NCBI GenBank assembly: GCA_947304245.1
Contig: CAMZAK010000003.1
Coordinates: 1-64,000 of the forward strand
Source of the DNA: an uncultured Clostridia bacterium
GTDB taxonomy: Bacteria; Bacillota; Clostridia; Oscillospirales; Ruminococcaceae
DNA: 64,000 nucleotides
Direction of reading: 5' to 3'
In this document: in pieces, positions 1 through 64,000 of the stretch
How the letters are laid out: each line of letters opens with the position of its first letter
Numbering within the stretch: position 1 is the stretch's first letter
Made by a program: the position numbers and the translations under genes
The notes under the pieces: model-generated
Databases searched by the model: none
Told to the model about the DNA's origin: nothing
Seen by the model: only the letters and a program-made list of their open reading frames with translations

Positions 1-125
1 AATTCATTGGTTTTTAAAAGTTCTTCGTGTGTTCCTTGGTTTTTAATTGAGCCGTTCTCTAAAATTAAAATTTTCTCTGAATTTTTAATTTTGGTTTTGT
101 TTTTGAAGAGTTTATTTAAAGAATA
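1..125 (-). pseudogene. decayed copy of the 3' end of the adjacent ABC exporter gene
   Basis: Positions 1 to about 125 repeat about 178-330 of the neighbouring ABC exporter gene, in the same orientation. Read on the minus strand it still spells ILENGSIKNQGTHEELLK, against ILVLEDGSIKNQGTHEELLK in the intact gene. The stretch of about ten codons covering the H-loop (AHKPST) is missing. No start codon or upstream domain is present, so this is a remnant. The copy runs off the left edge, so its full extent is unknown; a second transporter gene further left is possible. Confidence 0.8.
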
Positions 126-155
126 TTTTTATTTTTTAAACTAATTAAAATTTTA

Positions 156-1901
156 TTACTCATAAATTTTTTTGTAAAATTCATTGGTTTTTAAAAGTTC
201 TTCGTGTGTTCCTTGGTTTTTAATTGAGCCGTCTTCTAAAACTAAAATTTTCTCTGCATTTTTAATTGTGGAAGGTTTGTGTGCAATTGTAATTGTGGTT
301 TTGTTTTTCGAGAGCTTATTTAAAGAGTCTTTAATTATTTTTTCTGTTGTTGTGTCTAGCGAAGAGGTTGCTTCGTCTAAAATTAGAATTATTGGGTTTT
401 TTAAAAATGTTCTTGCTATGCTAATTCGCTGTTTTTGCCCACCTGAAAGTTTAATGCCGCGTTCTCCAATGTTTGTTTCAAAGCCGTTTGGAAGGCTATT
501 TATGAAATTAAAAAGATTAGCATTTTTGGCAGCATTAATTATTTCTTCTTCTGTTGCATTAACATTGCCATATTTTATGTTTTCTAAAATTGTTCCTGGA
601 AAAAGGAAAATATTTTGTTCCACAACTCCAATTGTTCTGTGGAGTTGTTTTAATGGTATTTCTTTTATGTTGTGCCCATCTATTAAAATTTCGCCTTTGT
701 TTAAATCCCAAAAACGCTGTAAGAGATTACATATTGTTGTTTTCCCGGCTCCAGAAGGGCCAACTAAGCTTACGTGTTCACCTTTATTAATTTTAAAATT
801 CAAATTTTTAATAATTAAATCTTCGTTTTCGTCATATTTAAAACATGCATTTTTAAATTCTATTGAACCTTCTATTTTTTCAATTTTTTTACAATTAAAA
901 GTGTCTACTATGTTTGGTTTTATGTCTAAAATTTCAAAAAAACGAATTAATGGAATGTGCCCTTCTTGATATTTTTCTAATGTGTGCAAAAGTTTAATAA
1001 TTTCTTTTAAAATCATATCTTCATACATAAAGCAGGTTAGGTAGCTTGTTGTTTTAATGTTTCCTTTAATTAATGGCATTAACCCTACAATTGCAAGAAT
1101 AAGATATGCAGATAAAACAAAAAAACGCATTATTCCATTCATTTTGCCAAGGTTTAAATATAAATCTTTTTTTGTTTTATAGGTTTTTTCGTTTTCAACT
1201 TCAAATTTTTCTTTTTCAAAATTTTCATTAGCAAAAGATTTTGTAACATGTATTCCGAGTAGACTGTTTTCAATTTGAGAGTTTAGCTCTCCTAGTTGAA
1301 CGGCATTATCTTTAAAAGCTTTTCTTATTTTTAAATTGTAATAATAACATGTTAAAAACATAATTGGAGAAAAAATTAAAATAACAGCACCAATGTAAAA
1401 GTTTATTTTAATTAAAAATATTGTGCACAATGTGAATTTTAGAAAAGAAATTAAAATTTGTTCTGGGAGATGGTGCATAAATTCTGTTATTTTAGAAAGG
1501 TCGTGTGTGAACCTTGAAAGCAGTTGGCCCATTTTTGTTTTTGTGAAATATCCTATGTTTAGTTTTTGTATGTGTGAAAACAAATCACGTCGCATATCTT
1601 TTTCAATTTTTGCGCCTGTTAGGTGACCAATATAGTTCATGTAATAAATCCCTATTACTTCTAGTATGGCTAAGATTATGAAGATTGAAGCATTTTTAAC
1701 TAAAAGATTAATAGGAATTGCAATTTTTTGTTTAATTGAATCTGTAACAATATCTGCACTGTAACGCAAAAGTTTTGGAAACATTATTTCACAAAGTGTT
1801 GCAGCCACAGAAAAAATTAGGTCTAGAATTAGTAGACCTTTATATTTTTTAATATATGAAAAAGATCTTTTAAATATGGAAAAAGTTCTAATTTTCTGCA
1901 T
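156..1901 (-). CDS. ABC transporter, fused membrane and ATPase domains (exporter type)
   Basis: A 581-residue half-transporter: an N-terminal six-helix membrane domain (about residues 20-310) followed by an ATPase domain (about 345-581). Visible motifs are Walker A GPSGAGKTT (about 381-389), signature LSGGQ (about 486), Walker B LILDEATSSLD (about 506) and an H-loop written AHK where AHR is usual. The fused layout and length fit the MsbA/LmrA-like multidrug or lipid exporter class, which works as a dimer in the cytoplasmic membrane and couples ATP hydrolysis to export. Substrate cannot be told. A promoter-like element lies upstream at 1958-1986. Immediately downstream is a decayed copy of the gene's own end. 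Homodimer versus heterodimer depends on whether a second copy exists left of the window. Confidence 0.9.
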   Translation of the reverse strand: MQKIRTFSIFKRSFSYIKKYKGLLILDLIFSVAATLCEIMFPKLLRYSADIVTDSIKQKIAIPINLLVKNASIFIILAILEVIGIYYMNYIGHLTGAKIEKDMRRDLFSHIQKLNIGYFTKTKMGQLLSRFTHDLSKITEFMHHLPEQILISFLKFTLCTIFLIKINFYIGAVILIFSPIMFLTCYYYNLKIRKAFKDNAVQLGELNSQIENSLLGIHVTKSFANENFEKEKFEVENEKTYKTKKDLYLNLGKMNGIMRFFVLSAYLILAIVGLMPLIKGNIKTTSYLTCFMYEDMILKEIIKLLHTLEKYQEGHIPLIRFFEILDIKPNIVDTFNCKKIEKIEGSIEFKNACFKYDENEDLIIKNLNFKINKGEHVSLVGPSGAGKTTICNLLQRFWDLNKGEILIDGHNIKEIPLKQLHRTIGVVEQNIFLFPGTILENIKYGNVNATEEEIINAAKNANLFNFINSLPNGFETNIGERGIKLSGGQKQRISIARTFLKNPIILILDEATSSLDTTTEKIIKDSLNKLSKNKTTITIAHKPSTIKNAEKILVLEDGSIKNQGTHEELLKTNEFYKKIYE

Positions 1902-1957
1902 AAAAAAGATTCCTTTATTAAATTACTAAAATTTAAAGTAATTAAAATGTTATTAAC

Positions 1958-1986
1958 ATATTACTATTAAAGTATTTTTTTGTCAA
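1958..1986 (-). promoter_or_regulatory. SigA-type promoter of the ABC exporter gene
   Basis: On the minus strand a perfect -35 TTGACA (1986-1981) is followed after exactly 17 bases by TAATAT (1963-1958), about 57 bases before the start codon. The -10 matches four of six consensus positions. Confidence 0.6.
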
Positions 1987-2195
1987 TTTCATTAATTTTT
2001 AAAATAGATATTTTTATTGGGAATATTTTTGAGAAAAAACTAATATAATTTAAACTTAGTGATAAATTTATTTTATTAAAAATTATTCTCTTGTGTCTTA
2101 AATTTAGTAGAAAATTATAATAATATTTACATTTTTAATAATTATGTTGCACAAAATGGGTAGTTTCTACATATATTTACATAAGAGGTGATTTT

Positions 2196-2879
2196 TTGAT
2201 TTTCTACCCTATTAATATTTTGCAACATGCTTTATTATTTGCATTAAGAATTGAAAAAACCTCGTTTCCAAAACCCCTTTCTAAGAAGGAGGAACTAAAA
2301 TGTTTTGAAAGAATTAGAAAAAATGATGAAAAAGCTAAAGAAATTTTAATTAAACACAATTTAAGGCTTGTTGCGCATATTGTTAAAAAATATTATTTTT
2401 GTTTAGATGATCAGGAGGACTTAATTTCCATTGGAACAATAGGCTTAATTAAGGCTGTTAAAAGTTTTAATTTTGAAAAAAAAATAAAGTTTGCAACGTA
2501 TGCAGCGAGATGCATTGAAAATGAAATTTTAATGTATTTTAGGCAAATTAAGAAAAATATTAATAATTTATATTTAGTGGATGATTTTAAATATTTTAAC
2601 GGACAAAATTCTAATTCTTCTTTTAACAATAAATTAGTTGAAGAAACAGATATTATTGAAATTGTGGATGTTAGGTTTAAGTCAGATATATTATATAAAT
2701 TAATTAATAAAATGTTAACTTTAAGAGAAAAAAATGTTTTGGTTTGCAGGTATGGTTTATATGGCAAAACACCTTTAACACAACAACAAACTGCAAAAAT
2801 TCTTAAAATTTCTAGGTCTTATGTTTCTAGAATAGAGAAAAAGGCAATAGAGAAATTAACGAAAAAATTTAAAAAATAA
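2196..2879 (+). CDS. sigK: RNA polymerase sporulation sigma factor SigK
   Basis: A 227-residue sigma-70 family protein. The N terminus carries the FPKPLSKKEE segment typical of SigK. Region 2 follows with NLRLVAHIVKKY and EDLISIGTIGLIKA (about residues 57-88) and ATYAARCIENEILM. A C-terminal region 4 helix-turn-helix contains ISRSYVSRIEKKA. Known role of the family: late mother-cell transcription during endospore formation. The gene is intact, with no skin-type interruption. TTG start at 2196 follows AAGAGGTG with 5 bases between. A SigE paralogue is the main alternative, but the N-terminal motif and ending favour SigK. It has no operon partner in the window. Confidence 0.88.
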   Translation: MIFYPINILQHALLFALRIEKTSFPKPLSKKEELKCFERIRKNDEKAKEILIKHNLRLVAHIVKKYYFCLDDQEDLISIGTIGLIKAVKSFNFEKKIKFATYAARCIENEILMYFRQIKKNINNLYLVDDFKYFNGQNSNSSFNNKLVEETDIIEIVDVRFKSDILYKLINKMLTLREKNVLVCRYGLYGKTPLTQQQTAKILKISRSYVSRIEKKAIEKLTKKFKK

Positions 2880-2908
2880 AATTTTATGAGAAAATTAAAA
2901 GTTTTTTA

Positions 2909-2937
2909 TTGTATTTTGTAATATTTAATGTTATAAT
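2909..2937 (+). promoter_or_regulatory. promoter of gdhA
   Basis: TTGTAT at 2909-2914 and a perfect TATAAT at 2932-2937, separated by 17 bases, 35 bases upstream of the chosen gdhA start. Confidence 0.6.
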
Positions 2938-2950
2938 TTTTTGATGTTAA

Positions 2951-4318
<1,368 letters not shown>

Positions 4319-4334
4319 TTTAATTTGATATATA

Positions 4335-4380
4335 AAAATAAACTAACCAAAATACTTAGACTAGGTTAGTTTATTTTTTT
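4335..4380. terminator. bidirectional intrinsic terminator between gdhA and the convergent unknown gene
   Basis: Perfect 14-base stem (4335-4348 with 4364-4377, core AAACTAACC/GGTTAGTTT), 15-base loop, and a T run on the plus strand with the matching A run on the other side. Confidence 0.85.
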
Positions 4381-4410
4381 AATATAACAGATTTTTATTT
4401 TTTAATGTTA

Positions 4411-5040
4411 TTATTTTTTATCATCTTTTATAACACTAACTTCTAATATTCCACCTTCATCTAATTCTTCTATTTTAAGATCTTCTACTATTTTGAAAAA
4501 ATTCCCACTAATAATAGAATCCCTTAAATATTTTTTTTGGTTTCTTGTGCAGTCGTAAAGTTTAGGCAACATTTCTAAAATTAATGCATTTACTTGTTCT
4601 ATTTTGGTATCTTTATTATTTAACATCTCAATGCTTAAACCAATTGCATTTTCTATATATTTAATTAATTTTTTTATGGCATCTTTTTTTTCGTTATCAC
4701 TTATTTCGCTATATTTTGTTTCATAAAATTTATTTACATATTCTTTAAATTTTTTAGTATCGTAAATAAGTGATGTTAAGAATATTTTTTCTTTTTCAGA
4801 GTATTCGTTTGAATTGTATATTATATCCATCAAAAAGTTTAATTCGTTGGGGTTATTAATTATTTCATAAATATCTTTACCTAAATTTTTTTCTGCATTA
4901 GAAATTAAAAGTTCTAATGCTGATTCTTTTTCTTTTTCTTTTTCTTTTTCTTTTTCTTTTTCTTGTTCGCTTAAATTAGTTGTATTTGCATAAATTGCTG
5001 TTGTGTTATTTGTAGATTGATTTAAATTATTACTTTCCAT
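4411..5040 (-). CDS. unknown protein with Glu-Lys dipeptide repeat
   Basis: 209 residues, not recognised. A Ser/Asn/Thr-rich start is followed by six Glu-Lys dipeptides (about residues 27-40) and then a largely helical region of about 165 residues rich in Asn, Lys, Glu and Ile. There is no signal peptide or membrane segment. The start is supported by AAGGAG 8 bases upstream of ATG. The composition resembles the Asn/Glu/Lys-rich proteins at 32-34 kb, but no sequence homology is evident. It sits between terminators on both sides, so it is probably transcribed alone. Confidence 0.7.
   Translation of the reverse strand: MESNNLNQSTNNTTAIYANTTNLSEQEKEKEKEKEKEKESALELLISNAEKNLGKDIYEIINNPNELNFLMDIIYNSNEYSEKEKIFLTSLIYDTKKFKEYVNKFYETKYSEISDNEKKDAIKKLIKYIENAIGLSIEMLNNKDTKIEQVNALILEMLPKLYDCTRNQKKYLRDSIISGNFFKIVEDLKIEELDEGGILEVSVIKDDKK
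4926..4961 (-). repeat. hexanucleotide microsatellite (CTTTTT)6
   Basis: Six perfect CTTTTT units inside the coding sequence above, encoding Glu-Lys repeats on the minus strand. The unit is a multiple of three, so slippage would change protein length without breaking the frame. Confidence 0.95.
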
Positions 5041-5144
5041 TTTAAATTCTCCTTTTTAAAAATTATTTTAATTATTGTATAATATTATGTGAGGTTTTTC
5101 AACAAAAAATTCTAATTTTTGTTATTTTTTTTAAAATTAAACCA

Positions 5145-5182
5145 AATAATCCCAAAGAATTTTTCTTTGAGATTATTTTTAC
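5145..5182. terminator. intrinsic terminator after yabR
   Basis: 15-base inverted repeat (5145-5159 with 5163-5177, one mismatch, core CCAAAGAA/TTCTTTGA) with a 3-base loop. It lies 26 bases beyond the stop codon of the yabR-like gene, and T-rich sequence flanks both sides. Confidence 0.7.
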
Positions 5183-5203
5183 AATATATCTATAAGTAAC
5201 AAA

Positions 5204-5641
5204 TCATCTTTTTTTAGAATAAGAACCTCTTCTGTTGTCTAAATTTTTGCGTATATTAGAGATTTTTTCCTCACTATTTTTTTTAAATTTAGCTAGCATA
5301 TCTTCAAAAGAATTTGATTTATCTTTTTTAGCGTTTTGTTCTTTTTTGTTTAAAGTAGAAGTTTCGGGTTCAAAGATTTTTTTCTTATTGTTTTCATTTA
5401 AATTATTAATTTCTTGAACTTGTTTTATAGATAAACTTAGTTTATTTTTTTCATTGCTTAAAATTTTAACTTTAACAATGTCTCCAATTTTTAAGAGTTT
5501 TGAAATATCTGTAACAAAATTTTTAGAAATTTCAGATATATGAACCAAACCAGTAACACCTTTTTCAATTTCAACAAAGGCTCCAAACTTTGTTATACCA
5601 ATTATTTTGCCTTCTTTTACGCTGCCAATTTCAAGCTGCAT
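5204..5641 (-). CDS. yabR: S1 RNA-binding domain protein, YabR-like
   Basis: 145 residues. A single S1 (OB-fold) domain occupies about residues 1-72, with the typical GSVKEGKIIGITKFGAFVEI start and GLVHISEIS and LSLSIKQ blocks. A charged Lys/Asn/Glu-rich tail follows and ends in Arg/Lys-rich sequence. The family binds RNA and its exact role is unclear. The position just after divIC matches the conserved Bacillus/Clostridia order yabO-yabP-yabQ-divIC-yabR. It is the last gene of this block. Confidence 0.85.
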   Translation of the reverse strand: MQLEIGSVKEGKIIGITKFGAFVEIEKGVTGLVHISEISKNFVTDISKLLKIGDIVKVKILSNEKNKLSLSIKQVQEINNLNENNKKKIFEPETSTLNKKEQNAKKDKSNSFEDMLAKFKKNSEEKISNIRKNLDNRRGSYSKKR

Positions 5642-5680
5642 TGTTTTAAATTTCCTCCTATTTTAAAAACATATTAAATT

Positions 5681-5980
5681 TCATTCTTTTGTTATGTCAT
5701 AAAAAACACGTTCACCATATTTAACCATGTTTAATTCTTCTCTGGCGTATTTTTCTTTAAATTCATCTGTTAAATTATTTTTTATTTGTTCTTTTAAATT
5801 TTCGTTATTTTTAATGTTAACTTCAATTTTTTTATTTAAATCTGTTAATTCTTTTTCTTTTTTTATATTTTTATTTTTAATGTTAATTAATTTATAAATA
5901 AATATTAAAATTAAAAATATTAATAATAACTTTAATATTATTCTTCTCAATTTTATTTTTAAAATTTCAGAATTTTTCAT
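5681..5980 (-). CDS. divIC: septum formation initiator, DivIC/FtsB family
   Basis: 99 residues: a short basic cytoplasmic N terminus, one membrane helix (about residues 14-32, LLLIFLILIFIYKLI), a coiled coil (about 35-70), and a C-terminal EKYAREELNMVKYGE segment diagnostic of the DivIC/FtsB family. In the divisome it pairs with FtsL and activates septal wall synthesis. The position between yabQ and yabR is the conserved Firmicutes location. Confidence 0.88.
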   Translation of the reverse strand: MKNSEILKIKLRRIILKLLLIFLILIFIYKLINIKNKNIKKEKELTDLNKKIEVNIKNNENLKEQIKNNLTDEFKEKYAREELNMVKYGERVFYDITKE

Positions 5981-6074
5981 CCTAAACCTTTCACAAATTA
6001 ATTTTGTTAAATTATTCCAATTAATTTTTAATTATACACCTAAATTTATTAATAAATCAAGGTTTTTTTAAAAT

Positions 6075-6587
6075 TTATCTTTTTAATTTTTTTAATTCAT
6101 TTAGTCTATCCAATTTTTTAATAACTTGTTTTTTAGAAATTAACGATTTTAGGTTGCTTTTAAATATTTTATTTTTAAAAATAAAAATAATTATATTTTT
6201 TAAATTATTAGTTAAGAAATTTATTAAGCTAATTAAAAATCCTTTAATTATATTTTTATATACACCAAATATCAATTTTACTGTAAAGTTAATTATAATA
6301 GTTAAAAATTTTTCAATAGTGCAAAAATATAATGTAAACCCTATTAATTCTCCAATTAAAACGAATATTCTAAAACCACTATATGTATATTTGAAGAAAA
6401 AGCTGATCGTTAAAATAGAAACTATAATACAAAAAATAATATCTAAAAAAATAACTAAATTTTTACTTGATTTTTTAAGTGAATTTTTTTTTATAACTAA
6501 ATTAATGTTCCAAATTAAACCAAAAATCATTCCAAATAAAACAGAAATTAAAAATGTTATAACAGAAGGAGAAAAACTCATATACAT
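6075..6587 (-). CDS. yabQ: spore cortex protein YabQ-like membrane protein
   Basis: 170 residues with at least four hydrophobic segments in the first 135 residues and a basic tail ending in LNELKKLKR. Recognition rests mainly on size, topology and location directly after yabP. In Bacillus subtilis YabQ sits in the spore outer membrane and is needed for cortex formation. Its ATG overlaps the yabP stop (TAATG), implying translational coupling; a second Met two codons on could be the true start. Poorly conserved family, so the name is contextual. Confidence 0.75.
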   Translation of the reverse strand: MYMSFSPSVITFLISVLFGMIFGLIWNINLVIKKNSLKKSSKNLVIFLDIIFCIIVSILTISFFFKYTYSGFRIFVLIGELIGFTLYFCTIEKFLTIIINFTVKLIFGVYKNIIKGFLISLINFLTNNLKNIIIFIFKNKIFKSNLKSLISKKQVIKKLDRLNELKKLKR

Positions 6588-6868
6588 TATTTAAATAACC
6601 TACTAAGAAAGCTTTTATTTTTATTCTTAGTATTTTCTGAATATTTTAATTCTCTAATACTTCCATTAACATTTAATTCTTTTGTTTTATTGTTAAATTT
6701 TTCAACATGAAGTCCAACACCTTTTATTATTATAGTCCCTAAAGTTGAAAAAGCTGTAATTTTTTCTTCGTTGAAATCGCCTACTTCATTAATTCCAGTC
6801 ATTTCTAATTTTTTTCTATTTTCCAATACAATATTTTGAGATATATCTTCTTTTTTTATTTCTTCCAT
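6587..6868 (-). CDS. yabP: sporulation protein YabP
   Basis: 93 residues of the small YabP/YqfC family. The diagnostic core runs NRKKLEMTGINEVGDFNEEKI, followed by TLGTIIIKGVGLHVE and NVNGSIRELKYSE. In B. subtilis this protein is required for spore cortex/coat morphogenesis and is made in the mother cell. The RBS AGGAGG lies 7 bases before ATG. It is the second gene of the rqcP-yabP-yabQ-divIC-yabR series. Confidence 0.9.
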   Translation of the reverse strand: MEEIKKEDISQNIVLENRKKLEMTGINEVGDFNEEKITAFSTLGTIIIKGVGLHVEKFNNKTKELNVNGSIRELKYSENTKNKNKSFLSRLFK

Positions 6869-6949
6869 AATTTCCTCCTGCAGATATTTTATAATTTAAT
6901 ATTCTATAATATTCTTTTTGTGTACAATATATGCAAAAGTTAAAATGGA

Positions 6950-7192
6950 TTAAATTATTTCATACATTTCTTGGCAATTTTGCTTATTTGCAAGTTCATT
7001 TATTTTTAAAACTTTAACTTTAAGTTTTTTATTTTCATTAATTTTAATTTCTAAAACATCATTAACTTTAACTTTAGTAGATGCTTTTGCTAACTTTTCA
7101 TTTATTAAAATTTTTTCATTACTGCAAATTTTATTCGCTACTGTTCTTCTTTTAATTAAACGTGATAATTTTAAAAATTTATCTAACCTCAA
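6950..7192 (-). CDS. rqcP: S4-domain RNA-binding protein RqcP (YabO/Hsp15-like)
   Basis: 80 residues, essentially one S4 domain: MRLDKFLKLSRLIKRRTVAN is the canonical start, then the KVKVNDVLEIK strand. RqcP assists ribosome-associated quality control, acting with RqcH on the 50S subunit to drive alanine tailing of stalled chains. Length and position between hup and yabP match the conserved Firmicutes order. Confidence 0.9.
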   Translation of the reverse strand: MRLDKFLKLSRLIKRRTVANKICSNEKILINEKLAKASTKVKVNDVLEIKINENKKLKVKVLKINELANKQNCQEMYEII

Positions 7193-7210
7193 ATTTAAAC
7201 CTCATTATAA

Positions 7211-7252
7211 TAAAAAAAGGTGATTATAACTATTAATGTTTTATAATCACCT
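7211..7252 (-). terminator. intrinsic terminator of hup
   Basis: Perfect 12-base stem AGGTGATTATAA/TTATAATCACCT (7218-7229 with 7241-7252). On the minus strand it is followed at once by seven T, between the hup stop and the rqcP start. rqcP is thus transcribed by read-through or from its own unseen promoter. Confidence 0.9.
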
Positions 7253-7270
7253 AAATTTTAAATATGGTTT

Positions 7271-7549
7271 TTAATGCTTTGCAACAGCATCTTTTAAACC
7301 TCGTCCTGCTTTAAATGCTGGAACCGTGCTTTTTGGAATTGTAATTTCTTTTCCTGTTGAAGGATTTCTTCCTTTTCTTTCTTTTCTTGTTCTAACTTCA
7401 AACGTGCCAAATCCTACAATTTGGACCTTATCTCCATTAGAAAGAGTTGTAGTAATTACCTTAAAACATTCACCAATAATATTTCCAATATCTTTTTTTG
7501 AAAGATCTACCGACTCGGAGATTGTGTTTATTAAATCTGATTTTGTCAT
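7271..7549 (-). CDS. hup: HU family DNA-binding protein
   Basis: 92 residues, the standard HU length. Visible are the N-terminal helices MTKSDLINTISESVDLSKKD, the GFGTFEVRTRKERKGRNPSTG arm signature and the conserved arm proline. It is a histone-like nucleoid protein that binds and bends DNA as a dimer. The RBS GGAGG lies upstream, with a consensus promoter about 80 bases before the start and a strong terminator after the stop. This fits high expression. Confidence 0.96.
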   Translation of the reverse strand: MTKSDLINTISESVDLSKKDIGNIIGECFKVITTTLSNGDKVQIVGFGTFEVRTRKERKGRNPSTGKEITIPKSTVPAFKAGRGLKDAVAKH

Positions 7550-7631
7550 TTTATAATTCCTCCATAAAAAAGTTTTTTTGATTGTTATAATTTAATACTA
7601 AGTAACTCTATTTTATTTTTTTCACATCGCT

Positions 7632-7660
7632 ATTATACAATCTAATTTTTTTATTGTCAA
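7632..7660 (-). promoter_or_regulatory. full-consensus SigA promoter of hup
   Basis: On the minus strand TTGACA (7660-7655) and TATAAT (7637-7632) are both perfect matches, with a 17-base spacer. This is the strongest promoter match seen in the window. Confidence 0.85.
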
Positions 7661-8075
7661 TTAAAATATGCTTGTTTCATTAAAAAAAATATCTTCATTT
7701 TTTGCAGAAAATTTAACATATTTTGGTAATTATTTTGGTAATTATAATAAAAAAAAATAAAATATTACAAAAATTATAATGGAATATTTTTATTGATATT
7801 AAACATAATAATAGAGTATTACATATTTTTTAAGTAAGACTGTTTTAGTATTTAAATATTAAAAAAGGTAGTTAAAAAAAAATTGAGATAATAATTTTAT
7901 GGACAAAAATAATAGAAAATTTTAGAAATGAAGTTGGCTGAATTTTGATAATTTTATTAAAAAAAGGTTTTTTTGAATTTAATATGAATAATTCTTGTAA
8001 TTTTTCTTGCATAGAATTAAGATAAGAGTTATTTTAATATTGAGTTAATAATTAAACAAGGGGAGGTTTATAAAA
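7661..8075. other. AT-rich intergenic region, no gene seen
   Basis: About 415 bases with no supported ORF or RNA gene. Near its right end TTGCAT (8007-8012) and TATTTT (8030-8035), 17 bases apart, could be the promoter of the small gene at 8076. A short direct repeat of TTTTGGTAATTAT occurs around 7720-7745. Nothing else was recognised. Confidence 0.4.
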
Positions 8076-8477
8076 ATGAATAAGAAAAAAGGAATGATGA
8101 AAAAAACATGTAAAATGGCAAAAAGTGTTTTTAGAAAGACACAAGAATTTTTTGAGATATCTCAAATAAACATGAAAATTATTAGTTATAAAAACAAAAT
8201 AGAGAAAAAATTTGCTAAAGTTGGTTATTATGTTTATAATAAACAAAAAAAATTTGGTTTTAATGCTCTGAGTAAAGAGATGGAAAATGAAAATTTTAAG
8301 ATAATATTTGAAGAAATAAAGAAGTTATATGAGAAAATAGCAGATTTAGAAAAAGAAAAAGATGAGATTAAGGGCTGTTGTGACAAAGAAGATTATGATT
8401 TAGAAGAAAGTTTTAAAAAGAACCGTAAATATTCAATTGAAATGGAAGAAGACTTTGAAAATAATTTTAGTGACTAG
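8076..8477 (+). CDS. small unknown coiled-coil protein
   Basis: 133 residues, soluble, highly charged, predicted mostly helical. A basic first third (FRKTQEFFEISQINMKII) is followed by IEKKFAKVGYYVYNK, a coiled-coil-like stretch with Glu/Lys heptads (about residues 75-105), one CCDKED cysteine pair, and an acidic end. The layout resembles short clostridial proteins of the type helix, IYAEIGKKVYE, coiled coil; some of these carry a zinc ribbon that is absent here. RBS GGGGAGG precedes ATG. It is convergent with ung with only 5 bases between the stops. Function unknown. Confidence 0.75.
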   Translation: MNKKKGMMKKTCKMAKSVFRKTQEFFEISQINMKIISYKNKIEKKFAKVGYYVYNKQKKFGFNALSKEMENENFKIIFEEIKKLYEKIADLEKEKDEIKGCCDKEDYDLEESFKKNRKYSIEMEEDFENNFSD

Positions 8478-8482
8478 AAAAT

Positions 8483-9163
8483 TTAATGGTAAATTTTTAG
8501 CTGCCAATTAATTGGATTTTGTTTTGTTTTAATTAAAAATTTATTGGTTTTACTAAAATGACGGCATCCAAAGAAACCTCTAAATGCAGAAAGAGGACTG
8601 GGATGAGATGCTTTTAAAACCAAATGAATTTTATTGTTTATTAATTTTTGTTTACCTATTGCAAAAGCTCCCCATAACATGAAAACTACTGGGGAACTTT
8701 TTTTATTTAAAATTGAGATTATTTTATCTGTTAAATATTGCCATCCAATTTTGCTGTGTGAATTTGGCTTGCTTTCAACAACAGTTAAAACATTGTTTAA
8801 AAGAAGCACCCCTTGATTTGCCCAATGTTTTAAGTTACCGAAATTTTTTGGTTGCTTAATTTTTAAATCTGTTTCTGTTTCTTTTAAAATGTTAACTAAA
8901 GAAGGAGGAATTTTAGAATTTTTCGGCACAGAAAAAGAAAGTCCATCTGCTAACCCTCTTGTGTGGTATGGGTCTTGCCCTAAAATTACAACTTTACAGC
9001 TCTTAAAATCTGTGAATTTTAATGCGTTGAAAATTTTTTCTTTTTCTGGGAATACATTTTTCTCTTTATATTCTTTTATTAGAATTTTTCTCAAATTTAA
9101 ATAGTATTCTTTACTCCATTCTTTTTTTAATAAAACATCCCAATAATTATTTAATAAAACCAA
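8483..9163 (-). CDS. ung: uracil-DNA glycosylase, family 1
   Basis: 226 residues, standard length. The water-activating motif GQDPYH (Asp at about residue 64) and the HPSPLSAFRGFFGCRHFS block (catalytic His at about 187) are intact, with FMLWGAFA between. The enzyme excises uracil from DNA and starts base-excision repair, which matters in an AT-rich genome where cytosine deamination adds to the bias. TTG start, with AAGGGG about 11 bases upstream. Confidence 0.96.
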   Translation of the reverse strand: MVLLNNYWDVLLKKEWSKEYYLNLRKILIKEYKEKNVFPEKEKIFNALKFTDFKSCKVVILGQDPYHTRGLADGLSFSVPKNSKIPPSLVNILKETETDLKIKQPKNFGNLKHWANQGVLLLNNVLTVVESKPNSHSKIGWQYLTDKIISILNKKSSPVVFMLWGAFAIGKQKLINNKIHLVLKASHPSPLSAFRGFFGCRHFSKTNKFLIKTKQNPINWQLKIYH

Positions 9164-9268
9164 ATTAAAATTTTCCCCTTTTTAAAATTTATTTAAATAA
9201 GGTTTTTAAATAACAAAAATAAATATATTAAAACTAAAATAAGGCTAAATTAAAATTGATGTTTAATA

Positions 9269-9952
9269 TTATTGTTGGTTTAAAATTGTTGTTTCACAAT
9301 TTTTAATTAAATTTAACAAAGCATTACTGTTTTGTGGGAAATTTTTTTCCAAGGTTTTTGGGCTAATTAAGAGTTCTTTTAAAACATCTTCATTTTTTTT
9401 AAATTTAATATTAGCGTTAAAGTTTGCAATAGCTTCAGCTTTTAACATTTCTGCTTGCGCTAATTGGTTTGCAATATTATTATTTATTTCAAACATTTCG
9501 TTATTATTGTTTTTGTTTATTCTAAATAAAATTCTAAATGCTCTATAAACAGCAAAATTAAAAAAAGAGAAGATTTCTTCCATTATTGCAGTGCTATTAG
9601 TTTTTTTAATATATTCAATTAATATGTTTAATGAGCAGAATAATATTTTTTTCTTATAAATTAATTTAAAAGCTTTGGAGTTTAAATCTTTTTTTTCTTC
9701 ATTTTCTATGTTCAAATCTTCTATTGAGATTAAATTTCCTTGTCTATTCGCTGTTTTTCCCAAGAGATAGTCACATGAAACATCATAAAACTCTGCAACC
9801 TTTAAAACAAATGAGAGACCACATTCTCTAATGCCTTTTTCGTAGTGAGATAGTAAAGATTGAGAGATTCCTAAACTTTCAGCTGCTTTTTTTTGGCTAA
9901 TTCCTTTTTCCTTTCTTAATAATGATAAAATTCTTGGAAAATTAGAATTCAT
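9269..9952 (-). CDS. XRE-family transcriptional regulator
   Basis: About 227 residues. An N-terminal Cro/C1-type helix-turn-helix (about residues 5-60: KGISQKKAAESLGISQSLLSHYEKG, then VLKVAEFYDVSCDYLLGKT) is joined to a helical C-terminal region of about 150 residues that is not recognised. The reading frame opens 8 codons earlier, but AAGGAG sits 7 bases before the ATG at 9952. Divergent from murA. A 15-base imperfect inverted repeat in the shared upstream region (10070-10111) could be its operator. Target genes are not evident. Confidence 0.85.
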   Translation of the reverse strand: MNSNFPRILSLLRKEKGISQKKAAESLGISQSLLSHYEKGIRECGLSFVLKVAEFYDVSCDYLLGKTANRQGNLISIEDLNIENEEKKDLNSKAFKLIYKKKILFCSLNILIEYIKKTNSTAIMEEIFSFFNFAVYRAFRILFRINKNNNNEMFEINNNIANQLAQAEMLKAEAIANFNANIKFKKNEDVLKELLISPKTLEKNFPQNSNALLNLIKNCETTILNQQ

Positions 9953-10069
9953 ATCTTTACTCCTTAAAAATTGCAAAAATTACGCAAACATTTAATTATA
10001 TTTATATTATAACGAAAACTTTAAATTTTTAAAAAACTATATTAAGATTGATTTGTTTTATAGTAAACA

Positions 10070-10111
10070 ATTATAATCTATTTTATTTAATTTGTCAAAA
10101 TAGATTGTAAT
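10070..10111. promoter_or_regulatory. inverted repeat, possible operator between the XRE gene and murA
   Basis: ATTATAATCTATTTT (10070-10084) faces AAAATAGATTGTAAT (10097-10111), with one mismatch and a 12-base spacer. Flanking ACAAT/ATTGT extends the symmetry. The position between divergent genes suits an operator; no T-run makes it a typical terminator. Confidence 0.4.
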
Positions 10112-10274
10112 CATTGTTTTGTTGTATTTTAATATAAATTTTTGTTGTTTGTTAATCTTCATAATATCTTATAAATTGTCGATTTATTTGTATTTTTATA
10201 ATTTTGATTGATTTTTACTTTGGTGTTTGTTACAATGTCTTTTGGTTTTTCAATTTTTTTTTGGAGGTTTTGAA

Positions 10275-11525
10275 TTGGGTAGATTTATAGTAGAGGGAGG
10301 CTTTAGTTTAAAAGGTGAAGTTAAAATTAACGGTTCTAAAAATGCTGCTCTTGCAATAATACCAGCTACAATATTATCGAATGGCCCATGCTTATTGAAA
10401 AATCTACCGAATATTAGTGATGTTAAACTTTCTTTTGAAATTTTAACAAAAATGGGAGCGAAAATTAAAAAACAAGATGAGCATACTGTTTTAATAGATA
10501 ATACAACAATTAATTGTAATGAAGTGCCTTTTGAACTTGCTATGAAAATGAGGGCTTCTTACTATTACTTAGGTGCTTTATTAACTCGTTTTAAAGAGGC
10601 TAACGTTGCAATGCCTGGAGGGTGTAACTTTGGAGTTAGGCCCATAAATTTACATTTAAAAGGTTTTAAAATGTTGGGTGCAAATTATGAAATAGACGCT
10701 GGAATTATTCATCTTAAGGCAAAAGAGTTGGTTGGCGGAAAAATTTATTTTGATGTTGTTTCTGTTGGCGCTACAATTAATATTTTATTGGCTGCAGTTA
10801 AAGCAAAAGGAGTTACAATAATTGAAAACGCTGCAAAAGAGCCACATATTGTGGATTTGGCAAATTTTTTAAATTCTATGGGGGCTAACATAATTGGAGC
10901 AGGAACAAATGTCATTAAAATTAAAGGAGTTGAGAGTTTAAATTCTTCTAGTTACACAATAATACCCGACCAAATTGAAGCGGGTTCTTATATGGCTATG
11001 GCTGCGGTAACAAGAGGAGAAATTTTAATTAGAGATGTTACTTTAAAACATTTAGAATCTATTTTAAATAAGATGGAAACAATAGGGGTTAAAATTAAAA
11101 AATACGATAGCAGTGTTTTTGTTTCTTGCAATTGTGAACTTAATAAGGCAGATGTAACATCTCAAGCGTACCCTGGTTTTCCAACAGATATGCAACCTCA
11201 AATTACGGCTGTTTTAACCTTTGCAAAAGGGACTAGCATAATAACAGAAGGCATTTGGGCTAACAGATTTCAATATGTTGGAGAGCTTTGCAGAATGGGA
11301 GCTTTAATTACTGTGGACGGCAAGGTTGCTGTTGTTGAAGGAAAGCAAACCTTAAAAGCAGCTCCGGTTACAGCGTGCGATTTAAGAGCAGGAGCAGCTT
11401 TAGTTATTGCAGCACTTGGAGCACAGGGAAAGTCTGAAATTGAAAATGTTAGCTACATAGAAAGAGGCTATGAAAACATTGTTGGAAAACTAAAAGACTT
11501 AGGAGCCGTAATTGAAAAAGTTTAA
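10275..11525 (+). CDS. murA: UDP-N-acetylglucosamine 1-carboxyvinyltransferase
   Basis: 416 residues. It catalyses the first committed step of peptidoglycan precursor synthesis, transferring enolpyruvyl from PEP to UDP-GlcNAc in the cytosol. Visible are the N-terminal NGSKNAALAIIPATIL loop, the catalytic-cysteine loop GGCNFGVRPINLH (fosfomycin-target Cys present), and the AYPGFPTDMQPQ and GAALVIAALGAQG blocks. The frame is open from 10227, but GGAGG at 10263-10267 places the start at TTG 10275. It is followed after 47 bases by yycJ. Confidence 0.96.
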   Translation: MGRFIVEGGFSLKGEVKINGSKNAALAIIPATILSNGPCLLKNLPNISDVKLSFEILTKMGAKIKKQDEHTVLIDNTTINCNEVPFELAMKMRASYYYLGALLTRFKEANVAMPGGCNFGVRPINLHLKGFKMLGANYEIDAGIIHLKAKELVGGKIYFDVVSVGATINILLAAVKAKGVTIIENAAKEPHIVDLANFLNSMGANIIGAGTNVIKIKGVESLNSSSYTIIPDQIEAGSYMAMAAVTRGEILIRDVTLKHLESILNKMETIGVKIKKYDSSVFVSCNCELNKADVTSQAYPGFPTDMQPQITAVLTFAKGTSIITEGIWANRFQYVGELCRMGALITVDGKVAVVEGKQTLKAAPVTACDLRAGAALVIAALGAQGKSEIENVSYIERGYENIVGKLKDLGAVIEKV

Positions 11526-11572
11526 TGTTATTTAAAAAATTATTATGAAATAAAAAGCATGGTGGAAAAGTT

Positions 11573-12358
11573 ATGATCTTATACCCTATTTGCAGTTCTA
11601 GTAAGGGAAATTGTAGTTATGTTTCTAATGGGGAAGTTGCAATTTTAATTGATGTTGGAGTTGGTTTTAAAGCTTTGGTTAAATCTTTAAAACTGGCTGG
11701 GTTAGATGAAAAAAAAATTAGAGCAATTTTCATAACGCATGAGCATTATGATCATGTTAAAGGGCTTTATGCTGTAACTAAAAATTTAAATGTTCCTGTT
11801 TATTCTTCTAAAGAAACTTTAAAAGAGCTTATTTTGAAAAATTGTATTTATTATGGAACTAAAATGTTTGAAATAAATAAAAAAACAGCAAACATATTTG
11901 GAATTAATGTTTCTGCCTTTAATGTTTTGCATGATAGTGTTAAAGGGGTTAGGTTTAAAATTGAATGTGAAGGCAAAAAATTAGCAGTATGCACAGATTT
12001 AGGTGAAGCTTCTTTAGAAATTATTAATAATTTAAAAGATTCTAATTTTGTTTTTTTGGAATCTAACTACGATGTTAAAATGTTAAAAGAGGGGAAATAC
12101 CCCGCGATGCTTAAAAGAAGAATAGCTTCAAAATATGGGCATTTATCTAATTTAGATGCTGCTTTTTTAATTAATAACTTAATTAATTTTGGAGTTAAAG
12201 AATTTTTAATTGGGCATTTAAGTGAAAAAAACAACCTACCTCAAATTGCATTAAAAACGATAATATTACACCTAATGAAAAATAATAAAAAGTTTATGAA
12301 AGATTATAACCTTTACGTTGCTCCTGTTAAAAATAATGGCACAAAATATGAAATATAA
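11573..12358 (+). CDS. yycJ: metallo-beta-lactamase fold hydrolase, YycJ/WalJ-like
   Basis: 261 residues. The metal-binding signature THEHYDHVKG is near residue 58, with later ligands His (NVLHDSVKG), Asp (CTDLG) and His (IGHLSEKN). The N-terminal CSSSKGNCSYVS is typical of YycJ, a single-domain MBL protein reported as a 5'-3' exonuclease linked to DNA repair and cell-wall control. In many Firmicutes it follows the walRK genes; here it follows murA. The 600 bases downstream hold decayed copies of its middle part. Confidence 0.85.
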   Translation: MILYPICSSSKGNCSYVSNGEVAILIDVGVGFKALVKSLKLAGLDEKKIRAIFITHEHYDHVKGLYAVTKNLNVPVYSSKETLKELILKNCIYYGTKMFEINKKTANIFGINVSAFNVLHDSVKGVRFKIECEGKKLAVCTDLGEASLEIINNLKDSNFVFLESNYDVKMLKEGKYPAMLKRRIASKYGHLSNLDAAFLINNLINFGVKEFLIGHLSEKNNLPQIALKTIILHLMKNNKKFMKDYNLYVAPVKNNGTKYEI

Positions 12359-12479
12359 ATTTTTAAGAATTATGAATATATTTAAAATTGTTTTGGTTAT
12401 AAAAAAATTTTTTTAGTTGGCTAATGTTTTTGATATGATTTTAAATTAATTTTTTTAATTTTAAATTTTAATAAAACAC

Positions 12480-12965
12480 GAATTTTGTTTCTTATTTTTA
12501 TAAATAAAAAACAGCAAACATATTTTGAATTAATGTTTATTTTTTTAATGTTTTGCATGATAGTGTTAAAGGAGTTAGGTTTAAAACTTCCTGTGAAGGC
12601 AAAAAATTAGCAGTATGCACAGATTTAGTGGGAGTCTTTTAAAAAGTATTAACAGATTAAAAATTTTAAATTTTTTTTTAAATTTTTAAGAATTTAACTA
12701 TGATTTTTAGTATGTTGAAAAGAAGAATAGTTTAAAAATGTTATAAAATATAAAACATATAATTTTTAAAAATTATAAATATATTAATTTTAAAATTTTA
12801 ATTAAAAAAGGAATTTCAAATTAATTTTTTTATTTTTTAAAAAACAAAATTGTACAGATTTAAAAGGAATTTTTTTAAAAAGTGTTAATAATTTTAAAGA
12901 TTCTAGTTTTTTTGCATTTAATATTAAATTTTTTAATTATTTAAAATTTTTTGAAATTCAAAATT
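12480..12965 (+). pseudogene. two decayed partial copies of yycJ
   Basis: 12505-12645 repeats about 11878-12030 of yycJ, for example GGCAAAAAATTAGCAGTATG kept exactly. 12690-12740 repeats the TATGATGTTAAAATG...AAAAGAAGAATAG region. 12845-12930 repeats the ACAGATTTA...AATAATTTAAAAGATTCTA region again. All are in the same orientation as the gene, with many indels and stops. The second copy is more degraded than the first. No ORF remains. This accounts for most of the gap of about 620 bases before the tRNA genes. Confidence 0.8.
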
Positions 12966-12981
12966 AAAAGTTGTTAAAAAA

Positions 12982-13074
12982 TGGCGGAGAAGGAGGGATT
13001 TGAACCCTCGCGCCGGTTTTAGCCGACCTACACCCTTAGCAGGGGCGCCTCTTCAGCCTCTTGAGTACTTCTCC
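12982..13074 (-). tRNA. tRNA-Ser (anticodon GCU)
   Basis: 93-base cloverleaf with a long variable arm, as expected for class II serine tRNA. Acceptor GGAGAAG/CTTCTCC, G discriminator, encoded CCA, T-loop GGTTCAAATCC and anticodon loop CTGCTAA. Last of a three-tRNA cluster. Confidence 0.95.
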
Positions 13075-13083
13075 GTTTAAAAT

Positions 13084-13171
13084 TGGCGGAAAGGGTGGGA
13101 TTCGAACCCACGGTTTCTTACGAAACGCCGGTTTTCAAGACCGGGACTTTCGACCACTCAGACACCTTTCC
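13084..13171 (-). tRNA. tRNA-Ser (anticodon UGA)
   Basis: 88-base class II tRNA with a long variable arm. Acceptor GGAAAGG/CCTTTCC, G discriminator, encoded CCA, T-loop GGTTCGAATCC and anticodon loop CTTGAAA. Confidence 0.95.
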
Positions 13172-13196
13172 ATTTTAACATAAAACTAAATAAAAA

Positions 13197-13273
13197 TGGT
13201 GAGAACAGCTGGGATCGAACCAGCGACCTCTTGCATGTCACGCAAGCACTCTAACCAGCTGAGCTATGCTCTC
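13197..13273 (-). tRNA. tRNA-Val (anticodon GAC)
   Basis: 77-base cloverleaf: acceptor GAGAGCA/TGTTCTC with one G-U pair, D-arm AGCTCAGCTGGTTAGAG, anticodon stem CTTGC/GCAAG with loop GTGACAT, T-loop GGTTCGATCCC, encoded CCA. First gene of the cluster, behind a good promoter. Confidence 0.93.
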
Positions 13274-13286
13274 TTTAACATTTAGC

Positions 13287-13315
13287 ATTTTAACATATTG
13301 TTTTATGCTAGTCAA
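13287..13315 (-). promoter_or_regulatory. promoter of the tRNA cluster
   Basis: On the minus strand TTGACT (13315-13310) and TAAAAT (13292-13287) are separated by 17 bases and lie 14 bases before the mature 5' end of tRNA-Val. Confidence 0.7.
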
Positions 13316-13402
13316 GGAAAAAGCTATTTGTTTTATTTTATGGTTTTACTTTAAATTTATTTTTTGGTATATTGTAAATAGTTAATTTTAAAGGATTTTA
13401 AA

Positions 13403-14425
13403 ATGAAAAGAAAAGATTTTTATTATAATTTACCAGATGATTTGATTGCGCAAAAACCCATTTTAAAAAGAGACTCTTCTAAACTTTTGGTTTTAAATAA
13501 AAAAACAGGTGAAATTAAACATTTAAAATTTCACGATTTAATTAATTTTTTAGAGCCTAAAGATTGTTTAGTTCTTAACGACTCTAAGGTTATTTTAGCG
13601 AGAATTTTTGGAGTTAACGAAAAAACAGGAGCAAAACTGGAATTTTTGCTCTTAGAAGAAAAAGAAAAAAATGTTTGGAAAGTTTTAGCCAAACCTTCAA
13701 AAAGAGCTAGAATGGGAGAATTTTTTAATTTTAGTTATGGTTTAAGAGCACAAGTTGTTGAAGTTTTTGAAGATTTTACTAGAAGTTTAAAATTTTATTG
13801 CGATGAAGATTTTAATTTAATTTTGAGTAAGATTGGGAATGTGCCTCTTCCACCATACATTAAAGAAAAATTGGAGGATTCTAATAGATATCAAACCGTT
13901 TATGGGAGAGTTTTAGGCTCTGCTGCTGCGCCCACTGCAGGGCTACATTTCACGAAAGAAATGTTAGAAGAAATTAAAAAAAAGGGAGTTTCAATTGCTT
14001 TTGTAACGCTGCATGTTGGGCTTGGCACTTTTTTGCCGGTTAAAGAAGAAGAAATTGAAAAGCACAAGATGCATAGTGAAAGATATTTTTTAAAAGAGGA
14101 AGACGCTAAAAAAATTAATGAAGCTAGGCAAAATGGAGGGAAGGTTTTTTGTGTTGGAACAACAAGCTGCAGAACGCTTGAAAGTGTTTATTTAAAAAAT
14201 GGTAAAATTTGTGAAGACTGCGATGAAACAAAAATTTTCATTTACCCCGGTTTTAAGTTTAAGGTTATGGATTGTTTAATTACAAATTTTCACTTGCCAG
14301 AAAGCACACTTTTAATGCTTGTTAGTGCTTTTGCAACAAGAGAAAAAATAATGGATGCTTACAAAAAAGCAATTGAAAAAAAATATAGATTTTTTAGTTT
14401 TGGAGATGCTATGCTGATTATTTAA
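13403..14425 (+). CDS. queA: S-adenosylmethionine:tRNA ribosyltransferase-isomerase
   Basis: 340 residues. It converts preQ1 in tRNA to epoxyqueuosine using SAM as ribose donor. Conserved blocks include LPDDLIAQKP at the N terminus, GNVPLPPYI, YQTVYGRVLGSAAAPTAGLHF, VTLHVGLGTFLPV and TNFHLPESTLLMLVSA. Full family length. Adjacent tgt supplies the preceding step. A decayed copy of its region around residues 215-250 lies directly downstream. Confidence 0.96.
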   Translation: MKRKDFYYNLPDDLIAQKPILKRDSSKLLVLNKKTGEIKHLKFHDLINFLEPKDCLVLNDSKVILARIFGVNEKTGAKLEFLLLEEKEKNVWKVLAKPSKRARMGEFFNFSYGLRAQVVEVFEDFTRSLKFYCDEDFNLILSKIGNVPLPPYIKEKLEDSNRYQTVYGRVLGSAAAPTAGLHFTKEMLEEIKKKGVSIAFVTLHVGLGTFLPVKEEEIEKHKMHSERYFLKEEDAKKINEARQNGGKVFCVGTTSCRTLESVYLKNGKICEDCDETKIFIYPGFKFKVMDCLITNFHLPESTLLMLVSAFATREKIMDAYKKAIEKKYRFFSFGDAMLII

Positions 14426-14460
14426 ACAGATGACTAAAAAATTTAGAACTAAAAAATTTA

Positions 14461-14567
14461 GAAGAAAAAATTGAAAAACACAAGATGCATAGTGAAAGAT
14501 ATTTTTTAAAAGAGGAAGACGCTAAAAAAATTAATGAAACTAGGCAAAACGAAGGGAAGGTTTTTTA
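14461..14567 (+). pseudogene. duplicated internal fragment of queA
   Basis: About 105 bases repeat 14047-14150 of queA with only a handful of substitutions and one small insertion. Continuous identical runs include GAAAGATATTTTTTAAAAGA. It begins 35 bases after the queA stop, in the same orientation. No start codon, so non-coding. Low divergence implies a recent event. Confidence 0.9.
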
Positions 14568-14703
14568 TTTTAAAATATGTTTTTTATTAATATAATTATT
14601 CTTTTAAATGTGTTATTTTAGGTTTAGTAATGTGCAATTTAATTTATTTTACTAAGAATATATATTATATGTTGGTTTTAAAATTGTTTGGAAGGTTAAA
14701 TTA

Positions 14704-15843
14704 ATGAGTGAAATTTTTAAGGTTATTAAAAAAGAAAAGCAAGCAAAATTAGGAAGAGTTAAAACTGTTCATGGAGTTTTTAAAACACCATGTTTTATGA
14801 ATGTTGCAACTGCTGGAGCAATTAAAGGTGCGGTTTCTTCTTTAGATTTAAAGCAAATTAAGTGCCAGGTTCAGTTATGTAACACCTACCATCTACACAT
14901 TCACCCTGGAGACGAAATAGTTAAAAGTTTAGGAGGGCTTCACAAATTCACGGGTTGGAAAGGCCCAATTTTAACAGATAGCGGAGGTTTTCAGGTTTTT
15001 TCTTTGGCTAAAATTAGAGAAATTGAGGAAAAAGGTGTTTTTTTCAATTCTCATTTTAACGGCAAAAAAATTTTTATGGGGCCTGAAGAGAGCATTAAAA
15101 TTCAGTCTAACTTGGGTTCCACCATTGCGATGGCTTTTGACGAGTGCATTGCTTTTCCTTCAACTTATTCTTACACTGAAAAATCTTGCGAGAGAACCTT
15201 GCGTTGGCTTGAACGCTGCAAAAAAGCAATGGAATCTTTAAACAAACAACAAGACACCATAAACAAAAACCAACTTTTGTTTGGAATAAACCAAGGTTTA
15301 ACTTTTACCGATATTAGAAAAAAGCATATGAAGCAGATTGTTTCTTGTAATTGCGATGGTTATGCCATTGGGGGGCTTTCTGTTGGAGAGCCAAAAGAAG
15401 ACATGTTTAATGTTTTAGAGGAGGTTGTTCCTTTTGTTCCTTGTAATAAGCCAGTATACCTTATGGGGGTTGGAACATTGCAAGACATTTTAAATGCTGT
15501 TAGTTTGGGTGTGGATATGTTTGATTGTGTTATGCCGAGTAGAAATGCACGGCATGGCAATGTTAACAGTTGGCAGGGAGTTTTAAACATTTTAAATAAA
15601 AAATATGAGAAAGACCCAAACCCCATAGACTATGAATGCGGCTGTGTTGTTTGTAAAAACCATAGTAGAGCTTATTTAAGGCATCTTTTTAAGGCAAAAG
15701 AGATGTTGGCGTTTAGGCTTTGCACTATTCATAATTTATTTTTTTACAATAATTTTTTAGAGAAAATTAGAGAAAGTTTAAAAAAAAGAAGGTTTTATGA
15801 ATTTAAAGAAAGATTTTTAAATGTAATTAGCAAAAGAATTTAA
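14704..15843 (+). CDS. tgt: tRNA-guanine transglycosylase
   Basis: 379 residues. It exchanges guanine 34 of His/Asp/Asn/Tyr tRNAs for preQ1 (or queuine in some salvage lineages). Visible are the TDSGGFQVFSL substrate motif (about residue 92), GGLSVGEPKEDM, the nucleophile region GVDMFDCVMPSRNARHG, and the zinc ligands CGCVVC...H. RBS GGAAGG precedes ATG 14704. Likely shares a message with queA. A strong terminator follows. Confidence 0.96.
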   Translation: MSEIFKVIKKEKQAKLGRVKTVHGVFKTPCFMNVATAGAIKGAVSSLDLKQIKCQVQLCNTYHLHIHPGDEIVKSLGGLHKFTGWKGPILTDSGGFQVFSLAKIREIEEKGVFFNSHFNGKKIFMGPEESIKIQSNLGSTIAMAFDECIAFPSTYSYTEKSCERTLRWLERCKKAMESLNKQQDTINKNQLLFGINQGLTFTDIRKKHMKQIVSCNCDGYAIGGLSVGEPKEDMFNVLEEVVPFVPCNKPVYLMGVGTLQDILNAVSLGVDMFDCVMPSRNARHGNVNSWQGVLNILNKKYEKDPNPIDYECGCVVCKNHSRAYLRHLFKAKEMLAFRLCTIHNLFFYNNFLEKIRESLKKRRFYEFKERFLNVISKRI

Positions 15844-15860
15844 TGTTTTTTAATTTAAAA

Positions 15861-15896
15861 AACCAATCTTGCAGTTTTTGCAGGGTTGGTTTTCTG
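15861..15896 (+). terminator. intrinsic terminator after tgt
   Basis: 13-base stem AACCAATCTTGCA/TGCAGGGTTGGTT (15861-15873 with 15879-15891, two G-U pairs), a 5-base loop and a following T-rich tract, 17 bases after the tgt stop. Confidence 0.9.
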
Positions 15897-16043
15897 TTTA
15901 AAAAAGTGTTTTTATATATATTTTTGTTAACATTTTAAATTTTTCAGTTATTGACAATGTTTTTAAATTTTTGGTTTTACTATAGTTCTTAAGTCACCAG
16001 AGCTATTTTGCAAAATAAAATATGTTTAAAAGGGGAGTTTTTG

Positions 16044-18326
16044 TTGAAATATAAGCTTTTAAAACATGATGAAATTGAAAACAAAAAAGAAATTATTTTA
16101 AATGTTTTGTTTTTTGTTTTTGGTTTTATTGTAAGTCTCGGAAAAGTGGAAGGTTTTTTTGCTCCTTTTTCCATTGCTTTTGCAATGGCTTTGAGAAAAA
16201 AATATAGCATATTTTGTTTTTTAGGTGGAATTTTTTCAATAACTTTATTTTTAACATCTGAAAATTTAATTTATTTTTTCATTTTAGTTTTGGGCTTTTG
16301 TTTTAAAATTTTTTTTAACCCCACTTCTAGTTTTAAAAATGCAATTTTTTGTGCTATTTCGTTTATAGTGCCTAATTTGTTTTTCATTTTACTTTTCCCA
16401 ATAGGGTTTAAAACTTTAATGTTAATTTATTTTCAAACGGTTTTATGTTCTTTCATTGCTGCTTTATGCACACAAAATTCTAAAGAGTTTAATTTAAATT
16501 TTTCTATTTTTAATTTAAATAATAAAACAGAAGATTTTTTAAAAATTTTTGCAATAATTTTAGTAACTTTAGTTTCTTTATGCAATGTTGACATTTTGAA
16601 TTTTAACTTTGGAAGGTTTGTTGCTAGTTTTTTTGCAATTGAGTTTTTCTTAATTTATGGTTTTAATTATTCAGCAATTTTTGGGGTTGTTGCCACAATT
16701 TCTTTTGCACTTTTTGACAAAGATTTTGCTAAGTATGGTGTTATTTTGTCTATTTCTAGTTTTTTTTCTGGTTTGTTTAAAAATTCTAGTAAATTTTTTC
16801 AACTAGCGTTGTTTATTCTTACATATTTTCTTTCTTGTTTGTTTTTTGGTGGATTTAGCTTACAGTGTTTGTTTGAAATTTTTTTCGCTTCAATTTTAAG
16901 CTTAGTGGTACCGAATAAATATTTTGCTAAATTAAGAAAAAGTAATGGAAATTTTAATAGTTTAGAAAATTTTAATTTAAACGATAGATTTTCTTTAAAG
17001 TTAAAGTTTGCTTCAGAATTATTACAAGATTTAAGAGAAAATGTTAAAAAATGCTCCAAGGTTATGGATTCTAAAGACTACTATAATAACTATAACAATA
17101 TTTTTGAAAATGTTTCTTCTGTTGTTTGCAAAAGTTGTGGGCTTAATAATTTTTGTTGGGTTAAGTCTTACAATGAAATAAGCCGGGCTTTTTGTGATGC
17201 TTCTCGTATTTTAAAAAAAACAGGTGGCTTGGACGAGGAAAATATTCCTATGTTTTTAAAGAAAAAGTGTTGTAAAATTTCAGATTTAATTAAATATTTA
17301 AACTATTCTTACAAAGAATTTATTTGCCTAGAGCAAAACAAGAGGCGAATTAACGAAGCAAGAGGAATAATAAGTGAACAATTTTTAGGCATGTCTGAAT
17401 TTTTAATGGATATTAGTAAAGATTTTAAAACCATTAAAAACATAGATTTTGAAACCAGTAAAATAATTTTAAAAAGTTTAAAAAACCAAGAATTTGAGGT
17501 TGAAAACGTTTATTGTATTTTAGATGAAACTGAAAAAATTAATGTGGATGTTTATTTTAACTCTATTTTAAAAAATGAAGATGTTGAGCAGGTTAATTTT
17601 ACTATTAATAAAATTTTAGGAAAGGAGATGAGTCATTCTAGTTTTTTAAAAGCTGGCAAAGGCTACAAAATTTCTTTTTTTGAGGCTTTTAAACATAATG
17701 TTAAGTTTGCAATAGAACAAGTGGCAGCTGAAGGGAACTCTTATTGTGGAGATAGCTACAATTGTTTCATAGACAGCAAAGGTTTTTTTCATGTTATTTT
17801 AAGCGATGGGATGGGCAGTGGTAAAAGAGCTTTTTTAGACAGTTTAATGACATGTTTAACGCTTAGAAGATTTATTGAACTAGGCTTTGGGTTTGGCTCT
17901 GCATTAAAAATTTTAAACCTTTCTTTTTCCATAAAATCTAAGGAAGAAACATTTTCTACTGTAGATTGTTGTGCTGTTAACTTATATTCTGGTTGTGCTA
18001 TTTTTAAAAAAGCAGGTGCCACAGCATCTTACGTTAAAAGAAAAGGGGAGGAGGGGGTTATTAAAATTATGAGTAAGAGTCTTCCAATTGGAATTGTAAG
18101 AGGTGTTGGGTTTGACTGCGAGAAAATAAACCTTTTTAAAGGAGACATTGTTGTTATGGTTTCTGATGGGGCAACAACTTCAGGTTTTGAATGGATTGGT
18201 GAAGAATTAGAAATGTTAGAGAAAAAATCTCCAAAATACATAGCAAGAGCAATTTTGGAGATGGCCAAACAAAAAGAAGACAAAAAGCACTCTGACGACA
18301 TTACTGTTATTGCATTTAGAGTTTAA
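16044..18326 (+). CDS. spoIIE: stage II sporulation protein E (PP2C-type phosphatase)
   Basis: 760 residues. The N-terminal third (about residues 20-300) is strongly hydrophobic with about ten membrane helices. A cytoplasmic linker with cysteine pairs follows, then a C-terminal PP2C-type serine phosphatase with DGMGSGKRA (about 587), TVDCCAVNLYSG, VSDGATTSG and HSDDITVIAF. In sporulating bacteria SpoIIE dephosphorylates SpoIIAA and so activates SigF in the forespore; it also localises to the polar septum. The frame opens at 16008, but GGGGAG (16032-16037) sets TTG 16044. In Bacillus it lies just after the divIC-yabR block; here it is 10 kb away. Confidence 0.93.
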   Translation: MKYKLLKHDEIENKKEIILNVLFFVFGFIVSLGKVEGFFAPFSIAFAMALRKKYSIFCFLGGIFSITLFLTSENLIYFFILVLGFCFKIFFNPTSSFKNAIFCAISFIVPNLFFILLFPIGFKTLMLIYFQTVLCSFIAALCTQNSKEFNLNFSIFNLNNKTEDFLKIFAIILVTLVSLCNVDILNFNFGRFVASFFAIEFFLIYGFNYSAIFGVVATISFALFDKDFAKYGVILSISSFFSGLFKNSSKFFQLALFILTYFLSCLFFGGFSLQCLFEIFFASILSLVVPNKYFAKLRKSNGNFNSLENFNLNDRFSLKLKFASELLQDLRENVKKCSKVMDSKDYYNNYNNIFENVSSVVCKSCGLNNFCWVKSYNEISRAFCDASRILKKTGGLDEENIPMFLKKKCCKISDLIKYLNYSYKEFICLEQNKRRINEARGIISEQFLGMSEFLMDISKDFKTIKNIDFETSKIILKSLKNQEFEVENVYCILDETEKINVDVYFNSILKNEDVEQVNFTINKILGKEMSHSSFLKAGKGYKISFFEAFKHNVKFAIEQVAAEGNSYCGDSYNCFIDSKGFFHVILSDGMGSGKRAFLDSLMTCLTLRRFIELGFGFGSALKILNLSFSIKSKEETFSTVDCCAVNLYSGCAIFKKAGATASYVKRKGEEGVIKIMSKSLPIGIVRGVGFDCEKINLFKGDIVVMVSDGATTSGFEWIGEELEMLEKKSPKYIARAILEMAKQKEDKKHSDDITVIAFRV

Positions 18327-18821
18327 AATTCAATTAAAGCTTAAGGCAAGAAGATTTTTCAATTGTGTAAATATTTATACATAAATAAATAAATGTTATA
18401 AAATTAGGAACTAAGTATTTAGTAATAAATTATAAGAATTAATCTAATTAATATTTTAAATTTAATAATAAAAAGACAGTTATTTTTTATGTGTTTATTT
18501 TGTAGTGTTTAAAAAATTAACTATTAATATATCATCCTTTTAAATTTTAAAATAATATGTAACATTAAAAGATTTAAAAATATAAATTAAATTTTAAGCT
18601 GATTTTTTAATTTTTGCATATAAAAATTTAGTTTAATTATAGCAAAAATTTTATTATTATAAATATTATTATGATATGTTGAAAAAATTTAATAAAACTA
18701 TTTATTTTAAGTGTGGTATAAAAATTTTTTATAGTGGTAAAGAGATAAAACATATTTTAAACTTAATAATAATTAAAATTGTTATTTATTTGTGTTTATT
18801 TTGTGGTGTTTAAAAATTTAA
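18327..18821. repeat. non-coding spacer with two degenerate copies of a unit of about 300 bases
   Basis: No supported ORF. 18473-18530 (TTATGTGTTTATTTTGTAGTG core) recurs at 18777-18830 (TTTGTGTTTATTTTGTGGTG). The preceding ATATTTTAAATTTAATAATAA (18450s) recurs near 18755, giving a spacing of about 304 bases. The second copy ends at the 3' end of pgsA, so it may derive from the pgsA tail. Confidence 0.55.
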
Positions 18822-19367
18822 TTAATTATTTGTTAAAAGTTTTATGTTTTGCTTAATGTAAACTATGCCAGAAATTGTGGTTAGAATTGTTGAAATGTAA
18901 ACCAAAGCATTATAAGAATAAAACAAAAAATAATTATTATTTATTATGTAAAGTAAGGTTAAAATTGAAGCTAAAATTTGTGTTACAGTTTTAAACTTAC
19001 CCAAAAAATTAGCAGCTAAAACTTTATTGTTTTTGCTTGCTACTAGTCTAATTAAAAAAACTAAAAATTCTCTAGTAAACATTAAAAAAACAACATAAAC
19101 GTTAATTAATTTAAGTTCTAGAAAGCATAAATATGCTGCTGTTATTAGAATTTTATCTGCTAGTGGGTCTAGAAACTTTCCTAAATTTGTTATTAAATTT
19201 TTCTTTCTTGCTATGAACCCATCTAAAAAATCTGTTAATGAAGCAACAAGAAAAACTAAAAGCGCTAAATAATTAAAAATTTGGTTTTTTTCTTTTAGTT
19301 TTAAAAAAACAATTAAAAGAGGTGAAATAATTATTCTAAAAATTGTGAGTTTGTTTGCTGTGTTCAT
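18822..19367 (-). CDS. pgsA: CDP-diacylglycerol--glycerol-3-phosphate 3-phosphatidyltransferase
   Basis: 181 residues with four to five membrane helices. The CDP-alcohol phosphotransferase signature D-x2-DG-x2-AR-x8-G-x3-D-x3-D is intact (DFLDGFIARKK ... GKFLDPLADK, about residues 44-68). It makes phosphatidylglycerol phosphate at the membrane. RBS GGAG precedes ATG. Follows rimO with a 13-base gap, the same pairing as in many Clostridia. Confidence 0.93.
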   Translation of the reverse strand: MNTANKLTIFRIIISPLLIVFLKLKEKNQIFNYLALLVFLVASLTDFLDGFIARKKNLITNLGKFLDPLADKILITAAYLCFLELKLINVYVVFLMFTREFLVFLIRLVASKNNKVLAANFLGKFKTVTQILASILTLLYIINNNYFLFYSYNALVYISTILTTISGIVYIKQNIKLLTNN

Positions 19368-19380
19368 TGTTTTCTCCTCT

Positions 19381-20721
19381 TTAACATAGTTTATTTAAAA
19401 ATTCTCCAACTAGGTTTTCTTCTTTTGTTGCTGTAACTTTAACTTTAACAAAATCTCCATTTTTTAACTTTTCAGAAGAATTAAAGTAAACCAAACAATC
19501 CACCTCAGGTGCGTCTTTTTTTGTTCTTCCTATGTATTTGTTTTCATCTTGTTTTTCATCCACAATAACGGTTAAATTTTTAGAAATTTCTTCTTTTGCT
19601 TGTTTTATTATTATTTTTTCAGATTCTTCATAAATTAGCTGTGTTCTTTTTAGTTTAACTTTTTCGCTTATTTGGTTTTTAAAATTAAAAGATTTTGTTC
19701 CTTCTTCATTGGAATATTTAAAACATCCTAAACGATTAAACTTAATTTTTTTAACAAAATTTAAAAGTTCGTTAAATTGCTCTTCTGTTTCTCCCGGAAA
19801 GCCCGCAATTAGGCTTGTTCTAATTGTTGCGTTAGGGATTATTTTTCTTATTAAATTTATTTTTTCAATAATTTGTTTAGAATTTGTTTTTCTGTTCATT
19901 TTTTCTAATATTAAGTCGTTAATGTGTTGTATTGGTAAGTCGAAATAGGGCAAAATGTTTTCTGTTTTTGCAATTGTTTTAATTAAAGATTCTTTAATTA
20001 GTTCTGGGTATAAATATAACAACCTAATCCATTTAAAATTTAATTTAGAAAGTTTTTTTAAAAGGTCTTCTAGTTTTAGTTCATTGTAAAGGTCTAACCC
20101 GTAATATGCTGTGTTTTGTGCAATTAAAATTAATTCTTTAACATTTTTCTCTTCTAGCCATTTTGCTTCTTTTAAAATTTCTTCAATTGGTTTACTTTTA
20201 AACCTTCCTCTTATGTAGGGTATTGCGCAATAACTGCAAAAATTGTTGCAGCCTTCTGCAATTTTTAAGTAGGCATAATGACTAGGTGTTGAAATAACTC
20301 TAACCTTTTCACAATTAGTTGTTGTTAAAGCAGGTCCACTATAAAATTTTTTTGTGTTGTTTTTTTTCAAACTATTTTTAATTGCTTTTTTAATTTGTTG
20401 TTGTGAGTTAATTTCTAAAACGGCGTCCACTTCAGGAATTTTTTCTAAAATTTCTTTTTTATATCTTTGTGCTAAGCAGCCTGTTACTATAACAGACTTT
20501 AAATTCTCTTTTTTCTTTTCAACAAACTCTAAAATTGTGTTTATTGCTTCTTCCTTTGCGGCTTCTATGAATGCGCAGGTATTTATTACAACAACATCGC
20601 TTTCGTTTTCATCTGCAACAATTGAAAATTCATCGTCTTTGTTTAAATCTCCTAACATATATTCGGTGTCCACCATGTTTTTAGAACACCCCAAAGAAAC
20701 AAACCCAACTTTAATTGGCAT
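19381..20721 (-). CDS. rimO: ribosomal protein uS12 methylthiotransferase
   Basis: 446 residues, full length. N-terminal UPF0004 domain with cluster cysteines (FVSLGCSKNMVDTE, NTCAF, VTGCLAQRY), radical SAM core CNNFCSYCAIPYIRGRFKS (about residues 150-168), and a C-terminal TRAM domain (about 380-446). It adds a methylthio group to the conserved aspartate of S12 using two iron-sulfur clusters and SAM. AAAGGAG precedes ATG. A decayed fragment of its radical SAM region lies just upstream. Confidence 0.95.
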   Translation of the reverse strand: MPIKVGFVSLGCSKNMVDTEYMLGDLNKDDEFSIVADENESDVVVINTCAFIEAAKEEAINTILEFVEKKKENLKSVIVTGCLAQRYKKEILEKIPEVDAVLEINSQQQIKKAIKNSLKKNNTKKFYSGPALTTTNCEKVRVISTPSHYAYLKIAEGCNNFCSYCAIPYIRGRFKSKPIEEILKEAKWLEEKNVKELILIAQNTAYYGLDLYNELKLEDLLKKLSKLNFKWIRLLYLYPELIKESLIKTIAKTENILPYFDLPIQHINDLILEKMNRKTNSKQIIEKINLIRKIIPNATIRTSLIAGFPGETEEQFNELLNFVKKIKFNRLGCFKYSNEEGTKSFNFKNQISEKVKLKRTQLIYEESEKIIIKQAKEEISKNLTVIVDEKQDENKYIGRTKKDAPEVDCLVYFNSSEKLKNGDFVKVKVTATKEENLVGEFLNKLC

Positions 20722-20819
20722 TTTAAACTCCTTTAATGTTAAATCTTATTTTAAAGTTTGTTATTAATAGCTTCAATTTTTTCTAATTTGTTTTTTAAAA
20801 TTTTCTAATTGATTTAATT

Positions 20820-20945
20820 TTAAATTTTTCTATTATTCGTGGTATTGCATAATAACCGCAACAATTGTTGTAATCTTTTGCAATTTTTAATATGAATAAT
20901 AACTAAGTGTTGAAAGAACTCTAACTTTTTCAAAATTAGTTTCTG
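20820..20945 (-). pseudogene. decayed fragment of the rimO radical SAM region
   Basis: About 125 bases repeat 20207-20334 of rimO in the same orientation. Shared tracts include ATTGTTG, TTGCAATTTTTAA and TAGGTGTTGAAA/AAGTGTTGAAA, with many point changes and stops. It lies between recX and the rimO start, upstream of the parent, unlike the other fragments here, which lie downstream of theirs. Confidence 0.8.
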
Positions 20946-20956
20946 TGGTGTAATTT

Positions 20957-21556
20957 TTAATATTTTAACAGATTAATAGCATTAATAATGTTGCTGTAAT
21001 TGTGCCCTTTTCTTAAAAGAGAGGCTACAACTTTTTTTTTAGAATTTTCATCCTTTATTTTATTTAAATATTTCTTTAAAATTAAATTCTTTAAATTTTC
21101 TTCATAATTAATTTCTAATTTTTCAACAGCTTTTTTAGCTAAATCTTCTTTTACTCCTTTTTTAACTATTTCTAAAACCGCTAATTTTTTTCCTTTGTTT
21201 TTGTTTACTATTAATTTTTTAGCTAAATTTTCAGCATATTTTAAATCGTTAACATATTTTAATTTTTCCATTTTTAACACAATTGCTTTAGATATGTTTT
21301 GCGGCACAACTTTATTTAGTTTTAAAAACAGTTCTTTTTTGGAGTAATCTTTAATTTTAAGCAAATTTAATGCTTTATTTTCTGCATACTTTAATTGGCC
21401 AATAACTTTAATTTTTTTAACATATTCTATGGGGTAATCTGCATTATTTTTAATTTTTAAACTGTCTAAACTTTTTTTGCTAAAATAACCTAAAAATTTT
21501 TCGTTAGCAAAAACTTTAAAATATATTCCTTTTCTTTCTCCAATTTTTAAAATCAT
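20957..21556 (-). CDS. recX: RecA regulator RecX
   Basis: 199 residues, helical and basic. RecX-type repeats are recognisable: AENKALNLLKIKDYSKKEL, LKYVNDLKYAENLA and VVASLLRKGHNYSNIINAI near the C terminus. RecX modulates RecA filaments by direct binding. Starts 4 bases after recA, so the two are probably translated from one message. Confidence 0.85.
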   Translation of the reverse strand: MILKIGERKGIYFKVFANEKFLGYFSKKSLDSLKIKNNADYPIEYVKKIKVIGQLKYAENKALNLLKIKDYSKKELFLKLNKVVPQNISKAIVLKMEKLKYVNDLKYAENLAKKLIVNKNKGKKLAVLEIVKKGVKEDLAKKAVEKLEINYEENLKNLILKKYLNKIKDENSKKKVVASLLRKGHNYSNIINAINLLKY

Positions 21557-21560
21557 ATTT

Positions 21561-22712
21561 TTAAAAATCTTCTTCGTCTGGTATTACATCTAGGTTTTCT
21601 TCAAACGTTTCATTGGGTTCTAATTCTTCTTGTGAAACTTCTTGTGTTACAATTTCTTCTTCTTTTGTTGAATCGTAATAATCATTATTTTTAATTTTTT
21701 CTTTAACTAGGTCTTCTATTTCACTGCAAATTTCAGGATTTTTTTCTAAAAATATTTTAGCATTTTCTTTGCCTTGCCCAATTTTTTGGCCTTTGTATGA
21801 AAACCATGCTCCACTTTTGTTAACAATGTTAAAGTTAACTGCTATGTCTAAAATTTCTATTAGGTAGGATATTCCAACGCCATATATTAAATTAAACTGA
21901 GCTTCTTTAAAAGGAGGAGCAACCTTGTTTTTGGTTATTTTACACCTAACCTTGCTTCCAATTATTTGGCCGTTTTCTTTTAGCTGTTCTCCTCGTCTAA
22001 CGTCTATTCTAACAGATGCGTAAAATTTTAGCGCTCTTCCTCCTGGCGTTGTTTCTGGGTTTCCAAACATTACTCCAATTTTTTCTCTTATTTGGTTTAT
22101 GAAGATTGCAGCACAATTTGTTTTACTAATAATTGATGTTAGTTTTCGCATAGCTTGCGACATAAGCCTTGCTTGAAGTCCAATGTTAGCGTCTCCCATT
22201 TCACCTTCAATTTCTGCTTTTGTTGTCATTGCTGCAACCGAGTCTAGAATTATTACGTCCACTGCTGCAGAACGCACTAAAGTTTCTATTATTTCTAGTG
22301 CTTGTTCTCCAGAACTTGGCTGGGAAACCAACAAAGAATTTATGTCCACCCCTAAAATTTTAGCATATTTAGGGTCTAGCGCGTGCTCCACATCAACAAA
22401 AGCAACAGTGCCGCCATTTTTTTGTGCTTGTGCTGCAACAGATAAAGCAACGGTTGTTTTTCCTGAAGATTCGGGGCCATATATTTCTGTTATTCTTCCT
22501 CTTGGAATGCCGCCTATGCCAAGGGCCATGTCTAAGCCTAAAGAGCCTGTGGGAATTGCTTCAATGTCTAGAGATTGGTTTGCTCCTAGTTTCATTATTG
22601 CACCTTTCCCGAAATTTTTTTCTATTTGTTTTAGAGCGTTTTCTAAAGCAATTTTTCTTTCATTTGAATTGTTAACCTTAACGTTTTCTTTTAAGTCTAA
22701 TTTTTTAGCCAT
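21561..22712 (-). CDS. recA: recombinase RecA
   Basis: 383 residues, slightly longer than most because of an acidic C-terminal tail. Walker [10 protein letters not shown] (about residues 74-82), [12 protein letters not shown], Walker [12 protein letters not shown], the L2 loop region [20 protein letters not shown] and the KNKVAPPFK block are intact. It drives homologous recombination and LexA cleavage. AAGGAG precedes ATG. Retention of recA/recX fits the frequent local duplications seen here. Confidence 0.98.
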
Positions 22713-22735
22713 TTTAAATTCTCCTTAATTAAAAA

Positions 22736-23557
22736 TTAAAATTTTCCAACAACTACTCTGTCTTTGTTGTTTAAATCTTTATGTGTAATAACATTATGAA
22801 AACCATTTTCTTTTAAAATTTTCTCCACCGAACTTTTTTGTAAAGCGCCTATTTCAAAAACTATGTGTGCACCTTTTTTTAAACTGTTTTTCCAGTTTGA
22901 GCAAATTTTTTTGTAATATTCTAACCCATCTTCTCCACCATACAAAGAATTAAATGGTTCAAAAGAAACTTCTTTTTGTAAATTTTCCACATCTTTTTTT
23001 GTTAAATAGGGTGGGTTGCTAACCAATAAATTTATGTTTTTAAACTTTTTTGCAAATTTTTCATTTAAAATATCTCCTCTAATTAATTTTACTACATTTT
23101 TAAAAGGTTTTAAATTTTTTTTTGCAAATTTTAATGCTTTAAAATATTTTTCTATTGCAAATATTTTAACATTTTTTTTATTTTTTGCAATAGCAGCAGA
23201 AATGCAACCAGAGCCGGTTCCGAGTTCTAAAATAACATCTTTAGTTTTAATTAAACTCAAACATTTTTCAACTAAAATTTCTGTGTCCTGCCTTGGAATT
23301 AAAACGCCTTTTCCAACTTTAATTGGCACACCATAAAACTCCCAATTTTTAATTAAATATTGTAGTGGTGTGCCTTCTTTTCTCTTTTTAGCTAATTTTT
23401 TGCATTTTTTAATTAGTTTAGGTTTTATTTCTTTTTTTAAAAGCCATTCTTCCTTTGAAAGTTTCGTTATATGTGAAATTATTATGTCTGCTTCAAAATT
23501 TTTGTTTTCTTGGTTTTTTAAAATTTCTTCTAATTCTTTTTTTAGTTTAAATAACAT
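22736..23557 (-). CDS. prmC: peptide chain release factor N5-glutamine methyltransferase
   Basis: 273 residues. N-terminal helical domain, then a Rossmann methyltransferase domain with motif I ILELGTGSGCISAAIA (about residue 112) and catalytic VSNPPY (about 185). It methylates the GGQ glutamine of release factors using SAM. Lies 23 bases upstream of recA on the same strand. prfA is not in the window. Confidence 0.93.
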   Translation of the reverse strand: MLFKLKKELEEILKNQENKNFEADIIISHITKLSKEEWLLKKEIKPKLIKKCKKLAKKRKEGTPLQYLIKNWEFYGVPIKVGKGVLIPRQDTEILVEKCLSLIKTKDVILELGTGSGCISAAIAKNKKNVKIFAIEKYFKALKFAKKNLKPFKNVVKLIRGDILNEKFAKKFKNINLLVSNPPYLTKKDVENLQKEVSFEPFNSLYGGEDGLEYYKKICSNWKNSLKKGAHIVFEIGALQKSSVEKILKENGFHNVITHKDLNNKDRVVVGKF

Positions 23558-23577
23558 TTTGTTCTCACTTTTAACAA

Positions 23578-24492
23578 TTAATTTTTTAAAACTTCTTTTA
23601 ATGCCTTAATTGCAATTTCAATTTGTTTTTCATCTGGTTCTTTAGTTGTAATTCTTTGCAGCATTAGCCCTGGAGTAATTAAAATTTTAATTAGTTTGTT
23701 TTGGCTGTTTCCAGCAAATTTTAAAATTTCATAAGATATGCCTGTAATTAATGGCAGCATTAAAATTTTAAAAAGCACTCTAACAATTAAATTTTTCCAT
23801 GTTAGAAAAGAGAATGTTAAAATAGAAATAAAGAACACAATAAAAATGAAATTTGTTCCACATCTTGGGTGAAACCTTTTTTGTTTTTTAACGTTTTCTA
23901 CTGTTAATTCTAATCCTTCTTCTAAACAAAATATGCTTTTGTGTTCTGCACCGTGATATTCAAATGTTCTTTTAATATCTTTAAAATTAGAAATTAAAAT
24001 TAAATATATTAAAAAAATTGTTATTTTAATTATGCCTTCAAAAAAAACTTTTAAAATGTTGTTGTTAAAAGTTGTTAACTTACTGGCATTTTTAACAAAA
24101 AATGAAGGCAAAAACATGAAAAAAGCTATTGCGAAAAAAATGCCTAGTAAAATACTAAAAAAATTAAATATTTTTAAAATGTTGCTTTCTTTTTCTTCTT
24201 TTTCTTCTTTTTCTTTTTCAATGTTTTGAGACTTTTCAGCAGACTTTAAAAGGCATTTGTAGCCAACAATTAAAGAAACAATCATTTCAATAACGCCACG
24301 AAAAATTGGAATTTTTTTATACCACTTAATTTTTTCTAAAAAGTTAATTTTAAATGTTTTTAAATATATTTCGTCGTTTTGTTTTCTAACTGCCATAGAA
24401 ACAAAATTTTGTTTTCTCATCATAACGCCTTCTATTAGAGCTTGACCACCAACTTTAATTTTTGTTTTTTCTTTTTCAGTTTTTTCTTTCAT
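23578..24492 (-). CDS. DUF1385 membrane protein
   Basis: 304 residues. The N-terminal signature VGGQALIEGVMMRKQNFVSM identifies the DUF1385 (YqhQ-like) family. Several membrane helices and the conserved YHGAEHKSIFCLEEG and RFHPRCGTNF blocks follow, then an ending in LMLQRITTKEPDEKQIE. The biochemical role is not established. In many Clostridia it sits directly before prmC near rpmE/prfA, and the same order is kept here. Confidence 0.9.
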   Translation of the reverse strand: MKEKTEKEKTKIKVGGQALIEGVMMRKQNFVSMAVRKQNDEIYLKTFKINFLEKIKWYKKIPIFRGVIEMIVSLIVGYKCLLKSAEKSQNIEKEKEEKEEKESNILKIFNFFSILLGIFFAIAFFMFLPSFFVKNASKLTTFNNNILKVFFEGIIKITIFLIYLILISNFKDIKRTFEYHGAEHKSIFCLEEGLELTVENVKKQKRFHPRCGTNFIFIVFFISILTFSFLTWKNLIVRVLFKILMLPLITGISYEILKFAGNSQNKLIKILITPGLMLQRITTKEPDEKQIEIAIKALKEVLKN

Positions 24493-24513
24493 TTAAATTA
24501 ACTCCAAATTTAA

Positions 24514-25917
24514 TTAATTGTAAAGGTTAAATTCAACATTAACAGTAGTGCCTTTTTCTAAAACGCTTTCAAATGTTATTGTGCCATTATGTTTTTCAAT
24601 AATTTCTTTAACAATTGAAAGGCCAATTCCGGAACCTTTTTTTGTTGGCTGGGCTTTAAAAAATTTTTCTGTTATGTGAGATAAATCTTTTTTTGAAATT
24701 CCACAACCTGTGTCTTTTACACTAATTTTAACTTTTTTATCTGTAACGCTGGTGTTTATTGTAATGTTGCTTCCCGGTTCTGAATATTTAACAGCATTAT
24801 CTATTATGTTTATGAAAACTTGACGAATTCTGTTTTTGTCTCCAAATATTACAGGTATTGCTTTTTGCTCGTTATATGTTAACGTTTTCCCTTCCTTTAG
24901 TGCAATGTCTGAATACATTAAAACTGCTTCTTCTAGTTCTGCAAAGATATCCATTTTTTCTTTTTTTAAAATGAAATGACCATTTTGAATTTTAGAAAAA
25001 TCTAAAAGTTCTTCAACCATTTCTGCTAGTCTCAAAACTTCTTTATATATTATTTTCATTCCTTTATTTAAAATTTCTTTGTTTTTTTCTTTTGTGTTTA
25101 AAATTGTTTCGCTCCAACCTTGAATTGCGGTTAGTGGTGTTCTTAATTCATGCGAAACAGAAGAAATGAATTCGTTTTTTAAATATTCTGAATTGCTAAT
25201 TTCATTTGCCATAAAATTTATTGAATTGCAAAGGTCTTTAATTTCATAGTGGTAATTTTTTTTAATTTTATATTTCAAATTCCCTCTGGCTATTTCTTTA
25301 ATGGCAAGGTTAACCTCACGGACAGGGTTTACGAAATTTTTAATAAAAAACATTCCAGAAATTATTATTAAAATTAAAATTAAAAGGCTTAAAAAAATTG
25401 TAACAATCATTATATTTCTAATAATTAATTCTATTTTTTTAAGTGAAGAAATGTAAACTATGGTGGAAATTTCATTTTTTACAATTGGAAGTTTAATGCT
25501 ATACGTTAAAACGTAATCTTTGTTGTTTTTTAGTTTTATTTTTTTAAAATTTGCTTCTTTAAAAGCTTCTATTGCACAATCTTTTAAAAACGGATATTCT
25601 TTTTCAATTGGCATTTTGTTAGATGTTGTTAAAATTTCACCATCATAATTTAACCCAACAACAATTATATTATCATAATCTGTAAAATTTTCAATTAAAT
25701 TTTTTATTTTATTGGTTATGTCGTCTTGAGTGTCTTTAACTACAGAATTAATTGCATTATTTAAAATAGCAGAGTTTAATTTTATAGATTCCTTAGCGTA
25801 ATTATTAAAATATTGGTTTATTGCCACATAAATTATTAAATCTATTATGACTAAAATTAATGTTATTAGACCAATAAAGTTAAAAACCCATTTATATGTT
25901 ATGCTTTTAAATTTCAA
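24514..25917 (-). CDS. sensor histidine kinase (HPK1 type)
   Basis: About 467 residues. First membrane helix near residues 10-35, an extracytoplasmic sensor domain of about 130 residues, second helix near 165-190, HAMP, then HisKA with VSHELRTPLTAIQGW (phospho-His about 250) and HATPase with NAVKYS, DTGCGISKKDL, GSGIGLSIV. AAGGTGG six bases before TTG 25917 sets the start; the frame runs three codons further up. Paired with the response regulator 24 bases upstream. The layout resembles ResE/WalK/PhoR-like kinases; the signal is unknown. Confidence 0.93.
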   Translation of the reverse strand: MKFKSITYKWVFNFIGLITLILVIIDLIIYVAINQYFNNYAKESIKLNSAILNNAINSVVKDTQDDITNKIKNLIENFTDYDNIIVVGLNYDGEILTTSNKMPIEKEYPFLKDCAIEAFKEANFKKIKLKNNKDYVLTYSIKLPIVKNEISTIVYISSLKKIELIIRNIMIVTIFLSLLILILIIISGMFFIKNFVNPVREVNLAIKEIARGNLKYKIKKNYHYEIKDLCNSINFMANEISNSEYLKNEFISSVSHELRTPLTAIQGWSETILNTKEKNKEILNKGMKIIYKEVLRLAEMVEELLDFSKIQNGHFILKKEKMDIFAELEEAVLMYSDIALKEGKTLTYNEQKAIPVIFGDKNRIRQVFINIIDNAVKYSEPGSNITINTSVTDKKVKISVKDTGCGISKKDLSHITEKFFKAQPTKKGSGIGLSIVKEIIEKHNGTITFESVLEKGTTVNVEFNLYN

Positions 25918-25941
25918 AAAAACCACCTTGAAAATTTAATT

Positions 25942-26655
25942 TTAATATGTTTTTAGTGCCCACTTATAACCATATCCCCAAACAGTTTGAATAAACATTG
26001 GATTTGAAGGGTCTTTTTCAATTTTTATTCTAAGCCTTCTAACATTAACATCCACAATTTTAGAATCTCCGAAATATTCTTCCCCCCAAACTTGGCGCAA
26101 AATTGCTATTTTTTCTATGGATTTATTCGCATTCTTTAAAAATATATACATTAATTGATATTCTATGTGTGTTAACTCTATTTTTTTATCTTCTTTGTAG
26201 AGAATTCTAGTTTTTATGTTAAATTTAAAGGGGCCAGATTTAATAACATCAGAATTTTGAGAAGATTTGTTTTTTGTCATGGTAACTCTTCTGTAGATTG
26301 CATCAACTCTTGCAATTAATTCCGAAGGAGAAAATGGTTTTGCTATGTAGTCATCTGCTCCAATCATTAAACCTCTTACTTTGTCCATTTCTTGAGCTTT
26401 TGCTGTGAGCATTATTATGCCTAAATTTTCATTACTTTTTCTTAATTTTTTGCATATTTCAAATCCATCTATTCCAGGTAGCATTATGTCTAGAATTGCA
26501 ATGTCAATGTTAATGTTATTTTCATTTTCATTAAAAACTTTTAATGCTTCTTCACCACTAGAAACATCTGTTACCAAATAACCAGATCTTTCTAAATTAA
26601 TTTTTATGAATTCTCTTATTGCATCTTCATCTTCACAAATTAAAATTTGTTTCAT
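25942..26655 (-). CDS. OmpR-family response regulator
   Basis: 237 residues. Receiver domain (about 1-118) with the acidic pocket CEDED, phospho-acceptor in AILDIMLPGIDG and KPFSP lysine, then an OmpR-type winged helix (about 135-235) ending VWGYGYKW. GGAGG five bases before ATG 26655 sets the start. Cognate of the following kinase. Targets are not visible, but the lipoprotein gene directly upstream shares the operon. Confidence 0.95.
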   Translation of the reverse strand: MKQILICEDEDAIREFIKINLERSGYLVTDVSSGEEALKVFNENENNINIDIAILDIMLPGIDGFEICKKLRKSNENLGIIMLTAKAQEMDKVRGLMIGADDYIAKPFSPSELIARVDAIYRRVTMTKNKSSQNSDVIKSGPFKFNIKTRILYKEDKKIELTHIEYQLMYIFLKNANKSIEKIAILRQVWGEEYFGDSKIVDVNVRRLRIKIEKDPSNPMFIQTVWGYGYKWALKTY

Positions 26656-26677
26656 TAGTTCCTCCAACTGAATTTTT

Positions 26678-28078
26678 CTAATTTATTTTAAAAAACATAT
26701 CTTTTAACTCTTTTTTAGTTATTTTTAAATTTTTGTCTTCAATTTTCAAATTAGGATATATGTTCGCAATATATGAAATATTTTTATTTTTAGTTAAAAT
26801 GAAAAAACCATTTTCCAATGTTTCTTTATTTAAGGAATATTCTAAATTAATTGTTAAAAGTTTTTGTGAATCTTTTTCTAGAGAATTGTCGTAAACAAAA
26901 AAATCTATGTTTTTATTGTTATTTTTAAATTTTGCAGTAACTTTATTTTTCCATCTTTCTGGAAGTTTTAAGCCATATTCATGTTCAAAATCTATATATG
27001 TGTTTGAAAATTCTTTGTTTTCTTGTTGACTTATTAAATTATTTTTTTCTATTAAATTTCCCCATACTGTTATAAAAGGGATTGGAGTTTCTTTTTTAAA
27101 TTTCAAATTTTCTGAAGAATATCCTGGAAAAGGTTTGTTGTTTGCAATTTCTAATTTATTGTCTTTATTAATATCAAAAAAAGAAGTTTGGGTTAAATTA
27201 TCATGGTTAAAATCTTCTACTGCTTTTATGTTTAAACTGTTATTAGAAAAATTTAACACAAAATTGGATTTATTATAATTTTTTGAATCTTTATTGTTTA
27301 ATGTTAAAAACAAACATGGAGAATTTAAAGTGGTTGAATTGAATTCATATTTTTCAACGTTATTTGTACGATAGAAAGGTTCAAATTTTTCGCAATTTAA
27401 AATTTCAACCCCATCTTCATTTATTTCGTTAATTGTAAAATATTTAATTTTCTTATCTGATTTTAATTTTTCATTTAAATTTTCTGAAATTTTTAGGTTA
27501 TATTTATTAATTTCAAAATTATTAAAAGCATCTCCTAAAGTTATTAATTTTGGGCTTCCATTTAAGTTTACGTCGCAAAGAGTTAGGAAATTGTAGTTGG
27601 AAGAATAAATTTTTTTAAAATTTTCTGTTTTGCAGGTGTAGATGTCGTAATTTTTCTCAGAATTTTTAATTGTGCCTACTATTAAAAATTCCGTGTTATT
27701 TTTTTTGCTTTCTAGCGTTAAAACCTTATCTAGATTGTTCCCTGCAAGTGGAATATCTAAAACATAACGCCATTTTTCTTTTTCCTTTGAAAAAACCGCC
27801 ATTTTTAAATTAGATTTTTCTTTTGTTGTGTAAAACAAAACCGCTAATCTTTTATTATTTAAAAATGTTATTGCTGTTTTTTTACTGCAGTTTTCTGGGA
27901 TTTCTAAAATAATGTTAGATTTAAAATAGTTAGATTTTTTTAATGTGTTATATATTTCATACTCTTCGTTTTCAAATTCAGGAGAAGTTAAAAAGCTTCC
28001 ACCACCAGAAAAAAAGCAGCCAGTTAAACTAAATAATTGAATGGTTAGTGTTGTTATTAAACTTATTAATTTTTTTAT
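26678..28078 (-). CDS. secreted lipoprotein with VCBS/FG-GAP-like repeats; apparent AUA start
   Basis: Extending the frame past the first TTG (27838) recovers a textbook lipoprotein signal: KKLISLITTLTIQLFSLTGC, lipobox LTGC with Cys at about residue 21, then FSGGGS. No ATG, GTG or TTG lies between the Shine-Dalgarno AAGGAG and this signal. The only codon in place for a start is ATA at 28078, 9 bases after AAGGAG. Total about 466 residues. The body has repeated acidic loops (DVNLNGSPKL, EINEDGVEIL, DINKDNKLEI) like VCBS/FG-GAP calcium-binding blades. Probably surface-anchored, co-transcribed with the two-component system and perhaps feeding it. Either a rare AUA start or a recently damaged start codon. 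Confidence 0.7.
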   Translation of the reverse strand: MKKLISLITTLTIQLFSLTGCFFSGGGSFLTSPEFENEEYEIYNTLKKSNYFKSNIILEIPENCSKKTAITFLNNKRLAVLFYTTKEKSNLKMAVFSKEKEKWRYVLDIPLAGNNLDKVLTLESKKNNTEFLIVGTIKNSEKNYDIYTCKTENFKKIYSSNYNFLTLCDVNLNGSPKLITLGDAFNNFEINKYNLKISENLNEKLKSDKKIKYFTINEINEDGVEILNCEKFEPFYRTNNVEKYEFNSTTLNSPCLFLTLNNKDSKNYNKSNFVLNFSNNSLNIKAVEDFNHDNLTQTSFFDINKDNKLEIANNKPFPGYSSENLKFKKETPIPFITVWGNLIEKNNLISQQENKEFSNTYIDFEHEYGLKLPERWKNKVTAKFKNNNKNIDFFVYDNSLEKDSQKLLTINLEYSLNKETLENGFFILTKNKNISYIANIYPNLKIEDKNLKITKKELKDMFFKIN

Positions 28079-28117
28079 TTGATTTTTCTCCTTAAATTTA
28101 ATATTTGAAACTAAAAT

Positions 28118-28146
28118 ATGATATCATAAAAATGACTGTATTGCAA
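28118..28146 (-). promoter_or_regulatory. promoter of the lipoprotein/two-component operon
   Basis: On the minus strand TTGCAA (28146-28141), 17-base spacer, TATCAT (28123-28118). The -10 lies in a 10-base palindrome ATGATATCAT, and the site is between divergent genes. Confidence 0.5.
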
Positions 28147-28185
28147 TTTTATTTTTTGTTAAAAATTTTTTAAGGAGTTTTAATT

Positions 28186-28917
28186 TTGAAAAAGGTTTTA
28201 ATAACTGGAGGAGCAAAAGGAATTGGTGCAGCTTGTTGCAGAGCTTTTTCTAATGCGGGTTATTTTGTTTTAATTAATTATTTTAAAAGCAAAAAAGAAG
28301 CAGAAAAATTAAAAGAAGAAATAATTAAAAATGGGGGAGTTTGTGAAATTTTTTGTGCTGACCTAACAAATTTTGAAGAAACAGAGAAGATGTTTTTAAA
28401 AATTGAAAAAGAATTTGGGTTTGTGGATGTTTTAATTAATAATGCTGCTGTTTCGCAATATAAACTATTTTCAGATTCTAATTTAAAAGATTGGAAAAAT
28501 GTTTTTAATGTTAACCTATTTGCAATGTTTTTTTGTACTAAAAAGGTTTTGGCAAGCATGATTAAACAAAAAAGGGGCAAAATAATTAACATATCTTCAA
28601 TTTGGGGAGAGGTTGGAGCAAGTTTTGAAGTGGCTTATTCTTCTTCTAAGGCTGCAGTTATTGGTTTTACTAAAGCTTTAGCAAAAGAGGTGGCGCTTAG
28701 CGGAATTAATGTTAACTGCATTGCTCCTGGAGTTATTAAAACAGACATGTTAAAAGAGCTTAATGAAAAAGAATTAAACGAACTAATAAAAAAAATACCT
28801 TCAGAAAAAATTGGTGTTCCTGAAGATGTTGCTAATGCGGCTTTGTTTTTAGCAGATGAAAAATCTTCCTACATTAACGGTGAAGTTTTAAACATAGGAG
28901 GAGGATTTTGCAAATGA
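28186..28917 (+). CDS. short-chain dehydrogenase/reductase, YmfI/FabG-like
   Basis: 243 residues. NAD(P)-binding TGGAKGIG near the N terminus, NNAA, the catalytic Ser-Tyr-Lys set (ISSIWG ... YSSSKAA), and the C-terminal INGEVLNIGGGF. The ISSIWGEVGAS...Y spacing resembles YmfI, the EF-P 5-aminopentanone reductase, more than housekeeping FabG, but this assignment is tentative. TTG start after AAGGAG. Single-gene unit with its own terminator. Confidence 0.85.
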   Translation: MKKVLITGGAKGIGAACCRAFSNAGYFVLINYFKSKKEAEKLKEEIIKNGGVCEIFCADLTNFEETEKMFLKIEKEFGFVDVLINNAAVSQYKLFSDSNLKDWKNVFNVNLFAMFFCTKKVLASMIKQKRGKIINISSIWGEVGASFEVAYSSSKAAVIGFTKALAKEVALSGINVNCIAPGVIKTDMLKELNEKELNELIKKIPSEKIGVPEDVANAALFLADEKSSYINGEVLNIGGGFCK

Positions 28918-28957
28918 AAAACATTAGCAAAACTAATTTCTTCTGCTAATGTTTTTT
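28917..28957 (+). terminator. intrinsic terminator after the SDR gene
   Basis: 13-base stem AAAAACATTAGCA/TGCTAATGTTTTT (28917-28929 with 28944-28956) ending in a T run. It starts on the last base of the SDR stop codon. Confidence 0.85.
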
Positions 28958-28984
28958 GGTTATTTTAAGTTGATTTATTTTATG

Positions 28985-29209
28985 TTAAGCTGTTAATATA
29001 TATTCTATACTTAATTCTTTATTTGTAATTTTTTCAGGTTTTATACCTTTTTCTTCCCAATCGAACCTATTATCCCATGGAACTAAATAATAATAGCAGG
29101 ATTTAGCATCAATGTTTTCTTTTCCAATAAGAGCATATACATCGAAATCTTTGCGGCTCACATATTTTGTTATGGGATCTAATTTCATCATACTTTTTTC
29201 ATTACCCAT
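28985..29209 (-). CDS. PWENRFDW-family small protein, copy 1
   Basis: 74 residues, not recognised. It belongs to a local family sharing RKD-x3-YALI, then Y-x-LVPW[ED]NRFDWEEKGIKPEKITN. Here the core reads YYLVPWDNRFDWEEKGIKP and ends near KELSIEYILTA. No signal peptide or membrane helix; pattern suggests a short beta-rich fold followed by a helix. ATG is preceded by a leader with GAGAGGTAG about 10 bases upstream, identical in copies 2 and 3. Downstream-most member of the array. Confidence 0.75.
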   Translation of the reverse strand: MGNEKSMMKLDPITKYVSRKDFDVYALIGKENIDAKSCYYYLVPWDNRFDWEEKGIKPEKITNKELSIEYILTA

Positions 29210-29250
29210 GTTATATCTACCTCTCTAAATTAATTTATTAATAATTAGAA

Positions 29251-29340
29251 TTATTTATTTTCATTTTTATCTTTCATTTCCAAATTTTCTTTAATTTTAC
29301 TATATGAAATTTCTTCACTATGGTTTCTAGATTCAACCAA
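29251..29340 (-). other. short open frame after PWENRFDW copy 2, possible gene fragment
   Basis: From TTG 29340 the frame reads 29 charged residues (ESRNHSEEISYSKIKENLE core). There is no Shine-Dalgarno, and upstream the frame overlaps the end of copy 2 in another phase. It is more likely the remnant of a longer helical protein than a gene. Confidence 0.25.
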
Positions 29341-29356
29341 TATATAATCAATTTTT

Positions 29357-29590
29357 TTATTCCGCTAATTTAAATTTTTCATTGAATTCAGAAAATTCAT
29401 ATATCTTAGGATTTATACCTTTTTTTTCCCAATCGAACCTATTTTCCCATGGAGTTAAATAATAATAGTCGGTTTTAGTAGTATCCAAATTATATCCGTT
29501 TTTAATAAGAGCATAAAATTTTCCATCTTTACGGCTAACACATTTTTTTGGGGGGATAACTTTCACCGTAAATTTTTCTTCAATACCCAT
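29357..29590 (-). CDS. PWENRFDW-family small protein, copy 2
   Basis: 77 residues, the longest member. VSRKDGKFYALI is followed by an insert GYNLDTTKT, then YYYLTPWENRFDWEKKGINP and a divergent tail. About 39 bases coding for the IPFFSQSNL...PW core (29410-29450 on the plus strand) are almost identical to the matching bases of copies 1 and 5, which implies recent duplication or conversion. The leader is the same as in copies 1 and 3. Confidence 0.75.
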   Translation of the reverse strand: MGIEEKFTVKVIPPKKCVSRKDGKFYALIKNGYNLDTTKTDYYYLTPWENRFDWEKKGINPKIYEFSEFNEKFKLAE

Positions 29591-29645
29591 GTTATATCTA
29601 CCTCTCTAAATTACTCTAAATTAATTTTATTAAAATTCCAATTTT

Positions 29646-29867
29646 TTATTCTTTTAATTCATATTCTTTATTTAATTCTCCATTTGTAATTTTTTCAGGC
29701 TTTATGTGTTTTGCTTCATGATTAAATCTGTTTTCCCATGGAACTAACAAATGATAGGAGTCTTTATAATCAATGTATATTGCAACAAGAGCATATAATT
29801 TGTTATCTTTGCGGCGCATATATTGTTTTGGGGGATCAATAAACCTTACAGAGACTTCATTACCCAT
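29646..29867 (-). CDS. PWENRFDW-family small protein, copy 3
   Basis: 73 residues. MRRKDNKLYALV, then YHLLVPWENRFNHEAKHIKP, and an end EKITNGELNKEYELKE close to that of copy 1. The Trp of FDW is replaced (FNHEAK), the most altered core among the full-length members. Same leader as copies 1 and 2. First gene of the left-hand trio. Confidence 0.75.
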   Translation of the reverse strand: MGNEVSVRFIDPPKQYMRRKDNKLYALVAIYIDYKDSYHLLVPWENRFNHEAKHIKPEKITNGELNKEYELKE

Positions 29868-30213
29868 GTTATATCTACCTCTTTAAATTTACTTTAAATT
29901 AATTTATTAATAATTAGAATTATTTATTTTTCATTCCATTCTATATCTAATTCTTTTCCACTTCAGTTTTATTTTTTATTACCATGGTTAAATATTTCAT
30001 TTCTTTTTTTCTTTTTTCTTCTATCTTATTTTTATAAATTTCATCAAGTTCCTCATAAGTTTTAGTTTTATTATCTCTTTTACAATTGTCTTTAAAAAGG
30101 TCTTTCAAAGCTTTTTTTAATTCTTTTTATTTATTTAAATTTATTTATTTAAATTTTTACTCTTATTTTTTTCTTGAGGCTTATTCTTCTATATATGTTT
30201 CTTCTATATATGT
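29868..30213 (-). other. inter-gene region with a fragment of a helical ORF
   Basis: Contains a copy of the leader/spacer module seen after 29208 (TTAATAATTAGAATTATTTATT at 29907-29930). It also holds an open frame 29947-30126, from TTG 30108 53 residues (FKDNCKRDNK, YEELDEIYKNKIEEKRKKEM). That frame has no Shine-Dalgarno, so it may be a truncated gene. Nothing else recognised. Confidence 0.35.
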
Positions 30214-30396
30214 TTATTTTATATCCTCATATGGCACCATTATTGAATTTATACCTTTTTCTTTCCAATCAAATTTATTTTCATAGGGCACTAAGGTACA
30301 AAACCCAATTAATGACGGCTGATTTATAACATATTTTTTACCTTTATAAGTGCATATAAAAAAAAGTTTTTTTTTGGTTTGTTTTTTTTTCGACAT
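30214..30396 (-). CDS. PWENRFDW-family small protein, divergent copy 4
   Basis: 60 residues. A Lys-rich start, then YKGKKYVINQPSLI, and the core degenerated to CTLVPYENKFDWKEKGINS. The RKD motif is replaced by YKGKKY. The Shine-Dalgarno is weak. It is a distant member and may be decaying. Confidence 0.55.
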   Translation of the reverse strand: MSKKKQTKKKLFFICTYKGKKYVINQPSLIGFCTLVPYENKFDWKEKGINSIMVPYEDIK

Positions 30397-30519
30397 AAAT
30401 AATCAATTTCTTTATTGTTGGTATTATATAACAAAAGTGTTTCACTTTTGAAAAAGTTTTAAATTAATTATTCCATTCTTTTTCATTTAATTAATTTAAG
30501 TTGTTTATGTTTTTCAAAT

Positions 30520-30847
30520 TAATTTTACATTTTTTCATATTTTAAAAATATTTAACTATTTTGTTATTGTACAATATCTAAAATTTCGTCAACGAGGGCA
30601 TCAACGATTGTTGAAATTGCTTCATCTGGAATTTTACCTCTAAGTTCTCTTAAAAGTACATTCCTAATAGTTTTTTTAATATCGGATTTAAGACCCATGT
30701 AAAAAATCACTCTTTCTCATAATAATTGTTATATTTTAATTTGTTATTAGTTATTTTTTTAAATTTTCTATAATTTTTGTTATGTTTTCTATAAATTTTT
30801 ACATCTTTTTTATTGTGTGATAAAATATTTATCATCTTTATGGTGTT
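30520..30847. repeat. 328-bp direct repeat, copy A
   Basis: Matches 31112-31439 at a constant offset of 592 bases with a single difference noticed (TGTGTGATAA against TGTGTAATAA). It contains a 44-codon ORF with its leader and ends at the stop codon of PWENRFDW copy 5. Confidence 0.95.
30564..30698 (-). CDS. 44-residue unknown protein, copy A
   Basis: Too short for usual ORF cut-offs: MGLKSDIKKTIRNVLLREL is the first 19 residues, then GKIPDEAIST and VDALVDEILDIVQ. It reads as two amphipathic helices. AAGAGTGA lies 8 bases before ATG. The encoded sequence is identical in copy B. Keeping the frame within an identical repeat is weak evidence by itself, but the conserved leader and RBS support translation. 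It follows PWENRFDW copy 5 on the same strand. Confidence 0.6.
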   Translation of the reverse strand: MGLKSDIKKTIRNVLLRELRGKIPDEAISTIVDALVDEILDIVQ

Positions 30848-31055
30848 AGACTTTTATTTTTTCTATATTGTTTCCGTATTCTCTTACTTCTTCAGGTTTT
30901 ATACCTTTTTCTTCCCAATCGAACCTATTTTCCCATGGAACAAAATGATAGATTTCTTTTTCGCCAGGGCCATAAGGAAGCCATTCTTTTTCAGTTTTAA
31001 CAGATGCATATGCTTTTTTCTTATATATATATTTGTATTTGTATTCTTTTGTCAT
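30846..31055 (-). CDS. PWENRFDW-family small protein, copy 5
   Basis: 69 residues. The N-terminal half differs from the others (MTKEYKYKYIYKKKAYASV, Lys/Tyr-rich), but the core is canonical: YHFVPWENRFDWEEKGIKPEEV. The leader upstream (AAGAAAGAATGAGCGATT) resembles that of the 44-residue ORFs rather than that of copies 1-3. Upstream neighbour of 44-residue ORF copy A. Confidence 0.7.
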   Translation of the reverse strand: MTKEYKYKYIYKKKAYASVKTEKEWLPYGPGEKEIYHFVPWENRFDWEEKGIKPEEVREYGNNIEKIKV

Positions 31056-31111
31056 GAATCGCTCATTCTTTCTTAGTTTAATTAATTTAATTTATTTATA
31101 TTTTTTAAAAC

Positions 31112-31439
31112 TAATTTTACATTTTTTCATATTTTAAAAATATTTAACTATTTTGTTATTGTACAATATCTAAAATTTCGTCAACGAGGGCATCAACGAT
31201 TGTTGAAATTGCTTCATCTGGAATTTTACCTCTAAGTTCTCTTAAAAGTACATTCCTAATAGTTTTTTTAATATCGGATTTAAGACCCATGTAAAAAATC
31301 ACTCTTTCTCATAATAATTGTTATATTTTAATTTGTTATTAGTTATTTTTTTAAATTTTCTATAATTTTTGTTATGTTTTCTATAAATTTTTACATCTTT
31401 TTTATTGTGTAATAAAATATTTATCATCTTTATGGTGTT
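31112..31439. repeat. 328-bp direct repeat, copy B
   Basis: Second copy of 30520-30847. Together with copy 5 and the pseudogene at 31505 it gives two [PWENRFDW gene + 44-codon ORF] modules in tandem. Confidence 0.95.
31156..31290 (-). CDS. 44-residue unknown protein, copy B
   Basis: Same 44-residue product as the ORF at 30564-30698, with the same leader and RBS. It lies downstream of the start-less PWENRFDW copy 6. Confidence 0.6.
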   Translation of the reverse strand: MGLKSDIKKTIRNVLLRELRGKIPDEAISTIVDALVDEILDIVQ

Positions 31440-31504
31440 TAGACCTTTCTTTTTTATATATTTCCTTCAACTTGTTTGAATTATCCACACCTAGCATTAG
31501 TATA

Positions 31505-31699
31505 TTATGGGTTTACTATATGTTGTATGTCCTTAGGATTTATTTTTAAGGGTTCTATTTCTTTTAATTCAAAATCAAACCTGTCTTCCCATGGAACTAA
31601 ATAAAATAAATCTCCGCCTCTATGTATAACAGCATATTTTTTGTTTCTATAAATAGCTATTGGATAGTAAGCTGAATTTATATATAAGTAACTTCTTTT
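31505..31699 (-). pseudogene. PWENRFDW-family copy 6, start codon missing
   Basis: The open frame reads YYPIAIYRNKKYAVI, then LFYLVPWEDRFDFELKEIEP, and ends IVNP. It clearly belongs to the family. A TAG lies just upstream, no ATG, GTG or TTG occurs before the conserved region, and no Shine-Dalgarno is seen. Either a pseudogene or a gene using a non-canonical start. Confidence 0.6.
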
Positions 31700-31731
31700 C
31701 TAAATTTTTAAATATAATTAATTTTTTTAAT

Positions 31732-31986
31732 TTAATTTTCTTCATTTATTTTTTTATTTTTATTTTTGGATATTTTTCTTTTTTGGTTTTTTCTTTTTTG
31801 TTTTTTTCTTGCCTTTTTATTTTCTTTTTTATTGTTTGATTTTTTATCTTTGTTTATATTTTTTTTATTTTCTTTTTTTATATTTTCTTCATTTTCTTTT
31901 ATATTTTCTTCATTTTCTAAGATGTTTTCATTTTTTAATGAATCCTTTTTTAAGTTATCAGAATCATTATTTTTTTTGCGTGGCAT
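31732..31986 (-). CDS. Lys/Asn/Glu-rich low-complexity protein
   Basis: 84 residues, more than half Lys, Asn or Glu. Acidic middle with repeats of ENEENIKEN, strongly basic C-terminal half (KKARKKQKRKNQKRK). Intrinsically disordered by composition. ATG is preceded by the same leader (AAAGAGTGATTTT) as the 44-residue ORFs, so the genes share a promoter/leader module. Function unknown; a nucleic-acid-binding tail is possible. Confidence 0.6.
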   Translation of the reverse strand: MPRKKNNDSDNLKKDSLKNENILENEENIKENEENIKKENKKNINKDKKSNNKKENKKARKKQKRKNQKRKISKNKNKKINEEN

Positions 31987-32051
31987 TATAAAATCACTCT
32001 TTCGTACGATAATTGCTATATTTTAATTTATTTTTTCATAGTTTTTTAGTT

Positions 32052-33242
32052 TTATTGTTTTGGTTTGTTTTCGGAAGAATTGATGTTGGTAGTATTATTA
32101 TTTGTGTTTTGTATATTTGTATTTTGCACATTTTGATTTTTTAAATTATCTTGATTAACATTATTAGGATTTGGGGTTTCATTTTTGTTAGCAGAATTTG
32201 TTTTCAATTTTTTATTTTCTTGTATTTTTTGTTTTATTGTTTGGTATTCTTTAAGAAGTTTTTCTAAGTTTTCCATTATTTTATCATGATTTTCTGTTAT
32301 AAAGTGACTAATGAATGTTTCATTGTTAATTTTCATATTATTATCATTTAATTCATTAGAATTTTTATTAACATTGTTTATTTCATTTGAGTTTTCGTTT
32401 TCATTAGATGAATTAAAGTTATTAGTGTTAGTATTATGTGATGTTTCATTGTTAATTTTCATATTATTTTCATTTAATTCATTAGAATTTTTATTAACAT
32501 TGTTCATTTCATTTTGTTGAGAATTGTTTCCTTGTATTTTTTGTTTTATTGTTTGGAATTCTTTAAGAAGTTTTTCTAAGTTTTCCATTATTTTATTATG
32601 ATTTTCTGTTATAAAGTTACTAATAGATTTTCCATTTTCATGGTTTATTTCATTTGAGTTTTCGTTTTCATTAGATGAATTAAAGTTATTAGTGTTAGTA
32701 TTATGTGATGTTTCATTGTTAATTTTCATATTATTTTCATTTAATTCATTAGAATTTTTGTTAACATTGTTTATTTCATTTTGTTTAGAATTGTTTTCTT
32801 TTCGTTTAAGATTAATATATTTTTCTAATGACATTTCTATGGCATTTTTACCTTTTTCATAAAGTTCTTTTAAAGGGTTTTTAATAATACTTTCATGTTT
32901 ATTATTAATTTCTTCATGATTATTATTAATATCTTCATGTTTATTATTAATTTCTTCGTGATTATTATTTATTTCGTTTTGTTGAACTTCGTTTTCATTT
33001 TTTTCGTTTTCTTTAGTTTCTTCTTCATCGTTGTTTTGTTTTTTGTCGTTAGTTTTAATATTAATTTGTTCTTTTTTATTTTCAAAGTCTATTAGGTTAT
33101 TGTTTTTATCTAATTTTTCGTTTTCTCTTTCTTCTTTTAATAGATGTTCTTTGTAGGTTTTCATCATTTCTTCTTTATATTTTTCAGAATTTTCTTTAAT
33201 GTAGCCTTCATAGTCAAAATTAATGTCTAAATTAATTTGCAT
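32052..33242 (-). CDS. large Asn/Glu/Lys-rich repeat protein
   Basis: About 396 residues, dominated by Asn, Glu and Lys. N-terminal charged coil (about 1-60), then four HEEINNKHEDINN-type units. A block (NNVNKNSNELNENNMKIN ...) follows that recurs two to three times, alternating with a coiled-coil block (ENHNKIMENLEKLLKEF) that recurs with 104-codon spacing. The tail is QNTN-rich. No signal peptide or membrane segment. GGAGG lies about 11 bases before the ATG at 33242; the frame runs six codons further up. Not recognised. The alternating coil and disordered repeats suggest a scaffold-like or host-facing protein, but that is speculation. Confidence 0.65.
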   Translation of the reverse strand: MQINLDINFDYEGYIKENSEKYKEEMMKTYKEHLLKEERENEKLDKNNNLIDFENKKEQINIKTNDKKQNNDEEETKENEKNENEVQQNEINNNHEEINNKHEDINNNHEEINNKHESIIKNPLKELYEKGKNAIEMSLEKYINLKRKENNSKQNEINNVNKNSNELNENNMKINNETSHNTNTNNFNSSNENENSNEINHENGKSISNFITENHNKIMENLEKLLKEFQTIKQKIQGNNSQQNEMNNVNKNSNELNENNMKINNETSHNTNTNNFNSSNENENSNEINNVNKNSNELNDNNMKINNETFISHFITENHDKIMENLEKLLKEYQTIKQKIQENKKLKTNSANKNETPNPNNVNQDNLKNQNVQNTNIQNTNNNTTNINSSENKPKQ

Positions 33243-33430
33243 AATAATTTTAACCTCCAATTAAATTTTTTGAAGATATTATTTAAAAATATGTTAAATA
33301 TTTAAATTTTAAGTTTTTTAAGAGCAATTTTATTTAAAGTATTTTTATTAAATTAGTTTATCAAGTTCTATGGTAATTTTTTTTATAATATTACTTTTAT
33401 TTTAAAATATTTTAAAATTTTAATTTTATT

Positions 33431-33754
33431 TTAATATTTTTTTTTTTTTTTATTTATTTTATTATCATCTTTAACATCTCTTTTAAGATTATTTAAAGCA
33501 TTTTCTTTAATATTTTTAAAACTTTGGTTAATGTTAGTTGTAACTTCTTCAATTTTTTCTTTAAAAGGACATTCTTTTTCTTTTAATGAACTATTTTTTT
33601 TGTTACAATCTCTTTTGCAATTATCTATTATTTTTTCTTCTTTTTTAGTATCTTTGGTATCATTTTTTTTAGAGTTATTTATTTTTGTTTTGTTGATATC
33701 TTTATTTTTTTTAAAACCAAAAAAATTTAATATTTTATCTATAAATTCACGCAT
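33431..33754 (-). CDS. small charged unknown protein with poly-lysine end
   Basis: 107 residues. An amphipathic hydrophobic start (FIDKILNFFGF), then Lys/Asn/Asp-rich sequence with three or four cysteines (NCKRDCNKK, KECPFKEK), and an ending coded by a run of 15 A. AAGGAG precedes ATG by 7 bases. Not recognised. Composition groups it with the neighbouring low-complexity genes. Confidence 0.6.
   Translation of the reverse strand: MREFIDKILNFFGFKKNKDINKTKINNSKKNDTKDTKKEEKIIDNCKRDCNKKNSSLKEKECPFKEKIEEVTTNINQSFKNIKENALNNLKRDVKDDNKINKKKKKY
33437..33451. repeat. 15-base homopolymer T/A run inside a coding end
   Basis: Fifteen consecutive T on the plus strand. It codes for the lysines ending the 33431-33754 gene, so a one-base slip would alter only the last residues and the stop. 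Confidence 0.9.
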
Positions 33755-33787
33755 GGTGTATCTCCTTATTTAGGTATTTTAAACTGA

Positions 33788-33940
33788 TTAAATTAATTTT
33801 AGAATAATATTTATATTTACATTTTTCTTAAAATTTTTAATTTTTTTTCTAATTAATACAGTATTGTTTTTCATTTTTTTTTCATTTCTCACTGGTTTCA
33901 CAATATCTTCAAAGTTGTTTTTAAAATTTGAGCTAGACAT
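33788..33940 (-). CDS. 50-residue unknown basic protein
   Basis: AAGGAG ten bases before ATG 33940 supports a 50-residue product (MSSSNFKNNFEDIVKPVRNE at the start, then Lys-rich). A longer frame from 34021 lacks an RBS. First gene of the accessory island on the minus strand, divergent from pyrB. Confidence 0.5.
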   Translation of the reverse strand: MSSSNFKNNFEDIVKPVRNEKKMKNNTVLIRKKIKNFKKNVNINIILKLI

Positions 33941-34143
33941 TTTAAAAAAACTCCTTGTTGTTTTTATTGATTTTTTTATACTATTTTGTAATATTATTAA
34001 AAGTGTGAAAATAATAACCATAGTTTAATTTTAATTTAAATTTAAGTGCATCATTTTAAAATACACCTGTCTTATTATATTGATTTTTAGTAAATTTTGT
34101 TAAAATTTTTTTTATTAATTTTTCTGGAATATTTTTTAAATTT

Positions 34144-34172
34144 TTGATAACATCAAATTTAGGTTATTATAT
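34144..34172 (+). promoter_or_regulatory. possible pyrB promoter
   Basis: TTGATA at 34144-34149 and TTATAT at 34167-34172 with 17 bases between, 24 bases before the start codon. The -10 is weak. No PyrR-type attenuator is visible in the short leader. Confidence 0.35.
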
Positions 34173-34195
34173 AAGATTAAATTGGAGGAAAACTT

Positions 34196-35251
34196 GTGAA
34201 ACATATTTTAGATTTAGATGATTTTTCTATTGAAGAGGTTAATTTAATTGTTAAAACAGCTTTTGAGATTAAAAAAAAGCCTGAAAAATTTTCAGACTCA
34301 ATGAAAGGAAAAATTTTAGCTACAATATTTTTCGAACCTTCAACAAGAACTCAATTTTCTTTTCAGACTGCTATGTATAAATTAGGTGGACACACCATTG
34401 GCTTTTCTAATTCTTTAAATTCTTCTGTTTCAAAAGGTGAAAATTTTAAAGATACTGTTAAGGTTGTTAGTAGTTATGCAGATATTTTAGTTATTAGACA
34501 TTTTTTAGAAGGATCTTCTTTTGCGGCTTCACTTTTTTCTAGTTGTCCTGTTTTTAATGCTGGAGATGGTGCGCATTTGCATCCAACGCAAACAATTACG
34601 GATGTTTTTACCATTTTAGAGAAAAAAAAAGAACTAAACAATCTTAAAATAGGCATTTGTGGAGATTTAAAGTTTGGAAGAGCTGTTAATTCTTTAATTA
34701 AATTTTTAATTAGATATGAAAAAATTACATTTTACTTAATTTCTAATGAAAACTTTAAATTATCTGAAAGCTTAAAAGAAAAAATTTTAAATTCTGGTAA
34801 TTCTTTTAAAGAAGCTTCTTCGTTGGAAGATGTTATTGAAAAATTAGATGTTTTATATATGACAAGAATTCAAAAGGAAAGATTTAAAGATAAAGGAAAT
34901 GTTGAGAAAGATCTTATTTTACTAAACGAAAAAGTTTTAAAATATGCAAAAGAAGATCTAATAGTTTTACATCCATTACCAAGAACAGATGAAATTTCAA
35001 TTAAAGTTGATGAAGACAAAAGAGCAAAATATTTTACACAAGCTTTAAACGGAGTATTTGTTAGAATGGCATTAATTTTAGAAACGTTTAAGTTAAATAA
35101 CATTAACAAAAAAGAATATTTTGAAGAAAAATTAAATTTAAGCTGCCACAATGAAACCTGCATAACAAAATATGAGAGATATTTACCCAAACTCTATAAA
35201 AAACAAGGGGAGAATATTTTATGTGGGTATTGCGATAATGTTATTAAATGA
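34196..35251 (+). CDS. pyrB: aspartate carbamoyltransferase with PyrI-like zinc tail
   Basis: 351 residues. The carbamoyl-phosphate loop FEPSTRTQFSF (about 49), DGAHLHPTQT (about 126) and HPLPRTDEI (about 261) identify ATCase, first step of pyrimidine ring assembly after carbamoyl phosphate. The catalytic domain normally ends near residue 305. Here it continues with Cys317-x4-Cys322-x20-Cys343-x2-Cys346 (CHNETC ... CGYC), the zinc pattern of the regulatory subunit PyrI. The PyrI nucleotide-binding domain is absent. GTG start after GGAGG. No other pyr gene in the window. Confidence 0.93.
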   Translation: MKHILDLDDFSIEEVNLIVKTAFEIKKKPEKFSDSMKGKILATIFFEPSTRTQFSFQTAMYKLGGHTIGFSNSLNSSVSKGENFKDTVKVVSSYADILVIRHFLEGSSFAASLFSSCPVFNAGDGAHLHPTQTITDVFTILEKKKELNNLKIGICGDLKFGRAVNSLIKFLIRYEKITFYLISNENFKLSESLKEKILNSGNSFKEASSLEDVIEKLDVLYMTRIQKERFKDKGNVEKDLILLNEKVLKYAKEDLIVLHPLPRTDEISIKVDEDKRAKYFTQALNGVFVRMALILETFKLNNINKKEYFEEKLNLSCHNETCITKYERYLPKLYKKQGENILCGYCDNVIK

Positions 35252-35257
35252 TTTTCA

Positions 35258-35914
35258 TTAGCTGAAAAGTTTTTTTAGATGGTTTTTATTAATTTCTTTA
35301 GTGGAAATAATAACATGGTCTTTAACTTTTAAAACAGAGTCACCACTAGGAATTATGGATTTATTGTTTCTTGTTATTGCAATAACTAAAGTTTCTTTTG
35401 GCCATTTTATTTCGGAAATTTTTTTCTCTTTCATTTTGCTATCCTCAAAAACCACGAATTCCACAATTGAAGTGTCTCCCATTGTGAAGTGGGTCATGAA
35501 GTGGTAGTCTATTGCGTTTAGCTCTTGCGTTATTATGTTAGAAAGCATATTAGTGTTAGAAACTACAATGTCTGCTGCAAGACTTTTTATTGTTTCTAAA
35601 TTTTTAGGATTGTTAATTTTTGAAATTGTTGTTTTTATGTTAAACTTATTTTTAGCTAGTTGACAACATATGAAATTGTCTTCATCTTTTCCTGTTAAAG
35701 CAACTAAAATATCTGCATTTTCAGCATCTGCTTTTTTTAAGGTTGTTATGTTAGTTCCATCTCCATTAATTATGGGTATGTCTAATTTATTTGCTGTTAA
35801 AACACAACGTAATTTATTTTTTTCAATTATTTTAATTTTGTGGTTTGTTGTTGCAATTAATGTTTTAGAAAGATAGTAACCCATATTTCCAGCGCCAACT
35901 ATTATAATTGTCAT
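35258..35914 (-). CDS. TrkA/KtrA-type potassium uptake regulatory protein (second of pair)
   Basis: 218 residues: an N-terminal RCK_N Rossmann domain (IIVGAGNMGYYL, INGDGTN, VALTGKDEDN) and a C-terminal RCK_C domain (about 140-218). Such proteins bind NAD(H)/ATP at the inner membrane face and gate TrkH/KtrB-type K+ channels. The channel subunit is not in the window. Convergent with pyrB, 6 bases between stops. Confidence 0.9.
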   Translation of the reverse strand: MTIIIVGAGNMGYYLSKTLIATTNHKIKIIEKNKLRCVLTANKLDIPIINGDGTNITTLKKADAENADILVALTGKDEDNFICCQLAKNKFNIKTTISKINNPKNLETIKSLAADIVVSNTNMLSNIITQELNAIDYHFMTHFTMGDTSIVEFVVFEDSKMKEKKISEIKWPKETLVIAITRNNKSIIPSGDSVLKVKDHVIISTKEINKNHLKKLFS

Positions 35915-35936
35915 ATTCCTTACCTTTCTTTTATTT

Positions 35937-36575
35937 TTAATTTACAATTAAAGCATAAACCAATTTATTTGTTTTTTTTATTTTAAAATTTTCATTTTCT
36001 TTTGTGTATAATTTTAAAATATTGTTTTCGTCTAAATAGCCTATTAATTTATGATTTTCAACGTAGGAAAGTTCTAATAAAGTTTTTCCTTTCATCCATT
36101 TACTATAAGGAATTGTTGTTATGTTTAACGTAGTTTTGCCACAACTAATTATTTTATCTGTTTCGGAATTAAAAATCTTAGAATAAATAGCATCAAAAAC
36201 TATTGAAGTTGGAGAAATTGTTAAAAGCCCCATATCTGCATAAAATTTGCATTTTACTGGGTCTAAAACTCTAATAAACACATTATTAATTTTAAAGTTT
36301 TTTTTAATTATTTGTGCTGCCATAATGTTGGCATTGTCGCTGTCTGTTGCGCATATTACGTAATCACAGCCTTCAATTCCTGCAGATTTCATAATGTCTA
36401 AATCTATTGGGCTTCCTGGAATTGAAACACCTGAGAAATCGTCCTCTAAATTTGCCATTAGTGCTTCTTCGGAACCTATTATTGAAATATCGTGATTTAA
36501 AGAATCTAAAACATTTGCAAGTCTTGCACCTAATTGGCCGCATCCTATTATTAAAATATTCAAATAATTCACCAT
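35937..36575 (-). CDS. TrkA/KtrA-type potassium uptake regulatory protein (first of pair)
   Basis: 212 residues, same architecture as its neighbour: NILIIGCGQLGARLAN at the N terminus, CATDSDNANIMAAQI, then an RCK_C domain. The two are adjacent in one transcription unit and only distantly similar, as in paired RCK genes of many Clostridia, which may act as a hetero-oligomer. Confidence 0.88.
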   Translation of the reverse strand: MVNYLNILIIGCGQLGARLANVLDSLNHDISIIGSEEALMANLEDDFSGVSIPGSPIDLDIMKSAGIEGCDYVICATDSDNANIMAAQIIKKNFKINNVFIRVLDPVKCKFYADMGLLTISPTSIVFDAIYSKIFNSETDKIISCGKTTLNITTIPYSKWMKGKTLLELSYVENHKLIGYLDENNILKLYTKENENFKIKKTNKLVYALIVN

Positions 36576-36696
36576 CTGTTTTTAAAATTTTATTTATTTT
36601 TGTAGTATTTAATTTAGTATTTTATTTTATATTTGTCAAATATATTTTTTAATTAATATTTAATATTAAATATAAATATAAGGAAGGAAAATTAAA

Positions 36697-37419
36697 TTGC
36701 AACGTTTTTTTAAAGAAAAAGTTAATGAAAAAAAAATTAGTTTAGATGGTGAAGAAAGGCAGCATATTGTTAAATCTTTGAGAATGAAGGTTGGAGAAAA
36801 ATTAGTTGTTTGTGATGGCAATTTAACAGATTATTTTTGTGAGATAGCAGAAATTAACAAAGAAGAAGTTTTGTTAAAAGTTTTAAGAAAAGAGAAAAAC
36901 ACCGTTGAACCAACTGTTAATTTTCATGTTTTTCAGGTTATTCCTAAATTGAGTAAACTAGAATTTATAATACAAAAATCTGTTGAACTAGGAGTAAAAT
37001 CTTTAACTCCTGTTGTTTCTATGCGTTCTTTTTCTGCAATAAACAATAAAAATGCTGAAAAAAAATTAATTAGATTCCAAAAAATTGCAAAGCAGGCTGC
37101 TGCTCAAAGTGGTAGGGGAATTGTTCCTAAAATTAATGATATTTTAAATTTTGAAGATGCTATCTTAAAAATGAAAAAAAATGATATAAAAATTTTATTT
37201 TATGAATATGCAGATGAAAAATTGAATAAGATAAGTGTAAGAGAAAATGAAGATGTTTCTTTAATGATTGGCAGTGAAGGCGGATTTGACGAAAAAGAAA
37301 TTAAACTTGCCAAAGAAGAAGGGATTTTAATTAAAAGTTTAGGTAAAAGGATTTTGCGTTGTGAAACAGCTCCTATTTGTGCTCTTAGTGTTTTGTTATA
37401 CATAACTAAAAATTTATGA
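36697..37419 (+). CDS. rsmE: 16S rRNA (uracil1498-N3)-methyltransferase
   Basis: 240 residues. N-terminal PUA-like domain with EERQHIVKSLRMKVGE, then a SPOUT knotted domain with IQKSVELGVKSLTPV, IGSEGGFDEKE and the knot LGKRILRCETAPICALSVL. TTG start after AGGAAGGA. In many Firmicutes it follows prmA/dnaJ; here it opens a short two-gene unit. Confidence 0.94.
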   Translation: MQRFFKEKVNEKKISLDGEERQHIVKSLRMKVGEKLVVCDGNLTDYFCEIAEINKEEVLLKVLRKEKNTVEPTVNFHVFQVIPKLSKLEFIIQKSVELGVKSLTPVVSMRSFSAINNKNAEKKLIRFQKIAKQAAAQSGRGIVPKINDILNFEDAILKMKKNDIKILFYEYADEKLNKISVRENEDVSLMIGSEGGFDEKEIKLAKEEGILIKSLGKRILRCETAPICALSVLLYITKNL

Positions 37420-37445
37420 TTATATTTTAAATTTGGAGGCAAAAT

Positions 37446-37658
37446 TTGAGTAAGAGATTTTTAATATTTTTAATAACATTTATTTTTGCTTTTTTGGGTG
37501 CTGTTTTTATTATTATTAAATTTTTTGAAAAAATTAAATTTAAAGATAATGAATTTTATGAAGATAAGGCGAACAATAATTTTAAAAAAGAAAAAGAGAA
37601 GGAAAACAATGTTGATTATGACGAGGACTATTGGGGAAAATATTTTATTGAAGAGTGA
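37446..37658 (+). CDS. small single-pass membrane protein, unknown
   Basis: 70 residues: one membrane helix (about 5-25, FLIFLITFIFAFLGAVFIII) and a charged, acidic C-terminal part ending DYDEDYWGKYFIEE. TTTGGAGG lies 6 bases before TTG. Downstream of rsmE with a 26-base gap. Not recognised. Confidence 0.65.
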   Translation: MSKRFLIFLITFIFAFLGAVFIIIKFFEKIKFKDNEFYEDKANNNFKKEKEKENNVDYDEDYWGKYFIEE

Positions 37659-37675
37659 AGTAAAATAGGTATATC

Positions 37676-37704
37676 TTGACAATTCAAACAATTAAAAGTA
37701 TACT
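37676..37704 (+). promoter_or_regulatory. strong promoter of the rnj-gdpP-rplI-dnaB-tilS-ftsH run
   Basis: Perfect TTGACA (37676-37681) and TATACT (37699-37704) with a 17-base spacer. It gives an untranslated leader of about 240 bases before rnj. Confidence 0.8.
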
Positions 37705-37953
37705 AAGCACTGGTTAGATTTTATGGTTAGTTAAAATTATTTGAGTTTTAAAACAATTTTTATTGTTTTTTTGATTTTATTTATTTTAATTTTACAATTT
37801 TTATTTTAATGTTAATCAAGATTTTTTATTGCCAATTTGTTTTGTTGGCAGTGGGGTTTGTTATATTTTTTTATTAAACTAATATTATTTTTAAATTTAA
37901 AATATAATTTTACTTAAACAAAAACAATTAATTTTTAAAAGGGGAAAATTATT
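37705..37953 (+). other. long untranslated leader of rnj with possible hairpins
   Basis: No ORF. Two foldable elements are visible. AAAACAAT/ATTGTTTT (37750-37757 with 37762-37769) is followed by a T run and looks like a weak terminator. TTGCCAA/TTGGCAG lies around 37828-37851. RNase J leaders elsewhere are reported as autoregulatory; whether this one is cannot be told. Confidence 0.4.
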
Positions 37954-39822
37954 GTGAATGAAAAAAAAATTGGAGTTAAAAGTTTAGATAAAACATCTAA
38001 AAAACTTAATAATTCTGTTAATTCAAAAGAAAAAAGTAGGGATAAAAAAAATGTTTTAAATGAAAATCAATATAACAAAATTAGAAATGCTAACAAAAAA
38101 ACAATTAAAAATAATGTTTTAAACAGGAACTTTAAAAATAATTCTGAAATAAAAAAAGGAATTTATACCGTAAGGATTGTTCATCTTGGTGGTTTAAATG
38201 AAATTGGAAAAAATATGGTTTGTTTTGAAACCGCGAAAGATTTAATAATTGTGGATTGTGGGATGGGGTTTCCCGAATCAGACATGTTAGGAGTAGACCT
38301 TGTTCTGCCGGATTATTCATACATTGAAAAAAATGTTAGTAAGTTAAGAGCTCTTATAATAACCCATGGGCATGAAGACCACATTGGTGGTGTGCCTTTC
38401 TTTTTAAAAAAATTTAATGTTCCGGTTTTTGCAACACGTCTTACAATTGGTTTAATTGAAGAAAAGTTAAAAGAACATGAAATTTTAAAGTCTTCTAAGT
38501 TAAATGTTTGCAAGGTTCGTCAAATTATTAAGGTTTGTCCTTCTTTTTCTTTTGAAATGATTAATGTAAATCATTCTATTCCAGATGCTGTTGGGTTAGC
38601 CATTCACACACCAGCAGGAGTTATTGTTCACACAGGAGATTTTAAAATTGACTACAACCCAATTAGTGGACCTGTTATAGATTTAGCAAGGTTTTCAGAA
38701 CTGGGTTCTAAAGGTGTTTTGCTTTTAATGGCAGATTCCACAAATGCTGAAAGGCCAGGGCACACTATGCCAGAAAGACAGGTTGGAGAGGCTTTTCAAA
38801 AACTTTTTAGTGAGGCAAAGAACAGAAGAATTATTGTTGCTTCTTTTTCTTCTAACATTCATAGAATTCAGCAGATTATTGATAATGCTAAAAAACAGGG
38901 CAGAAAAGTTGCTTTTTCTGGAAGGAGCATGGAAAATGTTGTTTCTAAAGCAATTGAACTTTCTTATTTAAATGTTCCTAAAGGAATAATAATTTCTATG
39001 GATTCTATTGCAAAATTCCCCAAAGAAAAAATAATTATTGTTACAACAGGAAGCCAAGGGGAGCCTATGAGTGCTCTTTCTCGCATGGCTAATGGTATGC
39101 ATAAAAATGTTAAAATAACTAGTGAAGATTTTATAATAATTTCTGCATCTCCAATCCCTGGAAATGAGAAATTGGTTAACAAAGTGGTTAACGACTTAAT
39201 GAAGTTGGGTTCTGAAGTAATTTATGAGAAGATTTACGATGTGCACACATCAGGGCATGCTTGCCAAAATGAGTTAAAAACAATTTTAATGCTTGTTAAA
39301 CCAAAATATTATATGCCTGTTCATGGTGAATTTAAACAATTAAAAGCTAACGCTGAAATTGCAAAATCTTTAGGAATGCTAGAGAAAAATATAATAATTA
39401 AAGATATTGGAAATGTTGTTGAAATAAATAAACACGGCGTATATTTTAAAGATAGTGTTGTTTCTGGTTGTGTTTTTGTGGATGGTTTTGGTGTTGGAGA
39501 TGTTGGTTCTGTTGTTTTAAGAGATAGAAAAGTTTTATCTCAATGTGGAATAATTATAATAAGTTTTGTTTTTGATGTTAATTCTCAAGAATTCATAGGT
39601 GGGCCAGAAATTTTAACTAGAGGGTTTGTTTATGTTAAAAATTCAGAAGAGCTTTTAAAAGGTATTAAAAATGTTGTTATGAAAATTTTTAGTAAGACTC
39701 TTGAAAGAAGTACTGTAGATGTTTCCGTTTTTAAAAACAAATTAAGAGAAGAAGTTTCTAATTATGTTTATAAAAAAGCAAAGAGAAGGCCAATGATTTT
39801 ACCAATTATTATGGAAGTTTAA
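37954..39822 (+). CDS. rnjA: ribonuclease J
   Basis: 622 residues. MBL/beta-CASP nuclease with metal motif THGHEDHIGGVPFF (about 136-149), VNHSIPDAVG, HTGDFKID, beta-CASP motifs ADSTNAERPG and PVHGEFKQ, and a C-terminal domain. RNase J has 5'-3' exo- and endonuclease activity in mRNA decay and rRNA maturation. The first roughly 70 residues are an extra Lys/Asn/Ser-rich tail before YTVRIVHLGGLNEIGKN, where most family members start. GTG start, AAAGGGG upstream. Confidence 0.95.
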   Translation: MNEKKIGVKSLDKTSKKLNNSVNSKEKSRDKKNVLNENQYNKIRNANKKTIKNNVLNRNFKNNSEIKKGIYTVRIVHLGGLNEIGKNMVCFETAKDLIIVDCGMGFPESDMLGVDLVLPDYSYIEKNVSKLRALIITHGHEDHIGGVPFFLKKFNVPVFATRLTIGLIEEKLKEHEILKSSKLNVCKVRQIIKVCPSFSFEMINVNHSIPDAVGLAIHTPAGVIVHTGDFKIDYNPISGPVIDLARFSELGSKGVLLLMADSTNAERPGHTMPERQVGEAFQKLFSEAKNRRIIVASFSSNIHRIQQIIDNAKKQGRKVAFSGRSMENVVSKAIELSYLNVPKGIIISMDSIAKFPKEKIIIVTTGSQGEPMSALSRMANGMHKNVKITSEDFIIISASPIPGNEKLVNKVVNDLMKLGSEVIYEKIYDVHTSGHACQNELKTILMLVKPKYYMPVHGEFKQLKANAEIAKSLGMLEKNIIIKDIGNVVEINKHGVYFKDSVVSGCVFVDGFGVGDVGSVVLRDRKVLSQCGIIIISFVFDVNSQEFIGGPEILTRGFVYVKNSEELLKGIKNVVMKIFSKTLERSTVDVSVFKNKLREEVSNYVYKKAKRRPMILPIIMEV

Positions 39823-39832
39823 GGTTTTAATT

Positions 39833-41812
39833 ATGATTAATAATAATAATAATTTTGATGATAGATTTTTAACTAGAGTTAAGTTTTGTTTTATTTTTTT
39901 TACTGTTATTTTTTTATTGATCTTCTCTTTAATTTATTTTTATAATTTTTTTATATTCGCGGTTTTGTCTCCTTTTGTTTTGAGTTGTTATGTATACCTA
40001 TCTATTGTTTGTTTGAAGTTTTTAAGAAAAAAAGATTTAATGTTTAAACAGCTTTTTTTTGATTTCAAATTAAAAGATAAAGAAGATTTTGAGAAGTTTC
40101 CTGTGCCTTTAATGGCTTGTTCTAAAAAGGGTTTAATTTTATGGTATAATAATCGTTTTAATAGAATTATTAAAAAGGAAAATTTTAATATTGGGAAAAA
40201 TTTTTTTTCTTATGCTAAGATATCTGCTAAAGATTTGAAAGAATTAAAAAACAAAGATTTTAAAATAGTTAGAATAGAAGAAATGGAATTTAAAATTTAT
40301 ATTAATTTTTTGCCTAGGTCTGGAATATATTTATTATATTTTCAAAACATTAGTGATTTTGTTTCTTTAAAACAGGAGTATGAATTTTCAAAACCTTGTG
40401 TTTTTTACATTATGGTTGATAATGTTAAAGAAATATTAGCAGACAAGAAAGATAGTGAAAAATCTGTTTTGATTGGAAAAATAGATAATGTGATTGAAGA
40501 ATTTGTTGATGAATATATGGGTTTTATGCAAAAGTTTAAAGAAAATGAATTTTTAGTAATTTTAGAAATAAGACATTTAAAAAGCATATGTGATTCAAAG
40601 TTTGAGATTCTTAAAAATGTTAGGAACATAACCGAAGATGAGAATTTTTATTTAACTCTTTCCATTGGAGTTGGAGCATATGGAGAAGATTTAAAAGAAT
40701 GTTCTAAGTTTGCTCTTGAAGCTTTAGACATGGCATTAGGGAGAGGAGGAGACCAAGCTGCAATTAAAACTCCTAGCAATTTTGAGTTTTACGGCGGGAA
40801 TTCTAAAGGTGTTGAAAGATACACAAGAGTTAGAACTAGAGTTATTGCTAAAAGTTTGTTAAAATTAATTCATGATGCAGACAATGTTATTGTTATGGGA
40901 CATAAGTTTGGAGACTTAGACAGTGTTGGTTCTGCAATTGTTATTGCGAGTACCGTAAGAAAAATGAGAAAAAAAAGTTATGTTGTTTTAAATGAAAAAC
41001 AAACGTTGGCAACAAAATTAATAGAAAAAGTTAAAGAAAATGGTTATTTTAACGATATTGTTGAGGAAGAAGAAGCTTTTAAATTATTAGAATTCAACAC
41101 TCTTTTAATTATAGTGGACACGCATAACCCTAACTTTTTAGAATCTCATGAACTTTATGAAAACTGCAAGAATGTTGTTATTATAGATCATCACAGAAAA
41201 ATGGTGGATTCCATTAAAGATGCAGTTATTTTTTATCATGAACCTTATGCATCTTCAACATGTGAGCTTGTTTGCGAGTTAATTCAATATTTTGGAGATG
41301 AATTCAAATTAAAACCATTTGAAGCAGAAGCACTTCTTTGTGGGATAATTTTAGACACTAAAAATTTCACAGTAAAGGTTGGAGTTAGAACTTTTGAAGC
41401 AGCAGGATATTTAAAAAGATTTGGAGCTGACACTGTAAGCGCTGGAAAATTTTTTTCAAATAGTTTAGAGTTATATAAGAGAAAAGTTCAAATTGTTGTT
41501 GATGCTAAAGTTTATAAGGGTTGTGCTATTTCTCAAACAGATTTAACAACAAAAGAGGTTAAAATAATTTGTCCACAGGCTGCAGATGAACTTTTAAAGA
41601 TTGTTAACATTGAAGCTTCATTTGTTATTTATAAGTTAAACGACACCGTATGCGTAACTGCAAGGTCTTTGGGAAAGTTTAATGTTCAGGTTATTATGGA
41701 ATATTTAGGGGGAGGAGGGCATCAACTTCAAGCTGCATGCCAAATAAAAGATTCTAACATTGAAACTGTTAAACAGATGCTTTTAAAGGCCATTGATAAA
41801 TGGTTATTTTAA
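39833..41812 (+). CDS. gdpP: cyclic-di-AMP phosphodiesterase GdpP
   Basis: 659 residues: two membrane helices (about 15-60), degenerate PAS (about 75-170), degenerate GGDEF (about 175-310, with ALGRGGDQAAI), then DHH/DHHA1 (about 345-655) with MGHKFGDLDSVGSA, VDTHNP, VIDHHRK and GGGGHQLQAAC. It hydrolyses c-di-AMP to pApA. Known Firmicutes order gdpP-rplI-dnaB is kept. The start is 10 bases after the rnj stop. c-di-AMP also controls RCK proteins such as the pair at 35.3-36.6 kb. Confidence 0.95.
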   Translation: MINNNNNFDDRFLTRVKFCFIFFTVIFLLIFSLIYFYNFFIFAVLSPFVLSCYVYLSIVCLKFLRKKDLMFKQLFFDFKLKDKEDFEKFPVPLMACSKKGLILWYNNRFNRIIKKENFNIGKNFFSYAKISAKDLKELKNKDFKIVRIEEMEFKIYINFLPRSGIYLLYFQNISDFVSLKQEYEFSKPCVFYIMVDNVKEILADKKDSEKSVLIGKIDNVIEEFVDEYMGFMQKFKENEFLVILEIRHLKSICDSKFEILKNVRNITEDENFYLTLSIGVGAYGEDLKECSKFALEALDMALGRGGDQAAIKTPSNFEFYGGNSKGVERYTRVRTRVIAKSLLKLIHDADNVIVMGHKFGDLDSVGSAIVIASTVRKMRKKSYVVLNEKQTLATKLIEKVKENGYFNDIVEEEEAFKLLEFNTLLIIVDTHNPNFLESHELYENCKNVVIIDHHRKMVDSIKDAVIFYHEPYASSTCELVCELIQYFGDEFKLKPFEAEALLCGIILDTKNFTVKVGVRTFEAAGYLKRFGADTVSAGKFFSNSLELYKRKVQIVVDAKVYKGCAISQTDLTTKEVKIICPQAADELLKIVNIEASFVIYKLNDTVCVTARSLGKFNVQVIMEYLGGGGHQLQAACQIKDSNIETVKQMLLKAIDKWLF

Positions 41813-41856
41813 GGTGGAGATTACATATTAGTATGATTTTTTGGAGGAATTAAAGG

Positions 41857-42297
41857 ATGAAGGTTTATTTATTAAAAGATGTTTTAGGAAAAGGCAAAAA
41901 GGGAGACATTGTTGAAGTTAGTGATGGTTATGCTAAAAATTTTTTAATACCTAAAAAATTGGCAGTTATTGCAACAAACGAAATATTGCTAGAAAAAAAA
42001 TCTAAAGATGAAGCTAGTTCATACCATAAAGAACAGGAACTTTTAAAAGCTAAAGAAACTGCAAAATTTTTAGAAAATAAAACAATAGAGATACATGCTA
42101 AAAGTGGGAAAAACGGAAAATTGTTTGGTTCGGTTACTTCAAAGGAAATTGCAAATGAAATTGAAAAAACTTTTGGTGTTAAAATAGATAAGAAGAAAAT
42201 TGAAGCAGAAGAAATAAAAACATTTGGGCAGTTTGAGGTTAAATTAAAAATTATGGCCGGTGTTGTTGCAAAATTGAAGGTTTTTGTAAAAGAATGA
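41857..42297 (+). CDS. rplI: 50S ribosomal protein bL9
   Basis: 146 residues, standard length. N-terminal [31 protein letters not shown] is the L9 signature, then a long connecting helix and a C-terminal domain with [18 protein letters not shown] and AAAGG precede ATG. Confidence 0.97.
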
Positions 42298-42328
42298 AGT
42301 TAGTTTTTATTAATTTGTGAGGTGTGTG

Positions 42329-43660
42329 TTGCAGGAAAATGTAGATTGGCAAGACCTACCATATTCTCTAGAAGCAGAACAAAGTGTTATTGGAGCTTTG
42401 TTGTTAGACCCAGGCTCTATTTCTAAGGCTTTGTCTTATGTTAATGAAGATTGTTTTTATAAAGAAGTTCATAAAAAGTTATTTTCAATTTTGGTTGAAC
42501 TTTTCACAATAGGGGAAAAGATTGATTTTATAACCGTTTTAAATAATTCTATGTTGCAAAATATTTTTGTTTCTCAGGATGAAGCAAAAAAATATTTAAC
42601 AGAATTGATGGACATAATTCCTTCAATTTCTAATTTAGAAAGTTATTGTAAAATTGTTAAAGAAAAACAATATTTAAGAAAATTGATTGTAGCTTCAAGA
42701 AAAATAATAGATATGGCTGTTTCTTCAGATTCTGATGCTAGAGATATTTTAGATGCTGCAGAACAGCAAATTTTTGAAATAAGGCAAGGAACTAAAAGCG
42801 ATAAGTTAGTTTCAATTGGAGAGGTAATAGAGCAAGAATTTGAACATTTAGATAAATTAGCTAAAGGGCAGGTTAAAGTTGGGCTTTCTTCAGGTTATTT
42901 AGAACTAGATGCAATTTTAAATGGGCTTAACCCTTCAGATTTAATAATTTTAGCAGCAAGGCCCGCAATGGGAAAAACAAGTTTTGTTTTAAATATTGCA
43001 ACAAGAGTTGCAAAACAAACAAAGAAGCAGGTTGTTATTTTTTCTTTAGAAATGTCTGTTCAACAGCTTGTTGAACGCATGCTTTCTTTTGAATGCTCCA
43101 TACTTTCTAATAAAATCCATTCTGGAAACATTAAAGGGCAGGAATGGGCTGTTTTGTTTGAAGGGGCAAGTAAACTTTCGGAATGTGAGATTTTTTTTGA
43201 TGACAGCTCTAATTTAACTGTTCCTGAAATGAAAGCAAAACTAAGAAGACTAAAAGATGTGGGGTTGGTTGTAATAGATTACTTGCAACTTATGAGTAGT
43301 GGAAAAAAAGAAGGGAACAGGGTTCAGGAAATTTCTGAAATAACCAGAATGTTAAAAATAATGGCAAAAGATTTAAATGTTCCCGTTATTGCAATTTCTC
43401 AGTTGGCAAGAGGCCCAGAAACAAGACAAGACCACAGGCCTGTTCTTTCAGACCTTAGAGAATCTGGTTCCATTGAGCAGGATGCTGACATTGTTATGTT
43501 TTTATATAGGGATGAGTATTATAACCCCGAAGAAGCAAAACCGGGAATTGCAGAGTGCATTGTTGCTAAAAACAGGCATGGAGAAACAGGAACATTTGAA
43601 CTAGGCTGGGAAGGAAAGTTTACAAGATTTATAGGATTGGATAAATATCACAATGAGTAA
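42329..43660 (+). CDS. dnaB: replicative DNA helicase DnaB
   Basis: 443 residues. N-terminal LPYSLEAEQSVIGALLLD is typical. The RecA-fold helicase domain (about 170-440) has Walker A ARPAMGKTSF (about 209), Walker B VVIDYLQLM and SDLRESGSIEQDADIVMFLYR. It unwinds DNA as a hexamer at the fork. The frame is open from 42317, but TGAGGTG (42318-42324) favours TTG 42329. The last 8 bases overlap tilS. Confidence 0.96.
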   Translation: MQENVDWQDLPYSLEAEQSVIGALLLDPGSISKALSYVNEDCFYKEVHKKLFSILVELFTIGEKIDFITVLNNSMLQNIFVSQDEAKKYLTELMDIIPSISNLESYCKIVKEKQYLRKLIVASRKIIDMAVSSDSDARDILDAAEQQIFEIRQGTKSDKLVSIGEVIEQEFEHLDKLAKGQVKVGLSSGYLELDAILNGLNPSDLIILAARPAMGKTSFVLNIATRVAKQTKKQVVIFSLEMSVQQLVERMLSFECSILSNKIHSGNIKGQEWAVLFEGASKLSECEIFFDDSSNLTVPEMKAKLRRLKDVGLVVIDYLQLMSSGKKEGNRVQEISEITRMLKIMAKDLNVPVIAISQLARGPETRQDHRPVLSDLRESGSIEQDADIVMFLYRDEYYNPEEAKPGIAECIVAKNRHGETGTFELGWEGKFTRFIGLDKYHNE

Positions 43661-44969
43661 TATTAAAGAAGTTGTTGAATCTTTTTTTAAAGTTGGAGAA
43701 AAAATTGTTGTTGCAGTTTCTGGTGGAGCAGATTCCATGGCACTTTTACATTGTCTTATGCATTCTGAAAAAGAATTTAATTTGGTTGTTGTTCATTTAA
43801 ACCATTGTTTAAGAGGAAAAGAAAGCGAAAGAGATGAAGATTTTGTTAGAAATTTTTGTTTGAAAAATAATTTAAAGTTTGTTGTTAAAAGAGAAAATGT
43901 GAGAGAATTTTCTTTAAAAGAAAAAATTTCTTTAGAAGAAGCGGGAAGAATTAAAAGATATGAATTTTTTGAAGAGTTGGAAGGCAAAATTGCAACAGCG
44001 CATACACTTTCAGATGTTGTTGAAACATTTTTCATTAACATTTTGAGAGGTTGTGCTTTAAAGGGTTTAATTTCAATTCCTGAAAAAAGAGGCAGAATTT
44101 TAAGGCCACTAATTAGTTTTACAAGAAAAGAAATAGAGGATTATTGCAAAAAAAACTCAATTTTTTATGTTAACGATTCCACAAATTTTGAACAAAATTT
44201 TTTAAGAAACAAGATAAGGTTTAATGTAATTCCTGAATTAAAAAATATATCTGCTAATTTTGAAAAAAACATTTTTAAAACGTTAAAAGCAATAAAAGTT
44301 GATGAAGAATTTTTGGAAGATGTTACAAATGAAAAATTTAATAATATTATTGTTAATGGCGGAATAGAATTAAAAAAAATTAGTAAACTTAAAAGCAGCA
44401 TTAAAATTAGAATTATAATTAAATTTTTAAAATATTATGGTATTACCGCTAGTAATGAGATGTTGGTTAGAATCATTAAACTTTGCAATAAAGGCTTTGG
44501 AAAAGAGAGTTTGCCAAAAAATAAGTTAATAACCATTAAAAAAGGAAATATTATTGTTGAAGAAAATTTAAAATTTAAAATGAAGGAAGTTTTAATTCCT
44601 AAAAAAGGGGAGTTTTGTTATGATAATTTAATTTTTATTAATTGTAACGCTAAAGATTATTTAAAAATTTTAAATAAAACAAAACATTTGTTTCTTTTTA
44701 GATTTTGTTATGATAAAATAGTTGGAGATGTTTTTTTAAGAAATAGAAAAGAAAGAGATGAAATAAAACTTTTTAAAAGGCCAACAAAAACCTTGAAAAA
44801 ATTAATGCAGGAAAAAGGGTTGAGAATTAATGAAAAACAAAAAAGATTAGTTCTTGCAGATGAACTAGGAGTTTTTTGGGTTTTTGGTTTTGGTTTAGAT
44901 GTTAGGGTTTTGCCTAATGAAAAAAGTGAGAGATTGTGTTTGGTTTTTGAAATGTTTAATTTTAAATAA
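43653..44969 (+). CDS. tilS: tRNA(Ile)-lysidine synthase
   Basis: 438 residues. PP-loop [14 protein letters not shown] (about 21-34), then [31 protein letters not shown], and C-terminal TilS domains ending in the [14 protein letters not shown] substrate-binding region. It makes lysidine at tRNA-Ile2 position 34, needed to read AUA. AUA is a common codon in this genome, so the enzyme is central here. It overlaps dnaB and precedes ftsH; hpt, often between them, is absent. Confidence 0.93.
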
Positions 44970-45040
44970 GATATTTGTTTCTTTTTAAATTTTGTTGTGT
45001 TAGAATAGTATATGTTAATTTTGTTGGGAGGAAATTAAGG

Positions 45041-46963
45041 TTGAAGAAAAACAGAAATGGTGGATTTTTTATTTCTTTAATTATTATTGGTTTTTTAGGT
45101 TTAGTAGGATTATTTGTTTTTAATAATTATGGAGTTTTAAATAATAATTCTAAGTATTATGAAGTTTTAAATTATTATAAAACAGATAGGGTTTTAAAGT
45201 CTAGATTAGAACTTAATAGTGGAAATTTAGAATATGTTTTAAAAGAAGACCCTTCTAAAAAGTTAAATTATAAGGTTCCTGCTGTAAGAATTTTTATTAA
45301 AGCTGTGGATGATATAATTCGTGAAAAAAATGAAAAAAATTACTCTAACTCTGTTGAAGTTATAGATTACGTTAGAGGGCAAGATTACTCTTGGATTTTT
45401 TCCACTGCGCCTAGTTTAGTTGGGCTAATTATGATGATCTTGTTGTTTTTGTTTATGTTAAAGTTTCCTGGTGGAGGAGCGGGGAGGTTTAATCAGTTTG
45501 GAAAAAGTGGTTTTAAAAGTGGAGGAAAAAATGCTAAGAAAAAAACATTTAAAGATGTTGCTGGTGCAGACGAGGAAAAAGAAGAATTAGAAGAAATTGT
45601 AGGATTTTTAAAAAACCCAAAAAAATATAACGATATGGGAGCTAGAATTCCAAAAGGGGTTCTTTTAGTTGGGCCTCCCGGAACAGGAAAAACGCTTCTT
45701 GCGAAAGCTGTTGCGGGAGAGGCTAATGTTCCTTTCTTTTCAATTTCTGGTTCAGATTTTGTAGAGATGTATGTTGGTGTTGGAGCTTCTAGAGTTAGAG
45801 ATTTGTTTGATAAGGCTAAAAAAGAATCTCCAGCCATAATATTCATAGACGAAATTGATGCTGTTGGAAGGCAACGTGGAGCAGGAATTGGGGGAGGGCA
45901 CGATGAACGTGAGCAAACTCTAAACCAGCTTCTTGTTGAAATGGACGGGTTTGGAGAAAAAGAAGGAATAATAATAATTGCTGCAACAAACAGAAGAGAT
46001 GTTCTAGACCCAGCTCTAGTAAGGCCAGGCAGGTTTGACAGAGAAATTTTTGTTTATTACCCGGATGTTAAAGGAAGAGAAGAAATTTTAAAGGTTCATT
46101 CTAAAAACAAGATTTTAGGGTTTGATGTAGACCTTAAAGTTATTGCAAAATTTACAATTGGTTTTACAGGGGCAGACCTTGAAAACCTACTAAACGAAGC
46201 AGCTTTGCTTGCAGTTAGAAAAGGGCACAAAGCAATTACTTCGGTTGACGTAAAAGAAGCTGCAACTAAAGTTGTTATGGGGCCTGAAAAAAGGTCTAGA
46301 AAGATTTATAAAGATGAATATAAGCTTACAGCATACCATGAAGCAGGGCATGCTGTTGCATGTTATTTTTGTGAAACACAAGACCCAGTACATGAAATTA
46401 GCATAATACCAAGAGGGACAGCTGGAGGCTATACGCTATATTTACCACAAAGAGACAGAAGCTACGTTAGAAAAAAGAAAATGGAAGAATACATTGTAGT
46501 GGCACTAGGAGGAAGAATTTGTGAGGGTTTAGTTTTTGATGACATTTCAACTGGAGCTTCGCAAGACATTGAGAAGGCAACAGAAATTGCAAGAAGCATG
46601 GTAACTGAATATGGTTTTAGTAGTAATATGGGGCCTATTAAATATGGCGGCAGTGGGCATGAAATTTTCTTAGGGCGAGACTTTAACAGCAGCAGAAACT
46701 TTTCAGAAGACACTGCAACTAAAATAGACAAAGAAATTAAAGACATAATTTACAATGCTTATGAAAAATGCGAAAAAATTTTAAAAGAGAATTTGGAATA
46801 TGTTAAGGTTGTTGCGGAGTTTTTGTTAAAAAGAGAAAAGATGGATGAAAAAGAATTTAATGACATTATGACAGGCAAAATTGACATGAACTATGTGGAA
46901 AAATTAGAAAAAACCGGCTTTTTAATTAAAAGCGAAGAGAACAAAGAAGAAGCCAAACAGTAA
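45041..46963 (+). CDS. ftsH: ATP-dependent zinc metalloprotease FtsH
   Basis: 640 residues: first membrane helix (about 10-28), a periplasmic-side domain of about 90 residues, second helix (about 122-142), AAA+ domain with [18 protein letters not shown] (about 210), [11 protein letters not shown], second-region-of-homology [12 protein letters not shown], and protease motif HEAGHA (about 432). It degrades misfolded membrane and regulatory proteins. The frame is open from 44975, but GGGAGG (45026-45031) sets TTG 45041. Convergent with ntpD, 5 bases between stops. Confidence 0.96.
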
Positions 46964-46978
46964 AAATTTTATTTTACT
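46959..46978. terminator. hairpin spanning the facing stop codons of ftsH and ntpD
   Basis: AGTAAAA (46959-46965) and TTTTACT (46972-46978) form a 7-base stem containing both stop codons. Short and AT-only apart from one pair, so at best a weak bidirectional terminator. Confidence 0.35.
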
Positions 46979-47592
46979 CTGGTTAACCTTGCTATGTTGC
47001 TTCTTTCGTTCTCTTCTAGTTTTAGTGAAATATATTTTATGGTGTCTTTTAAGTTAGGGATTATTATGTGTTCTATTGCATTAACTTTTTTTCTTGTTTT
47101 TTTAATTTCTTTTGCTAAAATTAGTAGGGTTTTTTCTTTTTCTGCAATTTTAATTAAATTTAAAATAATGTTTGAATATTGTTCTGTTGAACTGTCTAAA
47201 TTAATGCTATTTGAAAAAAAACTATAATTAGGAGTAGATTTTGGGTTAAAATCTTCACAGGCTGCAAAATTTGGAACAATAACACCCAAAATGTTAGATG
47301 ATTTTTGTTTTATTTTAATTTTTTGAAATGGTTCTTTTAAAGTTAATTTTAGTTCTTTTTCTGAAGTTTTTATTTTTGCTAACTTTAAATTTTGTTCAGC
47401 AATTTTAATTTTTTTTGTTATTTCTTTTCTTAAATTAACGGTATATTTAAAAATTTTTAGAAACTCTATTAATAGTCCATCAGCTTTGTTTTTTAAGAGT
47501 TTATGGCCTTTTTTTGTTGTAATTAAACGCTCTTTTAGTTTGTTTAACTCCATCCTTGTTGAATTAATATTTAAAATTGCCATTAAAATCAC
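46969..47592 (-). CDS. ntpD: V-type ATPase subunit D
   Basis: 207 residues, long helical. ILNINSTRMELNKLKERLIT near the start and the C-terminal KKTRKKVNAIEHIIIPNLKDTIKYI helix are diagnostic. Subunit D is the central rotor shaft of V1. Last gene of the ntp operon. A decayed copy of the ntpB tail lies between it and ntpB. Confidence 0.95.
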   Translation of the reverse strand: MILMAILNINSTRMELNKLKERLITTKKGHKLLKNKADGLLIEFLKIFKYTVNLRKEITKKIKIAEQNLKLAKIKTSEKELKLTLKEPFQKIKIKQKSSNILGVIVPNFAACEDFNPKSTPNYSFFSNSINLDSSTEQYSNIILNLIKIAEKEKTLLILAKEIKKTRKKVNAIEHIIIPNLKDTIKYISLKLEENERSNIARLTRVK

Positions 47593-47599
47593 CTACATA

Positions 47600-47770
47600 T
47601 AGTTTTTATTATAATATTCTTCTAAAATGTTGTAATCTATTCTTTTTAGTTCAGATTTTGGCAATATTTTTAAAAGTTGCCAGCCTATGTTTAAAGTTCT
47701 TTAATTGTTTTGCTTTTGTTGTAACCTGATCTAGAATTTTTTTAAATCTTATTAAAATTCAAAATGTTAA
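47600..47770 (-). pseudogene. decayed copy of the 3' end of ntpB
   Basis: About 165 bases repeat 47765-47925. The first part is nearly identical (TTCAGATTTTGGCAATATTT and flanks), the later part increasingly altered (TTTAATTGTTTTGC against TTCAATTGTTCTGT). It sits inside the operon between ntpB and ntpD, in the same orientation, without a start codon. It must be co-transcribed. Confidence 0.9.
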
Positions 47771-47772
47771 AT

Positions 47773-49143
47773 TTATTTATAATATTCTTCTAAAATGTTG
47801 TAATCTATTCTTTTTAGTTCAGATTTTGGCAATATTTTTAAAAGTTGCCAGCCTATGTTTAAAGTTTCTTCAATTGTTCTGTTTTTGTGGTAACCTTGGT
47901 TTAAGAAATTTTTTTCGAACTCTTCTGCAAATTTAAGATATTTAAAGTCTAATTTAGAAATGGAGTCTTCCCCTAAAATTTCAACCAATTCTCTAGCATT
48001 TTTGCCTATTGCGTAAGAAGAAAAAAGTTGGTTTAAAATGTCTTTGTGGTCCTTTCTTGTTTTGCCTTCACCAATTCCTTTATCTTTTAAACGAGACAAC
48101 GAAGAAAGAACATCTATGGGAGGGTTTATGTTTTTGTTTAAAAGTTCTCTGTTTAAAATTATTTGGCCTTCTGTTATGTAACCTGTTAAATCTGGAATTG
48201 GGTGTGTTTTGTCATCTTCAGGCATTGTTAGAATAGGGATCATTGTTATGGAGCCTTTTTTGTTTTTAATTGTGCCTGCTCTTTCATAAAGAGAAGCAAA
48301 ATCTGTGTACATGTAACCCGGGTAGCCTCTTCTGCTTGGGATTTCTTTTTTTGCTGCAGAAACTTCTCTTAAAGCGTCTGCATAATTTGTTATATCTGTT
48401 AAAATTACAAGAACAGTCATGTTAAGGGTGAATGCTAAATATTCTGCTGCTGTGAGAGCCATTTTTGGAGTGGCTATTCTTTCTATTGCGGGGTCGTTAG
48501 CAAGATTAATAAACATAACAGAATGATTTATGGAATTAGTTTTTTCAAAATTTTTAATAAAAAAATCTGCTTCTTCAAATGTTATGCCTATTGCGGCAAA
48601 AACAATTGCAAAATTTTCAGATTTATTTAAAACAGTTGCTTGCCTTGCTATTTGTGCTGCTAGGTTTTTATGCGGCAAACCGCTAGCAGAAAAAATAGGC
48701 AGTTTTTGGCCTTTAACCAATGTGTTTAGGCCGTCTATTGCAGAAACTCCTGTTTGAATAAATTCATTGGGGTAGCTTCTTTGTGTTGGGTTAATTGTTA
48801 TTGGGTCTATTTCTAAACTTTTTTCTGGTATTATTTCAGGTAGGCCGTCAATTGGTTTTCCAAGACCATTAAAACGTCTCCCAATTATTTCTCTAGAAGC
48901 ATTAAACTGCATGCTGTGCCCTAAAAATTTTACTCTGCTTTGTTTTAAATTAATTCCAAACCCAGATTCAAAAAGTTGAACTAATGCTTTGTTTTCGTCC
49001 ACCTCTAAAACTCTACATAGTCTTTTTTCATTGTTGCTTAAAATTATTTCACCTATTTCGTTGTAACACACATTTTCAACATTTTCAATTAGCATTAAAG
49101 GGCCTGCAATTTCTTTAATTGTTTTATATTCTTTTTTTTGCAA
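47773..49143 (-). CDS. ntpB: V-type ATPase subunit B
   Basis: 456 residues. Non-catalytic nucleotide-binding subunit of V1: [21 protein letters not shown] (degenerate P-loop), [10 protein letters not shown]-like block, [21 protein letters not shown]. Alternates with A in the A3B3 head. TTG start with AAAGGAG 9 bases upstream. Its last 50 or so codons are duplicated just downstream. Confidence 0.96.
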
Positions 49144-49161
49144 AGTAACTAGCTCCTTTTC

Positions 49162-50943
49162 TCATTCAATTTTTAATTTATTTAAATTAAAAATCTCAGT
49201 CTTTATTTTTTTTAATATTTTTTCATATTCTTGTTTTAAATTGGAGTTTGAAACATATTTAAATCTTCCTATTTCTTCTTTAACTGAAATGTCACAAATT
49301 TCTTCAACAGTTGTGCTAGAACTTGAAATTGCTTCTTTTGCAGTTTCAAAAAAACAAATTAACATCTTCATCATCATAAATTGCCTTTCTAGTGAAGAAA
49401 AACAATCTATTTCATGAAATGCATTTTGGTGTAGAAAATCTTCTCTTATGCATTTTGCAACTTCTAATTTTAATTTTTCTGTTTCTGTTATTGAATTCAT
49501 CCCAACTAATTTAACAATTTCTTCTAGTTTTGCTTCATCTTGAAGTAGGTTTATTATTTTTAATCTTAAAACTTCCCAGTCTTTTGAAATGTTTTCTTCA
49601 AACCATTCTTTTATGTTTTCCCAATATAGTGAATATGACTTTAACCAGTTTATTGCGGGGAAATGTCTTTTGTAGGCAAGGTTTGAATCTAGCCCCCAAA
49701 AAACTTTAACAATTCTAAGTGTTGCTTGGCTAACAGGTTCTGAAATGTCTCCTCCTGGCGGGGAAACTGCGCCTATTATTGTTAGTGATGTTTCTTTGTT
49801 GTTTAATGTAATAACCCTTCCGGCTCTTTCGTAAAATTCTGCTAAACGGCTTCCAAGGTAGGCGGGGTAGCCCTCTTCACCCGGCATTTCTTGCAGTCTG
49901 CCAGACATTTCTCTTAATGCTTCTGCCCACCTTGAAGTTGAGTCTGCAATTAGGGCAACATTTAAACCCATATCTCTAAAATATTCCGCTATTGTAATAC
50001 CTGTGTAAATTGAAGCTTCTCTTGCTGCAACAGGCATATCTGAAGTGTTGGCTATTAGAACTGTTTTCTCCATTAGGTTTGTGTTTGTTTTTGGGTCTTT
50101 AATTGTGGGGAATTCGTTTAATATGTCTGTCATCTCATTGCCACGTTCTCCGCAGCCTATGTAAATTATAACGTCTGCATCTGCCCATTTCGCAATTTGG
50201 TGTTGAACTATTGTTTTTCCACTTCCAAAAGGGCCAGGAACAGCAGCAATGCCTCCTTTAGCAATTGGGAAAAGAGAATCTATAATTCTTTGCCCTGTAA
50301 TTAAAGGAAATTTTGGAGCTAGTTTTTTTAAAAATGGTCTTTGTTTTCTAACCGGAAATTTTTGCATTAGTGTTAAATTTAAAATTGTTCCGTCTTCTTT
50401 TTTTACTGTTCCAATGGTTTCTTTTACTGTGAATTTGCCTTCTTTTATTTCTAAAATTTCACCGCTTAAATTTGGTGGCAGCATAATTTTATGGCACACA
50501 GATTTTGTTTCGTTAACAAAGCCTATTATGGCGCCTTTTTTTAATTTTTCTGAAACCTTAACTGTTGGGGTGAATTCATATTTTTTTTCTCTGTTTAAAC
50601 TGCTAATTTCAACCCCTCTTTTTAGTCTTTCTCCGTAGTTTTCTGCTAAAAATGAAAGAGGGCGGCCTATTCCGTCAAAAATGTTGCCTAAAAGTCCTGG
50701 GCCTAACTCAATTGAAAGGGGGTGGTTTAACAAAACAACTTCTTCTCCAGGGCCAACTCCTGAAGTTTCTTCATAAACTTGAATTGAAGCTTTGTCTTGG
50801 TGAATTTCAATTATTTCACCAATTAAGCCTAGTTTTCCCACTTTAACCATGTCGTAAAGGCTTGTGTTTTTCATGTTTTTGGCAACAACTAAAGGGCCGG
50901 CAACCTTGGTTATTGTGGGTTTTTCTAAATTTTCTAATGGCAT
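49162..50943 (-). CDS. ntpA: V-type ATPase catalytic subunit A
   Basis: 593 residues. P-loop GPFGSGKTIVQHQIAKW (about 233-249), the long non-homologous insert before it (about 110-190), YIGCGERGNEMTDIL and SRWAEALREMSGRLQEMPGEEGYPAYLGSRLAEFYERAG (read here in pieces) mark the V/A-type catalytic subunit rather than F-type beta. It hydrolyses or makes ATP in V1. ATG start. Confidence 0.97.
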   Translation of the reverse strand: MPLENLEKPTITKVAGPLVVAKNMKNTSLYDMVKVGKLGLIGEIIEIHQDKASIQVYEETSGVGPGEEVVLLNHPLSIELGPGLLGNIFDGIGRPLSFLAENYGERLKRGVEISSLNREKKYEFTPTVKVSEKLKKGAIIGFVNETKSVCHKIMLPPNLSGEILEIKEGKFTVKETIGTVKKEDGTILNLTLMQKFPVRKQRPFLKKLAPKFPLITGQRIIDSLFPIAKGGIAAVPGPFGSGKTIVQHQIAKWADADVIIYIGCGERGNEMTDILNEFPTIKDPKTNTNLMEKTVLIANTSDMPVAAREASIYTGITIAEYFRDMGLNVALIADSTSRWAEALREMSGRLQEMPGEEGYPAYLGSRLAEFYERAGRVITLNNKETSLTIIGAVSPPGGDISEPVSQATLRIVKVFWGLDSNLAYKRHFPAINWLKSYSLYWENIKEWFEENISKDWEVLRLKIINLLQDEAKLEEIVKLVGMNSITETEKLKLEVAKCIREDFLHQNAFHEIDCFSSLERQFMMMKMLICFFETAKEAISSSSTTVEEICDISVKEEIGRFKYVSNSNLKQEYEKILKKIKTEIFNLNKLKIE

Positions 50944-50968
50944 TATTTTTCTCCATATATTTTATTAA

Positions 50969-51301
50969 TTAAACTTTAAAGTTAACTCCAACGAGTTTTT
51001 TTAAGGTTTTATATGTAAAATTTTCATGAGATTTTTTTTCTGGGTTTGAAGGGCTTTTGTTTAAATTAACAGGAAGTGAAACAATTGAGGGAATTTTTTC
51101 ATCTTCATATTTTAAAACCACTTCTGGAATTTTTTCAAAAACTTCTTCTTCAACTAAAATTATTGCAAAATTTTCCTTTGCTAGTTTATTAATTAAATTC
51201 TTTGCTTCTTCTTCGGTTTTAATTAGAAATGTGTTTTTTATTCCACAAAAATTGTAAATTTGTAGTTCTTCACTTTTCCCAATAACTGCAATTTCTTTCA
51301 T
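50969..51301 (-). CDS. ntpG: V-type ATPase subunit F (NtpG)
   Basis: 110 residues. EIAVIGKSEELQIYNFCGI, then FAIILVEEEVFEKI and PSIVSLPVNL fit the Rossmann-like subunit F, which binds the D shaft. Position between C and A is as in Enterococcus hirae. Confidence 0.88.
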   Translation of the reverse strand: MKEIAVIGKSEELQIYNFCGIKNTFLIKTEEEAKNLINKLAKENFAIILVEEEVFEKIPEVVLKYEDEKIPSIVSLPVNLNKSPSNPEKKSHENFTYKTLKKLVGVNFKV

Positions 51302-51312
51302 AAAAACCTCTT

Positions 51313-52221
51313 TTAAAATTTATATGTTAAATTTAATAATTTTTGCTTTAGAGTTGTTATTTCTTTTTTTAAATTTTTAATATATAAAAATATTGGAACA
51401 TAACTCAAACAATCAAAATTAGAGTTTTCATCGAAGTTGTTTAAAATTTCTTCTGTTATTTCTTCTAGATTTTCTGAATTAGTTTTAAATTTAAACTCTT
51501 TTAAAATTTTTAATATTCCTTCAAAACCTTTTTTTGCTGAATTTAAAATTTTTTCCTTTTCAATTAAACCGTTTTCAATTAAACAACCTTCTAATTCTTT
51601 AAAGTTATTACCATAATTTAAAAACCTACTGCAAAAGCAAATGTTTTTTAGTGTTATTTCTAGTTTTGTTCTTTCTTTTAAAAAGCTATTGTTTTTTGCT
51701 AAAAATAATAAAAATTCATACATTTCTTTGTCTATTGAAACGTCTAAAATTTTAATGTTAGTGTTTTTTAGAGCAATTTCTTTAATTTTTTTAATTGGTT
51801 TTTCAAACGGAAAACAATCTTCTTCTAAACAACTTTCATTTAAATGTTCATAAATTTTTTCTGGCTTTATTATGCTTGGCATAACAAAATCTTTTTTTTC
51901 TATTCTAAAAAATTTTAATTTTAATGATATTTTAAAATTTATAAAGTCGTTTCTACAAAAAGTATAGTAAAATTCATCTGTTTTTGGAGAAATTTTAAAT
52001 ATTTCCATTAACGTTTCGTTTAGTTTTAGGTTTAACTTTTCTTCAAAGTCTTCGTAGTCTTTAAAGCTATTAAGTTCATATTTAATTTTTTTTAAAAAAT
52101 TAGAAAATTCTTCAATTGTTTTAATTTCTTTTAATTTTTCTAAATTTAAACTGCTAATTAGTTTAGAGTCTAAAAAGGAGATGAACCCTATTGCGTAATT
52201 TAATTTATAATTGTTTTTCAA
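51313..52221 (-). CDS. ntpC: V-type ATPase subunit C
   Basis: 302 residues, nearly all helical, weakly conserved; recognised by NYAIGFISFLDSKLI at the start, LSYVPIFLYIKNLKKEI at the end, and position. A funnel-shaped socket connecting the V1 rotor shaft to the K ring. Its TTG start overlaps the ntpE stop (TTTGA), so translation is coupled. Confidence 0.85.
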   Translation of the reverse strand: MKNNYKLNYAIGFISFLDSKLISSLNLEKLKEIKTIEEFSNFLKKIKYELNSFKDYEDFEEKLNLKLNETLMEIFKISPKTDEFYYTFCRNDFINFKISLKLKFFRIEKKDFVMPSIIKPEKIYEHLNESCLEEDCFPFEKPIKKIKEIALKNTNIKILDVSIDKEMYEFLLFLAKNNSFLKERTKLEITLKNICFCSRFLNYGNNFKELEGCLIENGLIEKEKILNSAKKGFEGILKILKEFKFKTNSENLEEITEEILNNFDENSNFDCLSYVPIFLYIKNLKKEITTLKQKLLNLTYKF

Positions 52222-52787
52222 ATTAGCTCTCCTTTTAAATTTAAAGCATTTATTGCTTTTGTTTTAATTTTTAAATTGTTTTCTAAGAAAATGTCTTTCA
52301 TGTTAAAGTTTAATATGTAATCTTTACAACTAATTTTAAAGCCATGTTCAAAATCTTTTGCTTTTTCGGTTATTTCATCTTTATAAATTTCTTTTAATTT
52401 TAAAAAATCTTCTTTTCCAAAGATTAATTTAAATTCTTCTTTTGGCTTATTGTTTTCAATTAGCTTTTTAATGAAATTTAAATATTCTTCAAAATTTTCT
52501 TCAAATAATGTTTTAAATGCTAAATTAATTGCTTTATTAATTATTTTTTCCTTTTCGTTTAAAATTTTAGTTTTTTTATATTGATCTTTTTCAATTTCAA
52601 AATTTCTTCTTAGTTCATTTTTTTTATTTTCTATTTTTTCTTTGTTTTTTGCACTGTTTTTTTCAATTTTGTTTTTAGCATCTTTTTCAATTTTTTTAAG
52701 TTTTTCTAAATGTTCTTTTCTAATTTGTTCTATTTCAGCATCTGTTTTATTTTTTATGTAATTTAAAATATTATTAATAGAATTCAT
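52218..52787 (-). CDS. ntpE: V-type ATPase subunit E
   Basis: About 189 residues. Long charged N-terminal coiled coil (about 1-100) with Lys/Glu heptads, then a globular C-terminal part. Peripheral stator stalk with NtpF. GAGG six bases before ATG 52787 sets the start; the frame runs four codons further. Confidence 0.88.
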   Translation of the reverse strand: MNSINNILNYIKNKTDAEIEQIRKEHLEKLKKIEKDAKNKIEKNSAKNKEKIENKKNELRRNFEIEKDQYKKTKILNEKEKIINKAINLAFKTLFEENFEEYLNFIKKLIENNKPKEEFKLIFGKEDFLKLKEIYKDEITEKAKDFEHGFKISCKDYILNFNMKDIFLENNLKIKTKAINALNLKGELI

Positions 52788-52814
52788 TTTAAGCCTCATA
52801 TGTTAATTTTAAAA

Positions 52815-53288
52815 TTAAATGTTAATGTTTTTTATGTTTATTATAATTAAAAAAGAAATTATGAAGCAAAGTAGTGCGTAAAGTTCAACTAAAGAAGCAG
52901 AAACAATGGCTTTGGAGCTGTCTTTTGGTTGTTTTGCAATTATTTTTATGCCGGTGGCACAAACACGGCCTTGGTAGATTGCAGAAAAAAGGCCACCTAA
53001 CGCAATTGCAAAACAAGCTATGAAATAAAAAGCACCATAACGTATTCTTTTAATTGGGTCTCCCCCTAAAACGCCTATGTTTAGAATGGTCATAATAGAA
53101 ATTATGAAGCCATAAAGGCCTTGTGTTCCCGGAAGAAGCTGTAGCACTAAGAGTTTTCCAAATTTTTCTGGTTCTGCTGCAATTAGGCCGTTTGAAGCTT
53201 CACTTGCAAGGCCAACTCCCTTAGAAGAGCCAATACAAGGCAGTGCAACTGCTAAAATTGCTCCGAATAATGCTAAAAATATTGCCAT
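52815..53288 (-). CDS. ntpK: V-type ATPase membrane rotor subunit K (probably sodium-binding)
   Basis: 157 residues, four membrane helices, two fused c-type hairpins. The sodium ligands known from E. hirae NtpK all have counterparts: LLPGTQ (Leu52, Thr55, Gln56), IYQGRV (Gln106) and LVELYA (Glu135). This suggests Na+ rather than H+ transport; inference from residue identity only. ATG start, strong GAGGTG upstream. Confidence 0.93.
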   Translation of the reverse strand: MAIFLALFGAILAVALPCIGSSKGVGLASEASNGLIAAEPEKFGKLLVLQLLPGTQGLYGFIISIMTILNIGVLGGDPIKRIRYGAFYFIACFAIALGGLFSAIYQGRVCATGIKIIAKQPKDSSKAIVSASLVELYALLCFIISFLIIINIKNINI

Positions 53289-53374
53289 TATATTTTCACC
53301 TCTTAAAAATTTATTTAAAACTAAAGTATTTTAACATATATTATATTTCAATTCAACATAAATTATTTTTAAAT

Positions 53375-55285
53375 TTAATTAAAATATTTTGTTTTAGAGC
53401 CAAATGGCTTAAAAAGCTTTCCGCCTCCAATGTAAAACTTACTGAAAAATTCAACATATTGTAGTCTGTTTGTGTGCACATATGCTCCTAAAACGTTTAT
53501 GCTAAAATTTAAAATGTGCCCTATTAAAAAAACTAAAACGAAAAGAATTACTCCAAAAAAATTAGAGCCACCCATGCTTGCTAAAATGTTTACTACGTCT
53601 GCAATAACTCCGGTTGCAATTCCAAGTGCCATTAGGCGTGAATATGACAGAACATCGCTTATGTAAGATGTTATTTGGTATGTGTTTATTAATCCTTTTA
53701 AAAATTTCATAAAACCTTTAGCTTCATAACCGCTTAAAAAAACTGTTATTAATAATCCTAAAAATATTAAGCATTTTGAAATGAACAATATAAAACTTAA
53801 ATTAATTGTTACATTAACTAAAAAAAGTCCAATTCCAGTTAAAATTAAAACCCAGTTCATTACACAAAAAAATGCTTCTTTAAGGTTTTTTTGTTTAATT
53901 AAAATGTAAAATTTAATTAAAAGGCCAACAATTATTTGAATAACGCCAAAAGTTAAACTAAAAATTAATAGTTGCAGTGGTTTTTCTGTTGTGCTAATCC
54001 ATAGTGGGTTTAGTTTTAAATTGGAGTTGAAGTATGTTTTTGAAATTGTTTTAATGGAGTCTCCAAAAAAACTGCCAAACATTAATCCCCAAAAGATTGT
54101 GGAAATTCCGCAAAAGAAAAACATTTTTAAAATATTTTTGTTTTCTTTAAATTTATTAATCATCATAAAAATTGCGCAGAACACTGTTAAAATTAAACCA
54201 TAACCAGCATCAGAAAACATCATACCAAAAAAAGAGTAGTAAAAGATGGACATTATAGGGGTTGGGTCTATGTCTTTGCTTGAAGGAATGGAATATGTTT
54301 TGGTTATGTTTTCTGCTGCAGAAAAGAAGGAGTTATTGTAAAAAATAACAGGGGAATCTTCATCTTTTTTTAAAAATTCAACATAGCAGTTAAATTTTTC
54401 TGTTAATGTTTTTTTAAATTTTTCTTCAAACTTCGGGTTTAAAAACCCTGTTAAAATAAAGGTGTTTTTTGTTTGTTTAACTTTTTCAACTGCTGAAAAC
54501 CTTTCCATTTTTAAACTTAAATAATCTGTGAAAACTTTTAATTTTTCTAAATCTTTAACGTGAGAAATTATTTTTTCTTTTGTTGAATTTAGTTCATCTT
54601 TTAAAACTTTAATTTTTTTCTCATAATTTAAAATTTCACTTTTTGGAGGGAGGCTGCTTTCTTGAATAACATTATTAAAATTAATATTTTTTAGTGTTTC
54701 TTTTAATTTTTCTTTAATTTCTTTAGGATGTATTAAAACAATTGTTGTGTTTTGTTTGTTTTTATAAATAATTTTAAAATATATTAAATCTTTAAATTCT
54801 TTTAATTTTAATTTTAGTTCTTCTTCTTTGAATTCCATGTTAAATTCACCAAAACAAACCTCTAAATTTTTGGTTTCAAAGTTTTTTAAAGGAATGTTTA
54901 GGCTAGAATAGTTTTCTAATTTTAGTTTTTTTAGTTCTAAATTTTTAATTTCTTTTTCTAAAACTTTTATTCTTTCATCATATTTTAAAATTAGTTTAAT
55001 TGTTTCATAAATTTTTTCTTCATTTTCTTCAAAATAGGTTAAATCTTTTAATTTTTTTAATTCTTTTTTGTTTTTAACGTAATATTTTAAAAGAATTTTT
55101 ATTGAAGTTTCAGAATCTTTTTTAATGTTTTCCAAACTTTTTAGTTTTTCTTTAATTTTAGTGTTATTTAAATTTTCAAGTTTTTCAATTTGAGAGCATT
55201 TTAAATTTTGCATTTTTTTTAAAATTTTTTCTCTTTTTTCTAAAGGCCCAATAACTAAGAATGGTGTTGAAACTAAAATTGCCAT
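53375..55285 (-). CDS. ntpI: V-type ATPase membrane stator subunit I
   Basis: 636 residues: a soluble N-terminal half (about 1-330) with two long coiled coils, and a membrane half (about 340-636) of seven to eight helices. FFGMMFSDAGYGLIL, FWGLMFGSFFGDSI, and the conserved-arginine helix SYSRLMALGIATGVIA are visible. Provides the ion half-channels facing the K ring. Confidence 0.94.
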   Translation of the reverse strand: MAILVSTPFLVIGPLEKREKILKKMQNLKCSQIEKLENLNNTKIKEKLKSLENIKKDSETSIKILLKYYVKNKKELKKLKDLTYFEENEEKIYETIKLILKYDERIKVLEKEIKNLELKKLKLENYSSLNIPLKNFETKNLEVCFGEFNMEFKEEELKLKLKEFKDLIYFKIIYKNKQNTTIVLIHPKEIKEKLKETLKNINFNNVIQESSLPPKSEILNYEKKIKVLKDELNSTKEKIISHVKDLEKLKVFTDYLSLKMERFSAVEKVKQTKNTFILTGFLNPKFEEKFKKTLTEKFNCYVEFLKKDEDSPVIFYNNSFFSAAENITKTYSIPSSKDIDPTPIMSIFYYSFFGMMFSDAGYGLILTVFCAIFMMINKFKENKNILKMFFFCGISTIFWGLMFGSFFGDSIKTISKTYFNSNLKLNPLWISTTEKPLQLLIFSLTFGVIQIIVGLLIKFYILIKQKNLKEAFFCVMNWVLILTGIGLFLVNVTINLSFILFISKCLIFLGLLITVFLSGYEAKGFMKFLKGLINTYQITSYISDVLSYSRLMALGIATGVIADVVNILASMGGSNFFGVILFVLVFLIGHILNFSINVLGAYVHTNRLQYVEFFSKFYIGGGKLFKPFGSKTKYFN

Positions 55286-55309
55286 TTAGTTTTCTCCTCA
55301 TTAATAAAT

Positions 55310-55633
55310 CTATTTGTAACTTAAAATTTCGGTTATTATTGCACGAACTGCTAATTTAGAGTTATTTTTAAAATTTTCTTCAAACTTTAAAGATTCTGTT
55401 TTAATTAAATTTTCATATTCTTTTTTTTCTTTATTTAGTTTTTCAGAAAAATTTTTAATTTCTTTTATGTATGTTTCTTTGTTTTTGTTTTCTTCTTCTT
55501 TAATTAAATTTTCATATTTTTCTTTTTTTTCTTCCAGTTTTTTTTCTAATTTATTTTTTTCAGATTCTATTTTTTCTAAAGATTCTTTTTCTGCGTTTTC
55601 TATTTTTAATATTGTTTGTTTTATAATAATCAT
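55310..55633 (-). CDS. ntpF: V-type ATPase peripheral stalk subunit (NtpF/AhaH-like)
   Basis: 107 residues, almost entirely a Lys/Glu coiled coil, ending in AVRAIITEILSYK. Pairs with subunit E in the stator stalk. First gene of the operon, as in the E. hirae order F-I-K-E-C-G-A-B-D. Confidence 0.8.
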   Translation of the reverse strand: MIIIKQTILKIENAEKESLEKIESEKNKLEKKLEEKKEKYENLIKEEENKNKETYIKEIKNFSEKLNKEKKEYENLIKTESLKFEENFKNNSKLAVRAIITEILSYK

Positions 55634-55665
55634 CCTTTCTGAAAATTATAAACATTATATTTGAA

Positions 55666-55694
55666 ATTTTAACATAAGAATTTAATATTTACAA
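55666..55694 (-). promoter_or_regulatory. possible ntp operon promoter
   Basis: Minus strand TTGTAA (55694-55689) and TAAAAT (55671-55666), 17 bases apart, 33 bases before ntpF. Confidence 0.45.
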
Positions 55695-55731
55695 TAATAT
55701 TAAATTTGTAATTAATATTTTAATGTTAATG

Positions 55732-55760
55732 TTGTTATGATTTAAAATTTATGTTACAAT
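55732..55760 (+). promoter_or_regulatory. htrA promoter
   Basis: TTGTTA (55732-55737), 17-base spacer, TACAAT (55755-55760), 45 bases before the htrA start. No CIRCE or other stress-operator repeat is seen. Confidence 0.5.
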
Positions 55761-55804
55761 TTAATTTGGTTGTTTGAAAATTAAGATTTAGTTGAAAGGT
55801 AGGA

Positions 55805-57181
55805 TTGAAATTGAAAAAATTATTTGATGATTTTAATAAAAAAAGTGATAAAAAAAACGTTGGTTTTAATTTTTCTGGTAATCTTAATAATTCTAACAAT
55901 TTTAACAATAGTAATAAAAATGTTCCTAAAGTTTTTAATAGGAGAAATCGTTTTATTTTTTTAATAATTTTATTAATTTTGGTTTCTGCAGTAGTTGGAG
56001 GAGTAACAGGAAGATTAGTAGAGCGTTATTTTTTTGATTTAGATTATAGAATCCCTAGTAATGTTCACATTGAAGGGAATAGTTGCAGTAGCGGTGAGGC
56101 TGTTGCTTTAAAGGCTTCTCCTAGTGTTGTTGGAATTCGGTCTGTTATTTTAGACAAAGGCGGGCAGAAAAAGGCAGCTTCTTTTCCGTTTAAATTCCCT
56201 ATTCCTTTTTTTGGTGATGTTGAAGATGATGATGAAGGAGAAGAAGATGAGAAGGCAGAAGGAGAGATAAGGGCTTATGGTGCTGGTAGTGGTGTAATTT
56301 ATGAGGTGAAAGATGATTCTGCTTACATTGTAACTAATTTTCATGTTGTTAAAATGGCGCTGCAAAATAGTGGCAATAGTGTAATTGAGGTTTACTTTGG
56401 GAAGGATGTTAAAAAATATACGTCTGCAAATGTTGTGGACTACAACCCAGCAATTGATATTGCTGTTTTAAAGGTTCCTTTAGAAGGAAAAAAGGTTAGT
56501 TGTGTTGAATTAGGAGATTCAGATAAGCTAAATGCTGGGCAAGAAATTTATGTTATTGGAAAACCTAATGGTTATAATTTAAGTGTATCTGTGACTCATG
56601 GAATTGTGAGTGCTTTGAAGAGATTTATTAAATTAGAGGGTGTTAAAAACGAGACTGAAACCTTTCAAATAGATGCTCCTATTAACCATGGTAATTCTGG
56701 AGGAGGAATATTTGACAAAAATGGAAAACTAATTGGAATTTGTGTTGCTAAAATGGCTTCAAAAGTTTCCATACTTGGAAAATCTGCCATAGATTTACCC
56801 GAAGGAATGGGATTTTGTTTGCCCATAAACCCTGTGGATAAAACTGTTAGAAAAATAATTGATGGCAGTAATGGAAATGTTATTAAAAAAATGCCTACCT
56901 TAGGGATTATAATGGAGAGTGATAATGATTCAATTTTTGGTTCTAAATTCATAAATGGCGTTTTTGTTAAAGGGGTTATGCCGGGTTCTGTCGCTGAAAA
57001 GGCTGGAATTCAAGCTGGAGATATTATAGTAGAAATTGATGGACAAAAAATCGCTTGTTCTGGAGATTTAGATTCAGCACTTTCAAGTAAGCGAGATAAA
57101 AAAGGTAAAATTACGGTTTTAAGACAATCTTCAAGGAAAGGAAAAATTAAAAAAATAAATATTGATGTTACATTTGATTAA
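55805..57181 (+). CDS. htrA: HtrA/DegP-like membrane-anchored serine protease
   Basis: 458 residues: a cytoplasmic Asn-rich N terminus, one membrane helix (about 49-70), an acidic DDDEGEEDE-type insert (about 140-155), a trypsin-like domain with the catalytic triad His (TNFHVV, about 179), Asp (AIDIAVLKV, about 218), Ser (NHGNSGGGIF, about 298), and one C-terminal PDZ domain (about 365-455, GSVAEKAGIQAGDII). Envelope protein quality control. Stand-alone gene. Start TTG 55805, although a second TTG two codons on is possible. Confidence 0.95.
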   Translation: MKLKKLFDDFNKKSDKKNVGFNFSGNLNNSNNFNNSNKNVPKVFNRRNRFIFLIILLILVSAVVGGVTGRLVERYFFDLDYRIPSNVHIEGNSCSSGEAVALKASPSVVGIRSVILDKGGQKKAASFPFKFPIPFFGDVEDDDEGEEDEKAEGEIRAYGAGSGVIYEVKDDSAYIVTNFHVVKMALQNSGNSVIEVYFGKDVKKYTSANVVDYNPAIDIAVLKVPLEGKKVSCVELGDSDKLNAGQEIYVIGKPNGYNLSVSVTHGIVSALKRFIKLEGVKNETETFQIDAPINHGNSGGGIFDKNGKLIGICVAKMASKVSILGKSAIDLPEGMGFCLPINPVDKTVRKIIDGSNGNVIKKMPTLGIIMESDNDSIFGSKFINGVFVKGVMPGSVAEKAGIQAGDIIVEIDGQKIACSGDLDSALSSKRDKKGKITVLRQSSRKGKIKKINIDVTFD

Positions 57182-57188
57182 TATAATT

Positions 57189-57371
57189 TTATTTTATACA
57201 TGTAAATCTACCACTATTTGTTGTTAGCTTATTATTTTTAAAAGATGTTACTGCATGAAAAATTATTGTATTTTCTTCTAAATTGTTAAAGTTAATTTCA
57301 AAGCTGGTTTCAAATTGTTCCGGGTAGCCTTTTGAGGCTAAAACAACACAACAGCTTTTAAACTTTAACAT
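57189..57371 (-). pseudogene. duplicated 3'-region fragment of purD, still open
   Basis: About 165 bases repeat 57508-57665 of purD with about ten differences. The frame is still open over 60 codons (CCVVLASKGYPEQFET kept), beginning with an ATG that overlaps the purD 3' end. It lacks the ATP-grasp core, so it cannot be a functional GARS. Among the fragments here it is one of the least decayed. Confidence 0.85.
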
Positions 57372-58644
57372 TACTGTTTTCTAAAATTAAAGCTTTTTTT
57401 CCAATATCTTTTCTATAATATTTATTATTAAAATTTATTTTTTCAACTTCTTCATAGGTTTTTGTAATTGAACTTTTAAAGTTTTCTGCTAGGCAGCAAA
57501 CACAAATAACTCTGCCGCCATTTGTTGTTAGCTTATTATTTTTAAAAGATGTTCCTGCATGAAAAATTATTGTGTTTTCTTCTAAATTGTTAAAGTTAAT
57601 TTCAAAGCCGGTTTCAAATTGTTCTGGGTAGCCTTTTGAGGCTAAAACAACACAACAACAACATTTATTTAAAAACTCAATTGAAATTTCTTCTAATTTT
57701 TCTTCTTGTGAGGCTTTTAATATGCTGAAAAGATCTGTTTTTAAAAGTGGCAAGATTGCTTGAGTTTCTGGGTCTCCAAACCTGCAGTTATATTCAATAA
57801 CTTTAGGGCCATCTTTTGTGAGCATTAACCCAAAATATAAACACCCTTTAAAAGGGCAGCCTTCTTTTTGCATTGCTTTAATTGTTGGGATGAAAATTTT
57901 TTCTTCACAAATTTTTGCAATTTCTTTTGTGTAATATGGGTTGGGTGCGATAACTCCCATTCCGCCTGTGTTTGGGCCTTCATCGTTTTCATAGGCTCTT
58001 TTGTGGTCTTGAGAAGAAATTAAGGGTTTAATAGTTTTGCCATCTGTTATTGTAAGCATTGAAACTTCAACACCTTCTAAAAATTCTTCTATTACAATTT
58101 TATTGCTGCCATTGTTAAATTTATTGTTAACCATAAGGCTTTGCACCGCTTTTTCTGCTTCTTTAAATGAGTTTGCAATCATAACTCCTTTCCCAAAAGC
58201 AAGGCCGTCTGCTTTAAGCACTATGGGGTATTTTTCATTTTCTTTTAAAAAAGTTAAAGCTTTTTCTGGTTCTTCAAAAGATTCATATTTTGCCGTTGGA
58301 ATATTATATTTTTTCATTAAATTTTTTGCAAAAACCTTGCTTGCTTCAATTTGTGCTGCTTTTTTTGTTGGACCAAAACAGGGGATGTTTTCTTTTTCTA
58401 AACAGTCTACCAACCCGTTTGCTAAGGGGTTGTCTGGTGTTACCACAACAAAATTAATTTTTTCTTTTTTTGCAAACTCTAAAATTTTTTTGTTGTCTAG
58501 TTCAGAGATTGCAACATTAACCGCTTCTTTTTCTGTTCCTGCGTTTCCTGGAAGGCAGAATAATTTTTCAATTTCGGGTGATTTTTTTAAATATTTTAAA
58601 ATTGCGTGCTCTCTCGCACCTTTTCCTATAACTAAAACTTTCAT
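57358..58644 (-). CDS. purD: phosphoribosylamine--glycine ligase
   Basis: 428 residues, full length. KVLVIGKGAREHAILKYL at the N terminus, the ATP-grasp core with VLKADGLAFGKGVMIA, the signature FGDPETQAILPLLKTDL and the C-terminal domain containing CVVLASKGYPEQFE. GARS, second step of purine synthesis. AAAGGAG precedes ATG. It is separated from the upstream AICAR transformylase by 935 bases of repeat-rich spacer and may need its own promoter. Confidence 0.95.
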   Translation of the reverse strand: MKVLVIGKGAREHAILKYLKKSPEIEKLFCLPGNAGTEKEAVNVAISELDNKKILEFAKKEKINFVVVTPDNPLANGLVDCLEKENIPCFGPTKKAAQIEASKVFAKNLMKKYNIPTAKYESFEEPEKALTFLKENEKYPIVLKADGLAFGKGVMIANSFKEAEKAVQSLMVNNKFNNGSNKIVIEEFLEGVEVSMLTITDGKTIKPLISSQDHKRAYENDEGPNTGGMGVIAPNPYYTKEIAKICEEKIFIPTIKAMQKEGCPFKGCLYFGLMLTKDGPKVIEYNCRFGDPETQAILPLLKTDLFSILKASQEEKLEEISIEFLNKCCCCVVLASKGYPEQFETGFEINFNNLEENTIIFHAGTSFKNNKLTTNGGRVICVCCLAENFKSSITKTYEEVEKINFNNKYYRKDIGKKALILENSNVKV

Positions 58645-59579
58645 TTTACACTCCTTTGTAAAAATTTTATTAAAACTAAAATAAAATTTAGTTAAAATAA
58701 TTTTGTTGGTTTATTATTTTAAAATTAAATTTAAAATGTTTTAAAATGCTTTTTAGTTTAAATGTTGGGTTTAAACTTTTTAATGTTAAAATTTTTTTTA
58801 AATTTTTGGAATATTTAAATAATGCTAACAGTAACAGCTTGGTTTAATGCTAAATTTAAAGTTTTAACTGGTTTTTATTTTAAAAATGAGCTAAAAGAAA
58901 GGATATTGTTTTTTAAACTTTGTAAAAATTTTATTAAAACTAAAATAAATTTAGTTAAAATAATTTTATTAATTTATTGTTTTAAAACCTATTCTTTTTC
59001 TGTGAAGTTTGGGTTAGTAGGTCATTTAAAATTTTTATTTTTAAAATTAAATTTAAAATATTCAAAGAGCCTATTTATTTTTTAATTGCAATTTTAGATA
59101 AAATTTTTTAAAATTTCTATCATAAGCTGAGTTTAAATGCTAAATTTAAAGTTTTAGTTAAAATAATTTTATTAAATTTTTTGTTTTAATTTCTATTGCT
59201 TTTTTGTGAAACTTTATTGAAAATTAAAGCTGTTTTTTTAATCGCAAAGTTTAAAATTCTGCCTATTTTTTTTAATAGTATATTTGGTTTATCGTATCTT
59301 CTTCTTGATTTTAAAATTTCTAATATATTAAACCTAATGTTAATTATTTAAGGTTAAATGTTAAATTTAAAAATTAGTTAAATTAAAAGATATTGTTTTT
59401 TAAACTTTTTAAAAATTTTATTAAAATTAAAATAAATTTAGTTAAAAATATTTAATTAATTTATTTTTTAAAATTTAATTTAAAATATTTTAAATGACTG
59501 CTTAATTTTAATTTTGGTTTAAATTTCAAATTTAAAAATTGTTATATGACATGTAGGTTAATTTAACTTTTATTGTTTA
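58645..59579. repeat. repeat-rich non-coding spacer between the AICAR transformylase gene and purD
   Basis: No convincing ORF. A unit with the core TTTTATTAAAACTAAAATAA followed by TTTAGTTAAAATAATTTT recurs around 58665, 58925, 59155 (partial) and 59405. The stretch 58899-58990 matches 59386-59475 closely at an offset of 487 bases. AATGCTAAATTTAAAGTTTTA recurs at 58846 and 59137. Spacing of 230-260 bases suggests repeated tandem duplication followed by decay. Confidence 0.7.
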
Positions 59580-60763
59580 TTAATGGTGAAACAATCTTTT
59601 ATTTGTAAAAGCCATTGCAATGTTAAAGTTATTGCAAGACTTAATAACCTCTTCATCTGCAATGGAGCCTCCAGGCTGAGCAATAAAACAAACACCAGAT
59701 CTTGCAGCTCTTTTAATGTTATCACTAAACGGGAAAAAAGCATCTGAAGCCAAAGAAACATTGTTCTGCTTTTTTAAGAATTCTTTTATTTCTTGTTTTG
59801 TTAAAATTTCTGGTTTAAAAATGCCTTTCTAAATGTTTCGTCTTCAATTATTTCGTCATATTCTTCGTTTATGTATACATCTATTGCGTTGTCTTTTTCT
59901 GCTCTTTTAATGTTCTCTGCAAAAGGCAAATTTAAAACCTTTTCATGTTGCCTTAAAAAAAAGGAGTCTGCCTTGTTTCCTGCAAGCCTTGTGCAATGAA
60001 TTCTAGACTGCTGCCCGGCTCCTATGCCAATGGCCATGCCTTGTTTTGCATAACAAACAGAATTAGATTGGGTATATTTACAAACCAAAGAAGCTAAAAT
60101 TAAATCTATTTTTGCAAAATCTGGAATGTTTTTGTTTTCGGTTACTATGTTTTTTAAATCTTCTTCTGTTATTATTGCATCATTTCTTTTTTGTGTGAAG
60201 CTTACTCCAAAAACTTCTCTTGTTTCAATTTCTTTTGGAACATAATTTTCATCTATTTCTATTATGTTATATTTTCCACGTTTTTTTGTTTTTAAAATTT
60301 CTAGTGCTTTTTCTGTGAAGCCTGGTGCTATTATGCCATCTGAAACCTCTCTTTTTAAAATTAATGCTGTTTCTTCGTCGCAAACGTTTGAAAGGGCTGC
60401 CCAGTCTCCATAGGAAGACATTCTATCTATCCCTCTTGCTTTTGCATATGCAATTGCAATTTCAGATTTTGGTTTTAAATCTTCCACTGCTAAAACTTTT
60501 TCTAAAATTTCTGGCATCTTTATGCCTAATGCCGCACCAGCTGGGCTTAAATGTTTAAAAGAAGCAGCAGCAGGAATTTTTGTTGCAGTTTTTAATTCTT
60601 TAACCAGCTGCCAACTGTTAAATGCATCTAGTAGGTTTATGTATCCTGGGTTGCCATTTAAAATTTTTATGGGTAGATTTTCTTCATCTTTAATGCTTAC
60701 TAAAGCAGGGACTTGATGTGGGTTGCAACCATATTTTAATTTTAATTCTTTCAAAATTTTCAC
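59580..60763 (-). CDS. purH: AICAR transformylase (stand-alone PurH C-domain type), frameshifted near the end
   Basis: Formyltransferase making FAICAR from AICAR and 10-formyl-THF. The first frame gives 320 residues with [33 protein letters not shown] and [21 protein letters not shown], then stops at 59801. The -1 frame carries the missing end: [60 protein letters not shown], stop 59580-59582. Joined length is about 394, the family norm. The switch coincides with the heptamer T TTA AAC (59819-59813 on the minus strand) in the right phase for -1 slippage. Either a one-base loss in a T5 run or recoding. Lacks the IMP cyclohydrolase domain, supplied by the upstream purO. Confidence 0.88.
59813..59819 (-). 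promoter_or_regulatory. candidate -1 frameshift heptamer in the AICAR transformylase gene
   Basis: Minus strand T TTA AAC, the X XXY YYZ form used in known -1 recoding. It is in zero-frame phase, three codons before the zero-frame stop. No stable downstream hairpin is evident in the AT-rich sequence that follows. Confidence 0.35.
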
Positions 60764-60784
60764 TCCTTTTAAATTTACGCAAAA

Positions 60785-61501
60785 TCATTCTTTGTTTTTA
60801 TTTATTATGTTAAATTTTTGTTCTTTTGTTTTGTTGTTTAAAGAAAGGGTAAATAAACTTATTTTAAATTCTTTGTTTAAAGAGTCCCAAATTGTGTTTG
60901 TGAACTCTTTAAATGTTTTAGGAATTTTAATTTGAGTTGGTTCACCGTAAAAACTATTTGTTAAATCTTCATCTTTTGGTTTGTAGGTGTGAATTAAATG
61001 CCCCATTCCTTTTAATGGGGAAGGGAATTCATAAAAAAATTTTACCGGTGAATTTTCATTTTTACTATTATTTTTAATTATGCTAAATGTGTAGTTTATT
61101 TTTGTTTCATCAAAATTTAAAATTGCAGAAATTCTTGGAGTAAAAATTGGTGGGTCTTCTTCATATGTTACATCTTTAAAAGAATTTTTAAAAGAAGAGC
61201 CATTTTTTAAATTTTCTAAAATTGTGTTCGTGTGGCAACCGTTGGTTATTATAATGTTATTTTCAAATTTTGCAGTGGCTTTGTAAATTATTAAATCTTT
61301 ATTTTTTAAACTTTTGTTATTAAAAGGTGTTGTTATTAGGTTGTTATCTTCGTCTAATTTAAAAACTCTATTTTTAGAATTTTCACTCCTACCCATAATG
61401 AAATATGCTAAAAATGTGTTGTTTTTGTTTTCTGTTAGTCCAATTATTATGCCTCTTCCTGGGTATTCATAATTTTTTAAGATAGTTTCAATGTTTTCCA
61501 T
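60785..61501 (-). CDS. purO: IMP cyclohydrolase, archaeal PurO type
   Basis: 238 residues. EYPGRGIIIGLTENKNN, YFIMGRSENSKNRVF, ATAKFENNIIITNGCHTN, EEDPPIFTPRISA and PSPLKGMGHLIHTY match the PurO-type cyclohydrolase family first known from archaea, which closes FAICAR to IMP. It lies directly upstream of the transformylase gene (21-base gap), so the two together replace bifunctional PurH. Confidence 0.88.
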   Translation of the reverse strand: MENIETILKNYEYPGRGIIIGLTENKNNTFLAYFIMGRSENSKNRVFKLDEDNNLITTPFNNKSLKNKDLIIYKATAKFENNIIITNGCHTNTILENLKNGSSFKNSFKDVTYEEDPPIFTPRISAILNFDETKINYTFSIIKNNSKNENSPVKFFYEFPSPLKGMGHLIHTYKPKDEDLTNSFYGEPTQIKIPKTFKEFTNTIWDSLNKEFKISLFTLSLNNKTKEQKFNIINKNKE

Positions 61502-61531
61502 TTTTTCTCCTATTTAATTTTTAATTATGGT

Positions 61532-62155
61532 TTAATTATTAATAAAAGTTTTGTTATTTTTAATGCTTATTTTGTCTAAACAAAATAGGTTAACAGACTT
61601 GGGCAAGATCTTCCATTCCACCTTTTTTTTAACCCTATCTTGCAATGTTTCTGGTGTGTCGGTTTCTTTAACCTTTATGCTCTTTTGTAAAATTATTGGG
61701 CCATCGTCAGCTTTTTCGTTAACAAAATGAACTGTTGCTCCTGTTAGTTTAACTCCTTTTTTTAAAACCGCTTCATGAACTTTAATTCCGTAAACATCTC
61801 CACAAAAAGAAGGAATTAAAGAAGGGTGTATGTTAATTATTTTATTTTCAAAAAAATCTACTATTTCTTTAGAGATCACCTGTAAAAACCCTGCTAGAAC
61901 AATTAAATTTGGGTTTTCTTCTTTTAGTTTTAAAAATAGTTCTGCTTGGTAGTCTTCTTTAGAATTAAAATTTTTTCTACTAATAACCAAAGTTTTTATT
62001 TTGTGCTCTTTTGCAATTGCAAGGGCAGAAGCTTTTTCGTTTGAAGAAATAACCAACGAAATTTCTCCATTTTTAATTTTATTTTTTTCAATAGCTTTAA
62101 TTAAAGCTTTTAAATTTGTTCCAGCACCTGAAACTAAAACAACAATTTTTTTCAT
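61532..62155 (-). CDS. purN: phosphoribosylglycinamide formyltransferase
   Basis: About 207 residues. VLVSGAGTNLKALI at the N terminus; catalytic Asn and His in INIHPSLIPSF (about 105), Asp in FVNEKADDGPII (about 143). Transfers formyl from 10-formyl-THF to GAR. GGAGG five bases before ATG 62155 sets the start; the frame opens four codons earlier. Thirteen bases after purM. Confidence 0.95.
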   Translation of the reverse strand: MKKIVVLVSGAGTNLKALIKAIEKNKIKNGEISLVISSNEKASALAIAKEHKIKTLVISRKNFNSKEDYQAELFLKLKEENPNLIVLAGFLQVISKEIVDFFENKIINIHPSLIPSFCGDVYGIKVHEAVLKKGVKLTGATVHFVNEKADDGPIILQKSIKVKETDTPETLQDRVKKKVEWKILPKSVNLFCLDKISIKNNKTFINN

Positions 62156-62167
62156 AATTCCCTCCAA

Positions 62168-63208
62168 TTAAACAATTTTAACCTTTTCACTTTCTTTTCC
62201 TATTTCTCCTATTGTGTATGCTTTAACATTGTTTTCGTTTAAAATTTTAATTGTTTTTTCTTCCTCTTCAGGAGAAACCACTAAAACCATTCCAACACCC
62301 ATGTTGAAAATTTCAAACATGTTGTTTTCTTTAATGTTTCCTTTTTGCATTATTAATTTAAATATGTTATGTATCTTTAAATTTTTTTTATATATTGTTG
62401 CAGTGAGGTTTTCAGGCAGCATTCTAGGAATGTTTTCATAAAAACCGCCTCCTGTTATGTGGCATAAAGTTTTAACATTAACCTTTTCAAAAAGAGCAGC
62501 TAGTGGTTTAACATAAATTGTTGTTGGGGTTAAAAGCTCTTCTTTTAAACTTTTTTGTAAAATTTCAAAATTATCTTCTAAACTAGAAGTTTCAATTTCT
62601 TTTTTAAATATTTCTCTAACTAAAGAAAACCCGTTTGAGTGAAGCCCGCTAGAAGGCAGCGCAATTAACAAATCTTTTGGTTTAATGTTTTTAGTTTGTG
62701 GAATTTTTTCTTTTTCTACTATGCCCACAACAAAACCTGCTAGGTCGTAATCTTTTTCTTCCATAATTTTTGGGTGTTCTGCTGTTTCTCCTCCTATTAA
62801 TGCCATTTCAGACTCTATGCAGCCTTTTGTTATTCCTTTAACTATTTCTTTAATTTTTTCTGGGTTGTTTTTACCACAAGCAATGTAATCTAAAAAAAAC
62901 AGAGGTTTTGCTTTGCTGCAGATTATGTCGTTAACGCACATTGCAACGCAATCTATTCCAATTGTGTTATGAATGTTTAATTTTATTGCAATTTTAATTT
63001 TTGTTCCTACTCCGTCTGTTGAAGAAACTAAAACTGGAGTTTTATAATTTTTAAAGTTTGGCTGAAAAAGGCCATTAAAACCTCCTATGTTTCCTAAAAC
63101 TTCTTTTGTTTTGGTTTTTTCAATTAAAGGTTTAATTAATTTAATAGATTCATAACCTGCGTTAACGTTAACACCAGATTTTTTATATTCATTTTCGTTC
63201 TTTTTCAT
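62168..63208 (-). CDS. purM: phosphoribosylformylglycinamidine cyclo-ligase
   Basis: 346 residues. GVNVNAGYESIKLIKPLI near the start, VSSTDGVGTKIKIA, IGIDCVAMCVNDI, GGETAEHP, and the C-terminal HITGGGFYENIPRMLP. AIR synthase, fifth purine step. Standard length and neighbours. Confidence 0.96.
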   Translation of the reverse strand: MKKNENEYKKSGVNVNAGYESIKLIKPLIEKTKTKEVLGNIGGFNGLFQPNFKNYKTPVLVSSTDGVGTKIKIAIKLNIHNTIGIDCVAMCVNDIICSKAKPLFFLDYIACGKNNPEKIKEIVKGITKGCIESEMALIGGETAEHPKIMEEKDYDLAGFVVGIVEKEKIPQTKNIKPKDLLIALPSSGLHSNGFSLVREIFKKEIETSSLEDNFEILQKSLKEELLTPTTIYVKPLAALFEKVNVKTLCHITGGGFYENIPRMLPENLTATIYKKNLKIHNIFKLIMQKGNIKENNMFEIFNMGVGMVLVVSPEEEEKTIKILNENNVKAYTIGEIGKESEKVKIV

Positions 63209-63256
63209 ATTAAATTAGTTCACCTTTCTTTAAAAATTAAAATTTGTTTAATTATT

Positions 63257-64000
63257 TTAATAAATCTCTTCGTCAAATTTATTTTTATTAGTAATGTTAG
63301 GAATAGATTGAGGATATTTTCCGTTATAACACCCAACACAGAATTTTTGCTTTTCATTTATTGCTTTTTTTAAATTTTTTAAACTTAAAAACCCTAAAGA
63401 ATCTGCTCCAATGTATTCTCTCATTTCTTCTAGGTTCATTTTACATGCAATTAGGTTTTCTTTGCTGTCTATGTCTGTTCCGAAATAACATGGGTTTTTA
63501 AAACAAGGGCAGGAAATTCTAACGTGAACTTCTTTTGCTTTTGCATTCCTTAAAATTTTAACAATTCTTTTGCATGTTGTGCCTCTAACTATGGAATCGT
63601 CCACCATTACAACTCTTTTATTTTTAACGTTAGGCTCTATTGCGCTTAGTTTAATTTTAACAACACTTTCTCTCATGCTTTGGGTTGGTTCAATGAAACT
63701 TCTGCCTATGTATCTGTTTTTAACAAAGCCGTCGCAATATTCAAGCCCACTTTCCATGGAGTAGCCTTTGGCTGCAATAACGCCAGAATAAGGCACACCC
63801 ACAACCACATCTGCTTTTGCTGGGTGTTCTTTTGCTAAAAGTTTTCCAGATTCTAGCCTTGCTTTGTAAACACTAGAATTTTCTATTATGCTGTCTGGCC
63901 TTGCAAAATAAACATATTCAAAAATGCATAAACGAGACTCATTTTTACAAAGAGACTCGTCTAACTTTATTTTTCCATTTTGTATTGTTATTATTTCTCC
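63257..64000 (-). CDS. purF: amidophosphoribosyltransferase, C-terminal part (runs off window)
   Basis: The frame is open to the right edge, giving 247 residues of the phosphoribosyltransferase half. CIFEYVYFARPDSII, VVVGVPYSGVIAA (site usually GVPDSG), the PRPP loop VVMVDDSIVRGTT, and cysteine ligands for an iron-sulfur cluster (SCPCFKNPCYFG, FCVGCYNG). The N-terminal glutaminase domain is beyond the edge. First committed purine step and leading gene of the pur operon seen here. Confidence 0.95.
   Translation of the reverse strand, partial: GEIITIQNGKIKLDESLCKNESRLCIFEYVYFARPDSIIENSSVYKARLESGKLLAKEHPAKADVVVGVPYSGVIAAKGYSMESGLEYCDGFVKNRYIGRSFIEPTQSMRESVVKIKLSAIEPNVKNKRVVMVDDSIVRGTTCKRIVKILRNAKAKEVHVRISCPCFKNPCYFGTDIDSKENLIACKMNLEEMREYIGADSLGFLSLKNLKKAINEKQKFCVGCYNGKYPQSIPNITNKNKFDEEIY

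What the first reader, a model, noticed from the sequence alone, without database searches (positions are those of the whole stretch)
28985..31699. Tandem family of short unknown proteins built on a VPWENRFDW core
Five short minus-strand ORFs plus one start-less copy share RKD-x3-YAL and [LF]VPW[ED][ND][RK]F[DN]W-E-x-K-x-I-x-P. N and C termini and leader sequences vary. Copies 1-3 share one leader; copy 5 has a different leader, shared with other genes. About 39 bases around the core are nearly identical between copies 1, 2 and 5, which points to recent duplication or conversion. Rapid diversification around a fixed core is typical of defence, effector or immunity-type families, but no known family was recognised. 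This is the best candidate here for an undescribed system.
Basis: partly seen in the sequence, partly recalled or inferred. Interest (0 to 1): 0.8.

Follow-up and report, generated by a model that had tools for sequence, protein, structure and literature searches.

The report
Orphan tandem family of small proteins
One small-genome bacterium, with named relatives from the cow rumen, carries six side-by-side copies of a tiny protein family found nowhere else in the genomes searched; they look like real, selected genes built on a fixed core, but nothing ties them to a defence or immunity job.

Summary
Five short minus-strand genes and one copy without a start codon share an [LF][VT]P[WY]-x-x-[RK]F core. 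They are homologous (E 7e-10 to 5e-4 from one copy), and the array has five ATG ORFs of 60 aa or more where shuffles average 0.08. Old pairs show purifying selection on the core (omega 0.01-0.03, p about 1e-4). The youngest pair (c1/c3) shows a weak excess of amino-acid change outside it (p 0.04, uncorrected).

The family is an ORFan. It occurs only at this locus in its 1.06-Mb genome. It is absent from seven congeners and from broad draws of family, order and class (about 1,190 genomes searched), and from the bacterial, viral, phage and plasmid collections. No Pfam, NCBIfam, PADLOC or PDB sequence match and no convincing PHROG match.

AlphaFold suggests a small SH3-like beta-barrel (pLDDT 79 and 69; fold matches weak). 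The array lies between fabG-like and pyrB genes, where congeners carry a SpoIID/peptidoglycan-binding gene or nothing. No toxin, defence gene or reverse transcriptase was found with it.

Best reading: a lineage-specific, tandemly amplified family of small cytosolic binding modules with a fixed fold and variable surfaces. The 'defence/immunity' label is not supported; a spore-coat role is equally open.

The parts
28985..29209 (-). copy 1 (74 aa)
   Evidence: ORF; profile E 1.1e-30; leader AGAGAGGTAGATATAACATGGG
29357..29590 (-). copy 2 (77 aa)
   Evidence: ORF; E 8.6e-30; same leader
29646..29867 (-). copy 3 (73 aa)
   Evidence: ORF; E 2.5e-27; same leader, 1 mismatch
30214..30396 (-). copy 4 (60 aa), most diverged core (VPYENKFDW)
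   Evidence: ORF; E 1.7e-23
30846..31055 (-). copy 5 (69 aa), different leader
   Evidence: ORF; E 8.3e-27; leader compared
31505..31699 (-). copy 6, frame open but no ATG/GTG/TTG start; probably decaying, or started at an unusual codon
   Evidence: E 1.4e-26
29036..29080 (-). core tract of copy 1, nearly identical at DNA level to copies 2 and 5 (37-38 of 39 bases)
30564..30698 (-). 44-aa ORF (MGLKSDIKKTIRNVLLREL...), copy a, lying between copies 4 and 5
   Evidence: no Pfam, NCBIfam or PHROG match; only two copies in the genome
31156..31290 (-). 44-aa ORF copy b, identical protein
   Evidence: within a 300-nt direct repeat with 2 mismatches
30510..30809 (.). direct repeat a (99% identical to 31102-31401): recent duplication
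31102..31401 (.). direct repeat b
28917..28956 (-). 16-bp hairpin followed by T run: terminator between the array and the convergent fabG-like gene
   Evidence: fold -17.4 kcal/mol, z -6.2
30432..30450 (.). perfect palindrome CAAAAGTG-3-CACTTTTG in the spacer of a TTCAAA/TATAAT promoter-like site before copy 4; the only perfect site in the genome
32052..33242 (-). Asn-rich ORF of about 400 aa upstream of the array; N-terminal motif NxxKYxxEMxxxY shared with genes at the same place in congeners
   Evidence: E 2.8e-4 among 183 window ORFs; synteny

Best explanation
A lineage-specific (ORFan) family of small proteins, 60-77 aa and probably cytosolic, amplified in tandem. Shown: the copies are homologous, the core is under purifying selection in old pairs, and the family is not found outside this species in the sets searched. 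Shown weakly: the fold is a small SH3-like beta-barrel. Inferred: the conserved YxLxPWENRFDWEEKGIxP segment forms a central strand and the following turn of the barrel, while the variable N-terminal strands, hairpin loop and C-terminus make the binding surface, so each copy binds its own partner. Copies arise by tandem duplication and local gene conversion, then drift or are selected apart. The likeliest class of role is a protein- or nucleic-acid-binding adaptor or inhibitor rather than an enzyme; the partner is unknown.
For: Homology and ORF excess. Core omega well below 1 for c4 against c1, c2 and c5 (0.01-0.03, p 1e-4 to 3e-4) and all-codon omega 0.07 for c6 against c1 (p 0.0013). Own strong Shine-Dalgarno for most copies and a terminator at the end. 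AlphaFold with c1 first: pLDDT 79, pTM 0.66; with c5 first: 69, 0.52; the same order of strands in both. Best fold matches are small phage proteins and DUF1653 (E 0.013-0.1, prob about 1), CarD/tudor/UvrD-tudor domains (Z 4.1-4.5) and SH3 domains (Z about 2). No relatives.
Against: The fold rests on a six-row alignment, and no fold match reaches significance. No partner or expression data. Catalytic function is not excluded. The variable parts may simply be unconstrained.
Confidence: 0.45

Rival explanations
1. Sporulation (spore-coat or mother-cell) proteins: small, fast-evolving, lineage-specific proteins that took over the place of a SpoIID/peptidoglycan-binding gene and are expressed in the mother cell.
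For: Congener RUG14389 (G005) has, in the same slot between the fabG-like and YcxB/pyrB genes, a minus-strand pair: a 316-aa protein with the NxxKYxxEM motif, then a SpoIID + PG_binding_1 protein. The motif recurs in the ~400-aa ORF upstream of the array. By its sequence, the window still holds spoIIE and a sporulation-type sigma factor. Spore-coat proteins are often orphan and fast-evolving (general knowledge).
Against: The link is by position only; no sporulation promoter was shown; the nearest relative G001 has lost the SpoIID gene at this place, so the slot may just be decaying. No coat-protein homology.
Confidence: 0.2
2. Defence, anti-phage or immunity-type proteins diversified by an arms race.
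For: Fixed core with fast change around it; c1/c3 flanks show 23 amino-acid changes and one synonymous-only codon; fold neighbours are mostly small phage proteins.
Against: No toxin, effector, integrase or known defence gene at the locus; positive selection is p 0.043 in one of 45 tests; viral matches are expected because that library holds only viral proteins; no RT, so no diversity-generating retroelement.
Confidence: 0.15
3. A decaying or neutral tandem repeat family in an AT-rich hot spot of duplication, without a current function in most copies.
For: AT-rich island (17-23% GC against 26%); copy 6 has no start; other recent duplications nearby; island absent in relatives.
Against: Five intact ORFs, most with strong Shine-Dalgarno sequences, and purifying selection on the core.
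Confidence: 0.2

Closest known systems
SH3-like small barrels (tudor/CarD/KOW-type; DUF1653 of phages and bacteria)
   Same: Size, strand order and weak fold matches
   Different: No sequence-profile match at E up to 10 in Pfam or PDB sequences; the PWENRFDW core is not known to me from these families
Taxonomically restricted (ORFan) tandem gene families of bacteria
   Same: Confined to one species in the sets searched, short, tandem, fast-evolving outside a core, AT-rich island
   Different: Nothing beyond its particular sequence
Immunity-gene arrays of polymorphic toxin systems
   Same: Tandem short paralogues with diverged ends
   Different: No toxin module or toxin remnant recognised in the window

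Membership tests
SH3-like barrel superfamily / DUF1653 | Sequence profile match | tested here: not met
   No Pfam family at E up to 10 for any of five copies
SH3-like barrel superfamily / DUF1653 | Five-stranded barrel fold | tested here: inconclusive
   Models pLDDT 79 and 69; best PDB Z 4.5, best viral E 0.013
Anti-phage defence systems | Match to a known defence protein or system genes nearby | tested here: not met
   No PADLOC match for the copies tested; only low-complexity scores for neighbouring Lys/Asn-rich ORFs
Polymorphic toxin immunity array | Toxin gene or toxin C-terminal cassette next to the immunity genes | tested here: not met
   Neighbours are a fabG-like SDR, pyrB, TrkA-type and two-component genes and Asn/Lys-rich ORFs
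Diversity-generating retroelement target | Reverse transcriptase in the genome | tested here: not met
   No RVT_1 match in the whole genome; control genomes ring
Spore-coat / sporulation protein | Expression under a mother-cell sigma factor or presence in spores | not testable with these tools
   Only a positional link to a SpoIID gene in a congener
Prophage or plasmid gene family | Relatives in phage or plasmid records | tested here: not met
   None in IMG/VR, INPHARED or PLSDB

The most novel reading that the evidence does not exclude
A new family of small SH3-like binding proteins whose surfaces are being diversified by positive selection and gene conversion around a fixed core, forming a species-specific recognition or inhibitor repertoire in a reduced-genome bacterium.
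Probability: 0.12. Interest if true: 0.65.

Novelty: new member of a known kind. Interest (0 to 1): 0.3.

Why it matters
The protein family is undescribed and adds a clean case of a species-restricted tandem family with a measurably constrained core. If its diversity proved adaptive, it would point to a recognition repertoire in a reduced-genome bacterium of an uncultured, apparently rumen-dwelling genus. As it stands it is one ORFan family in one assembled genome, and such families are common.

Tried and rejected
Pfam, NCBIfam, PADLOC and PDB sequence searches gave nothing for the copies, and PHROGs only chance-level scores (E 0.018-0.18). Weak profile hits in other genomes (E 0.05-5e-4 per genome across hundreds of genomes) were inspected for four of the best: a solute-binding protein, RecJ, a sensor kinase and a probably noncoding frame, i.e. 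chance. DGR idea: no RT. Rfam: nothing. The palindrome as a shared operator: no second perfect site in the genome. PDB fold searches of both models gave no significant match. A first omega run was discarded because the optimiser did not move (redone). Pfam and PADLOC scores for the neighbouring Asn/Lys-rich ORFs (T2SSM, Hep_59, LmuB) are taken as low-complexity artefacts. The short match to Bacillus phage G is AT-rich low complexity. Two literature searches gave nothing on this family.

Full report
Observation. The five ORFs and the start-less sixth copy are present as described. A single copy (c5) finds all the others, and nothing else, in the 1.06-Mb genome at E 6.9e-10 to 4.8e-4. The ORFs are not a by-product of composition: five ATG ORFs of at least 60 aa against a mean of 0.08 in shuffles. 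Invariant residues are P, F, K and I of the P[WY]xx[RK]F...K.I core; RKDxxxYAL is complete only in c1-c3. The near-identical 39-base tract of c1, c2 and c5 is real: 37-38 of 39, against 25-32 in other pairs. c1 and c3 share nearly identical sequence just upstream of the start apart from an 11-base gap, while their coding sequences differ at 33 of 72 codons by amino acid.

Are they genes? Codon-model tests reject neutrality for the core between old pairs (c1/c4, c2/c4 and c4/c5: omega 0.01-0.03, p 1e-4 to 3e-4) and for all codons of c1/c6 (omega 0.07, p 0.0013), so the copies were translated and constrained. Several of these estimates sit at the saturation limit, and the tests are pairwise, not independent and uncorrected, so only the direction should be trusted. 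Outside the core, c1/c3 show 23 amino-acid changes and one synonymous-only codon, omega above 1 with p 0.043; c1/c2 and c2/c3 do not differ from 1. This is a hint, not proof, of diversifying selection. Most copies have strong Shine-Dalgarno sequences, and a hairpin terminator (z -6.2) closes the array against the convergent fabG-like gene.

Distribution. The window's genome belongs to a genus with small genomes (0.8-1.6 Mb); named members are MAGs RUG14389 and RUG13599 ('Ruminococcaceae'; the RUG prefix denotes rumen genomes, own knowledge). None of the seven congeners has the family, nor do draws of 397 genomes from the family, 394 from the order and 391 from the class (these draws overlap in part), nor the bacterial genome, viral, phage and plasmid collections. 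The congeners are distant (PyrB 53-63% identical), so a fast-evolving short family could have changed beyond recognition; 'species-specific' means 'in what was searched'.

Locus history. In G005 (RUG14389) the order is fabG-like (+), SpoIID/peptidoglycan-binding protein (-), 316-aa protein (-), YcxB-like (+), then two genes and pyrB. In G001, the nearest relative, the fabG-like gene is followed by a gap of 280 bases, the YcxB-like gene and pyrB. Reading the other strand of that gap gives, by my own translation, a short minus-strand ORF beginning MDMQFIEKNFKKYADEMMKIYKK. The ~400-aa Asn-rich ORF upstream of the array has the same N-terminal motif (E 2.8e-4 among 183 window ORFs; this G001 peptide was one of the three profile sequences). 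The array therefore sits where the SpoIID gene stands in G005, in a 5.2-kb AT-rich island (17-23% GC). Recent duplications are common in it: a 300-nt repeat with 2 mismatches carrying an orphan 44-aa ORF, and repeats inside the Asn-rich ORF.

Structure. Two AlphaFold runs, with different first sequences, agree on a strand order of about five strands with a turn and short helix at PWENRFDWEEK. Matches are to small SH3-like barrels: phage proteins and DUF1653 at E 0.013-0.1, CarD, UvrD-tudor and Mfd domains at Z 3.8-4.5, SH3 domains at Z about 2 for the second model. None is significant, so the fold is a working model.

Mechanism. The most economical reading is a set of small binding modules: a conserved scaffold and variable edges, multiplied by tandem duplication and homogenised in the core by gene conversion. 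Homology, constraint and restriction are shown; the fold is suggested; binding and partner specificity are inferred. Rivals are spore-coat proteins, arms-race proteins and a decaying repeat family.

Verdict. Real, coding, undescribed and orphan; ordinary as a kind. Interest 0.3.

Noticed in passing
30510-30809 and 31102-31401: 300-nt direct repeat with 2 mismatches, each copy carrying the same 44-aa orphan ORF (MGLKSDIKKTIRNVLLRELRGKIPDEAISTIVDALVDEILDIVQ) between diverged family copies; far younger than the copies it separates.
   Followed up: partly
32052-33242: Asn-rich ORF of about 400 aa with internal repeats; N-terminal NxxKYxxEMxxxY motif shared with genes in the same slot of congeners, one of them upstream of a SpoIID/peptidoglycan-binding gene.
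   Followed up: partly
30432-30450: Perfect 8-3-8 palindrome in the spacer of a promoter-like site before copy 4; operator-like; the only perfect copy in the genome.
   Followed up: partly
whole genome G000: Near-complete genome of only 1.06 Mb, while most other genomes sampled from its family and order are 1.3-3.8 Mb; by its sequence it still keeps spoIIE and a sporulation-type sigma factor; congeners are 0.8-1.6 Mb.
   Followed up: no
4411-5040: Orphan-looking 209-aa ORF with an EKEKEK tract, another low-complexity minus-strand ORF of the kind seen in the island.
   Followed up: no
26678-27838: Fast-evolving 386-aa protein with no Pfam match, only 30-40% identical in congeners although its neighbours are 50-78%; next to the two-component regulator in each congener where it was found.
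   Followed up: partly
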